Assembly (NCBI GenBank): GCA_022579005.1
Contig: MU401586.1
Coordinates: 42,542-106,541 of the forward strand
Direction of reading: 5' to 3'
Length of the DNA stretch: 64,000 bases
Origin: Poronia punctata
Taxonomy: Eukaryota; Ascomycota; Sordariomycetes; Xylariales; Xylariaceae
Shown here: one piece after another, positions 1 to 64,000 of the stretch
Numbering within the stretch: the first letter of the stretch is position 1
Layout of the letters: every line of letters starts with the position of its first letter
Translations under genes and position numbers: made by a program
Notes under the pieces: generated by a model
Told to the model about the DNA's origin: nothing
Database searches by the model: none
What the model saw: only the letters and a program-made list of their open reading frames with translations

Positions 1-3000
1 CTGCCCTGCAAATAGCTTGTTATAATAGCCCCAAGAGCGTCACCGTCTCCGGGCCTGTCAGTGCGCTGAAACAACTGCAGGAAAAGCTTCAGTTGGACGG
101 ACATTTTGCCCGTATGCTACAGGTTGACACGGCTTATCATTCGAAACACATTCACTCTTCCGGTCAACTGTACCGAGAACTTCTTCTCCGGCAATGTCCC
201 ACCAGTTGTTCCGGTAGCCACGAAATCGCCATGTATTCTACAGTTAATGGCACCCGGATCAAAGAACCTATGAGTCTGGCCTACTGGGTCGACAACATGG
301 TTTCACCCGTACAATTCAATGATGCGCTGTCTCAGATGATAGCTTCAGCCGAAAGAACCGGGTCCGATTCGGGTGTCAACTTTCTCGTTGAAGTTGGTCC
401 CTCCAACACCCTTGCCGGACCCATTGCCCAAATCTTGGAATCCGAGTCCTTGAGGAAGGCCGCAGAGACCAACGAAAATCTGGATATTCCCTATTACCCG
501 ATTGCCAAACGAGGCCCCGACACTTTACTCTCCCTTTACCATGTGGCAGGGGCCGTCTTCGCGGCCGGCGGCCCAGTCGACTTCTCACGTGTGAACGAAT
601 ACGGGATCGGAAAGCCACAGCCGTCCCTCCTTGTCGATCTACCGAGTTACACATGGACTCATTCCACCAAGTACTGGCACGAGGGACTGGCAAGCAGGGA
701 TTGGCGTTACCGTCAATTTCCACGACACGATCTCCTGGGATCGAAAATTCTGGGAACCAGTTGGAACTCGCCTACATGGCGTAACCGACTCAGTACCAAG
801 GATATGCCTTGGCTAGTAGACCACAAGCTGGGCGAGCTTGTTGTCTTTCCTGGATCGGGATATATCTGTATGGCCATGGAGGCGGCCTACCAGACAATGG
901 CCATGGTGGAGTGGACGGACAAAGAACCTGATGCGTTTCAGTACCGGTTCAGAGACATCAAATTTACTCGAGCGCTCGTTTTGGATGAAGGTTCAGAAAA
1001 TTCTCTCATCATGTTGAGCCTCTCGAAGACGTCTGTTCTCGCCGGATCATGGTACGAGTTCAAGATTCTATCCAACAAGGGGGCCATCGGGGAGGTGTGG
1101 CAAGACCACGCCACAGGGTTGGTACGATTGGAATCCGAGTTCACAAAGCATACGGCGTCTGAGGATATAACGGAGACACTGCACCAGCCAGTTTCCGCGG
1201 CACCGTGGTATAAATACACCAGCGAAGTCGGCTTTACCTATGGGCCGGCTTTCCAGAAGCATCTCACCATGGAATCCACTTCGGGACAACGCATCGGGCG
1301 ATCCCATGTATCCATGGAGCCGCCTAGTTCGCCATGGAAACAATCACGCTACGTAATACATCCTGTATGCATGGACGGATGCTTTCAAACCGTTGTTGGC
1401 CCAGTTCATGCCGGCGACTATACATCCATGACTTCGGCATTGGTGCCGACTGGGATAAAAGTCCTGGTCATCCCGGCGAGAGCTCAGCAGCCAAGCGAAG
1501 CCATATCGCACGCCCGAGCGAATTATGCGGGTATAGGCAGGATGCAGCAGGCCAAGAATTACTCCTGTGACTGCTCTGTGTATGACCCGAATGATGGCTC
1601 CTTGATCATGGACATGAGCGGACTGCGATTTTCGGAGCAGAATCCTTACCAGAACGCTAAGAAACCACAAGTGTACAGCCAGCTAATCTGGGATGTGGAC
1701 ATCTCAAAGATGACATACGAGATTGTCAACCATGTGGCCCAAGAAACAGTATCGGATCAGACAGCGAGGGGTGAAAGAGGTGGGGCTATGGTTGGACGAT
1801 TCCTGGACTTGGTGGCCTTCAAGAAACCCAACCTTCGTGTTCTCGAAGTCAATTTGGACTCGAGTGATGCTTCTAGCACGTGGCTAGATGAGCATCGAAC
1901 TTATACCTCTGCCGGTATGCGAGCTGCGTTCTCGGGTTATGTATTCATGTCTGATGATGCAAACTCGATTGTTACCGTTCGAGATCGCTATGGGACCCCG
2001 CCAAACATAGAGTACATAATGGGTGATTTCGAGGAATCTGGACTGAATGTGGCTGGCCAGTTCGATCTCATCATCGTCAAATGTTGTGGTAGCCGCACTG
2101 GATGTCTGCATTCATACCACCATGTCCTGGAAAACATCAAGCTCGGTCTATCAGACGACGGATTAGCAATACTCTGTCATGCTCAGAATGATGCAATCCG
2201 GGGTCCTTCTAATCTCGACCTGGAAGGGGATGATGCTCTCAGCATCTTCCAGTGGGAAGAATCTATTGCTATCATCCAACGACTACAGCCTAGGCCAAAG
2301 AGGGAGGAGGGCATATGCATCTCGAAGAATGTATACCTCGTCAGGATCGGAGAAGCAGAGCTAATACCACTGCAAAAGGGTCTTGCCAATGACACTTTAT
2401 GGAATATGATTTGCCTTGAAGATCCGTTTCAAGTCCCACCACACAGTCAGGTGCTTATTGTCGACGAGCTCGAAAATGCCATCATATCGTCTCCAAGCCC
2501 ACGTCAGTGGAATATTCTGAAGTACCTGATAGAATCCAGTTGTGCTATCCTTTGGGTCACGAAAGGTGCACAGATGGAAGTCGACGAGCCTTCTCGGTCC
2601 ACGATATTCGGCATGTTCCGCGTCATCCGTAATGAAGAACCACAGCTATCACTCATCAATCTAGATGTTGAGAACGCATTTTCCCTAGCTACTATCCGCG
2701 CCATTGACGCGTGTCTCCTCAAACTTGGCAAGTCAAACCCCCTTGAAGATACCGAGTTTGTAGAGCGCCGGGGTATTATACACATTAGTCGTGTGTTCCC
2801 CGACACCCTTTTAAGCAATGAAAGTGCAGAAAGTCCGATGGGCCGAGCGCTTGAGCCCCGAAAATTACACGCCTCTAAAGAAACCATTCGGTTGAAAGCC
2901 GAGAGGGTTGGGGAGATAGACTCACTTTCCTATACTGAACACGCCCCTCAACTCCCGAGTCTTGCGCCTGGATTCGTCGAGATAGAAGTCAAAGCTGCGG

Positions 3001-5287
3001 GCGTGAACTTCAAAGATGTAGCTGCCGTGATTGGTATCATACCTGAGGACGAACATCGTCTGGGAGGGGAGGGAAGTGGAGTGATTTCCCGGGTAGCCTC
3101 AGACGTGACATGGTTCCAAGAGGGGCAACGCGTCGCCTTTTTCGCCAGAGGCGCATTTGGTAACCGAGTAAGGGCCAAGGCAGATCTGGTTCAGGAGATA
3201 CCAAAGTCAATGAGCTTTGTGGAGGCGGCTACGATTCCCTGTGTGTATATGACGGCCGTCTACTCACTATTCCACCTCTGTCAGGTCAAGAAGGGTGATC
3301 GGGTTTTGATACATTCAGCTGCTGGCGGTGTCGGACTGGCTGCGGTCCAGATATGCCTTCATCTTGGTGCTATCGTGCGTTAATTCTTACTATGCCCCTC
3401 TTACCCTCCCTACGTATCAGGGCTTTTCCGTCACTAACAAGCTGTCCCTCTAGATATACGCCACAGTCGGAACGCCAGAGAAACGTACCTTTCTCAAAAT
3501 CCATTTTGACATCCCCGATAGTCGGATATTTTCATCGCGGAATACGTGTTTCGTAGACCAGATCTTCCATCACACGGGTGGTAAAGGTGTACACGTTATA
3601 CTAAATTCATTAGCGGGCGACCTACTTGAAGCTTCTTGGAGCATCATTGCCGATAACGGAACCATGATAGAGATGGGCAAGAAGGACATAATCGAGAACA
3701 AAAGCCTGTCCCTGGAGCCGTTCTCTCGAGGAGCGACGTATCGCGCCTTCGACATGGGCACAAGGAGCATTGACGACGATTTGAAGTCAAGGTAAGTAGA
3801 CATTGAACTCGAAACACCATTCTGGAATGTTTCTGATTGCCATCTGATAACACAGGCTCCTAAAGAGAGTATTCGAGTTGCTGAACGATGGACACGTCAA
3901 TCCCATCCCCAGGATCAACAAGTTCTCTTTTACTGATATCCCATCTGCTCTCAGAATGATTCGCGGCGGCGGCCACATTGGAAAGGCGGTCATCTGCGAT
4001 GACGGTAGCGACAATAATGACGACGTAACAGTGTTGGTTCGACCGTTCTCAAGGAGCATGAGCATTTGTGCCGATAAAGCCTACTTGATCGTGGGCGGGT
4101 TGAAAGGAATCTGTGGGAAGCTAGCCGTCTATTTTGCGAGGAATGGTGCCAAGGATTTAAGTATTATGACAAGGAGCCGCTTTGATGACGAGTTATCTCA
4201 AAAAGCAGCCAGCGATATTAGGGCCTACGGCTGCCGGGTTCATCTTGTGCAAGGGGACGTGACATCGATCGACGATGTACGCGCAGCCTTTCATGCAAGC
4301 CATCCAGTGCCTGTGGGGGGAATCATCCATGGAGCCATGGTCCTTAGGGTAAGTTCCAAACTCGGTAAAATCCACCAGCTTAAAATTGCGAGACATCTAG
4401 AACTAATGGTGCCCGTGTAGGATCGTACATTTGCCTCCATGACTTTAGACGAGTTCCAAGGGGCACTGGACTGCAAGGTCAAGGGAACATGGGCACTCCA
4501 CACCGTCAGCATGGAACATGGTCCGAGTGTCGAGTTCTTTACCATGCTATCAAGTTTGTCCGGAGTATGCGGCACCAAGGGTCAAGCCAACTATGCAGCT
4601 GGGAGCGCATTCCTCGATGCATTCGCGTGCTATCGGCACCGACTTGGACTGCCAGCCTGCTCCTTGGACTTGGGGATTGTCGAAGACATCGGCTACATGG
4701 CCAATCACGAGGATGTGGCACAGCGGCACGACGAGTCCATCTGGCAGAGGCTAAATGAGAGGACTCTGCAGAGAGCCGTGGCCCTATCAGTTATCGAACA
4801 GCAACAGATCTCGGGTGCCCACATCATCAGTACGCGGAGCCGAACCCAGATTCTTACCGGCATGCACGTGCCGCAACCAGAAAACTCGCCGCTCCTGCTA
4901 GACGCCAGATTCCTTGGACTCCACATAGCCGACGTATCCAGCATGTTGACGAAACCCAAGTCGAACGCCATGACCAGGGAGGGCGTCAAGAAAGAGGTAC
5001 AGGTGGTCCTGACAGCCATCCGCTCCAATACCAAGCCGCAGCCGGTCCTGCTCTCAATGGCCGTCAAGATTTTGGGCCACTACCTGTCCAAGGGCCTCAG
5101 ACTGTCGGATCCGTTGGACCCGACGAGGCCCCTGTCTATCTACGGCATTGACTCCTTGGCTGCCGTAGAGTTTAGGAACTTCATCAAAATGGAGTTCGGC
5201 GTTGAAATTAGCGCGCTGGAGATTGTGGACGCATCGTCACTCAACGTGCTGTGCGAAAAGATGATTGACAGGATCAAGAGAAGCTGA
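1..5287 (+). CDS. Highly reducing type I polyketide synthase, 5'-truncated by the window edge
   Basis: Exons <1-3374, 3454-3791, 3856-4348 and 4421-5287; the three introns (79, 64 and 72 nt) have GT...AG ends and keep frame. About 1,689 residues are visible. The KS domain and first part of AT lie upstream of the window. Order seen: end of AT (AYHSKH motif, about 130-560), DH (about 730-1640; catalytic His in VDHKLG, Asp in HPVCMDGCFQ), a methyltransferase-like core (about 1780-2250), ER (GVNFKDVA, then HSAAGGVG; about 2900-3960), KR (VGGLKGICG; SSLSGVCG...NYAAGSAF; about 4070-4760) and an ACP with the phosphopantetheine serine in GIDSLAAVE near 5150. There is no thioesterase after the ACP, as usual for this class. 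The methyltransferase core reads LEVNLDSS where active enzymes have a glycine-rich SAM loop, so C-methylation is probably lost. The DH motif has Glu where the HxxxGxxxxP pattern has Gly. No tailoring gene follows to the right, so any biosynthetic cluster extends leftward. Product unknown. Confidence 0.95.
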
Positions 5288-5358
5288 GTAGAACTTGCCT
5301 TCCTCTCGGTATAAAGAGATCGCACACCTTTATATTATTTTTAAATTACCTAGTCTTT

Positions 5359-5817
5359 GGGCTATGCTGGATTTGCTGTCGGGTCCGTACTACGTCTGCT
5401 GTTTTGCACTGGCAGACAGTTGCCAACGCCTGATACACAGTGTAAATAATTCCTTTGCTAAACTGTACGCAAAATCAATGTCCTGAGGTACTTGGCCCGG
5501 TACTGCCCAGCGCTTGCATTACTAAGTACATACTTACTAAATTAGGTATGTTGTAAACCTATATACCTATACCTATTACCTATATATAATAAGAATACTA
5601 ACGCAAAGAGCACACATTGCCAATTAACCTTATGTTATTTTAAAAACGCAAAAGTTAAAAGTTAAAGGTTAAAGGTTAAAGGGCAAAGGTTAAAGGTAAA
5701 GGGTACTTGGGGGTTCGGAAGTTTTACCAGTCGGACTGTATTGCAAGTGCTTGCAGCAGCCTGCTAGTGCAGAACAGCAGACGTAGTACGGACCCGACAG
5801 CAGATCCAGCATAGCCC
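5359..5817. mobile_element. MITE-like non-autonomous DNA transposon (hAT-like by TSD size)
   Basis: The arms 5359-5415 and 5761-5817 are inverted copies of 57 bp with only three mismatches, all C/T-type transitions. Both start GGGCTATGCTGG. The element is flanked by a perfect 8-bp direct repeat TAGTCTTT at 5351-5358 and 5818-5825, the mark of insertion. The 345-bp interior has no open frame. An 8-bp duplication is typical of hAT-superfamily elements (P elements also give 8 bp), so the superfamily is inference. It sits 72 bp after the PKS stop codon, probably in the 3' UTR or just beyond. Confidence 0.85.
5652..5703. repeat. Tandem GTTAAAG heptamers inside the MITE
   Basis: About seven imperfect units of GTTAAAG/GTTAAAA run head to tail in the right half of the MITE interior, ending in a G-rich stretch. 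Subterminal short repeats are common binding sites for transposases, but that role here is a guess. Confidence 0.7.
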
Positions 5818-5825
5818 TAGTCTTT

Positions 5826-8800
5826 AACCGACCTATTAATACAAAAGATAAATAGAACCGCAAAGTCTAGGACAACATTTCGTTGTGGTTGGCCCTCCCC
5901 GAATATCCTCTATTATCATCTACATGTTGATAATGTATCAAGTGCTCTGCGCTATTTGTGACCGTTGGTGGGTGCGTATCGACTGGAGTGTAGACTTGCG
6001 TGAGAATAGTATGTCGCCGCCATCTTCGCGCTAGTTAAATAGATATTGAGGGGGCCCCGGGTTCTACGTAATCATCATATGTGACTTAAGGCAATCATGC
6101 ACGCCAAAGCATACCTACTTATGCCATGTTTTCCGACTTAACTACCAGGACAGTAAAGATGACCGATCAACATCAGATTCACAACTTCCTCAATACCTAC
6201 CACTCTATTATATACACGTCTCATGATATCATGTCTTTTGTTTTCCCACTACCAAGCTGACTTACGCAGAGCAACATGGGGGCAGCCAATATCTCCAGCT
6301 CCTGTTTCATCTATTTAACATTTTTTTTGCTTCCGCCTTGCTTACTCAGGAGGACATTGAACGTGTGTCGTCAGACAATCCCTACTATATGTTCATTCGC
6401 CGAGAAAAACCGTCGTGTACGGTAGACTTCAAGTAAGCGCAAGACCGGAATGGCAAGTTGCCAAACATGAAACTTGTTTCGGCCGCCGACCCTTCAGCCC
6501 CCTAGGGACCTTTCCTTGCTATCAAAGTAGGAGAGATATATGTATAGCCATGTACGCGCTTCTCTCTACCCAAGTATATCGTCGTCGTTTGGTAGCCACT
6601 TTGGGGGCAATATGCGTCCTTTTTTTCAACATCAACCGAAAAAGCACGCAAGTAGTTTAAAAAGGGGGATTACGTATAACGTCGCATGCATATATACATT
6701 CCATCCATCGTTCCAAGGGGCCTGTCGAATCTATCTCTAACAGCTGAAGAACCACGGTTTATTGTGCAACTTGGGGGTTGGGGGTTGAAGGCAAAGATCG
6801 TCTTACTGATGGCGCACACATGCAAAGAGGATAACCAGATGAGCGGCTAAAATCGGGGGCTAGAGAGAACCAGCAAGATTTTGCTGTGTCGCTCTATATC
6901 TTGTACATAAAACAGTACGCGAATGTCAGCTTTCATTCCATTCCATTTCAAGCACAACAACAATGGAAAACGCGTTGTCCCAGTCTCAGCCATGTGCCTT
7001 GTGTCATGCTGCCTCGGTGCAATCATCCGCCACCCCAGTCGCATAAGTCCCACGCATCATTTGGTAGAAAAACCGCCGAATGCTACCTTACCGGCCGACT
7101 GCTTATTATGTATGCGCCAATGCCACGTCCAATCCAGTCCCGTGGAACAGAGTATCATGGCTCAGCTCAGGGAGGGCCTGGTATGGATCCTTTATTTTTT
7201 AGATACTTGTTTGAAATGCTATTATCAACATATAGTCCGAGTCAACCCAGTTGCAGACCTACTCTCTTGTATGTCTATATATAAGGTACCCAGCTTGTTG
7301 GAAAATAAGAATTTTGTGCTTTTTCTGCCGGGCGTTTAAGAGTCTAAGGATGGTGATCAGGTCTATCCATCTAGTCTTGAAAACATGGAAAAAGGGATGT
7401 TATGATCATGTTCAATATGTGTTGATCTTTAACATGATTTGCCCTTTCCGTGTGACCCGGTCGCAATCTTGCTTTCAACAAAACTTGTGACTTCTAGCAA
7501 GACTCGATTTGGAGACATGCCCCGGTACCCCCATATTCGCCCTTATTCATTATCTTCTCGGGGGGGAATGCTTTAAACCTAAAACCTCTCTGATCAAGTC
7601 GGCGCTGAAATGTCACCAGACAATGGACTTGTCCTCCAACATTACTAGGACCAGATAAAAAAGCGCAAACAGTATGCAACTATAAAAAGAAGGAAACAAC
7701 TAAAAAGCGATGATAAACATCACAGAAAAAACATACAACACCAGGGATTCGCTGGTCGTCACCGACCCAACTACTGATCTGGCGGTATCCGGCTTAGCTA
7801 TGGGGGAGCGGACGGGACCCCGCGTTCTCCAGATCCTATGGTCGTATGTGATTACTCTCTGCACAGATATGGTTTATATACGCGAAAGACGGTTGGTCAC
7901 AAGAATGGGGATGCGAGAAATTAACATACTCGTACCTGCTACCTTATTTATTTCGATTCCCTTACATTTAAACCCTCGCCACTTAGGTATATCGAGTCTA
8001 TTTGCCAGCCGGCGGCATAAGAAGCTTTAATCTTTCTCACTCGTACAACAAGAGAGCGCCTAACCTATGCCTGGAGGGCAGACATCAGTTGAAATTCCAC
8101 ATTGTCCAGCCACTTCCCCCATCGGCCTCCGGTCATCTAATCTAATACCCCTCACGCCGCCGCCACCACAAAACACCCAAGCCCACTTCCACATCTAAAT
8201 TGCAGGTAACGGCAGGCGATAATGCGCCCTGCCAGTTGGACATTTGGGGGAGGACAATAAAACGTCCACCTAATTAACATCTAATTATCCAGTAGCACAA
8301 CCCACCTGTCAGAGTCTCAAGTAGATATTACCTAAGTACCTTAGGTTAGGTCGGTGCTAATTAAACATTCTAACAATAACCTAGGTCTGAGCGTTTGAAA
8401 ACGCGATCGATCAAGCCCGCAAGATGACTAGTTACCTACAGATAAACCGCCGTTTTGTATCAGGAGACTCGATTAGCAACACCTACAAGAGATCATTTCC
8501 TACAATCCTTGATTACCCCGGAAAACCTACCTATACTTTTAAGGTGTTGCCTGTCTACCCCACCACATCCTTCATCCCCGCTAGGTTAAGACTAGGTTAG
8601 TGCAAGAGCGGGGATAGAGTCTTCGGGACTCGCGCGACACGGCAACGGGAGTGGCGGCAGCTAAATCATCCACTAACCAAGGTACATGATAGATCTCGAA
8701 TCCTGCGGACAAGGGCAAGCAAATATCATCAGGTAAATTAAGAGCATGTACCTAAATATCATACTTGTTCGCCCTTAGAGACACCAAGGGAATAGGTGCT

Positions 8801-9930
8801 GGTAGACCGTAGTAACCTAGATATGTTAGCTAGCTAAAACATAAACAAAATAAAAGACAACATCATCAGCACTTGTTTTTCCTGCCTATAGCCGACGACA
8901 ATATCGTGTAAACACCAGCAAAGAGCGGTAACCAACATCTTCTTTCCTTCTGAGATACTTAACCTTTGCCAAATCGTTCATGAGCGACTAGGTGATCACT
9001 AGGGTCGCCAACGTGCTACCCCTCGTGACTTTCACTCGAGGGGTCCTTGTCAGAATTATTAGTGACGTATTCCCGGTAGATTGGGACGTGATGCGATCTC
9101 GACAGGGTTGGAAAAGAAAAAAGGCTACACTCGGCATTAGCTAAATATGAGCAACACGTTCCACCTACTTACCTACCCAGACATGTCCGTTTTCGTTTCG
9201 TTACCAATTTGTGTGGCTTCTGGATATTTTCTTTTCTTACGTAGCGACCATGCAAGTCATGCATGATGCTGGGACCCCGGACAAAGGAAAAGGTTCTAGT
9301 GTCTGGGCATTCCATACCCATTTTTCGGCGTAGGTATTGTGGTCTGCTCTTTCCCACGCGGGCAGCCATATACTCCGATTGTGACCAATGCCCCATCGAG
9401 AAAGTTACCAGGGGTTCGATATACCAGTCTTGGCAGATGTGTTCAACTGGCCGTTGCAGTGGGGAACAGAAACAAAAAAAAATGGCAAATTTATCCTGTG
9501 ACCTGAGACAGCCTGACTGATGAAAGAAGAATAATCCAGTCGCCGTCACGTTTGTCGCCCAGGGTCGCACCTTCTTCAATCGGAATCTCATGTCCGACGC
9601 TTAAAGCGTCTTTCTTCATCTCATGCCCGTCTATGAGCATCACGTTCAGCGTCGAGATGCAAAACAAGGCCGAGGGGCTGTATACCAAATAAGACCACAA
9701 CATGTTGGACACGTTGAATCCTCTTTTCTTTCTTGTTTTCTTTTCCGGAGTCCTGTCTTGTTTGAACTTGTCTGACCGCCCCGTCTCGCCAGACTGTACC
9801 TATCATGAACAGACATAGGGGGTCACAGGATGCGGAGAGTGTCAGCATCACCATAGCACGGCGCCGCACGGCACAGCAGAGGCAGCAGGGCCAACTTTAA
9901 ACGGCAAAGAAAAGATCTCAATCAGACGAT
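5826..9930. other. Gene-poor intergenic region, about 4.1 kb
   Basis: Only short frames (at most about 140 codons) without signal peptides, family motifs or plausible splice partners. The stretch holds several TACCTA/TAGGTA-type motifs (for example near 8330-8350 and 9165-9180) and a small inverted repeat around 9597-9611. I see no gene I can support. Confidence 0.6.
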
Positions 9931-9940
9931 GAAGTAGTTG

Positions 9941-9947
9941 TATATAA
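9941..9947 (+). promoter_or_regulatory. TATA box of the GH93-like gene
   Basis: TATATAA lies 99 nt upstream of the ATG at 10040, a normal spacing for a fungal TATA-driven, regulated gene. Confidence 0.55.
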
Positions 9948-10039
9948 GAGTCTCACCTTTAGGAAATGGCCGGGCCAACAAGAAACGCTGATCTTGGTCT
10001 GCTAAAGTCAACTTGCTGCTACCAAGAAATTTCGGTACC

Positions 10040-11265
10040 ATGATTCCTACCGCCTTCGCTCCCGTCCTTGCCTTGTTCGGCCTGTCCTTCGGGGCGCCTG
10101 TGTCTCTGGAGAAGCGCTCGCCGGGCCGCGTCGTGAATGCCGGCAACGCTGCAGTCATCGATCCCGCGGGTGTTTACATACGCGTCGCTTCGCTGAACAA
10201 CGGGGGCCTTCTTGCCGGATATGCAGCATCGGATGGATCCCAGCACGTGTTGCGGACGGCCAAATCCACCGACGGTGGCCAGTCGTGGAACCGTCTGGGC
10301 GAGGTCTACCGTGCCGACGCTGCCACGCACGACGTAGATAATGCCTTTCCGCTGCAGATACCAGGAGGTCGTGTGCTCTACGCTTATCGGAACCATGACC
10401 GCACCAGTTCCGGCTACACTCGCTATCGTATCACCGTATCCTATTCAGATGACGGCGGGATAACCTTCAAATATCTCTCCACCGTCGCCGAGCGTGCTGC
10501 TTCAGGTGTCAATGGTCTATGGGAGCCGTTTCTGCGCCTGGCGAATGACGGCACCTTGCAATGCTACTACTCTGCCGAGAGCGAAGCTACCAACCAGGAT
10601 GGCTATATGAGACAATCTTCCGACGGCGGTAAGACTGTGAGTACTTGATTCTACAGCCTAGCCGGCGACCAAGACATACTGAGACCTCGATCTCTAGTGG
10701 TCAGCCCCTATCATGATATCAGGGGAAGGTCGTACTTCGAGAGACGGAATGATAGGCGTCGCAAAGATCGATAATAATGGCAATCTACTGTAAGTCTGGA
10801 ACCCCTTGTAAAGCCCTGGAACCCTCCCCTCTTCTGGGGTATAAATCTTTTACTCACCGACTTCATCGACGATATAGGGCCGTATTCGAAAACACCGAGT
10901 CGGGCGGGTTTTCCATCGACTATGTGATATCACACGATGACGGCCGAAGCTGGGGAGAAAGAACGAGACTGTACACGGCGGCAAACAACGGCGAAGCAAC
11001 GGCGCCCCAAGTCGTCAACGTCGGGGGCACGTTAGTGGCCAGCTTTATGACGGACGAGAGCACTGGCAGTAACGGTTCTGATGGGGCTCAGATGAAAGTC
11101 ATCACCAGTACAAATGGTGGGAAGACGTGGAGTGCCAGTGTTGTGACAGGCGATGTGGCCTCACACTGGCCCGGGCTATTTGCCCGGGATTCTACTCACT
11201 TCCTGGCCTTGTATTCGAAGAATGGACTAGGAGCGGTGAGTCAGCTGTATCAACTAGTGAACTAG
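10040..11265 (+). CDS. Secreted BNR/Asp-box glycosidase, GH93-like (exo-arabinanase candidate)
   Basis: Exons 10040-10636, 10698-10789 and 10878-11265; 358 residues. The ATG at 10040 opens a hydrophobic signal peptide (MIPTAFAPVLALFGLSFGAP) followed by a Kex2-type LEKR site. The body carries five Asp-box repeats of the S-x-D-x-G-x-T/S-W type: STDGGQSW, SDDGGITF, SSDGGKTW, SHDDGRSW and STNGGKTW. The third is split by intron 1 and is completed only by splicing, which confirms that junction. Such repeats define the six-bladed sialidase-like propeller. Size and the motif GLWEPFLR resemble fungal GH93 exo-arabinanases, which attack arabinan side chains of pectin, but a sialidase-type enzyme cannot be excluded without a search. 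It stands alone between two long gene-poor stretches. Confidence 0.85.
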
Positions 11266-14200
11266 ACGATGTCTTGCCATGTGAGTACCATAAGGGGAAC
11301 AGAGGGGGGACCTTATCATTCTTGTATATAGCTTTTTGCATAGCAGGTATATGCATACATCATGTCTTGTATATAGCTGTCATGTAAATATTCAACAGCT
11401 TTCCTTTTCGTCAACTAGTACCTGTAGTCCTACCTGCCTTTGCCCGTGTAAATGCTTCTCGATGTGCATTCTGACAACATGTTCCGCCAAGGTCGGGCAC
11501 TTCCTGTCCCGGCAAATGCTTCCCTATTGTAACTGAGACATGGATTTGTCGGCACATTCAACAGTCTCGGACGAGAAACTGGTCTAAGACTGTTCAACAC
11601 ATGATGGCGCCACCGGCCGGCTCATCTAACTTCTTTCTCTTCTATTCCATGCATGCGCATTAGGTGTTCTAGTCAAGAGACAGACACAGACAATCGAAAC
11701 GGACCCTGCAGGCTTGCATGAAAGGCCAAGCCCGATACCTAGTCGATGTTGGCAATCTCCAGATGGTGTCGGTGTGATCAGCGGATAAGGTGGTCCTCGA
11801 TATGCCAGCAATCGATCTCAGTCGTTGGGAGAGGTCTAGAATTTTGTGCAATGCTTCGTTATCTAGGATCAACGCACGACGTCCGCCGTTCCGCTTTTTC
11901 GGCACGCCACGGAAGAGGATAATGGCGGATAAGACGGCCTTGCGGAGCCCCAAGATCCAAGGGGCTGTACGACGAGATACCTATCACGTCGTGCAAAGAA
12001 AGGCATGAAGCTGTGTTACGCTGTACCCGAATGTGCTCTCCATTCGGAATCTCGGCGACTAGGAGGGGCAAGGTCTATTTTCGGGTATGACTTTATTTAG
12101 GGTACCTCGAAAAAGACGTGCTAATACGGCCCATCGTAGCAGCATCGAAGTAGGTATTGAGTCAAGACCGCCCGCCTTATCTTGGCGTTGGTTGGCAGCT
12201 GCCCGACGGCGACGGTGTGGCTTACAAGTACACGTACACCGGTCTAAACCTCCCGCGATAAGGTAAGTCGGCCAGAGCACGGCCACGATGTCGCAGGAAC
12301 GGAAGAACGAAAACTGGGGGTACTACCTATGTGACGTAGAACCTCAACTTGCGCAGAGTTTTGCGATGCACGTCGCACATCGTTCATCCGATGCTCATCC
12401 GATGCTCATCAAGGCGACATGAACGCCAAGCGCCAATGGAACGTATGCGATATGGCACATGTTGTTTAGCGCTATCGCAGCAAAACAGAAGCGCGGCCTT
12501 CAGGGTGTCACCCTTCAATGCCCTTCTGTTGCACGTCGGAACAGGCCCTGCTAGGAAAGCTTGTTCGACAAACCGGTGAGTTGGACCTCTGTTTACACGT
12601 CAGTCAAAGCTCAAATACGGGGAGAATTTTTCCAATGGTTTTCTTGGCTACCTGACTAATGCTAAGGTGTAACGGCATTTCCCGCAGACACAGGCAGTTG
12701 CCACCGTTTCGATAGAAAAGTCGTCATCCGGTTTCAAATACCACGGCTCGATTGTGGCGCTGCAAGACTAGCTAAGTGGGCCTCTGGCGATAAAGACCCA
12801 ACAAAGGTCTTGTACGTGTAAGTGCTTACGTTGTTCTGTACAGTATTCTGTAATGGGCAAAGCTATCTGGATTAGACTAGTTCATGTTGTAAGAATGAGT
12901 CCAAGAATGTTAGATATCAAGTCAGAATATGGATTTGGCCCGGCACTTCAGGTAGGCGGTAGGTAGGTGACTCTCAATCAAGCATCATATGTGCCTAACT
13001 GAGTACCTATTTGAAGACGCCCGGCCGATTGGATTGCATTCCTTCGTCATGTTTTGTATGCAACACCCGTCCCTCCCCTGGTCCAAGGTCTGGCTCTTTA
13101 GGCACTGGGCCAAGATCACCTAATGACAGCCAAATGGGCCAAGTGCCGCTGTCACTTTTAGCGCTTCATGCCTTCTAATTCCGAGGCCCGCTAGCTGGTT
13201 AGGCCTGCTAGGGTCCGCCAGTAGAGGGCCCCGTCGGGCTGCATTGGTAGGCACGGCCCTTGCAGCTGCCTGGAAGGACCCGCTCTTCCCCTGGAAGTTG
13301 AAGTAGTTGACAATTTAACCCTGTGCGGCTCCTGTCGATCGTAACGCGCCAAGCTGATAAGACGAGGCTCCTGTCGAAACCTTCTCTTGGCTCCTAGGTT
13401 CTGCCTACTCGTAGGTCGTTGGGTTGTTAATGTCTGACGATCCTTGGTCTAAAACGTCCAAGGGAGAGGCTCTGCAATGGGTTCAGTTAATGAGTATAAT
13501 TTGCAATACAATAGGTATCATCAGTCGTAATTTACCTAGCTAAGCAAAGTTTTAAGTGGAATAAATGTTAGGAGTAGAAAGGAACTGTGGACTGTTCTTA
13601 TTGCACCTGCCAATGAGCACACATACAGTGTTTGAAGCCATTACAATACTCATATGGCACCGAAGGTAGGTATTCTCCCTTGGCCCTTTGCTGTTGCCGA
13701 CGATTCGCCACAACCCTCCAGGTACCACAATTCTGACCGATCTCTCAGAATCTTCGACTGCTCGCCAGCAGCTCTGAATCACAATACCGTCTTCTGTTTT
13801 ACACGTACATGGGCATATGTTTGTTGTTATCGATATTCTACGTGACGGAACTCGGCTCATCCCGAATGACTGATCTCTTTACTAACAGCCACAATGATAT
13901 CAGTTGTACTCTGTGCCGTCATGAGTAGGTACGATAGAGGCAAACTTAGAGGGCCTTGAAACATTGGCCATGCATGAGGATCCATTTTAACCGCGGCGGG
14001 TCCGGCTCTGAAGACTTGCGGGCCATCCAGCACAAGCCTCACAGATCGTCAAAGCGACCCAATATTGATGCAAACCTCCTCTGGCATCAAAAAAGACCCA
14101 GTAACTTTGCTAGACTTGGCCACGGTCAGTTCTTGGCAGTCGAGCACCAAGATTATAGACGTACTTTTGAGTTCCACTTGCCTTGGACTTGCCTTGCCGG

Positions 14201-14465
14201 TGGGTTGAGACTTCTACAGGTTCTCTGACTGCAGTCGCGCTTTCCTTCGACCTTAAGAATGGTTTGTATCCGTCTCCGGACTTGGATTCTAAAATCAGAA
14301 AATCACGCTCGTTCCGTCTTCGTTTCTCACCTTTTGTTCGATATCCGGAGCTACTATTAGGGCTCGGGCCATTTTTCGGAACACTCTTTTATTGCCTACT
14401 TGTTAGTTTGGCCTTTCCTGCTTTAACATTTGTGGAAACAAACCCGCATACTATCGAAAATAGTC
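11266..14465. other. Gene-poor intergenic region, about 3.2 kb
   Basis: No frame has a recognisable family motif or a convincing exon chain. The segment includes a short tandem duplication (ATCCGATGCTC twice, near 12386-12408). The last few hundred bases before 14466 are pyrimidine-rich and probably hold the promoter and leader of the transporter gene. Confidence 0.55.
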
Positions 14466-16033
14466 ATGGCGATAGAAGAGAGACAGGAGCCGGCGAGGCT
14501 GTCCCCAGAGCATACGAAAATTATCTTTAATGCCATGTCTGCTTCGTCAAGTACGCCCAGAAACTTAGCCAACGATATACCACTCATTTCTATGACAAAT
14601 GATGGTTCCGATGGTAGACCAGGCACTCCATTCGACGACACACCTACCGCTGTTAACTCCAGACGGCAGAGCTTTTCCAAAGATGTGGAGAGCCAAAATA
14701 ATCAGATTAGTGTGGACATAAACGATCCCAATAGGCCCAAGATCGGACTGCGTGAGCGGATGCACCATTTTACATGGGCTTGGTTCACATGGCCGATGAG
14801 CACGGGAGGACTTTCGCTTCGTGAGTAGCGCACCCTCTTTCCTTTTCACATATCCGGCGACGTGGTCCACGATTTGCGTGGCATCGCTATCAATTCTGGT
14901 ACAACTTGGACGAGACTAACCGGGGAAACCCCTGTTCACAGTAATATATGCCCAACCATATCAGTTTCCCGGCCTACGCCAAATAGGATTTGCCGTGTAT
15001 ATTCTGAACCTTATCATCTTTGTAACGCTCGTGGCGGCGATGATTACTCGGTTCGCTTTACACAAAGGCGACCTACGGAAGTCGATAACGCACCCTCGTG
15101 AAGGCTTCTTCCTGCCCACCTTCTTCTTGGCCGTAGCAACCATCATCACCAGCACGGAGCGCTATGTCGTTCCCGAAAACGATGCGCCTCTCCGTGCATT
15201 TATCCTCATTGCGTTTTGGACATACCTCTTAGCGACTCTTGTGCTGGCTATTAGTCAATACAGTTACATATTCGCTCATCTCAAGATCCAACAGCACACA
15301 GTTATGCCGACTTTGATGCTGCCCATCTTCCCGTCCATGTTGTCAGGAACTATTGCATCTGTCATTGCAGAAACGCAACCAGAAATTGCTGCCATTCCCA
15401 TCATTGTCGCCGGGCTCACATGCCAAGGTCTAGGCATATCAGTTGCCGTCCTGGTGTATGCCCAGATGATAGGAAGGTTGATCCAATCAGGTATGTCGGC
15501 ATTTGAAACAATGCGTTTTAACTCCGAATCATAAACGCCGATCCACTAACTTTTGGTTTGTAGACCTCCCAAACAGGGAACACCGACCGGGTCTCTTCAT
15601 GAACGTCGGACCCCCGGCCTTCACGGCGTTGGCATTTATCGGCATGGCGAATGGGCTTCCCGACACCTTTGACCACAAAGGCGATGGCATATTAGACGCC
15701 AATGTAATCCGCACGCTTGCCGTCATCGCCGCTATATTCCTCTGGGCTCTCTCGTTGTGGTGGTGGGCCATCGGAGCCGTTGCCGTCATCAGCTCACCGC
15801 CCAAATACTTCCATCTGGGCTGGTGGGCCATGGTGTTTCCCAATACTGGATTCATCCTAGCCACCATATCCATCGCCAAGGAATTGCAAAACGTATACGT
15901 ACTACGGTTCACGTCAGCGCTTTCCATCATCCTCGTTTCAACATATTTGTATGTGCTGGTCAACCAAATCAAGGCTTTCATCAAGCAGGATATTATGTAT
16001 CCTGGCCGAGACGAAGACGTGGAGGACCATTGA
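14466..16033 (+). CDS. TDT-family anion/dicarboxylate transporter (Mae1/Ssu1-like)
   Basis: Exons 14466-14820, 14942-15490 and 15564-16033 give 457 residues, close to the usual length of Mae1 and Ssu1. A polar cytosolic N-terminus of about 95 residues (Ser/Thr/Asn-rich) precedes the family signature FTWAWFTWPMSTGGLSLL. About ten hydrophobic segments follow, and a conserved RPGLFMNVGPPAF stretch lies in exon 3. The family moves malate, sulfite or related anions across the plasma membrane, and its bacterial and plant relatives (TehA, SLAC1) are anion channels. Which substrate applies here is not decidable from sequence. Intron 1 (121 nt) contains GACTAAC near 14914; the junctions restore LLIYAQPYQFPGL and QSGDLPNR. 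Confidence 0.9.
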
Positions 16034-16515
16034 AGAAATTTGGAGGGGCAAAAGAAGATTGCGTCCTCTCGCGTTCGTTTAGGTTTCAAGATGCATCCGA
16101 TCTTGTCGTTCACCGCCGCATACCCACCACTATCTAATCAGCCTTGCCATATTAATCCTGTTTAATCATCGCTGGCGATATTCCCAACATTCGTTATTGT
16201 TGGTTTCCCTTTTACTTTTGAACGCATATCAATGCATAGACGGACGCGGTATTCTTCCTCATTTCTAACATACCTACACATACATATACCCATAATTACA
16301 GCTCAGACGCTCACACCATGAGCAATTCTACATCTAGATATACGTAATAAATTATACACGTTTTTTTCTCTGCCAAACTATTACGACATTGACTAGATTA
16401 TCGTGTGACTACGTACTCAACCCTGTCCATCCACAATCCGAGATGACTCGCGTAGCGTCAACTCACTCATCCTGACATAGCTTACCTTACGGTATGGATC
16501 GTCAACAACGTCACT
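16034..16515. other. Intergenic, between transporter and tRNA
   Basis: AT-rich 3' flank of the transporter gene and upstream flank of the tRNA. No coding potential or repeat recognised. Confidence 0.5.
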
Positions 16516-16652
16516 GCCCGGTTAGCTCAATCGGTAGAGCGTGAGACTCTTAATCTCAAGGTTGCGGGTAAGTCATGGAAAATAGTATGGTCGGCCACGA
16601 GCAAACCGAAAAACTAACAGAAGTTGAATAGGTTCGACCCCCGCATTGGGCT
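16516..16652 (+). tRNA. tRNA-Lys(CTT) with a spliceosomal-type intron in the T-stem
   Basis: After removal of 16568-16631 the gene folds as a complete cloverleaf. Acceptor GCCCGGT pairs with ATTGGGC (two G-T pairs). The D-arm is GCTC/GAGC. The anticodon arm is TGAGA-CTCTTAA-TCTCA with anticodon CTT at 16549-16551. The variable loop is AGGTT, the T-arm is GCGGG-TTCGACC-CCCGC, and the discriminator is T. Internal promoter elements are present: A box TAGCTCAATCGG and a B box GGTTCGACCCC at 16631-16641, so it should be a Pol III gene. There is no intron at the usual site next to the anticodon. CCA is not encoded, as expected in eukaryotes. Confidence 0.9.
16568..16631 (+). other. 64-nt intron with spliceosomal signals inside the tRNA-Lys T-stem
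   Basis: It starts GTAAGT, has CTAAC at 16614-16618 with the branch A 14 nt from the end, and finishes TTGAATAG. Length and signals match the mRNA introns of the neighbouring genes. Excision joins GCGG to GTTCGACC and restores the five-base-pair T-stem. Canonical tRNA introns sit between positions 37 and 38 and are cut by the tRNA splicing endonuclease. This one does not fit that substrate geometry. Confidence 0.75.
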
Positions 16653-16693
16653 CAATTCCTGATGCTCCCTGACTCTGTAGGGACTCAACCATC

Positions 16694-16701
16694 TTTTTTT
16701 T
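16694..16701 (+). terminator. Pol III terminator (T8)
   Basis: A run of eight T begins about 42 nt after the tRNA and is followed by further T-rich tracts. It is the first run of more than four T downstream of the gene. Confidence 0.65.
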
Positions 16702-17400
16702 CTTTCTTTTTCTGGCTGTTGTGTCTTTCCTACTATACCTGCACGGACTTCCTGGTGTTCTCTTTTATACAGTACTGTAACCTATATCTTTTTAGGTGTA
16801 ATAATAATTATGTTTGTCATCGACGGCATTTGTACTCGTACTCGTTGACCAAAACAATTGCGCATTGTCGACCTTTTGTAAAGAGAATGGTTTCTGCAAC
16901 CGTCACATACTCGTGGACGATCTTGGCCTCAAAAGTACTTGGACAAAGCATCTCATGTAACACACCAGGCACAAAGAGGCCTTGCTCAAACAGATGATTT
17001 AACCTGCAGTTTACACATTTACGAGTAGTCTATCATGAGAGATACATCCCTTTTTTCTGAGCAATGGAAGAAGCTATTTTTGGCAGTGTACTTTATTATT
17101 TTATCTACTGTGATGACATGGGTATGTCGGGGCGTAGGCCTCGGTACATGCATGAGTTGGGTATTACCTGCAATTCAAGGGTAGCTAGCCTCCGTCCAGG
17201 GGGCGGGGTGTGGTGTGAACCTCTATATCCTTTCCTCATTATCATTCCCATCATCCCATCCGGTAACGCCATCCATGAAATTACAAGTCCCGTTGTTCCC
17301 TCCATCATTACCTCGAATGACAAGCTGTTGTTGACATATAGGTAAGGTGTAAAAGATTTTCCTCCTCCCACAAGACAAAGTCGATTCAATTTCCACCGCT
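16702..17400. other. Intergenic region, about 0.7 kb
   Basis: Pyrimidine-rich at the left, otherwise featureless. The right part is probably the 3' UTR of the leftward GT2 gene. No gene recognised. Confidence 0.5.
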
Positions 17401-18633
17401 CTAACCAGACTTGTTCTTATCCTGAGCCAATTCCTTGAGCGCCTGGCTTCCCCACTGCGTCTGGTTAAGCGTGAGCGCGGAATAGACGTTCAAGAACCCA
17501 TGGGCATAGCCGAAAAGGATGGACGCGGGCACGTAGACGAGATCCTGCGGGTATCGGCAGAAATGCGGCACAAGCTTGACAATCTTGAGGAAGAAGATCC
17601 AAATGGCGAGAGCCAGATAGCAAGCCGTGGCGTCGATGTCCATGTCGCGAATCATGTAGCGCAGAGCAAGGAAGACGAGCAAGTCCCAGATGAGCGAGGG
17701 AGTCTGGAACTGCGAGGCGTAGATGTAGTAGAAGCCCCAGATGTGGCGGGGTGAGAACCAGTATGTCTCGGTGGACATGACTGTGAAGTTTCCCCGCCAG
17801 TGGGCGCGGGCCCAGCGGAGACATTGCGCGATGTACAGGTGTCCGGACTCGACTGTTGTCTCGATGGTGGCGCGACGGTCGGGTTGGATGGCGATTTTCC
17901 AGCCTTGGGCGTAGACGTACCGGGTGAGGCACTTGTCGTCGTCGGAGTTGAGCCGTTGGCCGTTCCAGGAATCGTTGCGGAAGTAATCCATGAAGTCTTC
18001 AGATTGGAGGATTTTGGTGCGGTAGGCTGCTGTTCGGCCGGAGAGAGTGGAGATGGAGCCGTCGAGGACATTGGTGGCGAGATTATTCCAGACTCGACGC
18101 TCGAGGTAGCCGATTCCGAGGAAGTTCCAGAAATCAGGGTTGTCGTTGCGACGGACGCGTTGACGGGGGCCGCCTGCGCCGACATTGGGGTCCTCGAAGA
18201 CGGCGAGGAGATAGTCGAGGAAGCGAGGGGGCCAGAAGACGTCGTCGTCGGCAAGGACACTGATAGGGGTGCGAATCTCGGGCAAGACCTTGAGGATCTG
18301 TTCGCGCTTATGAAGAGCTGGGATGCCGAGGACTTTGACTTTGATGGAGTTATCACGACAGTACTTGGCAATATTGTCGACGTTAGCATCAGCCGTGACG
18401 ATGAGGATGGCGGCAGGGGAGCAGGCCGTGATAGTTTGCAGACACTTGAGCAAATTCTCGGGACTCTTAAAGGTTGTTGGGATTACGACCGAGACATCTT
18501 GTCCGGTGTACTTGGGTGTCTCCTGGATGGGAATCGGCTTGGAGAGCATGTAAGTCGGGATAGCCACGACTGCTCGGACATACCGAAAGGCAAAGACTCC
18601 GGCGAAAAGCGCGGTTGCAGCTGTGTTAGGCAT
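17401..18633 (-). CDS. Membrane GT2 processive glycosyltransferase (hyaluronan/chitin-synthase-like)
   Basis: Intronless, 410 residues. An N-terminal hydrophobic segment (about 5-30) precedes the GT-A domain, which begins VSVVIPTTF. Family motifs are all present: ADDDV (the DxD that binds UDP-sugar and metal), GRTAAYR, SDDDK (acidic catalytic motif) and QCLRWARAHWRG (the Q/RxxRW motif of processive synthases). Several hydrophobic segments follow (about 305-390) and would form the export channel. It is likely to add sugars to a surface polysaccharide from the cytosolic face of the plasma membrane. Related fungal GT2 proteins (Cps1-like, and the GT2 needed for hyphal growth in Zymoseptoria) are plausible relatives, by memory of family features only. 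Strong third-position G/C bias creates long shadow frames on the opposite strand. Confidence 0.9.
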   Translation of the reverse strand: MPNTAATALFAGVFAFRYVRAVVAIPTYMLSKPIPIQETPKYTGQDVSVVIPTTFKSPENLLKCLQTITACSPAAILIVTADANVDNIAKYCRDNSIKVKVLGIPALHKREQILKVLPEIRTPISVLADDDVFWPPRFLDYLLAVFEDPNVGAGGPRQRVRRNDNPDFWNFLGIGYLERRVWNNLATNVLDGSISTLSGRTAAYRTKILQSEDFMDYFRNDSWNGQRLNSDDDKCLTRYVYAQGWKIAIQPDRRATIETTVESGHLYIAQCLRWARAHWRGNFTVMSTETYWFSPRHIWGFYYIYASQFQTPSLIWDLLVFLALRYMIRDMDIDATACYLALAIWIFFLKIVKLVPHFCRYPQDLVYVPASILFGYAHGFLNVYSALTLNQTQWGSQALKELAQDKNKSG

Positions 18634-20116
18634 GGTGTAAGTTGACGATGTTGATTCGACAGTTCGTCAGGAGTTCAGGGGTTCAGGGGCGAGAGTGAAG
18701 CTGCTTGCAGTCTGAGCTCGGAACTGGTCAAGATGAGGTGGGTGAAGGATAGGAGAGATGGTCGAAAAGGGGGGGAATTTTACGATGTCTCAAGCTTACA
18801 TTTATACCCATCTTGAGGTCCAAACTGTTGTCTTCATACACCGACGGGCTTTGCATGACAATAGGAGAGCTTCATTGCTCTCAATGATACTGTAACGAGG
18901 ACGAATATATTGTCAGTGAAACGAATGGGTAGTTTGGCAACACCTTCGTTCATAAACCTACAGTTCGGACATCACAGTAAGACATTCAAGGGACTCTATA
19001 CATTGCCATTGTGTCAATGGACTATGGCGATGGGTACTGTAGCTTGCCTTTCATGTCAGGCGAGGAACAAAGGGGGCGTCCGAGGCGGGTACGAAGTCGG
19101 CTGTCACTACAGCATAATTCAGTAAGAACATGCATATACTTTGTCAATAAACACTCGTACTGTTACGTACGATGGTACTTTACAATGGAAATGGTACTGA
19201 TGCATGTCTAAGGACTATTTCTATTTACGTGCGTAGGTATTGTTCTGCTCTTGGTGGAGCTAACGCCGACCCCTGAGCAGGATGACAAATCCCGGCATTA
19301 GACACCCACCACATTCCTACACAATACAACTGATCCAACCACAGACTCTATTCTCTCTATCATGTAGGTTATTCATTGTGGCCGACAAGGGGTCCAATGG
19401 GTTTACCGATGCTACGGCTACCAAGCCTACCCAAGTGATGACGGACGGGCCGACCCGTAGCCGAGCCCGTGGTAATACATCTCAATGTCCCCGACTCATC
19501 TCGCTCTATTGACCGCTGTCTGGAAGCATTTGTCATCTTCTACTATATGAAGAAACATGTCTTGTCCCCATCCTATGTCGATTGACAATGGGGGAAGCTA
19601 CCTAATTGATGGTAGATAGGGCACTTCGCGGACGCATGCAAAATTGAACACTCAGTACCTTACATGGGGGGGGGGGGGGGGTCTGCAGATTTATCCTGGC
19701 CGTGCGACGGCCCTACCCTCTCCCCTGTAGCCTCCGTCGTGTCATTGGCATCTTTACTCGCGGCGACTTCCTCACCCCGAGAAATGGCGGGAGATTTGGG
19801 TCACCCCAAACCGACAAGAGATCACCATCACCGATTCATGAGCGGTGCGTTCGGCCACAATTCCGGGGGCCTGGGGATGTGACTAGACTACAGACGATAT
19901 ATTCCATCTGATGAGGCGCCACTTGTATAATCACAACATGCCGGAACTTGTGCTTTACCAGTGCAAAAGTTGGCCGTCAAAATGCCTGTGGAATCCCACT
20001 TCTTCTCAATGCTATCACCTTCTCCCACCTTATAGCCTATGAGACCTAAGTTAAGTAGGATGCAAGCTAAATCTTACCCCTTAGAACCGCCTCGGGGCAA
20101 ACCGGCCTTTACCTAC
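18634..20116. other. Gene-poor region with a G16 homopolymer
   Basis: The left 250 bp is the probable promoter and leader of the GT2 gene. A run of sixteen G occupies 19666-19681. No gene recognised. Confidence 0.5.
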
Positions 20117-20600
20117 CTACTCGGGTGACAGATCCTCCTCGGCCTGAACGGCATTTGCCACAAGTATTTCCCTTTCCTCGGAACTATATACCCCTATCTT
20201 AACAAAGCCGTCTGCGAGGGATGTGACAGTTTCCACGAATTCACCATGCGTTGCAAACGGCGCCTGATCCCAGATCAAGTCCAGAAAAGCCGTGCCAGGC
20301 GAAATAATTCCCGACACAGGCACGTCATATAAAGGCAACCCGTCGTTGCGCTTCCGGTCCGGCACCCCGGTATCGGTAGCACCAAACACGACACTCGGCT
20401 CGACACGTCGAGGGAATGTACAGGTTCACCCAGAGCACTGTATTGTCGGCGGAGCGGAAGTATATGGTTTCTTGATACTTGGTGTGGCTTTCCATGCCAG
20501 TACCGCCACAGCATGTCCCCGCGTGATAAGGCATGGATGATCTGGTACTTTCGTACCCCGGATTATTGTCAGGACTAACTACGGGTAGGTGGGGGAGGGG
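20117..20600 (-). pseudogene. Relic of a GH127 (DUF1680) beta-L-arabinofuranosidase-like gene
   Basis: Read leftward, about 20590-20400 encodes AGTCCGGTGMESHTKYQ followed by a segment ending VNLYIPST. This matches the hallmark cysteine/glycine motif of the GH127 family and its following strand. The frame then runs to a stop, and a different frame (20389-20117) continues with a 90-residue tail containing DVPVSGIISPGTAFLDL and WDQAPFATHGEFV, plausibly the C-terminus of the same enzyme. The catalytic first 400 or so residues of a normal 600-residue enzyme are absent, and a middle part is missing, so this is a truncated, frameshifted remnant. The family name rests on one motif; the origin of the tail is less certain. 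Confidence 0.55.
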
Positions 20601-22185
20601 TCAGATAGATGACTTGATAAAGTTGCAATGCAGTAACCCCAACCGACTGGTACAGCTAATGCCGTGACTTGCATCGGCACATATGGCTCGAAAGAGTGCA
20701 TGTCAGAGGTGGGACCATTCGATACCAATTGATGGAGACGAGACAGCCCAATGCCTGTTGATCAAATACAAATTTAATGGAGTTGAATACTGCCTTTAAA
20801 GTTTTTAGTTTCGCATTTGTTTGATAATTAGAGGATTGATGACATTCGGACAACGAAGGCGATGATCTCTTCCGGAGAGTATCGGGAATGAAATTAGGTA
20901 GTCGCATACTCGTAGATTGGACATCTATACCACCTCTATACGTGGGATGGGGTATAGCTTAGTTCCTGTCAACCAATGAATAACCCTGGCATGAGCATTT
21001 TCAGGCAGCTTGCGGATCATCATAAGACAACATGTGAGTGTGGGCTACTTGTACAAACATCCCCCCTATCTGATAAGAGCCACCCTGAAGAGTGAGACCC
21101 TTTATCTAGGTGTACCAATCTGTGATATAAGCCCATTGCGCCTACGAGTAAAGGACGTTACTTTAAATACCAAACACTGTGCATATAGCCCGTCAACGCT
21201 TCTATACTCATGCCCTGATATTCATATACTGCAGCCGCCAATCTCAGAGCTACGGTAGCAGAGCTTACTTGGATTGCCGAGGACCAAACTAGTAACATCG
21301 CGGTCAACGGCGCACCTGCGAAGCAGACACAGGCTTTACTTACGCACCTTCCGGTCACCAATATTGATATGACGTACAGCAGATACCTGGGTAAACAGCT
21401 ATAACAAGTAGTTATTATGTTGGAGCGACGAACATCTCACGGATTCTGCAAGTGCCAGGACCTAACGCCTACGGCACCATGCAATTGCCCAAATACATCT
21501 TGAAGGCTCCTCCCCTAATAATACCTTACGGGAAAGTGGCAGGCACATGGCTAAAGCGATAGAAAGAACTCCCATTATGTACTTAGACATGAACCAAGCG
21601 ACAGGGAAACCACCCCCCTCTAGCACAGGTAAGGTAGTCTCCCATCACTTCATCCGACCAAGTTAAATTGTTCAGTCTCCGATACACATTTGCCACTCGT
21701 TCAGAAAACAATAAAAACAGATCACGCTCGTTTTGTCCCTATATCGTCGTCTATCCTTTCTCTTCGTTCGCTTCTCTTTTTTGGATTGTCCAAGCATTGA
21801 AACTTCATTCCCCTTTCTCGGGACTCGATTTCTTGGTGGTTATTCCTTACCTTGCATTCCGCACTTCGTGTTATTTGCCGGTACGGATTACATAGTAGGA
21901 AGAAGATTCTTTCGTGTTTTTCCTCTCCCTTCCAAACGATTTCATTTGACCGGACGTGTCGGAGCTAAAGACAACTGGGATAATTCCGCTTGACAACGAA
22001 AAGACCGACGTGGGCGAATAAGCAACTCACACCAGAATCTTCAAAAGACCTACGACGGCTCCTCGTCCTCGAAGAACGCTTCGATCGATAGAGCTACTTG
22101 GCCTCCAAGACTAGCTTGGAAGACAAGTTTTGTGCTGTGATATCCCTTCCAGATCCGCTTTCGTCATCTGGCCAAATCCACGACC
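20601..22185. other. Intergenic region, about 1.6 kb
   Basis: No supported gene. The right 500 bp is TC-rich and probably contains the promoter and leader of the CFEM gene. Confidence 0.5.
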
Positions 22186-22978
22186 ATGATGCTCATCGTA
22201 CTCCTTTTTGTTGGCCTACAAGCTGCCACCTCGATCGCCGAAACTCTGGTGCTAAATGTGGGAACCGACCCTGACCTACCACGTAAGCGCTCTCATATCA
22301 AAGGACAACCTCTACCTAATATGAACTCGTGCTGTCGCTCATGCTGACATGAATCGGCGTGGTGGCAGGTTGCGGCTCACACTGTATGGTCGATAGCATG
22401 TTCGTCACGCAGTGCCTTGATATGAACTGCTTGTGTCACCAAGAAGAGTATCAAAGGGTAAGCCAGCAAACGTCCATATTCTTCTCTCCTGATCCCGGAC
22501 TGGGTTTTATCCGTGCCCCTCTGTAGCTAGCTGGACTGACCAAGCATAGTCATTGTTCCAGTGCCTGTATTCCCAATGCGACCCGATGGAATATGGCACA
22601 GCGCTTAGTCGTACTATCTCGACGTGCATCGAACTCGGAGCGGAGATACACATGGTTGCGCCAGGCTCGCTGGACAATGAGCTGCTCCGTGAACGGGAAA
22701 TTGATTACCTTGCTGGACGGCAACTTCCCGAAGTGCCCGGTTTGCAAATTCGCCAAGAGAGCATCCCCGTTGCCACGGTCACGGCCACCCACACGGAATC
22801 CTTCACCTGGACTGTGACCTGGTCGCCCACCCCCACGCTAGCACCATTCCTATCTGCCGACCCCGTCGCCTCCAGCATCGATCGGCCCTGGGTTGTCACT
22901 CAGTCTGATTCGACTCGTCATGAGGCATCCTTCTGCGGTTTAGTACTATGGTTTGCTGTCGTCTTGCTACTAGTATAA
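22186..22978 (+). CDS. Secreted GPI-anchored CFEM-domain protein
   Basis: Exons 22186-22282, 22369-22457 and 22562-22978; 200 residues. A signal peptide (MMLIVLLFVGLQAATSIAE) leads into a domain with eight cysteines: CGSHC, then TQC, MNCLC, RC, SQC and STC. This is the spacing of the fungal CFEM fold, with each half completed by a splice junction. A Ser/Thr/Pro-rich spacer and a hydrophobic tail (GLVLWFAVVLLLV) at the very C-terminus fit GPI anchoring. CFEM proteins take part in heme or iron capture, adhesion and host interaction. The Asp that ligates heme iron in Candida CFEM proteins is not evident here, so a heme role is unproven. No ORF-level evidence of a longer upstream start. Confidence 0.8.
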
Positions 22979-23384
22979 CCGATACTAGTAACAATAACAT
23001 GATTGGCTTAGACAAGTCATATACTTTCCCTCTCCTTTTGACAGCCCTTTGTGGTCAGTTGAAGGCTTTGTCTGACCTTCCTCTTGTCTCTTATGTCGGA
23101 TGTTGTTATTCTGGGCATCTTTACCAAGTCTACCTCGAGAGTAGGAATCAATGGATGGAAATTCGGTTATTCATAGGCGGGGATGAACCTACAATTGTTA
23201 TCTCATGGTGTTCATTATCTTCTATATAGTCGTCATCAATGGATTGTGCACCATTTCTATCAACGACTGAGGGTTCCGTCTAACTGGGTTTGAAGCGCTG
23301 TTCTGGGTATCATATGTGATGCGACTAGAGACGTGGGAACAACAAGTGAGACAATAGGGCCTCCGTCCGGTATACCATAAAAGC
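22979..23384. other. Convergent 3' intergenic, 406 bp
   Basis: Lies between the convergent CFEM and CMS1 genes. Only UTR-like sequence seen. Confidence 0.5.
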
Positions 23385-24564
23385 CTAATAGAACAACAGC
23401 TGCAGAGGATGATCGGGATCCGTATACCTCACTTTGAACTCTGTCCGGGAAAGCCAGCGCGCAAGCGGTATCATGGTCTCTTTCATGTCCATGATGCCCC
23501 TCTTCTTCTGGTCGATATGAGATGCGTCCACAACCAGTCGCTCTAGCTTGTCTAATTTTAATGATCCTGACATGACTGTTAGCATAAGATATCTCACGAC
23601 ATGAGAAAATGAACTCACCACTCTCAACCAGGTCGTTCAATCTCACAGGTGTTCCTACCGAGACACCTGTTCTATGAGTCTCTAGGAATTTCTTGGCATC
23701 CTCGATCTTGATATGTTTCGCAAACTGTGGTGATATGTCCATTAGTCGACACTCATAATGACAACCCACTCCAGACAACAAGGACCGAGTACGTACCAGC
23801 TTTCCTACAGTGATTTTCTTGGTTTGATACTTTCTCATAGCACTACAAATATGTGGTCAGCTTATAAACTCGAACAAGCAATGGATAGAGAGACATGCCG
23901 GACTATATCGGCCGCGCGTAAACCGGCTCCGGCAACGACGATGGTGTGCGGTGATCCGTTTTCCTTGGGAGCAGCCTCGAGGTCCTTTGGGTCCGGAGCG
24001 TGAGCTTCCAGGAACGCGGGGAAGTTCTCGAGTGTCCTGGACTCGGAGAATGAACTGGAGTCTTTGATGGCGTTTGCTGGGTGGGTTTGTTAGTTTGTCC
24101 TTGACATACATACTTTTGTTTACGAATAGTATAGGATTGTTTAAGGGGAATGATTGAAAGTAGGATGGTGAATAAGATGACACAATCCAATTGGAATGAG
24201 TAAGGGTCTAATTGTAAGAAACAGAAAGGAAAAGATAGAAAGAAGAAAAAAGAAACCCCTTACGTGAAATATCAAGAGCACCCAACTCAACCGGCCTCAA
24301 ATCACTCCCGAACCTCCTCGTCTTCTGCGCGATATGATCGGCCAACAACATATTATCCAGATGGGCGATTTTCAAATTCAGACCGGCATCCAGATCTAGA
24401 TCTAGATCATCTTGATCAAAAGCGGATTTTCTCCGTTTAGCCTTTTGTTGTTGTTGTTGCTGGGTGTCGTTGGTTGTTTCATCGCGAGCTCTCTTTTTGG
24501 GTTTTGCTTTTGGTCTTGGTTTGCTGGAGGGTATGTTTGTTGTTGTTGTTGTTGGGGGTGGCAT
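23385..24564 (-). CDS. CMS1: Cms1-type 90S pre-ribosome (U3/SSU processome-associated) protein
   Basis: Five exons, in transcript order 24564-24264, 24076-23899, 23842-23797, 23724-23619 and 23566-23385, give 270 residues (yeast Cms1 is 291). A Pro/Thr-rich start and a basic nuclear-type segment (KPRPKAKPKKRARDE) are followed by a six-Gln run. The family core then runs RTLENFPAFLE, IVVAGAGLRAADIVR, RKYQTKK and GTPVRLNDLVESG, with a C-terminal RLVVDASHIDQKKRGI segment. The fold resembles helicase domain 1 without ATPase motifs. Role: a nucleolar component of early small-subunit assembly. Intron 2 begins GCATGT rather than GT, a GC-AG intron; using it joins AADIVR to AMRKYQ exactly as the family requires. 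The other introns have GT and CTAAC/CTAAT branch sites. Confidence 0.88.
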
Positions 24565-25561
24565 TTTGATTGTGATTGAAATGAGAAACTTGCTTCAAAG
24601 GCTAACTAGTTCTCTTCACTTGGATTTGAATTGGGTTGTTGGCAAGACGTTGCTGCTGCTGGTAAAAGGTATAATGAGCAGTAGATGAGAAAGACGGAGG
24701 TGAAAAATATCAAGCAGGAGGGTTTGCTTAATCGCAACTTTTACATGCGGGATACAACGATATAGTGGCTAGCTTGCAAGGTTGCCCCTCCACGCTTTAG
24801 GCTACATCAGGTTAGTCTAGTATATTGAGAGTGGCCCCCGCCAAGAAGCACCCCCCACCAACGTGTTTTTTATTGTCACTTTTATTCTTTCGGACGTTTT
24901 TCTACCAATTTTGCATTTCGATATGTGTAAATTATCAATCATATACATGGGCGATGGAGTTTTTGTGGAATATGCTCCGTTGGATGCTGGAAAGCAGCCA
25001 CGGTGAGAAAGCTTGTTTACATGGTCTCTAACGAAGGTAACCTACTCGTAGTGAAATTAGATTAGAACCCCTACTTCAAAACGGGCTTCAAGACATAATG
25101 TCAGCTAAATCAATGAACATATACCTACTCGTACAATACATGATTCCAGATATGGACCCCCTAGTAGGCTGTCCAACGTATGTGTAGTGTAGATACTTCA
25201 AAGAAAACGTTACGAGTAGATTGACAAGAACCGCGCAACTGCTGCAATCTATATCTATGCAACTGACCAACCATGCATTACCCCACCAAACCCGCATTTG
25301 AACGGGAACTAGGTAGACCAGATAGTCAGCCGCAAGCTCCACTAAAATTTTCTGTTTCTGAGCTTGCTTGCTGTTGTTGTCCACCGCCAACAAAAGTAAA
25401 TTCCCACGACAACATATCTACTTACATCTCTCCAAGATTCCAATCGTCATTCTCTTTCCTTTGCAGCACAGAGGAATATCCATCCTTGCGGGAAAATAAA
25501 TAGTCAACAACCTACAATCCCCCTGCAACCGAGCGACAATTAAAAAAAAAAAAAAGAAGGA
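24565..25561. other. Divergent promoter region CMS1/NOP6, about 1 kb
   Basis: Shared upstream region of two ribosome-biogenesis genes transcribed outward. It ends with an A13 tract just before the NOP6 start. No coding sequence seen. Confidence 0.5.
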
Positions 25562-26662
25562 ATGTCTTCCGACAAGAAGCGCAAGTCTCGCGACGAAGAT
25601 GCCCCAGCAACTGCGGCGGCAGCAGTCGAAACAAAACCCGACTCATCAAACAAAAAGCGCAGACGCGTAGACGGCGAAGAAGAGCCCAAGAAGAAGAAAT
25701 CCAAGTCTAGCAAGGATAAGAAGGAAAAGAAAGAAAAGAAGAACAAGGTCGCTGAAGAAGATGTCGAAATGGACGTCGAATCCAAGTCTGGCAAGGATAA
25801 GAAAGAGAAGAAAGAGAAGAAGGCAAAGAAGAACAAGGTCTCTGAAGAAGATGTCGATATGGACGTCGACGTAGATGCAGTAACAAAACCAGAACCAGAA
25901 CGAGAAACCCCAAGCGCAACAAAAGAAACCGATCCCGAAGCCGCGACGAAGAAGAGCAAAAAAGACAAGAAAAAGAAAGAAAAAAAGACAGACACGGAAA
26001 CCACAAGCAAACCCGCCGAAGAGACAACCACTTCTACAGAAAAACCAGCAGCTGAAGAAGCCGAAGCCGAAGGTGAAGCAGAAGCCGAGGGTGAAAACGA
26101 GACAGACCCCAAGAAGCGCTTCATAGTCTTCGTAGGCAACCTGCCCTACAGCGCAACCCCCGACCAGATAAAAGCGCACTTCTCCTCCGTACACCCGACA
26201 TCCGTACGTCTTCTACACCGTCGCGACGATCCCACAAAGTCGCGCGGCGTGGCATTCGTAGAATTCGCCGGCTTCGACCACATGAAAACTGCATTGAAGC
26301 TATACCACCACAGCACATTCAAATCACCCGCGACGAACATCTCCTCGGCCAATGGTAGGGGAGGGAAATTCGGTAACAGACGAGGAGGAGGACGCAACGC
26401 AGGTGGTAATGATGTGCCGATGGAAGAGCGCAAGATCAACGTCGAGCTTACGGCTGGTGGTGGTGGAAACACGGAGCATAGGAAGGAGAAGATCCGGGCT
26501 AAGAATGAAAAGTTGAATGAACAGCGGGCTCGCCGGGCCATCGAGGAGGCGCGTCTGAAGGATAAGAAGGAGAGGGAGAAGGCTGCCAAGGGTGGTGCGG
26601 TTGAAGAAAAGGCGGATGATACAAGTGGTATTCATCCTAGCAGAAGACATATTCATGCTTGA
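25562..26662 (+). CDS. NOP6: Nop6-like nucleolar RRM protein
   Basis: Intronless, 366 residues. The first 180 residues are lysine/glutamate-rich with two near-repeat blocks (KDKKEKKEKK...NKV.EEDV.MDV), typical of nucleolar proteins. One RRM follows (about 187-265): RNP2-like FVGNLP and RNP1-like SRGVAFVEF. The tail is Gly/Arg-rich (GRGGKFGNRRGGGR) and then a charged helix (RARRAIEEARLKDKKERE). Yeast Nop6 binds RNA early in small-subunit assembly. The RRM wording and basic tails fit that family. It sits head to head with CMS1, which acts in the same pathway. Confidence 0.85.
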   Translation: MSSDKKRKSRDEDAPATAAAAVETKPDSSNKKRRRVDGEEEPKKKKSKSSKDKKEKKEKKNKVAEEDVEMDVESKSGKDKKEKKEKKAKKNKVSEEDVDMDVDVDAVTKPEPERETPSATKETDPEAATKKSKKDKKKKEKKTDTETTSKPAEETTTSTEKPAAEEAEAEGEAEAEGENETDPKKRFIVFVGNLPYSATPDQIKAHFSSVHPTSVRLLHRRDDPTKSRGVAFVEFAGFDHMKTALKLYHHSTFKSPATNISSANGRGGKFGNRRGGGRNAGGNDVPMEERKINVELTAGGGGNTEHRKEKIRAKNEKLNEQRARRAIEEARLKDKKEREKAAKGGAVEEKADDTSGIHPSRRHIHA

Positions 26663-27478
26663 TAAGGGACTTGGGGGTTGTCCATATGAAGACGGGTAGA
26701 AAGTAATGATGATAATCAGAGCCTGTTACATGCGCATAATGCCACATGTACCAAGTCAGTTTTGCCCTTTCCATTGGCTGATTCTCAAATGATACCTCAT
26801 GATATGACCAACGTCCACACCCACTATATCATGACGGCGGATCCGACGGTCTCGCAACACCTACGCTAGTGGCAACCATTTCACAATATCAGAATAAATC
26901 AGGAATGAGAGGAAATTCTTGGTTCATAACTTCCTGTTGTCTCTTGCGGGACGGCACTATTTACAGAACCAGCAGATTATAACTGACCAAGTATTCCACT
27001 CTAACTGTCCCCTTTCTCGTGGCTTCCGTCAAATGCAGCATAACAGCAGATGGTCCTAAACTACGCCCGTTTCGTCCAACTCGGCAAATACCGAGTATAA
27101 TAGGGACCAACGGGTAAGTTGGGTATCAAACGATCTGCGGAAAAAACAACCCTTTGCAAGAAACCACTCACTCCATGCTTCTCAAATCCACTACTATGAG
27201 GTCAGAATTGCTCAAGTCTCTTAAAACGTGGAAACCATCATTCCAGGCAAGAGTGCCAGATCAAAGTCGTGACCAGATGTGTCGCGGTCTGCCTATCGCA
27301 GAGATGACATTCTGTTGGCATAGAAGGCTGCGTGAATAGGATAGATTCCAACAACCTTTGCTCGCCAACTAGTCAGATAGTAGAATCATCCTATATGACC
27401 CCAAGAACGCCGGCATTTCGGCCAATATCGCTTCTTGCTCGACCGTCGCAAATATTATGGCGCGTATCGGTTCGACGT
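26663..27478. other. Convergent 3' region NOP6/RAC1, about 0.8 kb
   Basis: 3' UTRs of two facing genes. No additional gene seen. Confidence 0.5.
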
Positions 27479-28409
27479 CTAGAGAATGGTGCACTTGCCC
27501 TTCTTCTTATGAGTAGGCGCGGGACGCGGGTTGAGCACAGCACTGCGGGACACAGGATTAGCAAATCTCATAAGTTTCTTTGGTATTTGAATTTAGTCCA
27601 TACCGGATAGCCTCATCAAATACGCTCTTGAGGTTACGCTGAGTGAGTGCGGAACACTCTAGATACTTGTGCGCCCGGATCTCCTTGGCACATACGAGAG
27701 CCTGGTCATAGGAGACAGGCTCCATTCTCTTAGCTCGGAGGCTCTCCAATGTCGCAGGATCTTCGCGAAGATCTAGTTTTGTACCGACTAGAATAATCGG
27801 GATGTTTGGTGCATGGTGATCGATTTCAGGGTACCACTAGGCCACAAGGTATTAGCAACAGATACGAGAAGGTGGCGGGGATTCCATGGTCAATCATACC
27901 TTTGCCTTGACGTTATCAAATGATGGGGGGCTGACAATGCTGAAGCAAATCAGGAAGACATCAGTCTGGGGATATGAAAGAGGACGCAGGCGGTCATAAT
28001 CCTCCTGTCCAGCAGTATCCCACAGTCCCAAGCTAATTGGTTTGCCATCAACCATGACACTTGCTGAATAATTGTCGAATCTAACAAAACAACGGGATTA
28101 GCATGTGAAAAATTCATAACACCGGCAGAGACAAAGGCAAAGCTAGACTAACACAGTTGGGATGTATTCACCAGGGAAGGCGTTTGTTGTGTACGAGATC
28201 AGAAGGCATGTCTAAAATGGTTATTAATATGTTGCACCCTGTATGATCGGCGGGGAGTAGAGTTTACCTTGCCAACGGCACCGTCACCCGTCACAACGCA
28301 CTATAATATCAACACCACACATCAGTTGTTGTCCATCAATGTGAAAGCTGCGGCTATCTGGTGGTCAACGACGGCATACCTTCAAAGATTGAACCCCTGG
28401 GGATGCCAT
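27479..28409 (-). CDS. RAC1: Rac-type Rho GTPase
   Basis: Six exons in transcript order: 28409-28380, 28300-28268, 28211-28153, 28080-27900, 27836-27604 and 27542-27479. They encode 199 residues, the usual fungal Rac length. All GTP-binding motifs are intact: P-loop GDGAVGKTC, switch I YIPTVFDNY, switch [22 protein letters not shown] and ECSAL. The Rho insert helix follows KLDLREDP. The C-terminus KKKGKCTIL supplies a polybasic stretch and a CAAX box for geranylgeranylation. Rac proteins control polarised growth, actin and NADPH oxidase in filamentous fungi; baker's yeast lacks one. The first two exons are very short (10 and 11 codons). Cdc42 is the nearest alternative; overall wording matches Rac better. 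Confidence 0.95.
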
Positions 28410-31400
28410 ATTTATCGGAGTAGAGCCGGTAGCACAGCCCGGTGTGGTAGGATGAGGCAGGAGGTCGACAATACGTCTCGGTTATAGACGACTCAGGGGT
28501 TATCAAAGTCGGCGATAATATAGGGGGGCTTGGCGAGGACTTGCGGCTTCAATAAAGATTAAAGATGCCCTATTTTGTTTCGAGTTAGAATACTGCGACC
28601 ATGGATAGGAAGACTCTAATGAGAAATCATGTAAACGAAGAAAGGAATAGTAGAAACAGGAAAACAGACACGCCTTGGCTGTCCCTGATTAGTTGGGATA
28701 AATGGGAAGGCAGGTTGTTCTGAACATGCAATGTGATGCCGGGACCAACTAGACCAGTCTCATATGAAAATGTCCGTGGAGAAGAATGGCGCGAGCGGTA
28801 TGTGTAATGGGTCGGAGGGGCATTGTCCGCTACGTAAATGTATTGCTCTACTTTACATGTGTAGGCGGCATACTCCGGCTTGTATGTTGGCATGTAGGGA
28901 ACGAGTAAAGACAAAGGAGAGGGTGGGACTGAAAGGCCGATTGAATTGCAACAAGCAAATACCTAGTCGCTTTGGGGGATCATGCGGTGATGGAACTAGG
29001 AGGTCAAGAAGCCTGGAATAGAACATGGGCTGTCCTTGCAAAACAACTAGACACAGGCGTCTTTCTATGTGTATATTACACACGGCATATTGAACATCGC
29101 AGCCTGGGGCCGACGCCGGGACAAGGATGGAGGCAGGGCAACTTGTAGACAGCAATCAATGCCGAAGATGCATACAAAGTCTAAAGTCGGAAATAAGAGC
29201 ACCTACCTGCAAGAATGACGAGGAATTAAGGTTCTGACGGCAAACTCCTGTTATAGCTTCCGTGTCTGCTTCGGGTATGTACTGTAAGGAAGAATGGACG
29301 GACGGGAACGACCGCGGGCGGGCGATAGGAAACTTTATGATCTAAGTTAATCAAATGGCCAGACGTGATGATGCAGTGCGCGCTCGGCTTGTGGAGTGCA
29401 AGTATGAACGAAACAAGAACGGCAAGGGAAATAGAAGATGAGGGAAGAGAAAAAAGAGATTCACAAACACACACTCTCGATCCACTGAGAAGAACGAGAT
29501 GCAACTGTGCGTTGCGATGGCTTTCTGCTGTGTGGTTTGGTGTTGGAATGGGATGGGTAAGTTGGGTAGGTGGATGAAAGATGGAGATAAATGAATAGAG
29601 GTGAACTGGGCTAGCACAGAGCTCCCTTTCAAGGATAAGAAAAGGTACCGAACCGACCTCCCGCCTCCCCCAAATACATACTTACCTGTTGAAGGTACCC
29701 GAATACATCACCTCCAAGAGGTTATCGATGAGGAGATCCGCTGACAAGAAGTAGCCCCCTGACTGGAGATACTTACCTAAACGACTTCAATGGGAAATAT
29801 AGCGCACATTATAGGCTCAATTCAGGGCCAATGGAGCTGTGATCCTTGGTTTCGAGGTACCTCGAGTAAGTACTTACCCCTATCAGAGCCCTTGTGCCCC
29901 CTACATTTATGCGCTAGTCAAAGGACCCCTTGGGTTTTAGCGGCATAAGACTGGTCCGAGCGCCCCCTTACAGAACGCCATCTCACACGCTAGTTCGGAT
30001 GGAGATAGATTAGCCCACCAACTGGATGGCGGGGTATGAGATGGTTCAAACATAACAATCTGAGCTAGAACTCCAAATTCCACGACTCTCAAGGGAATTG
30101 GGCGTATTCTTGATCACTTCAGATGGAGCTGTTCGTCCAGTAAGACAAAATTCCAGCATAAGAAGTTAATTAGAAATGAAAGAACAGCGTCAGCTGAGGA
30201 AAAGAACAAGTCATGTATGGGGTTTGGACTGAAAGATGATATGTTGACATCGAACGGGAGCACACTCAGTAGGGGCCCTAGAACGCGCTTAAATATCTAG
30301 GTTACAAGCTTATTTGGTTCGTGTCTTTAATCTTGATACCTATTATACACAATTTAACATCCCTTGCACGACCTGCCGGACTGGCAGACTGGGTCTTGTC
30401 TATTGCCTTATCATGGGAGCAGCGATAAGCAGCCATAGGTAGCAACTGACCAAAGACGTTTAGAAATGGGCTTTCTACCTCAGCTAAAAGTGGACTTGGC
30501 CTCGTTTTATGTCACATATTGGAGGTGTGGGGTTGCCCTGGGATGCCAGCCCTACCAGGTTGGACAGACCAAAGACGCTCCTGATTTGGAGCACACTCTG
30601 TGACGTTTGTTGCTCTGGCTCTCGGCATCGGTATCAGAAAGTTCACTCAGCAAGTCAAAATCTAGAATACCTAACCGCTTGTCCTTGCTTTGCCCCGTAT
30701 ATGACAGGCCTGCGTATATTAAGCGCTAAGGGAGATAACTTATAGTTTACGTATACCCTCCGTGGACCGGGCAAATTAGACCCCACGGAAGAAGATAATT
30801 TCTTTCACTTGCTCTGCTCCAGGAGAACAAAACATCCACGCGCGTATTGTTTAAATGGGTGAGGGAATAACATCAAAGGCAAGCCTTTAACCTAATAGTC
30901 ATGATAGTAGAGTAATAGCGATGGGCTGCATCTGATTCGGTCAGAAGAAACCATCTGTAGAATTTTTATTGTACTGAAATTCACTATAGGAGAGACCTGA
31001 AGAGATTGAATAGGTAATTACTTGCCAGCAGACACATAAGCAGTGTGATGTTTCACGTCTTGCCAGTCTTCTCTGTCTGACAGCCTAAGCTATATAACTA
31101 CCGAGATTTCTTCCTTTCTAACTGCCCAAAGGTTGCTGTGCGCCACGTAATGAGGCTACCTACAATATATCTAACTTACCTTGTCTTAGGTTACCAACCT
31201 GCATATTATAAGTATGCGCCCCCTTGCCAGCAGTAGTACCCTAGTACGTAAGAATCAGGACCAGCAGAAAATACCATCAGGCAGAGCTAGCCAAGGTCTT
31301 TTTGACCCCTTTATGTCATAGGCTATGCGCGCTGTCAGACAGATAGAGGAAAGCAGATATGTCTTACTCAGGAGAGCTTCAAGCTCCAGGAGTCTAACAG

Positions 31401-31991
31401 CTTAGATCTAGCCAGAGATGAGAGATTGTACATCATCGCAATTGATTATCTTCTATGTATTGCCTCCTACTCAGAGTTTATATGGTAATCGTAGGATTCT
31501 ATCTCAAAACATATTGAAACCGGTGCCAGTTCGGATGGGAAAGAGTTCCAAATGTCCGGGAAATGCTACCCTAACAGGAAAAGCGCTTATGACCGCCAAG
31601 CCAGGCCTGGGAGTTTTAGTGGCATTTTGGCTGCCTAGCTCCAGGTGTGGAACAGTTCTTAAAGATAGACTAACCTAACCTAGAGCTGACCTCGTACAAA
31701 GTGCTGACACAAGAAACGCGTCAGAAGCGCGTCTTAATCCAGCCCACCGTTGGAACGAGCCGATATGGATGTTATAAGATTGTCAACGTGCATAATCATT
31801 GATTAATGGCCAAAAGATGAAATACGTACTGACGGATTAAACGCCGACCAAATACAACAGCGGGGATGAGAAGTGGACACACTCAATTATCGGATTCTAT
31901 GGTTCTAACGCCCGGTATCGAGTCTTTTTGATCGCCTATACATAGTACACCCGGTTGTAAATTGACTCCCCCGCGGGAGACGTCATTCAAG
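28410..31991. other. Large gene-free region upstream of RAC1 and CENP-T, about 3.6 kb
   Basis: This separates the divergent RAC1 and CENP-T genes and is much longer than neighbouring divergent promoters. Frames are short and motif-free. The part nearest RAC1 (to about 29650) is purine/pyrimidine-skewed and may be a long leader with introns. No gene supported. Confidence 0.5.
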
Positions 31992-33616
31992 ATGGCAAGC
32001 GGCAATTCAGGATCAGAACAGGCTGGGCTGAGCAACCGGCTTATACCTCTTGCCACGCCCCGAATGGCTGCGACTCCAACTACGAACAGAGACCCAGCCT
32101 CTGGTCGGCCTTCCGCCTCGGCGAGGCGCAACAACGTCACCACACCCCATGCGCGCGCGGCTCGTCGGGCTATGGACCAGCGTCGCGCCGCGTTATTCAC
32201 ACCAGGAAGAGCTAGACGTCGGAGTGTCCGTGAAGAGCGTGAAACTCCCCGGGACATTCTGCGAAACCTCAGTCGAATTCTAGCGCCTAAATCCCGGGTT
32301 GTATCTACATCTTCCTCGCCCGATACGCCAAATGACTCAACTCTACCACCTGTAAACGAAGAAGAAGACAGCGACGATGACGACTTTCCGATTGAACGGC
32401 CACGTTTTTCCCTGGCGCTTGGAATGGACGATGACGACGATGAAGAGGATCTGAAGCCTCCTCGGCTTAGTGGGTTAGAGGAGGAGAACTTCACGATGCA
32501 GTCTATCGAGCTTCCGAGAAGAGACAACACTCTAAGCCGGATGGATCGAAGCAGCATCGGCAGCATGAGATACAGCGATTATATGGGGCCCGAGATTCAT
32601 AGCGATAATGTCGGTATCGATTCCGGCTTCTTCCCGCCACCTGCGCTGGATGATGATGACGACGAGCCAGTCATGGAAGAGCCGGTAGTGATTGAACGGT
32701 TAGTCCGCTCCCTATTGCAATTTGAAACCGTGTAGAGCTAATGTGGACTGAATCTGCGCAGTCTTGAGGCTAATGACGCAAGACGGCAAACTATCGGCGG
32801 TGATAGCGTGTTTGGTCCTATAGAGATTCCTGACGCCGGGAACGAAAGCACCTTTATGATGAACCCTGTCGAGTCGCCTGTACGAGACACGAATAACACG
32901 GAAACTATGGGCATAGAAGGCCCTGATGGCGACGATGGCCCCTTGAATAATATGGATGATGACGACGACGATGATCACGTGAACGAACCGATGGAAATAC
33001 CGGATTTCGACAGCGAGGATGGACTAGACGATGAGCCAAACAACACTATAACCGGCATAGTAGAAGAAAGGACGGTGACGAACACAGCAGATATGGCTTC
33101 AAAGAGAATCGGAAAGAGGAAGGCGGGAAAGAAGATATCAAGACATGGCATTGAATATCCTTCCTTGCCACCGAACGTAGTAAAACGACTGGCGACGACA
33201 CTAGCAAAAACGGCTGGTAGTAAGGGGAAACTAAAGCCGGACACACTCGAGGCGATTATGCAAGCTACCGATTGGTTTTTCGAGCAGCTCGGAGACGATC
33301 TATCGGCATATGCGAAGCACGCAGGCCGTAAAACTATCGATGACAGTGATATGATGACTCTGATGCGAAGGTTCGTTATATGTCCTTCATCTATACTTAC
33401 AGTAGATGTCCCTCCCTCGATAGTACACCGTATGTTGACATATAATAATACAGACAGCGGCAAACAAGTGCTTCCACCACGCCATTTGCGCTGGCTCAGC
33501 GTCATCTGCCCAGAGAGCTCTTGCAAGAGCTACGTATGCCGGTTCCCATCCCAAGTAAAGGCCCGCGCAAGAAGACGAGGCCTGTCGAAGTGGACGGAGA
33601 AGAGGAAATAACGTGA
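31992..33616 (+). CDS. CENP-T-like inner kinetochore histone-fold protein
   Basis: Exons 31992-32698, 32762-33370 and 33454-33616; 492 residues. The N-terminus has a TPRMAATP segment, an Arg-rich region (ARAARRAMDQRRAALFTPGR) and a conserved TPRDILRNLSRILAP helix, as in CENP-T proteins that recruit outer kinetochore Ndc80. Long acidic stretches (poly-Asp/Glu) fill the middle. The C-terminal histone fold runs from about 365 (YPSLPPNVVKRLA, then KPDTLEAIMQATDWFFEQL, then KTIDDSDMMTLMRR). It is followed by the helical extension HLPRELLQELRMP that is diagnostic for CENP-T. Role: DNA-binding CCAN component with CENP-W. Splice junctions restore the reading frame across the acidic region and at the end of the histone fold. 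Confidence 0.88.
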
Positions 33617-33675
33617 TGAAATACAAGCAAGTTGAGCCCGAGTTCACCCATCGATCTTCCCAAGACAGCAAATCC

Positions 33676-34921
33676 CTATGACCATTCCTTGTTAAGCCGC
33701 ATTTTGCGGGACATGTCTGTGGGTGGCTTCTTCACAACCATGTAGAACATTATGGATGTAGCGATGGCCAACCCATACCTAACGTTGGATTAGCATGGCA
33801 TGGCTAGAAAGCGGGGGGAATGAGTTATGATGCATGAATAGGGGTCATACCAGGTGAAGATGTATTGCGCATGGTTATTGCGTAGGTTGACCTCTGCCGG
33901 TCTTCCAATGGGGATGCCTTTGGACTCCATCTCGAGAGCTTGCATTAGATCGGGCTCTGTAGCGAAACATCCTGTTAGAGAAACTGAAGCAGGGAAGAGG
34001 GGACGAAACATGAGATAAAAAGTGCACACCAACACTATCCATCTCTGTGAAAAGTAAACATGCAAAGAATGACCGGTACATACCCATAGTCTGCTCAACC
34101 CAAACAGCCTGACTGCCCGCTAATTCCGCCATCTGCTTGACATCCGGAAAGTAGAATTCGCCCTTGTCCGGCCTATTATCCGGTGTGAACATATTCTTCT
34201 TCCATGGCTCCCTCAGCAAGCCCTCAACCACAACCTCCCCCTTCGGTAAGCCCTCGGGCCGATCTTTCTGATTCCTCAACCTCTTCGACACCCACCCGCG
34301 ATTCACAAGCACAGTCGCAGTCCCCTTCCCCTCCCCAGCGCCCTCACGTTCCAGCGGCGTGACAACCATATACCCGTCCTCACCATCGTGCATGCGTGGA
34401 CCCACGAGCATTTCCAAATCATGTCTATATCTCCCCTTTGCCAAAACCCTGCGGAAATCGAAATCATGGATCGCATCGGGGTCGACGCGCGGCGGGAGAG
34501 GTAAAGGATCTTGCACCAGTCTATCCTCGAAACGCGCTATGAGCTCCGATTTCCAGCCGAGACGCTGAACTTGCCACGTGCCTAGCGCGAAGGCAGTGAC
34601 GGGGATCAGGGCGAGGATGATTAGTCCGGGCCCATGGCGTCGGCCGGAACGCACGAGTTCGGGCGGGTTATCGAGGATGGAGGTGAAGGTTGGGTCGTCG
34701 GCTGCTTGGCGTTCTTGGTTTCTTGCACGGCTACGGCGGAATTGCGTGCGAGGTGTGCTGGTGAAGGAGCGGCGGGTGAGGTGTGGTTTGGTGAAGTCGG
34801 TTCGTGGGCTGGTGTGTGTTCGTATAGGAGTGTGTGTTGAGGATTGGAATTGTCGCTCTATTGCAAGCTCTACTTGTCGCGCGAGCGTACTGCGGGACAG
34901 TCCGGCGCTTGCGAACTTCAT
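33676..34921 (-). CDS. SHY1: SURF1/Shy1 cytochrome c oxidase assembly factor
   Basis: Three exons in transcript order, 34921-34084, 33971-33851 and 33778-33676; 353 residues. An Arg/Ser/Thr-rich mitochondrial presequence (about 1-70) precedes transmembrane segment 1 (LIILALIPVTAFALGTWQ) and the family motif LGTWQVQRL.WK. The central domain contains GPR, GYMVVTPLERE, VLVNRGWV and GEFYFPDV. The last exon carries transmembrane segment 2 (YGLAIATSIMFYMVV). SURF1 proteins sit in the mitochondrial inner membrane and help assemble heme a/Cox1. The 3' end lies only 59 bp from the convergent CENP-T stop codon. Confidence 0.95.
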
Positions 34922-35442
34922 GATGGGCTTAATTCGTTTTAGTTTGTCGACATTATGATGTGTCGATCGCGAGTTTGTGGAATATCTACGACGACGTCGG
35001 TCTGATATCTTGGACTAACCTTAGGTAAGTCCAGGAATTGGATAGATGAATATGGGTGGGGCTCGTTGCATAGCCATTACGTATAAACGAATTTCATATT
35101 TACTAGGACGACATTTTGTATTTTACCCATTACCTAGAACGACTGTAGGGCACCTGGAAGCTCCACGTCACTTTGATCATCAGATACATCTATGAAGATA
35201 ACACACTGATACGTGACACCCATGCCCATGCATCTCACATAAAGCTCCTTATTTTGACAGAGGCTTCGCGGAAGACGTGTATACACAGATTGTACACGGT
35301 TGCACCAACTGAACCTTTTACACCGTAGCTAATATATACCTGTTCTCCCTGACTCTATTTCGCACGCTCCGTAGCTACCTACGTTACGAACTGGACAGCG
35401 ACTGCGTATCTTGAGTCTCGGCGCGATCTTAAGGCGGCCATC
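34922..35442. promoter_or_regulatory. Bidirectional promoter SHY1 / UBX gene
   Basis: 521 bp between two divergent start codons. No frame of note. No clear TATA box, as usual for housekeeping pairs. Confidence 0.5.
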
Positions 35443-37065
35443 ATGTTTTTCCAGGGTGGCCTACAGGAGGGCATATCAACTGCCATCCAACAATCCAAAC
35501 AAGTAGTTTGCTTCGTTACTGGTAAGATACCCCACTCCTGGAGTCGCCATCGGGCAGCAAAGATGACACTCGTCAACAATTTCGCTGTGAGATGGTGAAA
35601 TCACCAGAATGCTAACATGTACCTCCAGATGACGGAACCGAGAGCCAACAGTGGGAAGATGAGTTCCTGACAGATACTTCTGTATGTTGATCAGCCAACC
35701 GGGCCAAACGATGAACGACTCTCTAACTCATCGTTGCAGGTTGAAACCGGACTTAAAGATAAGTCTGTGGTCTTACGGTTACAGGCCGGTTCGCAAGAAG
35801 CCAGCTATCTTGAAGCCCTCTTTCCTATTCCCAAAAAGCCTACGGTGGTGGTGATACAGTATGTGATGGCACCCATCTCTATTGCCCCTGAGATTTACTG
35901 TTGCTGTTGAAAAGACAATAATCTCACATGACATAGCAATGGACAGTTAAAGGAATACATCGCAGCGGGGACAGGAAAAGAAGACTTTCTCAAAAGGCTC
36001 TCCGGGACCTTTCAGTCAACTTCCAACACAAGTCAACCGCGGCCTGCTTCCGTCCCTGTGGCGCCATCTGCAACTCAGCCATCACCCTCATCTCATGCTC
36101 TAGGCGCGGATAGCTCGTCCGATCAAACACAGTCTATTGCGCCACCTAGCCACTCTTCAGTGCCTATTCAAAACAGCCAGCCAAGCCCGGTGGAAGAAGC
36201 ACGCCTGTCAGCTGAGCAGAAAGGCAAGGGACGAGCGGATGCTGAACCAGAAACTCGTAGGAGAGCCAAGAGTCCAGAGCGGGATCATGCCAACGAAATT
36301 AAGCTCAAAAAGCAACAGGCAAACGAAGAGAGACAGCGCATCCTCAAGCGTATCGAGGACGATAAGCGAGCGCGGAAAGAAAGGGAGGCCGAAGAGCGAA
36401 GAGCAAGACAATTCCTAGCCTCTGATGCCAAGGCAGACGACGGTTCCCATCAAACGACGTCTATACCACTTTCTCGCCGGACACCGAAAGCTGGACAGGG
36501 CGATCATTGCAATCTACAGGTTCGACTCTTGGATGGCTCGACAATCCGCACACGTTTCCCGAGCGATAAGACGCTTAATCAGGACGTGCGTAAATGGATT
36601 GATGAGGAACGGACAGATGGCGATGCGCCGTATTCATTCCGAATCGTCCTCACCCCTTTACCGAACAAGGTTATCGCACCTGAAGAGGAACTCAAATCGC
36701 TCTTGTCTTTGGGTCTGACACCTTCTGCCACTCTTGTGCTTATCCCTACGAGACACAGCGTAGCCTATGCGCATGCGGGCGGGGTCCTGACACCTCTTGT
36801 GGGCGTGTTCTCGAGTCTTTACGGGGCGATTATGAGATCGTTGGGTGGCATATTTAGCATGTTCTTTGGGGGTGGACATGTGCCCCCTCCTAATCGTGAT
36901 GATATTCCCATGGAGAACGTACGTGCTCGGAGGCGAGACAACCAGCTCTACAATGGGAATTCGGTATGTTTCTACCTCTGACAATTTCGTCGCTGTCGTA
37001 CCGACGCTAACATTTACTTATAGCTAAACTTTGAACCAAGGAATGACGAGGAGGACGACCAGTAA
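35443..37065 (+). CDS. UBX-domain protein with thioredoxin-like N-terminus (UBXN4/erasin-like)
   Basis: Exons 35443-35521, 35629-35681, 35740-35858, 35937-36963 and 37024-37065; 439 residues. The first 105 or so residues look like the UBXN4 thioredoxin-like domain (GGLQEGISTAIQQSKQ, then VVCFVTDD, then FPIPKKPTVVVI). A Ser/Pro-rich linker and a charged coiled coil (KKQQANEERQRILKRIEDDK) follow. The UBX domain (about 274-355) begins NLQVRLLDGSTIRTRFPSD. After it comes a hydrophobic hairpin-like stretch (LTPLVGVFSSLYGAIM, GGIFSMFFGGG). UBX domains bind the Cdc48/p97 ATPase, and this layout is that of ER-membrane ERAD adaptors. The five splice junctions all restore frame. Confidence 0.85.
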
Positions 37066-37634
37066 AGGTTAGATTAGGTAGTGATGGCATATTATATCTG
37101 TACAAACTATGAAAGGGAGGATGGACGGCAAGGTTAGCGCTTGAATGGACCGGTATTGTCGCTGTTGCTAATACCTTAGTCTGTGTTTTGAAAACACTTG
37201 GAATATCTAATTCATGGGAAAAACATGGCAACTCCTCTAACTAGGAGGTTCTATATAATTTCACCCACCTACGGTTTGTTTGCAATGGTTAGAAATATAA
37301 TTTATTTTAGAGGTTTATGTGTAGTTACGCCGCTGCCTAACGTCATTGTACCTAACTAGCCTTTACCAGGCGCCTAATGTGATGAATCTACTGTCGTTGC
37401 TGAGGAAGTACCTACCGTGGTATTGGTAGAAAGTTAAATACTTGTATTTAGGATCCACCGACATTTCGACAGTACCCCGCCATAGGTAGGATGTCCCATT
37501 GCAAAACATAGCTTATTACAACGACGAGAATTTGATATCTCTACAACTTCATTAACGATTAGTGTTTGTCTATTATCAATACGAAGGCCTCAACCACTAA
37601 CAAATCAAAGAAAGAGCAACAAAGTCTATAAACT
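37066..37634. other. Intergenic, UBX gene to PDCD5
   Basis: 569 bp, AT-rich, with TACCTA-type motifs. No gene seen. Confidence 0.5.
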
Positions 37635-37982
37635 ATGGATGACGCTGAGCTAGAACAGGTGCGACAGACCAGATAGTAGACACAAACACCCCGCGCATTC
37701 CATCCAAGCTCCCTAGCACCCTACCAATATTCAAATAAAGGCATGGGAGACTGATACAAAGCACAAACCTAGATTCGCCGAGCACGTCTCGAGCAACTAA
37801 AAGCGCAACAAGGAAGCGGATCACAAGGAGGAGCAGCCGGAGCCGGGGGACGAAGCCAAGCAGAGGCGCAACAGCAGTAAGCCCTCTTCCTTTCCATTCC
37901 TCGTAGGTCAATAGATACTAACATTTCCAACAGACAAGAAGGTATACATCCTCATCCCCGCTGCCGGGGGGGGGGGGGGGGG

Positions 37983-38025
<43 letters not shown>

Positions 38026-38464
38026 CGGGCGGGGGGGGGCNNNNNNNNNNACCATTTAGCCCTCTTCCTTTCCATTCCTCGTTGGTAAATTTTTAATAAA
38101 ATTTCCAAAACACAACAAGGTTTAAAACCACATCCCCTCTGCCTCCCCCCCCCCCCCCCCCCCCTCTGGAGACTAACATACATATTCCCCAGCCGAGGCC
38201 CGCCAATCGATGCTTTCCCAAATCCTACACCCGGAAGCAGCCGACCGGTTAGGAAGAATCAAACTGGTCAACGAGTCGCGCGCAACCGATATCGAGAACA
38301 GATTGATCATGCTCCTACGGACGGGCCAGTTACGGCAAAAAGTCACGGAAGACGAGTTGAAGAAGTTGTTGAGCGCTGTTGCGGAAAAGGAGGAGAAGGA
38401 GAAGATTGTGTATACGAGAAGGAAGGGGTGGGATGATGAGGATGATGATTTGTTGGATTTGTGA
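37635..38464 (+). CDS. PDCD5/TFAR19-family protein (interrupted by an assembly gap in an intron)
   Basis: Proposed exons 37635-37658, 37773-37876, 37934-37941 and 38193-38464; 135 residues. It starts MDDAELEQ-IRRARLEQLKAQQ. A Gly/Gln-rich linker leads to the core AEARQSMLSQILHPEAADRL, then VNESRATDIENRLIMLL, and an acidic end DDEDDDLLDL. This matches the three-helix PDCD5 fold throughout eukaryotes and archaea (in yeast Sdd2/Ymr074c). Exon 3 would be an 8-nt micro-exon (ACAAGAAG) between a CTAAC-containing intron and a GTATAC donor. Without it the phases do not match, while with it the sequence QQQQEAEARQ is in frame. The following intron contains the N-gap and homopolymers, so its true length is unknown. 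Confidence 0.85.
37966..38164. other. Assembly gap with poly-G/poly-C ends and a degraded duplicate
   Basis: A G-rich tract (about 37966-38040), ten N (38041-38050), a poorly matching second copy of 37877-37965 (about 38053-38143) and a C20 tract (38145-38164). The second copy keeps landmarks such as CCCTCTTCCTTTCCATTCCTCG, but with scattered changes that look like base-calling error. This is best read as two low-quality contig ends that overlap and were not merged across a C-homopolymer. Confidence 0.8.
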
Positions 38465-38882
38465 GGAACCGGAAAAAGAGAGAAACGAAACAAGTTCAAA
38501 ACATTCCATCGCCAGGATCGATGGCCGTGGGGTTGGTTGTTCCGTCCATACTACGTGCTGGTAGGCTTGGTCTAGATCAGCCTACCTTGACCCATGAAAA
38601 GGTTTGGTACCTTCGTCCGCCTCCAAGGCTACCGCTCTTGCGATGTATGGTTTACCCACTTGCAGATGGCGAGGGAGCTTCACACACGAGAAGAAAGGAA
38701 AATTCGCAAGGCATGACGGGCGTTTCTGGGTACCTTTTACCTGGGGTATTATCATTATTCATTTTTACAGTTTTTTTTTAACATGGTACAAGGTGGCGGA
38801 CGAACCTACCTAATTTTACAATGTTCCCTACCTTACCTATCCCTCTGTCCCGATACATTTTTACTGTACAACGATGCGCAAA
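38465..38882. other. Convergent 3' region PDCD5/COQ4
   Basis: 418 bp of UTR-like sequence between facing stop codons. Confidence 0.5.
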
Positions 38883-39842
38883 TCATGTCTGAGTAGCAAC
38901 CGGCTCACCCGCAGCTTCAGCCATCCTCGCAGCAGCTTCTTTAGCCCTCTTCTTCCCGGCGCGTTCTCTCTTCCTAATGTCTCTCAAATCAGGCGGCGCC
39001 TCTATCCCCAACCGTGCCCTGAGCTCCACAACATCAGTCTCCAGTTCCTCCTCCCAATACACATTAATTACCTCCTCGCTGCGCAGACCATTACGCACAG
39101 CCCAAGGGCCATAAGTAGACCAGAACCGCGCCCTCTCAGCAGGTTTAAGCGTAGCAACAGCCAAAACCGACAACCCCGTCATAGGCAATAACGTATTAGC
39201 AAACTCAAAAGCCTTGAGCGCAACCTCTCCCTCCCGAACCACGGGAAGACCCGTAAGCGCATGGTAGAAATCATGCGACTCGCGATACCGCTGAATGACA
39301 TAGGCGCACTCCTCGTCATCGACATAACGAACTGCGGAGCGCGTATCGGGCGTCACGCCCTCGCGGTCCAGCCACGCCACATATGTCCCGCCCACGGTAG
39401 ATGTAGGGAGAGAGCGAAGACGGGGTAGGTCGAGACTTGTCGAGGTTATGCGCGGTCTATCGCGTAGGATGCGGCGACCTGTCGGGTTCGAGAGCATGGC
39501 GTTTCGGAGTCGGCTGGCGAAGTAGGGCGTTGCTGTGGCTTCGCCTAGGGCGGCGATCAGGTCGGCGCGTCGGGGGTCGAAGAAGGAGAGGATGCCGGAG
39601 CCGACGGCGAGGGCTGCGCGCTCGGTTTTCGTGAGGGGTACATGGCCTGGGTAATTCGGTGGAGGACGGTTGAGGACGGAGAATGAGCGGGTGTGGGTCG
39701 TCGTCGTCGTCGTCGTCGTCGTGGAGGGAGAGGGAGAGGGTGGTTGTGATTGTGAGCCGGATATTATTGGGAGGATATGTTGGCTGGAGAAACGACTGGT
39801 GGTGCGGCTTGCACAGCGTATACATGGTCTTAAAGCTTCCAT
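38883..39842 (-). CDS. COQ4: Coq4 ubiquinone biosynthesis protein
   Basis: Intronless, 319 residues. A mitochondrial presequence rich in Arg/Ser includes nine consecutive threonines, encoded by a trinucleotide repeat near 39697-39723. The family core starts [19 protein letters not shown]. The metal-binding signature HDxxH(x11)E is intact as [17 protein letters not shown]. Coq4 lies on the matrix face of the inner membrane and organises the CoQ synthesis complex; recent work links it to removal of the C1 carboxyl group. A Lys/Arg/Ala-rich tail ([16 protein letters not shown]) extends past the normal end. Confidence 0.95.
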
Positions 39843-40802
39843 CTTGGTTGTGGGATGCAGTATGTGCGGCGTGTGGGGTGAAAGATTGATCAGAGCTGTA
39901 AAGAAGAGATAGAATGCCCCTCTACTGGGCTATTCCTCTTGATCTTGTGGAAATCTAGTCGATCAAATCTCTCCTCATTCAGGGATACCCGGTCACCAGC
40001 CGGCTGGTAGAGGGGTTAAGGCGGCTTGCAGATTTACTAAAGTGACGTTCTAAATCATTTACAATGCGAACATTGGAGCTCCGAAGACTGAAAGTTCACA
40101 TGTTCAACAGCCGTTGGAACAACCTCCACAAATTAGGTTAGGCGATGGCCCGCTAATAATAAGGGTGGATTACGAGTACACGGGGAGAAGCGTTGATCTG
40201 ATCAGCTTTGCATCCGTTTTGAATCTTGATGGCTAACCATCTCCGGAAACTCGGGGCTCCGACTTATTATGCTGAATGTCTAGGTACACGAGTACTTCAT
40301 AGATAGAATAGGAAGCCAGGCATTTATATTTACAGTGTATCTATAGATCTCAATAGCTCTATTTGTTTTTGATTTGTACACGTATAACAATCTCATAGCT
40401 GGTCTAGCAAAGAAATAAAAGGGCATATTAAACAATTCTAAGAAATAACCAGGTATTAAACTAGCGCGTGACCAGCAAAGCTAAACCGAAAACAGTAAAT
40501 AAATCTAGCATCTTCTAGCCTTGATTGGCCTGACTCACTCACTTGCCATTTTCCAATCCGATTTTTTTGCCTCTCTCTCTCTCTCTGTCCCCCGTTTACC
40601 CGGTAAATTCCATTTTCCTCTTAAATCCGAGGCAATATCTATCTACATACTAATCTAACCTCTTGTTCGACCTGTCTATCTTCAACCAATTTGACAAAGG
40701 CAAAACTTCAACAACAAATCACCAACGATCATTTCATTCCATTTTCAACAACTTGCCAATCGTTCATTTTCCCAGTTGATCAACCAAAAAAAAAATCCGA
40801 AA
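39843..40802. other. Divergent promoter region COQ4 / MIX17-like gene
   Basis: 960 bp. The right part carries CT-microsatellite (about 40571-40588) and a pyrimidine-rich leader. No gene seen. Confidence 0.5.
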
Positions 40803-41341
40803 ATGCCTCGTCAATCCCGATCCGGCCGACCTGCCGCCGCCCCGGCACGTCCATCCCTCCCCTCCCGCGCCGCCCCAACACAACAGAACCGTCCGGCGAC
40901 AACAATGGCCGCGCCCACACAGGCTCCCCCAGCAGCTGCCGCGCCCGCAGCAGCATCCGCAGGACCCGGTCTCTTTGGACAGATGGCTAGCACAGCAGCG
41001 TACGTTCCTGTTTCCCCTTTCCTCCCCCACCCCCCCTTTTCCCTTTCCTAGTGTTCCCCATACTAACAGATTTGTTTGTGTATAGTGGTGTAGCAGTGGG
41101 CTCCTCGATCGGCCACGCCATCGGCGGATTCTTCGGCGGCGGATCCAGCAGCGCCCCCGCCGAAACACCTGCGCCCGCGACGACCAACATGTCGGATAAT
41201 AATCACCAGATGAACAACAACTGCGCCGGAGCGGTCGAGAGCTTCACCAAGTGCATGGACGATCACAGTGGGAACATGCAGATCTGCAACTGGTATCTGG
41301 AGCAGCTGAAGGCTTGTCAGCAGGCTGCTAAGCAGTATTAA
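40803..41341 (+). CDS. CHCHD2/CHCHD10 (Mix17)-type mitochondrial twin CX9C protein
   Basis: Exons 40803-40999 and 41086-41341; 150 residues. The Arg/Pro/Ala-rich start (MPRQSRSGRPAAAPARPSLP) and a hydrophobic Gly-rich segment (GVAVGSSIGHAIGGFFGGG) match the family. The C-terminal CHCH domain has two CX9C motifs, CAGAVESFTKC and CNWYLEQLKAC, which form two disulfides after Mia40 import. It localises to the mitochondrial intermembrane space. It is transcribed divergently from COQ4, a second respiratory gene. Confidence 0.93.
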
Positions 41342-41994
41342 GTTACTACCGTTTTTTAAAGGGGATGTCGGGGTGATCTCTTTGGGGTGGAGGATGAAAG
41401 ATTTCACATTCTATAAACGATCAATCAATCAGGGGGTTGGAATGCGCAGAGAACTTTTTTTTTTCTCCGCTCGCTACCTACCTACCTAACCTACCCTAGA
41501 AAGAAGAAGGTGGTGTTGAATTGTACATACATACATACGTCTTTCAAATCTCTCTGCCTTTGCAGACGAAGAGATTTTGCATCTAGCGGGATACTCGCGG
41601 GCGGTTGTTTTATTGCTTCTGTACAATAATTCTTAAAAAAGCACGCCACTCCAGAAATGCGAGCATACCTAGAGAAACTCACTGCATTTTGCAAACCTTA
41701 GATCTACCTAACCTACCTTGTGTTTGTGTCCCTCGCTATATGAGTATGAATTGCAGACTGAACGTAGACAAGACAAGACTTTTCAAGAAAGTTGGCATTA
41801 AAAGCTAATTTTTATTTTGCCTATAATCATTCACTCATAGACCCTGCGTCAATAGCAACTTTTTACCCTGCGCATCGAGCAACACTCTTGTTTTTTCGAT
41901 ATATTAAGATGATACAAAAATGGTATATGTACAGATAGAGCTCGGAGTAAATGTCACAAGCTTCCATCGAGGCTGATTTAGGTCAGGGAGGTAT
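41342..41994. other. Convergent 3' region
   Basis: 653 bp between facing genes. It has TACCTA repeats near 41475-41495 and a CATA microsatellite near 41525-41538. No gene seen. Confidence 0.5.
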
Positions 41995-44223
41995 TTAATA
42001 GATTGTCGGTCCTAGGTCTAGGCGGTCGTCGTCTCTGAAAGATACGTCGTCGGTTTCCGTCAGGTCATTGTCAACCATGTATGTGCCCCTCATGGGGATC
42101 TGCCGCATGAGCTCTGTTCGTCTCACGGCTAGACGCGCATTGACTGCGTTCATAGCCATGCTGTTGTACTTGTGATCTAACCCCAGCTCTCTCGCTCTTC
42201 TGATAAAGTATCCGTTGAAAAACTCGACGGGCGCTTTGGCACCGGTCCGCACGTTTGCCACCCAGCGGCTGGTGTTATCGCGCACGCTGAAGATGTGCAG
42301 TCTCAACTGTCTCCAGAAAAGCCCCGATTCGAGACCACGCGGTACGTGCTCCATGCCACGGACTTGAAGCTCGGGTAATTTGGAGGCGATAGCTATAGTC
42401 TCTTCCGTGAGGTTCCTCCACATGTCCTTGGCATATCGGTTCGGCATGATCTCGCCGTATCGCACACCCAACATGACAGATATGGCGTCGGCCCCGCAAG
42501 AAAACACCATAGACGGCATTTTACTTCTCACAAGGCGCAACCACGTCACGCCGTGCACGTTGAGTTCCGGCGCTGCCGACATCAACTCGACAAAGTTTTG
42601 AGTCTGTCTCGAGCCCTCATAACAAAGATAGTCATCCTCTAGTGTCGAACCTTGGGCTTTGGGAACGCCATGTAGTAGTATATGGTTCGAGTTTTTCGCT
42701 CTATGGTGTATCCAGAACTTGTTGTTATGATGAGCCACACTGTGGCTGCTGTGGCCGATTATGTAGTTGGGCCGGGTTGCGGGGTCGGTAAAAACCGTCT
42801 GGTTCAGTGCTTCCATGATTCCCAGTCCGGGTTGCATCAGGCATACCGTAGTCCGCCGGTCGATGCAGTGACGCAATAGCCTCAGAGAAGGCACAACGGT
42901 CTCCGGTGCCGTGTCGACAATGAGATTATCCAAGATATTCGGACTCTGCTGGTCGGCCCCCTTGCCGTATTTATTTAGCTCATTGATACTTATCGGACGT
43001 TCGACCGGCGTTGACGACATGGGACGAGCGTAATGGTCAAGCATGGTCAGAGTTCTATTGGCTTCCCCCCAGAGACTCGAATCTCTCGGGTTATGCGTGT
43101 ACCATTCTAATGGGGGGCGGCCTGGGATGGACAGGGAATGGAGCAAGAATTTGGCGTGCGTCGTGAATCCCAAGATAGCGATCTTGTTGGATAATTTTAT
43201 AGTCAGGTCATCGTCCGTGAACTGCGTCCAGCTCTTACTTGGAGGGGCGATGTCCTCCGTCCCAGGCCCCGGGATCCAGTTATCCATCAATTCGGAGCGA
43301 TCCGCGGGTTTGCCACTGTTGACTTTTCGCACCATAGTGCCCGTGTTCTCCTGGCTCTTGCTGTTCTCAGCATCATCTCGGATTTTTGTTTCGATAGCAC
43401 GCTCACGGTCCCCTGGTTCTGTCCGAGACGTATCGAAAGCGGTCCCCTTGCTAGATGCCTCCTCTATGGTGAGGTGGCGAAACTGAGGCATGGCCATCGT
43501 TCGAGGACGTGTCACCTCAGGGGTAACCTCTGTCTTCCTACAAGTCTCGTCCTTGTCGCTCATGAAACTACCGGTACGCTTGGCGGACTGGGTATTCTGT
43601 GTGCCTTTGCTATTGTCGAGACCCTGGGCAGGCTCATATCGTACCCCAACCTTTACATCTCGGGTTGAGTCTGGCTGCGCTCGGGCGCCCGGGCTTTTCG
43701 CTAGCTCTTGTGTATGCGACTCTCTTGCTGCAAATGTTCGAGGTTCGCTATGGGGACGGGGCACTGTGGCTTTCTCCATCTGCGCTCGTCCCCCGGGCAA
43801 TGTTTTCCTGAAGACTCTCTCCTCATCTCCAGAAAGGAGTTTAGATCGGAGAACAGTAAGCTTGGTCGCGCCAGCAAAGCCTTTGACGTTCTCGTCGGGC
43901 TTCTTCTCCGCTTGCTCAGACCTTAGCAATACGTCGAACTCGTGAGGACGTAGGATGGCTTGAGCATCGTTGGAAAAATGACGATCCGTCGGGGTTGTGC
44001 ATTTTCTAAAGGAAGGGGCCGATCCCAAATGTGAACTCGAACTACTTCCGGCGATAACTGTATTCGGCTGTGAATAGTTCGACGTTCGTCTTATGGCCGC
44101 CCGGCCAGCATAGGTGTTATTGCGTGGCCATATCGTAGAGCCGCGAGATATTCGCGGCCACGCCCGCGAAAGCGGTCGGTATGTGATGTGGGAATACAGG
44201 GTGGCGGACTTGTTCGTTATGAT
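41995..44223 (-). CDS. Ketopantoate-reductase-like (ApbA/PanE fold) protein with mitochondrial-type N-terminus; start unresolved
   Basis: The open frame runs from 44223 to the stop at 41995, about 742 codons, but contains no ATG until about 83 codons after 44028. The frame upstream of that ATG reads as an Arg/Ser-rich, acid-poor sequence (SRAWPRISRGSTIWPRNN), typical of a mitochondrial presequence. So the true start is probably in a further upstream exon beyond 44223, where the same frame has an ATG near 44347 but one stop intervenes. The N-terminal third is low-complexity. The C-terminal half has a Rossmann-like start (KIAILGFTTHAKFLLHSL), LMQPGLGIMEALN, NYIIGHSSHSV and a helical end. These resemble the dinucleotide and C-terminal domains of ketopantoate reductase, although the GxGxxG loop is degenerate (GFTTHA). 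An enzymatic role is doubtful; a scaffold or mitochondrial translation role is possible. Confidence 0.6.
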   Translation of the reverse strand: MITNKSATLYSHITYRPLSRAWPRISRGSTIWPRNNTYAGRAAIRRTSNYSQPNTVIAGSSSSSHLGSAPSFRKCTTPTDRHFSNDAQAILRPHEFDVLLRSEQAEKKPDENVKGFAGATKLTVLRSKLLSGDEERVFRKTLPGGRAQMEKATVPRPHSEPRTFAARESHTQELAKSPGARAQPDSTRDVKVGVRYEPAQGLDNSKGTQNTQSAKRTGSFMSDKDETCRKTEVTPEVTRPRTMAMPQFRHLTIEEASSKGTAFDTSRTEPGDRERAIETKIRDDAENSKSQENTGTMVRKVNSGKPADRSELMDNWIPGPGTEDIAPPSKSWTQFTDDDLTIKLSNKIAILGFTTHAKFLLHSLSIPGRPPLEWYTHNPRDSSLWGEANRTLTMLDHYARPMSSTPVERPISINELNKYGKGADQQSPNILDNLIVDTAPETVVPSLRLLRHCIDRRTTVCLMQPGLGIMEALNQTVFTDPATRPNYIIGHSSHSVAHHNNKFWIHHRAKNSNHILLHGVPKAQGSTLEDDYLCYEGSRQTQNFVELMSAAPELNVHGVTWLRLVRSKMPSMVFSCGADAISVMLGVRYGEIMPNRYAKDMWRNLTEETIAIASKLPELQVRGMEHVPRGLESGLFWRQLRLHIFSVRDNTSRWVANVRTGAKAPVEFFNGYFIRRARELGLDHKYNSMAMNAVNARLAVRRTELMRQIPMRGTYMVDNDLTETDDVSFRDDDRLDLGPTIY

Positions 44224-45054
44224 CTAGTCGCAGCGACAAAAGATCGCCCGCCTAGAACCGATTCCGACAGCGCAGGCCAAGCGATGTCCCGGTTCGGACG
44301 ACAGCCTCGTGTGAATCGAGCGTTGTGGTATTGGAGGGTCTACAACCATGCAAGAGGCAAAAAGCCTGCGCGGTAGACTGGAGAGAAGGCTCGTCTAAAG
44401 ATACAGAAGTGAAAAAAAATGGGAGGTACAGGAAGAGAAATAAAAAGTACAATGTCGTTCAAAGCATTTGAGCTATTCCCCATAAGACAAAGGGGACGGA
44501 GGGTGGTCTGTTGTTTGTTTCCTTCCTCTCTCCCGCAGTCGACGTTCATGACGGCGGTATATTTTTTTGCTGGTTCCACATACGCGCCATCAAAATTCAA
44601 TTGGTTTACGGTAGGGGTTATTTTACCTTTCTTAGCCTAGCTTACCTATCCGTGGGTTCTTATGTACAAGTACTGGGATGTACCTACTGAGGTGCCGGAA
44701 CCACAGCGGCACAGCTCAATGAGATTCCTGGCGCGACTCGATAAGGGTTCAATTAAGGTACATACCTTACCTAGGCTGCAGGTATTCAAGTACATGCGCG
44801 TACCCACCTAAGGTTACACCAGTTGAACTTTGAAGTGGTAGGTATTTCTGCCACGCCATACCGCCATAATTATTCGGCTGCCACGCCCCCATCGTCTCAA
44901 TCCAGGGCTGGTCTCAATCTGAACCGGTTGTATCATATGAAGGACGCTCACGATCTTACTACCTTGGGTTCTGACCATTTAGATATTCCTGCATAGTATC
45001 TACTAAACACAGAATATCACATTGTTCAACTAACTTGCCTTATTGAGCTGAGCC
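44224..45054. other. Divergent region upstream of KPR-like gene and LRP1
   Basis: 831 bp. It probably contains the missing first exon of the leftward gene and the LRP1 promoter. TACCTA-type motifs cluster at 44755-44830. Confidence 0.5.
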
Positions 45055-45813
45055 ATGGACCCCGCCAATATCTTGCCCTCACTTGAGCGGCTCGACGATG
45101 CCGTGGATACTCTCGAAGAGACGTTACAACCACTCATCAACAATATGACCGATGTAGCTACTAAGCTTCCTCTCCTCGACAAGGCCAAATTCTACGTGCT
45201 CGTGACATATTCCATCGAGTCCATGCTATTCTGTGAGCTATTTTAATGAATATTCAACTAGCCACCTTTTCTAACAATCTATACAGCTTCTCTTCGTCTC
45301 AATTCCGTGGATGCCAAGGAACACCCTGTTTTCAAGGAACTTCTCCGGGTCCGTCAATATTTTGACAAGATTAAGAACATCGAGTTCCCTCCTCAAAAGC
45401 CCGAACAAAATCTGAACAAAGAGGCAGCAATCCGATTGTTAGTGCTTGTCATTCAGCCATAGGCTCTCAACGCCATTTATTGACAACAGAACAGTATAAG
45501 ATCGGATCTTGCCGACGACAAAAAGGTCCATGCCCAACTTACTGAAATGATTGCCAAGGAACGGGCAAAGGCAGCGTTGAAGACCGCCAGGATTGGGGAG
45601 AAGCGCAAACTAGAAGACCAGACCCCCACAGAAAAGGCCAGTGAGGGAAGCGAGAAAGATGCAGACTCGGCGGACGAATCTGAAGAGGAAATCGAAGCGA
45701 AACCAGTGCCAAAGAAGAAGGCCAAGGCGGCGACGGAGGGCCCGGCCGAAAAGAAGGGGAAGAAGCCAAAGGATAAGAAGCGTCATCGCAACAAGAAACC
45801 CTCCAAAGATTGA
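45055..45813 (+). CDS. LRP1: Exosome cofactor Lrp1/Rrp47 (C1D family)
   Basis: Exons 45055-45232, 45287-45437 and 45495-45813; 215 residues. The N-terminal Sas10/C1D domain has helices LPSLERLDDAVDTLEETL, KLPLLDKAKFYVLVTYSIESM and HPVFKELLRVRQYFDKIK. The last is the highly conserved HP...EL.R...Y..K core. The C-terminal half is Lys/Glu/Ala-rich (KKKAKAATEGPAEKKGKKPKDKK), the usual RNA-binding tail. Rrp47 stabilises Rrp6 in the nuclear exosome and aids 3' processing of rRNA, snRNA and snoRNA. Junctions restore FSSLRLNSV and RFIRSDLADD. Confidence 0.92.
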
Positions 45814-46301
45814 GCTGTTCCTGCTATTCGGTTTCGGGCTGGCGAGCCTCCGCTCAAGGCTGTCCCATCAGACGGACGCAGGACCTGACATGTCTGAACC
45901 CCATATTTCATGGATTCTTGGAGTGCCCCGGGCAGCAACGCGTGTTGAATGGACCCGGCGTCCGGTATCAGCAGCGCTCGATTTCAGACATTGGGCGGTA
46001 AGGTAAATCCACACTTGTGGAATGATTCAAATGATTAATGACGTCGACATTGGCAAATACGAGAAGACACAGGGACTGCTGCCCACGCCGAACATCCCAT
46101 CCTCGATTAGGCCCCTTCGCATCACACGACATACCATACTCGTACATCAGGGCGCACTTGAAATAGGCAATGTGGCCTCCCTTGGTGTTATAGGCGGATC
46201 TCCACCATATGGCATACATTCCAGTTTATGCCAGGGCGGTATCCGGTTACGGAGAGTTGGCAGCTCATCTAAATGCCTTTTTCCATGAAAACAAAACAAA
46301 A
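45814..46301. other. Convergent 3' region
   Basis: 488 bp between LRP1 and the leftward secreted-protein gene. No gene seen. Confidence 0.5.
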
Positions 46302-47122
46302 TCAACAATCTTCCTTCCAAGCAGCTATGACATTCCAGTTACCCGAATCAAATTCCTGCCCCCGGGTTCTTCTGTGGCCATGGATGTAACCCGTGCCGCA
46401 CTTTCTGATAATGTTGTCGACGTAAAGGGCAAGAGAGCTACATTGCCGACTAACAGGCTGGCTGTTATCGTTGCACAGCCAGACGCCGGCATGATTATGG
46501 CATGTCAGAAGCGAACAAACACCTGGCCCGGTCGGCACAGTACATTCCCCCGTCATATCCGCAACTGTGCCCCGCGCCGCTTCCATATTCGGCGTGAGTG
46601 GGCCGTGGTTAGCCTCGCCTTGCACGTCGCAGACGATGCCGACCGCGTCCTGAGGCATGTGGTCAATTCTGTGTCCCGTAGGGGCCCTCCCTCCTGTCAT
46701 ACTGGATAGGTTGAGGCACTGCCTCCACTTACTCTCTTGTTCAATGTCCCTTCGGATTGATGGTCACGGTTAAAATGATGCCATGCGAAGTTCTCGTCGA
46801 TAGACCGAATCTGACGGGTCACTTCCTGCATTTTGTCGTCAGCTGTTGAACAGTTTGAGCGGACCACTTGTTTCCTTACCTCGATAGAACCGTTGAATGA
46901 CACCTCCGGTTCTCCTTTCTTGATGACGCCCGTCCAAATCATGGGCGAGAAGGTGTATTTTTTGGACCATTCCGGGCGCACGACGCGATGGCCGGGAATA
47001 ATCTGTGTCTAGACATTAGTATATTTCTCGGCCGGGAAAGAAAAAGGGCAGGAGCTTACAGCAGCATCAACAAAGGCGTTTATGCCGAGGGTAATTGCGG
47101 CGATGACCGTCCAATATTGCAT
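46302..47122 (-). CDS. Small secreted cysteine-rich protein, function unknown
   Basis: Four exons in transcript order, 47122-47060, 47002-46880, 46825-46733 and 46649-46302; 208 residues. The start MQYWTVIAAITLGINAFVDA is a signal peptide. The middle part (FSPMIWTGVIKKGEPEVSFNGSIE) and the C-terminal block resemble a widespread family of unnamed fungal secreted proteins. The C-terminal block has six or more cysteines (IVCDV, GECTV, GVCSLLTC, VWLCND, QCSSL, RKCGTG) and ends RGQEFDSGNWNVIAAW. The last intron was placed by phase and a TTGAC branch site: several nearer AG acceptors give an immediate stop, whereas the AG before 46649 stays open. If real, this is a candidate apoplastic or effector-like protein. 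No enzymatic motif seen. Confidence 0.7.
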
Positions 47123-49558
47123 CGTGTTATGATATACGTATTAACCTTGACGTTATTAATGAAGGGAGTTGTATTTCTATGCTTGTTGCCTTGTGTTTTT
47201 TTTCTAGCAGTAGTCTAGAATAAAGTAAAAGTCGGAAGACATGTCAATCAGGTCGCTTCACGGTTCATATTTATGTCCAGGGCTCATCCAAGCCAGACCA
47301 CTTGCCTCGTCACACCATTGATCTGTTTATTTGTAACGTGTATAATAGACGCAACGCAAGGGGGTGCTGTATTTGCGAATAAGAGATTCCAGTATACCAA
47401 ACTCCAAGTGGTACTATATCCAGTCAGTATGTGACATCAGTGCCATCACCAACTTACTACATCCAGTCATTCTGAAAATCCCCTTTGTTACTTTCATTTC
47501 CTATTTTACTAGTAAGATGCGTTGGTAGTTCTGTAAATACCTAACATACCTGGTGTGGTGGGAATTTCCACCTCCCTTGCAGGTTCTTTTGGCATTTCCA
47601 TTTTTGCCTTCACCCCTGCCTTGGGAAATAGGCGCAAAATAATTCCCATTCCAATCCCTATTCTTATTTGCTAGCAATTAGGCTTTGTGCCTTGTGACTA
47701 GTTCTGGACAGGTCATTAGAAACAGTGTTTCTTCATGCTAGATCGGATGCTGATAGGTACTTATTTACCTAGGTATTCACAGAAATGTAGGTAGATGAGG
47801 CAGAGAACTATGATCACGTGGTCAGTCAACTTTGTTCGCTGCTAGGTACCTAAGGTATTGCTAATCGCGGGATACGCCCTTTATTCTATGTACAACTACT
47901 ACCCGGGTTATCAAATTGATTGATGTCTTGTTGGTGGTATACCTACCTTAGACTATATACCCCCATCTAGGTACTCGAAACAAGCTGCCCGGGGCTACGA
48001 GCTGTCAGTGAGCTGTCGAACACGACCATCAACTATTACAGACCGAAAACAAACATGGTTGAGATTCATCGAGACCGACCCATAGGGAGCATCGACCCAT
48101 GTACACATGGAGAGGCTAGTAGGTGCAATATGTCAACGATCAAGTACGTGAGTCGCAGCAAAGCCTAAGTACTTTACTTGTACATCTAATCTCACGAGTC
48201 ACGACAACCACCTGACCTTAGCCATTTATTGCGAGAAAAGAGAACAGGAGTACAGATCTACCTACCTACCTACCCAGTAACTGAGGTATAAATCTTTCGA
48301 CAGATAAATATCTTTTAGATGCGTTATAAGATAAGCTTCAAGTAGGTACCTAACCTTAGTATTCACGGGGCCAGAAAAAAGGAGACTTTAACCCGGCCCG
48401 CTCCGCATCTCCGGACACGGGAACAAAAATGCGCAGAATATCAAGATTAAGTGCAGCGAACCCGTAAAACCATTCATTCATTTCCCTTGCCTTGCAAGCG
48501 ATGAAGCGCTGTAGTAATTACCTTGACTTACGAAATACATGTATGTGAATAACAAGCTTCTAGAAAGGTATTAGGTCACGCCAAGAATCATATACCTACT
48601 CCTTCGCTCAGATCGACACTTCGAAACATGTGGTCGAGGTTACATTTTAAGCGAAGCCTCGGTCAATCAATCAATCAATCCCTCTCTCTCTCTCTCACCA
48701 CATCCCGTCACCCGTTCTGCATGCAGAATGCATGCATCATGTTACATAGGTACGGTAGATGGGAAAAGAAGCTCAAATACTGTTGGGATTGGGGTATCTA
48801 CCTGGTATGCATGTACGTATGTATGTGTGTACGTGCAGTATCTTGATTCTTGGACACAGCCCAAAGCAGAAGCTCAAAGCAAGGAAAGTTTGTTAACGAC
48901 TCCAACCGTGTAGAAATTCAGCTTGCTCCAGTTTTGCCCCCCAGGTCCGAAAAACGCGAGGGGTGCCGTGGAGGGAGGGAGGCCCCGGTTTTTAAGAATA
49001 TGGATACCGGCTTTTATGCCTCCATGGACCATCTTACGAATTAATACCTACGGTAATACCTATAGAAAGTTCAAAGGCGGAACGCATTCCGTTCACGTGA
49101 CCCCGATCAACGTCGATCCCTGATGTTTACAGTAAATACCTTCCCACACTGGACAAGGCGAATAAAACGAATAGCTAGCCATTTCTGTCTTTGCGGTACT
49201 ACCTGGCCGTTTGGCGAGCACGCGAGATAGCCCAACAAACTGAGGGAGGAACACTGACCTTCCCTACTAGACTAGGTCTATGCATACGATCAACTTCAGC
49301 ACGCAGATCAGGACCAGAGTGCTCGCCAATGACGTTATATTCTTCAGCCTGTGGAATAGCTATGGAATGCGGCTCACTCCGTAGCTGAGCGCATTTTCCC
49401 ACATCTCCCCTTGAATTGGGAGGAGCTTAAACATGGGTTCTAGTATTTAAACGGCAGACGCCGGTCTGATCTTCTTGTCTCTGGTTCTCGTTGTGTTTTG
49501 TCGTGACTCGTTCGTACTCCTATCGTCTGTCATATCATCCCCACCGAGCGCCTACATC
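47123..49558. other. Gene-poor region, about 2.4 kb
   Basis: Rich in TACCTA/TAGGTA and ACCTAGGT motifs (about 47755-47990 and 48260-48360). Also a CT-microsatellite and an AATC repeat near 48660-48695. A TATTTAAA at 49443-49450 may be the TATA element of the GH3 gene. No gene supported. Confidence 0.5.
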
Positions 49559-50692
49559 ATGAGTCTTCTTCGCTACGCCCTCGCCTCGGCGAGCTTCGCC
49601 GGCTCCGCGCTGGCCATCACCTCCACCGAGGCCGCCGCCCACGTCATCTTCTCTTACACGGGCACCGACCACCCGGCCGAGCTCAAGACCCTCGCCGGCG
49701 AATGCGGCATCGGCGGCGTCATCCTCTTCAAGGACAACGTCGACAGCAACCTAGGATCCTACCTCGACAGCCTACAGACTGCCTACGCGGCAGGCGGCTG
49801 TGACATCACCGGCCCTCTCCTCATGCTCACCGATCAGGAAGGCGGCCAAGTCCTCCGACTTCCCGGCGGGCCGACCTTGTCCGAGAAGGAGATTGGCCAG
49901 CAGAAAGACGTCACAGCCGCAGCCAACTCGGCCGGTGTGCAAGCTGCCAACGCGCTCAAGGCCTACTCGAACAACGGCAACTTGGCCCCTGTTCTCGACG
50001 TCTTCCACGAGGCGGGTGATTTCGAGGACCAGTACGAGCGCTCCTACAGCGACGACCCGGCCATTGTGGCCCAGGCCGCCGTCTCCTTCATCAAGGCCCA
50101 GCAGGGTCTAGGCGTCGTCGCTACGGCGAAGCATTTCCCCGGTCTGGGCGCCGCCGCCTCGGACGAAAATACCGATGCCCGTCCGGTAACTATCGATCGC
50201 AGCCTTGACGACCTCCGATCCATCGATGAAGCGCCTTATGCCGATGCCATCGCGGCCGGTGTTGGCATGATCATGCCTTCTTGGGCTCTTTGTAAGTCAT
50301 CTTCTTAAACTCCCGTGACCAATACCTTCGCTATTCATAAAACTAACTTCCCATCCCCTACCCCAGACCCCGCCCTAGACGATACCTACCCCAGCGGTAT
50401 CAGCAAGAAGTGGGTTCAAGGCGAACTCCGCGACCGTCTCGGCTACGACGGCGTCGTAGTAACAGACGCTATCGAGGCCGGTGGTCTGAACAACTTCGGC
50501 TCTGACGCCGGTGAGCGAAGTGTCCTCGCCATCTCGGCCGGCCAGGATCTCATCTTGGCCGCTGCTCACGAGGTTTCCCAGGGTCAGGCTATCGTGGAAG
50601 CCTTGGTGGCTGCTGTCGACGACGGGACTATCGATGCGGACTATTTCGCTGCTTCCACCGAGCGCATTCGCAAGCTACGGGCTACGTTGTAA
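49559..50692 (+). CDS. Secreted GH3-family glycoside hydrolase (beta-N-acetylhexosaminidase-like)
   Basis: Exons 49559-50291 and 50367-50692; 352 residues, matching the single-domain NagZ-like branch of GH3 rather than the 700-900-residue beta-glucosidases. A signal peptide (MSLLRYALASASFAGSALA) is followed by the barrel: GIGGVILFKDN, LMLTDQEGGQVLRLPG (substrate-binding DQEGG), VVATAKHFPGLGAA (KHFPG signature) and YDGVVVTDAIEAGGL (nucleophile Asp in TDA). This layout suggests release of N-acetylglucosamine or related sugars outside the cell. The general acid His loop of NagZ proper cannot be confirmed by eye. The exon codon bias is strongly G/C-ending, as in highly expressed secreted enzymes. 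Confidence 0.9.
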
Positions 50693-52049
50693 GGGATTGA
50701 GTTGATGACCTTGCGGAGATGGAAAGATGCGAGATACCTACTTACGTAGGTAGTAAATATGAATAAATATGAATAAATTGATGAATAAAAATGTCATCAT
50801 GAAGCAAGGTGTGAAGAGTTCGACGCATGGACAAAATAAGCAGAGGTACTTCTCTCTGTCGGTCTTTTGGTCTTTTCTTCCCTAGGTCCTTGGCATATTA
50901 ACAAGCAGACGTTGCCTACCTTATTTTCCATGGTCTAGCTTGCGTCCGCGAGGGGTGAAATATGGCGGTTTACATTTCAGATTCTTAACATTGAGGATGA
51001 CTTGGACCGGGTCAAAACATTTATGCCCCCCCCCCCAACCCCCTGTATGCCTATAATACAATAAGTATGAAGCCGAATGCCTGCATAACCTATTATTCAT
51101 GCTGGATTTAAGTAGAAATGTCCAGGGAGCTGAGATACTAGTACGTGGCTTTTGGCTGAGATTCTGTCACTTTTAGCCCCGTATACGAAAGGTGGCACAC
51201 ATGGTTCCGTGGACTTGAAAAAAGACTATTTACCGACTTTAGTAATGATCTTGAAACCTACTAGTGTCACTCGATCTTATCAATAGTCGGACACCGTCGC
51301 ACAGGTATATGCTTCGCCTTTACGGAAGAATCCGGTGGTAGGTACGACTTACGCTCATGTTACTAAGGGCCCTGTTGCAAGGAAGGTATATGGGAGTGTG
51401 ACTGTGGACCGAGCCTGATGATAGGTATCTATTGCGCCGTGCGACAAGACCTGATCATTTATCCTTCATTCACCGTCTACGGTATTCGATCAAGCAAGCA
51501 AAGCCTTTCGACGGGCCACAAGAGATCTCTTGCCGTGCGGCCTTGAGTGAATGAATGCTAGGTACTACTCGTAGACAATCCATTGGGACAAATTGGTAGG
51601 GACGGGTACGGTGAAATGGAAAGTTTGAGTTAAGCAATACCAATTCAATGCAGAATAATAACCAGAAGAAAGTAGAAGTTTATCTACCGACCGTGCTTGA
51701 GCAGCCACGGAAATCTTGCTCTTTGAGTTGCAAGTTGTGACAATATCTTGGGACATCGGAGGCCACCATGATGTTAAAACACACATACATACACCGTACG
51801 CATACACAGTGTATACAGTATCAGCTGTGGCTGTGCAACACCCATGTATGGTTGTTACTTTGTACAGGCATACCTGGTCTGGATGCTGTAAATGTTGCCT
51901 CATCAAAGAAAACGAGCTGACGAACAAATAGAATCATTGATTCATCGGTCATTATTACTTGCTGCACTTTTTGGAGAGTGTTGATTTATTATTACAATCA
52001 AGAGCGGCCTCGACATGGTCAAGTACGCCGTCATCGTACAGTGAGCACA
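50693..52049. other. Intergenic region, about 1.4 kb
   Basis: It includes a C11 homopolymer at 51026-51036. No gene supported. Confidence 0.5.
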
Positions 52050-54483
52050 ATGCCTTTGCTACCGTTAAACACCACTGTGGAGAAAGACCGGGCCCTGCTC
52101 TCACCCGTTTTGTACGACGACGACGCCGTGTCTCTGCGAAGTCGAAGCGATCAAGACAGCGATAGCGAAGATGACGAGATATTAGCCGCCGCACGAAATA
52201 GCAGAGAGCTCCGAGCTCGCGACCGTCTGGTGTTGATGCAAGAGGAAGAGATCGATCAACTGATCGTCAACTCGAGGGCGCAACAACAGCGACGGGGTAG
52301 CGGCCTTCAACGACGAGGAAGCAACCTGGCCTTACCCAATCCCATCGAAACCCTGCGACAGTATGGAAAACTGCGATCTAACGGATCGATCCACGACGGA
52401 GCTAGCTCAACCGAAGATTTACGTGATGAGAAACGGAGGAGCCGACGGAATAAACGCGTGGAGAGGAGGAATCGGATGCTGAAAGATGCGCGCGATGGCG
52501 AAGATGGAGAACTCATAAGCAAGATGGAGGGAGGCGCCATCAAAGACGGTAGTTCCACCGGCGAGAGTAGCGATCCCGAGGATAGCCAGGAACTCGACCG
52601 TCGCAACCTGTTGCATATTTCGGGGGCCAATACGGCCAAGAGGCGCAGGTGGTGGAAGTGGCTGTTCATCTATACCATCATCGCCGTCGCCTTTGCTCTG
52701 CTTGTTCTCGTAGCCTGGAAGATATCGCTGGACAAGAAACGGTCGACGGCTACCCGGCTTTTAAGCAATGGCACCGCACTCTTCGCCCCGACAACGCTTA
52801 TCATCAGTCTCGATGGTTTCCGCGCAGACTTCCTCACGCGTGGTATAACGCCACGTCTAAACGCATTCATCAAGGAGGGTGTTTCGCCCTTGTACATGAC
52901 CCCGTCCTTCCCCTCCGTCACATTCCCTAACCATTACACCCTGGCTACCGGCTTATACCCCGAAAGCCATGGTGTTGTTGGAAATACTTTCTGGGATCCG
53001 GCCTTGGAAGCCGAGTTCTACTACACCGACCCGAAACGAAGCCTCGATCCCAAATGGTGGGGGGGGGAGCCGTTCTGGGTCACAGCTGAACTGCAGGGTG
53101 TTCGGACGGCAGTACACATGTGGCCGGGGAGCGAGGCGCACATACACAACATGGATCCAAGCTTTCTCGACAAGTTCAACGGCGACGAAGCATTACCTAA
53201 CAAGGTCGACAGGATCCTTGAATTCCTTGACAAGCCTGGTCCAGAGGATCCAGACGTCGATGTCAAAGAAACACGGCCGCAGGTGATAGCGGCCTATGTT
53301 CCCAATGTGGATGCCATCGGCCACCGATTTGGCCCGAATAGCACCGAGATCCAGACTACAATTAGTGAAGTAGATGGCATGCTTGACAGCCTGTTCCATG
53401 GACTCGAGCAACGGAATCTGACCAGCATTGTCAACGTCATCATCGTGTCGGATCACGGCATGGCCACGACAGACGTCAGCCGGATGATTCAAATCGAGGA
53501 TATAGTTGATCTCGACAAAGTCGAACATCTGGACGGATGGCCCCTGGTGGGAATCCGTCCTAAGAAGCCAGAGGATCTGCAAGTACTTTACGAGCAGGCG
53601 GCTGAGAAAGTCAAGTCGAATCCAAACTTTGAAGTCTACCTCAAAGACAAAGATATGCCGGAACGTTTTCACTTTAGTAACAACGACCGCATCGCCCCTC
53701 TTTGGATTATTCCCAAAGCAGGCTGGGCAATTGTAGAAAAGGCCGAGTTTGATATCCAAGACGCCAAGGCAAACAATGTATCGTATCATCCACGTGGGTT
53801 GCATGGTTACGACCACGAACATCCTCTGATGCGAGCCATTTTCGTTGCTCGTGGACCGGCTTTCCCTCATCAGCCACACAGCAAAGTCGAAACATTCCGT
53901 AAGTTGTTGAAGACACTGTATCGCGTTCTGTTCCACATACTAACATGAAATAGAAAATATCAATGTGTACAACATCTTGTGCGACTCGATAGGCATGGAG
54001 CCGATGCCCAATAATGGAACACTCCGTTTACCCCTGAAAGTAGTCGGCCTTCATGACAATGAGACGGCCATTGAACAGCTAGAAGACCCGGTTCCGACTA
54101 CAACGGCACTTGCCACTGAGATTATGTCCATTCTCCCAGTGTCCACATCATCGTCGTCGTCGTCGTCGTCGTCATCATCATCACCATCGAACGTACCTAC
54201 GACATCTTTACAGGCTGAGCCTACCAAAGCTACGGCAGAGAAACCGGAGGAATCGGCCTCTCCAGCAGAACCTCAACCTGAGGAACCGCAACCTGAAGAA
54301 CCAGAGCCAGAAGAGCCACAACCATCAGACCCAGAACCGGATCAACCAGATGACCAAGACAAACCCGAAGATAAACCGAAAGGTATATTCGGCTCCTTGT
54401 GGGGCGCTGTTTCGGACACAGTCGAGTGGGTTGTGGACAAGGTCGATGATGTTGTCGAATCAGTGTTTGGCGGCGGTTCCTAA
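52050..54483 (+). CDS. Type II membrane nucleotide pyrophosphatase/phosphodiesterase (NPP family)
   Basis: Exons 52050-53898 and 53954-54483; 792 residues. The ATG at 52050 (MPLLPLN) opens a charged cytosolic tail of about 205 residues. One transmembrane segment (WLFIYTIIAVAFALLVLVAW) anchors it as type II. The catalytic domain holds every family motif: LIISLDGFRADF (metal Asp), PSFPSVTFPNHY (nucleophile Thr), NVDAIGHRFGP, VIIVSDHGMA and HGYDHEHPLMRA (metal Asp/His ligands). It resembles yeast Npp1/Npp2, which hydrolyse extracellular nucleotides for phosphate recovery. The tail after the catalytic part carries a Ser12 run (trinucleotide repeat near 54148-54185) and repeated PQPEEPEPEE blocks. 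Confidence 0.93.
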
Positions 54484-55398
54484 GTCGATAGCATTATCAT
54501 TTTTGTATATCCCTTTCCCTTCTTCAGCATTGACTTTGACGTTTTTGATGGTCTATGAGCATACACGTTTGGCGTTGGGGGGTTTGACAGTATGGTACAT
54601 AGACCTCGACAGCTTTTCTTGATACAATTCACTTGTCTTTTTAGGGGGATCTAGATTATCCAATATTAATACTAGACCTTTTTTAAATGTCTATATTTCA
54701 TTTATCAAGGGTGTAGAATCTGGTGAGTGTTTCTACTCGATAGTAAAACTAGAAAGCGCATAGGTTGAATACATCTGGTGGTGAGCTTTGCCGGTGTCGC
54801 ACAGCCAAAAACAAAGTTGAATATGGTAGTGCCTTTTGTCTCCCTTTCTATCTTCTCTTTGCTTGCTATTTACAGAAATAACCATATTCTTACGTATCTG
54901 GTCCGACTCCAGTGCTCGCAATACGTTGCACAAAAACATGTATCAAAAGCTCATGCGGTTAGCTACGGCCGAGAGAGGAGGGGCAGATTCCCTGCATATA
55001 TCCATCCCACCCGCGCCGCGCCGTCCGGCATTCCCGTTTCTTTAATTTGAACGCCGAGTAGCGAGATGATTAACGATTGGCTGCGTCGGCTGTACGGCAC
55101 TTTTGCCATTCTTGATATTTCATGTATAGACTAGCTTACCAATATCAATAACCATCAATTTTGGAAACAAACTCTTTCGGGGTCAAATTTCACCCGGGAC
55201 AAAAACAGCGATACCGGAGATTCGTCGTGCTGAATGAATGAATATATATATACAATAGGAACAAATCGAATCACATCACATGTTAAGAAAAAAAAACCTA
55301 TTTTTCTTACAGTCAAGAAACTTACCTACCTGGTCACAATAACTCTTACCAATTCCCTTGTTGCAAAAACAAAAAAGAAGAGACAAAAGATAGAAAAG
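54484..55398. other. Intergenic region, about 0.9 kb
   Basis: 3' UTR of the NPP gene and promoter of the SDR gene. No further gene seen. Confidence 0.5.
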
Positions 55399-56220
55399 AT
55401 GGTCCGCATCCTAATAACCGGCTCAACAGACGGCTTCGGCCTAGCCGCCGCCCGCGAACTAATCACCCGAAAACACACCGTCTACCTCCACGCACGGAAC
55501 CCGACCCGCGCCGCCGACGTCTTGAAATCCTGTCCGGGCGCCGCAGGAATATTCACAGCCGACTTGACCAGTATATCGGAAACCCGCAACCTCGCCGCCG
55601 AAGCCAATACGCTTGTACCCGACGGATTCGACGCCGTGATTCTCAATGCGGGACTCATGTACGGACCTTTCCGACCGGGTGTCGATAGCGGGATCCCGGG
55701 TAGTGTGTTTATTAATTTGGTGGCGCCTTATATACTTCTCTGTTTACTTGTTCGGCCGAGGAGATTGGTGTTTATTTCTTCGGTTTTGCATTTCCAGGCG
55801 GGGAATTTGGGGGTTGAGGATATTTTCTGGTTAGCGCGTAAGGAAGGGAAAGATGGGTGGGTGGATTTCGAGGCGTATTGTGATTCCAAGTTTCATGTTT
55901 TGTTACTTGCGAAAGCGGTTGCGAGGCGCTGGAAGAAGGGGGAGAAGGGGAGAGGGAAAGGGACTTCGGTCACGGTTGTTCATCCCGGTTGGGTGGCTAC
56001 GAAATTGACTTTGCCAGAGGCTCCGGGGAAATTGGAGGATGGGGTCGAGACGTATGTCATGTTGGCCGAGGGGGATTATGATGAGGTTGGGTTGAACGGG
56101 GGGTATTTTGAGCCGAATAGGAAGATTGCTGAGCCTAGGGGGGAATGTGAGGATGAGGTGTTGCAGGAAAAGGTTGTCAGGGCTTGTGAGGAGGTTACTG
56201 GGTTGAAGATTCCTGTTTGA
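55399..56220 (+). CDS. Classical short-chain dehydrogenase/reductase
   Basis: Intronless, 273 residues from the ATG at 55399, which follows an A-rich leader. Cofactor motif TGSTDGFG (TGxxxGxG) lies at residues 7-14; an Arg near HARNP suggests NADP(H). The NNAG motif appears as LNAG, the catalytic Ser in VFISSV, and the YxxxK pair as YCDSK. After it, HPGWVATKL is the usual PG motif. The substrate cannot be predicted. The order TGxxxGxG, NAG, S, YxxxK is complete, so the enzyme should be active. Confidence 0.9.
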   Translation: MVRILITGSTDGFGLAAARELITRKHTVYLHARNPTRAADVLKSCPGAAGIFTADLTSISETRNLAAEANTLVPDGFDAVILNAGLMYGPFRPGVDSGIPGSVFINLVAPYILLCLLVRPRRLVFISSVLHFQAGNLGVEDIFWLARKEGKDGWVDFEAYCDSKFHVLLLAKAVARRWKKGEKGRGKGTSVTVVHPGWVATKLTLPEAPGKLEDGVETYVMLAEGDYDEVGLNGGYFEPNRKIAEPRGECEDEVLQEKVVRACEEVTGLKIPV

Positions 56221-56935
56221 AATCAGTGATGCAGTTGTACGTACAGATATGAAGGATGGTAAAAAAGTTTATTTTATTTCAAGGCAACGCTGACACTTTG
56301 TCTGTTAGGTAGTTATACGAGTACGTGCATGTTGGTGAATGAATATAAAAAAATATAAATTCATGGTCTTATTACGGAATGGCGGCATGATCGTCGTCCC
56401 CAAATCCGGCAGGAGGCAGGGAGGTGGCGTTTAGGATGGAAGTTGTACAACAACTGTCCGATTGGATAATAAACGCGAACAAACAAACAAACAACGATCG
56501 GACCGTAACCTAGACATGTGTTAAATCGCAAACTACCTAGATATAAATTACACCGAATCTAATCGCAGACTAAGTAAATAAAAAGGTTCGTTTCATTCCT
56601 TTGGAAGTTTATTCTTGTAGAGAGATTCAACTACCTAGCCGACAACACAACGGGATCGTCATGTAACGAGCGCATATCATCCAACAACAGCGCGTCCTAA
56701 CAACATGATAATCCTTGTCCGGTCTCATTCGGCGGTTTGACCGAGAGGCCGCGCGTAGAATAGGTAGGTAAAATGTTCAAGCAAGGGGTAGACTAGGTAT
56801 TATGACGATGCACAAGAACAAACCGAGATGAAACGTACAATCCAACAAACATCCTCTAGATACAAATATAACAATATTTACTTTCACATAGTCCTATTCC
56901 CTTCTCTTCTCACTTTCCATCGTACATAGTAAACA
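56221..56935. other. Intergenic region, about 0.7 kb
   Basis: AT-rich sequence with no supported gene. Confidence 0.5.
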
Positions 56936-57889
56936 ATGACCAAAATCACCACAATCCTAGGGCTGGCGTTAGCCGCCTACACAACCGCCCTCCCTAACCC
57001 TAACCCTAACCCTAACCCCAACCCTAACCCTAACATCCTCCCCTGAGACATCCAAGACATCGACTTCAACCTCCCCTCCTCTTTAAAAAACAGCCTCAAC
57101 TACGGCGCCCCCGAAAACGACTATACCTGCACATCCCCGTACAACCCCATAATCATGCTCCACGGGCTGTCCCAAAACCGCGACGACGACCTCAACCTCC
57201 TACAGCACGCCCTAAACTCCCTCGACTACTGCACCTACTCCCTCACCTACGGCGCACATGCCCTAGCCCCTTGGGTCGGCGGATTAACCAGCATGAGGAC
57301 ATCTAGCGCCGACGAAATAGCTTCTTTCATCCTCTCCGTCTACGAGAAGACAGGGAGTGCGCAAAAAATAAACATAGTAGGCCATTCCGAAGGCGCCGTA
57401 CAAGCCCTCTACGTGCCCCTCACGCACAACGAAACCATTGCCCCCATCATCGACCACATCGTCGCTTTAGCGCCCGCCATCCACGGGGCATCCTATTTCG
57501 GAATCGCGGACCTGTGGTATTTCGCGGGTCGAGTATCCCGCGACATCATCGGCGCGGTGATCGACGCGGTGGGATGTCCCGCCTGCGAGGAGATGGTGAC
57601 TGACGGGCGGGTTTATGAAGATTTCAAGAATGTAGGGGATAAGGGCGTTTTGCAAGACGGGAATAAGATTACGATTGTCATGTCGAGGAGCGATACCTTG
57701 GTTCCGGCCGAGATTAGCGTGTTGGATGACGAGAGGGTGGAGCATGTCTATGTCCAGGACACTTGTCCGGATGATTCCGTCGGACACTTCGGGTTGTCGT
57801 GGGATAGGAGTGTTTGGAGATTGGTTGTTAATGCGCTGGAGGGGAATGATGACGTGGTTTGGCCTTGTGAGCAGGGGTTGTTGTTTTGA
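56936..57889 (+). pseudogene. Secreted lipase (alpha/beta hydrolase) interrupted by an in-frame TGA
   Basis: The ATG at 56936 starts a signal peptide (MTKITTILGLALAAYTTAL). An NP-repeat linker and ILP follow, and then TGA at 57044-57046. The same frame then runs open to 57889: 281 codons that keep the whole lipase domain. This shows CTSPYNPIIMLHGLSQN (oxyanion region), NIVGHSEGAVQ (GxSxG nucleophile), MSRSDTLVPAE (Asp) and VGHFGLSW (His), resembling fungal secreted lipases of the Lipase_2/CALB-like type. Six or more cysteines are preserved. No GT..AG intron removes the TGA. It could be a recent null allele (CGA to TGA, which is also the change RIP makes) or a sequencing error. An ATG at 57155 could restart translation only without the signal peptide and the oxyanion region. 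Confidence 0.75.
56992..57034 (+). repeat. Telomere-type CCCTAA repeats within the lipase N-terminus
   Basis: Seven head-to-tail CCCTAA units (the fifth is CCCCAA) encode an (NP)n linker right after the signal peptide. The strand matches the C-rich strand of the fungal TTAGGG telomere repeat. Confidence 0.85.
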
Positions 57890-58660
57890 TTTCTTGAGTT
57901 CTTTCCATTTTTCCGGGAAGTTGGAGAATGGGTAGAAGGATTAGAGAGGGACTTGAAAGGCGTATTTATTGGAAATACCATGTTGCAATATCTACTGAAT
58001 TATTTCCTCTTATATTATTATATGTATATACTTTATTATACCATCATGCTTCTCCACTCACGGGTTTGCCGTGTTCGCCCGGAGCGAGTACCATGTATAA
58101 CATTATCCAGTAGGTACAAGGTCATAAACCTAAGGTTACTTCCTCATGGATCCGTCCATGTCCGTATATATTAGTTGGTCTCCACCGAACTTGACATTCC
58201 TCCGCTATGCGACCTTGCAACCAAAAAAATACGTGTGTGTAGACTTAGCCGTCTACAAAGTATCCCTCCCCCTAACCTACCTTAGGTAGCTACAGTTTTG
58301 CCATGCAGTTTTGAAAAAGTCCAAAATAGATAACCACAACCCACGAGTATATAGGTAACTCCTAGAAACAATAGAGTAGGTAACAACTACATACCTAACC
58401 TACTATAAGTACCTAGGTACATAGGGTATCTACTTGCAGTTACTTTAGTTAGGAGCACCTATTCTATTCTAAACAACTAAGCTTACACTCAACATTAACA
58501 AGCAAGGATAAAGAAAAACCAAAATAATCCCAAGTCTATAAAATGTACAGATTAAAGTTTACCCTGTTCCCCCATTTCAGTCTTGGCAATAAGGCATGTA
58601 CTTAACACGCTCAGGTAAAATGAAAAGGGGCACAAGAGATTAAAGGGAGGGGGGGTTAGC
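57890..58660. other. Transition zone next to the AT-rich block
   Basis: Increasingly AT-rich and full of TACCTA/TAGGTA-type motifs (about 58370-58430). No gene seen. Confidence 0.5.
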
Positions 58661-58679
58661 CAAGATCGACAGCGTATAG

Positions 58680-61600
58680 TTTATAATATAGGTCTAGGGT
58701 TAGCAAATAGGTACCTATTAAATCTAATAGGTTATAAGGAAACTATAATCAATATAAAGCCTATATAGTAAAAAAAATACAGCTAAGGTAAAAACTATTA
58801 TAAAAGAAAAAGTTTTTTTATAAAAGGTTTCTTTTTACTTATTTAGTATAAGAAAACTTTATAATAAAAAAAAAATACTTTTTTTTATACGTTATATAAT
58901 ATAATTATATATTATAAGCTATATTATTAAGTTTTAATAATTAAAAGTTTTATTTGCTTGCTATTATTATTAAAGCATAATAAATATAGCAATTTAGCTA
59001 TTATAATAATAAAATTAAAAGTTATTTTAGGTTTTTTAAAAGATTTTTATGCTTAAAATAAAAAGTTTAAAGTAAAAGCGTATTTTTTTAACTTATAAAA
59101 GTATATTAATCTTGCAAACAAGGTTTTTTAGCTAAAAAAGCTAATATAGCTTAATATAGGCAAATTTAATAAAAGGCTTAACTAAAAAAAAACTTAAAAT
59201 AGCTTTAATATAGCTAAAAACTTACTAGTAATAAATAAAAGAAAACTTATTAATATAGTAAATTTTATAACTAAATTTTATAAACTTACTATAAATGCTA
59301 AAAGTAACTTAAAATTTATAACTAGCCTATATAAAAATAAAGTAAAAAAGTATATTTTAATTATTAATAAAAAATATAAACTAAAAATATAAGTTTAAAA
59401 TTTAATATTAGCAGTATACTAATTTTATTACTTTAAGCTAAAAGAAACTAAAATTTTAATATAACACTTTAAAAGCTATTAGTATACTTATAAGCGCTAT
59501 ATTAAATAAAATAGCATGCTTTAATTATATAAATTTTATTAACTAATGCTTAAAAAAACTTATTAAAAATCTTGCTAAGTTTATTGCTAAATAAAAACAA
59601 CTAGTTATAAAGCTTAAAAATATAACGTTTTTAAATATCTTTTAATTATAAAACTATTTAAAAAAATTATTAAAGCACTTAAAAATAAATATAAGCACTA
59701 GTTTAACACTTTTTATTTAAATTACTAAATAGCCTTGCTAAACAGCACTTTAAAATACTAAACAATAATTGTAAATTTATATACTTAAATAGCTTTTAAA
59801 AAGCAATAAAAGAAATTAAAAATAATAAAAAGGTTATTTACAACTTTTAATAAAAAAAAATAATTAATAAAAAAAAAATTTAAAAAACAAAGCTTTAGCA
59901 TTATTTTTAATAAATAAAAAAAAAGCTATAAAGCTTATAGTAAATTTATACCTTATAGCTATAGTAAAAGCTTTGCTTATAAAAGCACTAATATACTAAT
60001 AAAAAAAACTTAAAAAAACACTTTTAATATTAAAAAAGTTTGTTTTATATATAAAAGCTTTTATAATTTACTTAGTTGCTAGTACTTCTTTTAAAAAAAT
60101 ACTAATAAAGATTTTATAATAAATATTTAAATTACTAACTATATTAAGCTAAAAGTAAAAAATAACTTTAAGCTTAAAAAAAAGATTAAAGCTTGCAAAA
60201 CTGTAAAAATAAGTATAAAAAAATTAAAATTAATAAAAAGCTTATAATAAAAAAAAAATAACTAAAATAAGTTATTCTTTACGCTAGCTTTAAAGCTAGC
60301 AAATAGCAAAAAGGTAGCTTATACTTTTTAAAAAACTTTGCTATTTTTAATTTAAAATTTACTTTTTATATATTTAATAAAATAAGTTATTTTTATAACG
60401 TTAAAAACGTACTTAATAAAAACTTTATATATGCTAATAATATAGTTATGCTAATTTAAGCATATAAAAACGTTAATATAATAGTTTAAAGCATTTTAAA
60501 GCTTTTTACTTTATAGCTTAAAAATATAGCTTACTATGCTAATTTTATAATAAATCTTGTTTTATTTAAAACTTTAAGTTAAAAAGAAATCTAGTAAAAT
60601 ATAAAGCTACTTAAAAGCTACTTTTAAAAAATCAATAGCTTATAACTATGCTATATATAAAATTAATATAAATAATATATTTTAAAATATTTACTTTTAA
60701 ATATAAATAAAGCTTTTTTTTATACTTAAAAAAACCTGCTAATAATATATACTAAAAAACTAGCATTTAAAGCAAATTTTTTTTAATAACATTTTTAACT
60801 TAGCTATTTAAAACCTAACGCTATTTATTACCTAGTTAGCTAAATAAAAAAGTAAAAATTAAAATTCTTTTAAATTAAAGTATTAAATTAATAAATTGCT
60901 TAAGCTATATATATAAAAAGCTTAAAAACTAAATTAATAAAGTACTAAAAAAACAGCTAAACTGTTTATTTAAATATATTGCTATAAACTAGCACTTATA
61001 TAATAAAAGCATTAAAAATAAAGTATTAATATTATTTATAACTAAAAAATATTTAAAGCATTTATTTAATTATTATTTATTAAACTTTAAAGCAAGTATA
61101 ATATTAAAAACATTTAAAATGTTTATATTAAAAGTTAAAATAGTTTATAATAAATAAGTTAATATAATTAAGTTAAATAAATAACTATTATAGTTTTATA
61201 AAGTTAAAAATTATTTTATTAATAAATAATTTATTATATTTAAAATCTTAGCTTTAAATACTTAAGCTTAAAATAATACTACTAAGCAGTTTAGTTAAAT
61301 AGTTAAAAAGCGCGCTTAATATATAAAAGCTAGCGCAAAGCTTTTTAAAAGCTTATAAGTTAAAATTAATAAAGCTACTATATATTTAATAAATTAAATA
61401 CTTAAATATATATTTAACTAAAAAATACTATATAAACGTTTTTATATTTACTTTAGCGTTTAAAATAGCTATATTAAACTAAAAAACTACGCTTAAATTA
61501 CTTATAAGTTTATAAGTATAAAGCTTACGCTTTTACTACTAACGTAAAAAAACAGAAAAACTTTTAAAACTAAGCTTTAAAGCTTAAATAGGTTACTTTA

Positions 61601-64000
61601 TTAGCTATAAGTTAACTAATATATATAAAATTTAAAATCTTTTAACTAATTATATAATTTATACTAAAAACATAAAATTTAATAAAAACTAAACATTTAA
61701 TAAAAAGCTTAAAAAACTAAAAAATAAGCTTTAAATACTTAATTGCAAATTTTTTACAAATTCTTTAAATAAATTTTTAATTTTTAAAACTAAGCTTTAT
61801 AACTTTAACTTTTATAAAAATAAAAAAAAATATAAAAGTCTTAAGTATAATTTAAATATTACTAATAATATAAATAATAAGCAAGCTATTAAAAATATAG
61901 TAAATTTTAAGTTTAGTAAAACTAATTACTTTTATATTAATTTAAAATTTTAACTTTATTTATTACTTTTATATTTACTTTTAAATGCTATAATACTTAT
62001 AATAATTAAAAACGCTAATTTTAATAAGCATTATAATAATTTTTTGCTTTACTTTTATAAAAGCTAAGCAAAACTATTTATTAATAAGCGTTATAATAAT
62101 TTTTTAACTTGCTTTGCTAAGCTTTATATTAAACTATTAAAGTTAAGCTAAAAAGCTTATATTAAAGTAAATAAATAAATAAAGTACTAAAAAGCTATAT
62201 TTAATACTAAATACTTATATACTTTTAAACTTAAGTATAATATGCTAGTAAGCAAAGCTAATAAAGCTAAAGCGCTAAAGCAATTTTTACGCTACTTTAA
62301 AAGCGCTTTTAAAAAAAGTAAAAATTATAAAAAATAGCTATTATAATTATATTTTAAAAAAAAATATAAAATAATATTTTAATATACTAAAGCAAACTTT
62401 TACTTTTTTTACACTTTTATAAAAAGCTTTTAAGCTATTTTTTAAAAAGTAAGTTTATAAAAGCTAAAAAAGTTTATTTAAAAAGTTATAATTAAATAAG
62501 CTTTTAAAAAAAAGTTATTACTTTTATAGCTAAAAATTAATAAATTTTAAATTATATATAAATATATGTTTATAAGTTTAATAAAAAAAGCTTTTACTTA
62601 AAAAGCAAAGCTTAGTTAGTTATATATAGTAATTAAAAGCTTATATATAAAAGTAAAACAATATATGCTTTTATACTTATAAGCAAATTTTTTAAAACCT
62701 TTATAGCTATTATAGCTAAGTTTAACTTTAAAATAAAATAATATAATATAATTAATGCTTTTATTAATATAATGCTTTATAAAAAATATATATATAAAAA
62801 TGCTTTATAAATATAAAAAGTCTAGCTTTATTTTAAAGCTTTTTAAAGCACTTTATAGTTTAAAAAAATTACTACTTTTATAATAAAAAAAGCTTATATT
62901 TACGCTTTAAAAGCTTAAATTTAAGCTAGTGCTTTATAAGCCTTATTGCTATATAAAAAATAAAATTTTTATTTTTATTTATATTAACAACTTTATAGTT
63001 GCCTACTAAAAGCTTTAAGAAACTAAAGCTTTTAAAAGTATTAAACAATTAAAAAAATAGTATTAATTAATAAAAAGCTATAATTTAAAGTAGTTTTTAA
63101 AAGTAAAAATTATTTATAACTATTAACAAAGCTTAATTTAACTATTTTAGTTTTTATATTAAAAAAATATATAAGTTAAATAACTTTTTTAACAAAATAT
63201 TTTTTATACTAATAAAATCTATTAAGTTGCTTTTTTATAATAAAACACCTACTTTAAAAAAAATCTATTACTATTAGCAAAAAACTAAATTTATTATATA
63301 TATAATAATTATTATAAAGCTAAATATAGCTTTTATTACTTTATAACTATTATAATTTAATAACAACCTTTTTTTAGCTTACTAAGCTGCTACTAACTAA
63401 GTATTAAACTATTTTTATATAAATTAACATTTTACTTTATAATATAATAATAAAAATAAGCTTAATATAGCTAGCAATTTATTTTTTATAAACAACACTA
63501 TTAACTAAAAAAGCTTATAAGCTTATACTATAACTTTTTTAAAAAAACTTATTAGCTATAACGGCTATGCTTATTAGTTTAAGGTTATATAACTAAGAGA
63601 ATAGTTATATAACCTATAGACTATGTACGTTATTATAAAGTAGGTCTAAGGTAGTATTAAATACTGCCTTTGCTTAGCTAGACTTACTTAGTAAAACGAT
63701 TTAATTAGTTATATACTTATATTTTTAGCTAGGTATTTATATATAAGTAGTAAGAAAATAAATTTTAGCGTAGCTAGTTTTTTTTTTTTTTTTCTTTAAC
63801 TTAAAATCTTTTATATAGCGTTAATATATAGCTATTATGCTTTACTAATTATTATACTATTTTAGGTTTTATTAATTAATTGCTTTTATATAATTAATTT
63901 ATTATTTACTTTATACTTTTTGCTAAATTTAGTAGCTAAAAAATAAAATTATTAACTTTAAACTAACTTAACTTAACTAAACTTTATATATATAATTAAT
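58680..64000. mobile_element. RIP-degraded repeat block, extremely AT-rich, right edge beyond window
   Basis: Over 5.3 kb the sequence is almost only A and T, with short GC, CT and AC remnants, TpA-rich words and stops in all frames. There is no open frame of 60 codons on either strand. This is the known outcome of RIP on duplicated DNA, so the origin is presumably one or more transposons. A slightly less AT-rich portion with recognisable structure appears at 63560-63800. The family of element cannot be told by eye. Confidence 0.8.
63582..63615. repeat. Perfect 13-bp inverted repeat in the AT-rich block
   Basis: AGGTTATATAACT (63582-63594) and its exact complement AGTTATATAACCT (63603-63615) flank an 8-nt loop. 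It retains GG/CC pairs in DNA otherwise stripped of them. A T16 run follows at 63778-63793. Confidence 0.7.

What the first reader, a model, noticed from the sequence alone, without database searches (positions are those of the whole stretch)
16516..16652. tRNA-Lys(CTT) whose T-stem is split by a spliceosomal-type intron
The 64-nt insert begins GTAAGT, has CTAAC 14 nt before the end and finishes TAG, as the mRNA introns in this window do. Removing it exactly rebuilds the 5-bp T-stem. Nuclear tRNA introns are known next to the anticodon and are cut by the tRNA endonuclease. This location and these signals point to spliceosomal removal of a Pol III transcript. A precedent exists for another Pol III RNA: U6 snRNA genes of fission yeast carry mRNA-type introns. 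The B box overlaps the 3' splice site and survives both with and without the intron, so the gene could be transcribed before splicing. It may couple tRNA-Lys(CUU) supply to splicing activity.
Basis: partly seen in the sequence, partly recalled or inferred. Interest (0 to 1): 0.88.

Follow-up and report, generated by a model that had tools for sequence, protein, structure and literature searches.

The report
Lysine tRNA genes with mRNA-style introns
In a filamentous fungus related to Xylaria, most known copies of one lysine transfer-RNA gene are interrupted by introns that carry the splice signals of messenger-RNA introns, so this tRNA probably has to pass through the spliceosome, a route I found no report of for transfer RNAs.

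Summary
The window lies in a 45 Mb genome of a Xylariaceae-like fungus. Window 16516-16652 is tRNA-Lys(CTT) with a 64-nt insert between T-stem nucleotides 52 and 53. Genome searches find 15 tRNA-Lys(CTT) loci (a lower bound): 9 carry an insert at this place (8 with intact exons, 1 with an extra nucleotide) and 6 have none. Across the 8 intact interrupted copies the 73 exon nucleotides are identical. The inserts (59-66 nt) have diverged to about background identity except at GTRAGY, a YTRAN branch motif 12-16 nt before the end, and WAG; none of 200,000 shuffled inserts met all three. Two mRNA introns in the window look alike. The bulge-helix-bulge motif of tRNA-endonuclease substrates is absent. 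Spliceosomal removal from a Pol III tRNA precursor is the best explanation (0.87), without RNA evidence so far. A second finding: all 14 intact copies share a 3' trailer whose variable hairpin is kept by compensatory changes (96 of 97 cells paired). Nucleotide 68 (U in the interrupted copies and one intronless copy, C in five intronless ones) lets tRNA-seq test the claim directly.

The parts
16516..16567 (+). tRNA-Lys(CTT) exon 1 (52 nt; acceptor 5' strand to T-stem nucleotide 52; anticodon CTT)
   Evidence: Identical in the 14 copies found by pattern; Rfam tRNA 49.5 bits
16568..16631 (+). 64-nt spliceosomal-type intron in the T-stem (junction 52/53; register ambiguous by -1 to +2)
   Evidence: GTAAGT, CTAAC, TAG; eight intact paralogous introns of 59-66 nt with such signals; no second match in the genome at E 10
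16568..16573 (+). 5' splice site GTAAGT
   Evidence: GTAAGT 6, GTGAGT 1, GTAAGC 1 of 8 intact copies; the damaged copy C43 also has GTAAGT
16614..16618 (+). branch-point motif CTAAC, predicted branch A16617
   Evidence: Motif CTAAC 4, TTAAC 2, CTGAT 1, CTAAG 1 of 8, ending 12-16 nt before the 3' end
16629..16631 (+). 3' splice site TAG, overlapping the Pol III B box (16631-16639 GGTTCGACC)
   Evidence: TAG 7, AAG 1 of 8; AG followed by GTTCGACC in 8 of 8; B-box consensus recalled
16632..16652 (+). tRNA-Lys exon 2 (21 nt), with U68 and discriminator U73
   Evidence: Identical in 8 of 8 intact interrupted copies and in intronless C270; 5 intronless copies differ only at nucleotide 68, C
16643..16665 (+). 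Helix h1: 16643-16650 (tRNA 3' strand) with 16658-16665 (trailer), 7-nt loop; would compete with the acceptor stem
   Evidence: 112 of 112 cells paired, slid controls 37-50%, but no double-sided change and covariation no better than shuffles, 197/500
16666..16683 (+). Trailer hairpin h2 (16666-16672 with 16677-16683)
   Evidence: Over 14 copies 96 of 97 cells paired, 6 of 7 pairs with double-sided changes, 0 of 2000 shuffles as good, arms aligned by hand; this copy has the one mismatch
16686..16690 (+). CAACC tail, complementary to GGTTG 16560-16564 of exon 1 ('splint')
   Evidence: Predicted pairing; exon side invariant, so no covariation test possible
16694..16701 (+). T8 run, presumed Pol III terminator
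   Evidence: Read directly; T runs of 5-11 follow the trailer in all 14 intact copies
53899..53953 (+). mRNA intron of a phosphodiesterase gene, for comparison: same signals
   Evidence: tblastn alignments of two Xylariaceae homologues break here; sequence
50292..50366 (+). probable mRNA intron of a glycosidase-like gene, for comparison: same signals
   Evidence: Pattern; leaving it out continues the open frame

Best explanation
A genuine, working family of nuclear tRNA-Lys(CUU) genes, most of which carry an orthodox U2-type spliceosomal intron between T-stem nucleotides 52 and 53. Pol III transcribes the gene from internal A and B boxes (the 3' splice site AG recreates the first G of the B box). 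The spliceosome recognises GTAAGT, the CTAAC-type branch and TAG and joins the exons; only then can the normal T-arm, and with it the cloverleaf, form. The 14 intact copies, with or without intron, also carry a conserved structured 3' trailer that must be removed by 3' processing. Shown by sequence: gene family, exon identity, intron divergence with retained signals, absence of BHB, covarying trailer hairpin. Inferred: Pol III transcription, spliceosomal excision, order of processing, role of the trailer.
For: 9 of 15 tRNA-Lys(CTT) loci interrupted at the same place. Exon 1 identical in 14 of 14 pattern hits, both exons identical in 8 of 8 intact interrupted copies, while intron cores have mean pairwise identity 0.588 against 0.564 for shuffles. 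Splice signals kept in 8 of 8; shuffled rates 0.00093 (5'), 0.047 (3'), 0.107 (branch), all together 0 of 200,000; the branch window of 12-18 nt was set after seeing the data. Two mRNA introns of the window share the form. BHB fails in four registers. The one copy with a damaged tRNA, C43 (1-nt insertion), also has a degraded trailer hairpin by eye, as expected for relaxed constraint. Trailer hairpin h2 is kept in all 14, interrupted copies included.
Against: No RNA data. No related fungal genome could be searched here. Six intronless copies exist, so the interrupted ones may not be needed. Pol III transcripts lack the cap that helps first-intron splicing (recalled). In folding predictions the 5' splice site is mostly paired, mean unpaired 0.25. 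One intron ends in AAG and one has the weak branch CTAAG. C43 keeps its splice signals although its tRNA is damaged, so signals alone do not prove a working gene. Gene conversion could help keep exons alike.
Confidence: 0.87

Rival explanations
1. Dead, interrupted copies: an insertion hit one tRNA-Lys gene and the broken copy was duplicated; the six intronless genes supply the tRNA.
For: Six intact intronless genes exist. [quoted passage not shown]
Against: 8 copies with zero exon differences but nearly saturated insert bodies and retained splice signals; T runs and covarying trailers intact. A damaged copy (C43) looks different.
Confidence: 0.05
2. The insert is a non-canonical tRNA intron cut by the tRNA splicing endonuclease and ligase, as proposed for archaea and Cyanidioschyzon.
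For: Junction 53/54, one of the possible registers, is a listed archaeal site. The genome has ordinary anticodon-side inserts, e.g. in tRNA-Lys(TTT) (by eye), so the enzyme should be there.
Against: No bulge-helix-bulge: the best register has 3 of 4 central pairs (4 of 4 in one copy) with 1 of 3 outer pairs. The endonuclease would not explain conserved GTRAGY, branch and TAG.
Confidence: 0.04
3. The loci are not tRNA genes but another Pol III RNA (tRNA-like 5' part plus structured tail), whose working fold is the alternative one formed with the trailer.
For: The trailer is conserved in 14 of 14 intact copies with a covarying hairpin; predicted ensembles favour h1 over the acceptor stem in 13 of 14 spliced and 8 of 8 unspliced forms.
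Against: No other tRNA-Lys(CTT) turned up in the searches (capped), and 14 genes is a normal number for a main AAG decoder (yeast number recalled). The cloverleaf is the predicted fold of the joined exons alone in 14 of 14. Cloverleaf and alternative fold differ by -5.3 to +1.5 kcal/mol in spliced forms.
Confidence: 0.04

Closest known systems
mRNA-type introns in U6 snRNA genes of fission yeast (Tani and Ohshima 1989, 1991; Frendewey et al. 1990: seen only as reference titles, and one introduction sentence of PMC10484740)
   Same: A spliceosomal-type intron in a short Pol III RNA; a B box in or at the intron
   Different: Here the host RNA is a tRNA, the intron sits at one site of a multi-copy family, and the one U6 hit of this genome is uninterrupted
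Non-canonical tRNA introns of archaea, nucleomorphs and Cyanidioschyzon (Yoshihisa 2014, PMC4090602, passages)
   Same: Insertion in the T arm of a tRNA gene, near 53/54 in archaea
   Different: Archaeal and Cyanidioschyzon ones use BHB-type motifs; Guillardia nucleomorph ones are 3-24 nt and cut in a way the review calls unknown. Here no BHB, 59-66 nt, GT-AG with branch motif
Canonical eukaryotic tRNA introns beside the anticodon
   Same: Intron in a nuclear tRNA gene; present in the same genome in tRNA-Lys(TTT) (by eye)
   Different: Position, signals and therefore presumably the enzyme
U2-type spliceosomal introns of this fungus's mRNAs
   Same: Splice signals, similar length (55 and 75 nt for the two compared) and branch spacing
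   Different: Host transcript is a tRNA with Pol III promoter elements and a T-run terminator

Membership tests
U2-type spliceosomal intron | 5' splice site GTRAGT-like | tested here: met
   8 of 8 GTRAGY
U2-type spliceosomal intron | Branch motif (fungal CTRAY-like) at short distance from the 3' end | tested here: met
   8 of 8 with YTRAN ending 12-16 nt before the end; 5 fit CTRAY strictly (CTAAC 4, CTGAT 1), TTAAC 2 and CTAAG 1 are weaker
U2-type spliceosomal intron | 3' AG | tested here: met
   TAG 7, AAG 1 of 8
U2-type spliceosomal intron | Excised as lariat by the spliceosome | not testable with these tools
   No RNA data available
tRNA endonuclease intron | Canonical position beside the anticodon (37/38) | tested here: not met
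   Junction 52/53
tRNA endonuclease intron | Bulge-helix-bulge at both junctions | tested here: not met
   Four registers, 8 copies; relaxed half-motifs were not tested
Functional nuclear tRNA-Lys(CUU) gene | Cloverleaf with anticodon CTT after removal of the insert | tested here: met
   Rfam match over the cut-off; cloverleaf is the MFE of the joined exons
Functional nuclear tRNA-Lys(CUU) gene | Internal B box and T-run terminator | tested here: met
   GGTTCGACC at the 3' splice site and T runs of 5-11; consensus recalled
Functional nuclear tRNA-Lys(CUU) gene | Expressed and aminoacylated | not testable with these tools
   No RNA data available
tRNA pseudogene | Exon substitutions or indels relative to intact copies | tested here: not met
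   0 differences in 8 copies; met only by C43

The most novel reading that the evidence does not exclude
This is a nuclear tRNA family matured by the spliceosome: the U68 isodecoder of tRNA-Lys(CUU) comes mainly from intron-containing Pol III genes. Its precursor carries a conserved structured trailer that can pair with tRNA strands on both sides of the intron and so acts as a folding switch setting the order of splicing and end processing, tying lysine-AAG decoding capacity to splicing activity.
Probability: 0.3. Interest if true: 0.93.

Novelty: new variant of a known kind. Interest (0 to 1): 0.87.

Why it matters
tRNA introns and mRNA introns are textbook-separate pathways (endonuclease plus ligase against spliceosome). 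A multi-copy, selectively maintained tRNA family with spliceosomal introns would show that the spliceosome can mature a tRNA, that Pol III transcripts other than U6 are its substrates, and would let intron gain and loss be studied in an RNA whose structure is well understood. ARAGORN, the one tRNA finder run here, reported nothing at 6 of the 8 intact interrupted copies and at 2 (C20, C96) a wrong tRNA ending inside the intron, so further cases may be hidden in other genomes. The U68/C68 difference makes the claim testable by sequencing alone.

Tried and rejected
Bulge-helix-bulge motif at the junctions: tested in registers -1 to +2, not found.

Introner or mobile-element origin: the window's insert and the C96 insert (2 of the 9 inserts) have no second match in the genome at E 10 or better, so no recent spread is visible. 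A stretch near the 5' end (ACATGTTCAAA-like) is shared by eye among four inserts (C8b, C14, C96, C20), which suggests common descent.

Similar introns in other tRNAs: pattern GTRAGTN{35,65}AGGTTCRANNCC gave 12 places, 7 of them tRNA-Lys; ARAGORN found no tRNA at the other 5; I read 3 of those 5 by eye, the two minus-strand ones (L064, L075) were not printed because my script read the plus strand only. TAGGTTCRANYCC gave 48 places (19 for the reversed control pattern), 8 of them tRNA-Lys; I fetched 17 of the other 40 and read them by eye: five looked like Ser/Leu-type tRNAs, apparently with anticodon-side introns, the rest were repeats or nothing tRNA-like. Among the 63 Rfam tRNA hits (63 scored of 2574 candidates) the six other hits of 96 nt or more have their insert beside the anticodon (by eye). 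The tRNA list is incomplete, so other cases are not excluded.

Introns in other Pol III RNAs: U6 (1 hit, 100 nt), RNase P RNA (1 hit, 323 nt for a 301-position model) and 5S rRNA (47 hits, each 120 nt) show no intron-sized excess; these lists are capped too.

Trailer as a splice-site opener: predicted 5' splice site accessibility is 0.25 with the trailer, 0.31 without and 0.31 with shuffled trailers, so this idea got no support. The acceptor stem is less probable with the real trailer (mean 0.07) than with shuffled ones (0.21) or none (0.77); the contrast with shuffles is modest. Helix h1 shows no covariation beyond shuffles.

A first trailer control gave tRNA-Lys only 0.66 against 0.57, because two interrupted copies were entered with intron sequence as 'trailer'; the corrected figure is 0.742 against 0.573 over 14 copies.

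Papers: ten searches showed no title or abstract start reporting a spliceosomal intron in a tRNA; only the first 20, 20 and 15 of 42, 76 and 77 papers were listed, and the library holds open-licence papers only.

Full report
WHAT IS THERE. Window 16516-16652 reads as tRNA-Lys(CTT) with 64 extra bases in the T-stem. Rfam's tRNA model matches exactly this span with 49.5 bits against a cut-off of 29 and places the excess in the T arm. ARAGORN reports no tRNA in the window. The insert begins GTAAGT, has CTAAC with the predicted branch A at 16617, and ends TAG. It splits T-stem nucleotide 52 from 53. Because GGT occurs at both ends, the junction could be slid by -1 to +2.

WHOSE GENOME. The window is part of a 45.05 Mb, 573-contig assembly. 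A phosphodiesterase encoded at 51978-53948 is 79-83% identical to its 23 best listed hits, all named as Xylaria, Nemania, Rosellinia, Ustulina or unnamed Xylariaceae. A glycosyltransferase at 17401-18633 is also closest to Xylaria, 60-65% for the first hits, followed by Dothideomycetes (class recalled). The fungus is thus of or near the Xylariaceae; I do not know the species.

A FAMILY, NOT A SINGLE ODDITY. A 47-nt exon-1 pattern with up to 3 mismatches finds 14 copies, all perfect. A DNA search with an 86-nt composite of the joined gene finds the same 14 plus one more at C43, 15 loci in all, a lower bound. Eight of the 14 are interrupted at exactly the same place (C8 twice, C14, C20, C77, C84, C96, C133) and six are not (C4, C30, C117, C200, C206, C270). 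C43 is interrupted too, has one extra nucleotide after the D arm and, by eye, a degraded trailer hairpin, though its splice signals are still there; it is probably decaying.

SELECTION. Exon 1 (52 nt) is identical in 14 of 14 copies. Exon 2 (21 nt) is identical in the 8 interrupted copies and C270; the other five intronless copies differ only at nucleotide 68, C instead of U. The intron cores have mean pairwise identity 0.588 against 0.564 for shuffled cores; the first 50 upstream bases 0.603 against 0.580. Introns and leaders are therefore near saturation while the exons have hardly changed. Against this background GTRAGY is kept in 8 of 8, a YTRAN motif ending 12-16 nt before the end in 8 of 8, and WAG in 8 of 8. 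In 200,000 shuffled inserts the features occurred singly at rates 0.00093, 0.107 and 0.047, and never together; the branch window was chosen after seeing the data. Constraint on splice signals inside otherwise free inserts, flanked by perfectly constrained tRNA halves, is what functional splicing predicts. Gene conversion among copies could contribute to exon identity, but it would have to stop at the splice sites.

WHICH MACHINE. Bulge-helix-bulge geometry was scored for the 8 introns in four registers. The best register gives 3 of 4 central pairs (4 of 4 in one copy) and 1 of 3 outer pairs, so the motif is absent. Two mRNA introns in the window have the same build: 53899-53953 in the phosphodiesterase gene, where tblastn alignments of two homologues break, and 50292-50366 in a glycosidase-like gene, where leaving it out continues the open frame. 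The strict pattern occurs 3 times in the window, including the tRNA insert, against 0.30 expected. The spliceosome is the simplest agent. The two inserts searched have no relative elsewhere in the genome.

TRANSCRIPTION. The 3' splice site abuts the B box: AG followed by GTTCGACC gives GGTTCGACC in 8 of 8, as does the joined tRNA, so the box is present with and without the intron. T runs of 5-11 follow all 14 intact copies. C20 and C96 also hold a second B-box-like GTTCAAATC inside the intron, which recalls the B box in the U6 intron of Schizosaccharomyces (a cited title seen). A box, B box and terminator consensus are recalled knowledge.

AN UNEXPECTED TRAILER. The first 45 bases after the tRNA have mean identity 0.742 against 0.573 for shuffles over 14 copies (0.771 against 0.584 in the 8 interrupted, 0.769 against 0.559 in the 6 intronless ones). 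As a control, 14 other tRNA species were seen in the fetched loci, and 9 of them had two or more copies: 8 of the 9 lie within 0.06 of their shuffles, and tRNA-Met, a single pair, exceeds them by 0.09. The Lys row is lower (0.66 against 0.57) because two interrupted copies were entered with intron sequence as trailer. The Lys trailer reads CAATTCCYRATGC, then a hairpin, then in most copies an AACC- or AGCC-type tail before the T run. The hairpin (h2) varies in sequence yet pairs in 96 of 97 cells over 14 copies (75 of 76 over 11 distinct pairs of arms), with double-sided changes at 6 of 7 pairs and 0 of 2000 shuffles as good (arms chosen and aligned by hand). It is very probably a real RNA structure, in interrupted and uninterrupted copies alike. 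The YRATGC part can pair with the tRNA's own 3' strand (h1, 8 pairs, 112 of 112 cells), but without covariation beyond shuffles. The tail can pair with GGTTG(C) just before the 5' splice site (predicted above 0.5 in 12 of 14 spliced forms). Predicted ensembles favour h1 over the acceptor stem in 13 of 14 spliced and 8 of 8 unspliced forms. In constrained folds without the leader, however, the difference is only -5.3 to +1.5 kcal/mol for spliced forms, in favour of the cloverleaf in 5 of 14, and -8.1 to +2.2 for unspliced ones, and shuffled trailers also disturb the cloverleaf to a lesser degree. A folding switch is thus possible, not shown. The trailer does not make the splice sites more accessible in prediction. 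All 15 trailer-motif matches with 0 or 1 mismatch belong to the 15 tRNA-Lys loci.

WHAT IS NOT AFFECTED. The single U6 and RNase P RNA hits and the 47 5S rRNA hits show no intron-sized excess. tRNA-Lys(TTT) has inserts beside the anticodon (by eye). No other tRNA with a T-arm intron was seen, with the limits stated under Tried and rejected.

COMPARISON. Yoshihisa's review (PMC4090602, passages) says that D- and T-arm insertions in eukaryotic tRNA genes mostly sit in one of many synonymous genes and are supposed to be pseudogenes, with exceptions in nucleomorphs (excision confirmed, mechanism unknown) and Cyanidioschyzon (BHB and endonuclease). Here most copies are interrupted and the exons are perfect. 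[quoted passage not shown] Ten paper searches showed no title or abstract start reporting a spliceosomal intron in a tRNA gene; lists were partly cut and subscription papers are not in that library.

VERDICT. By sequence criteria the intron is an ordinary member of the spliceosomal class; what is new is its host. The decisive and cheap test is tRNA-seq across the 52/53 junction together with the U68/C68 ratio.

Noticed in passing
window 16653-16690 and the other 13 intact tRNA-Lys(CTT) copies: Conserved, structured 3' trailer with a covarying hairpin, not seen in the nine other multi-copy tRNA species compared; function unknown.
   Followed up: partly
G000 C43:381-557 (minus; L077, L094, L102): A fifteenth tRNA-Lys(CTT) copy with a longer T-arm intron (about 91 nt), a 1-nt insertion after the D arm and a degraded trailer hairpin: apparently a decaying copy.
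   Followed up: partly
L123, L124 and other places listed (pairs about 310 nt apart on C50, C51, C62, C212, C456): A repeat family with a B-box-like TAGGTTCGATTCC in a shared context, perhaps a tRNA-derived or other mobile repeat.
   Followed up: no
G000 C270 (L006) against C8b (L013): Intronless C270 shares U68 and the trailer variant CCTAATGC with an interrupted copy, which may point to a precise intron loss.
   Followed up: no
window 7730-7849 (minus): One of 47 dispersed 5S rRNA gene hits, each 120 nt, scattered over the contigs.
   Followed up: no
window 93-5287: Large polyketide-synthase-like open frames (judged from the translation, not searched).
   Followed up: no
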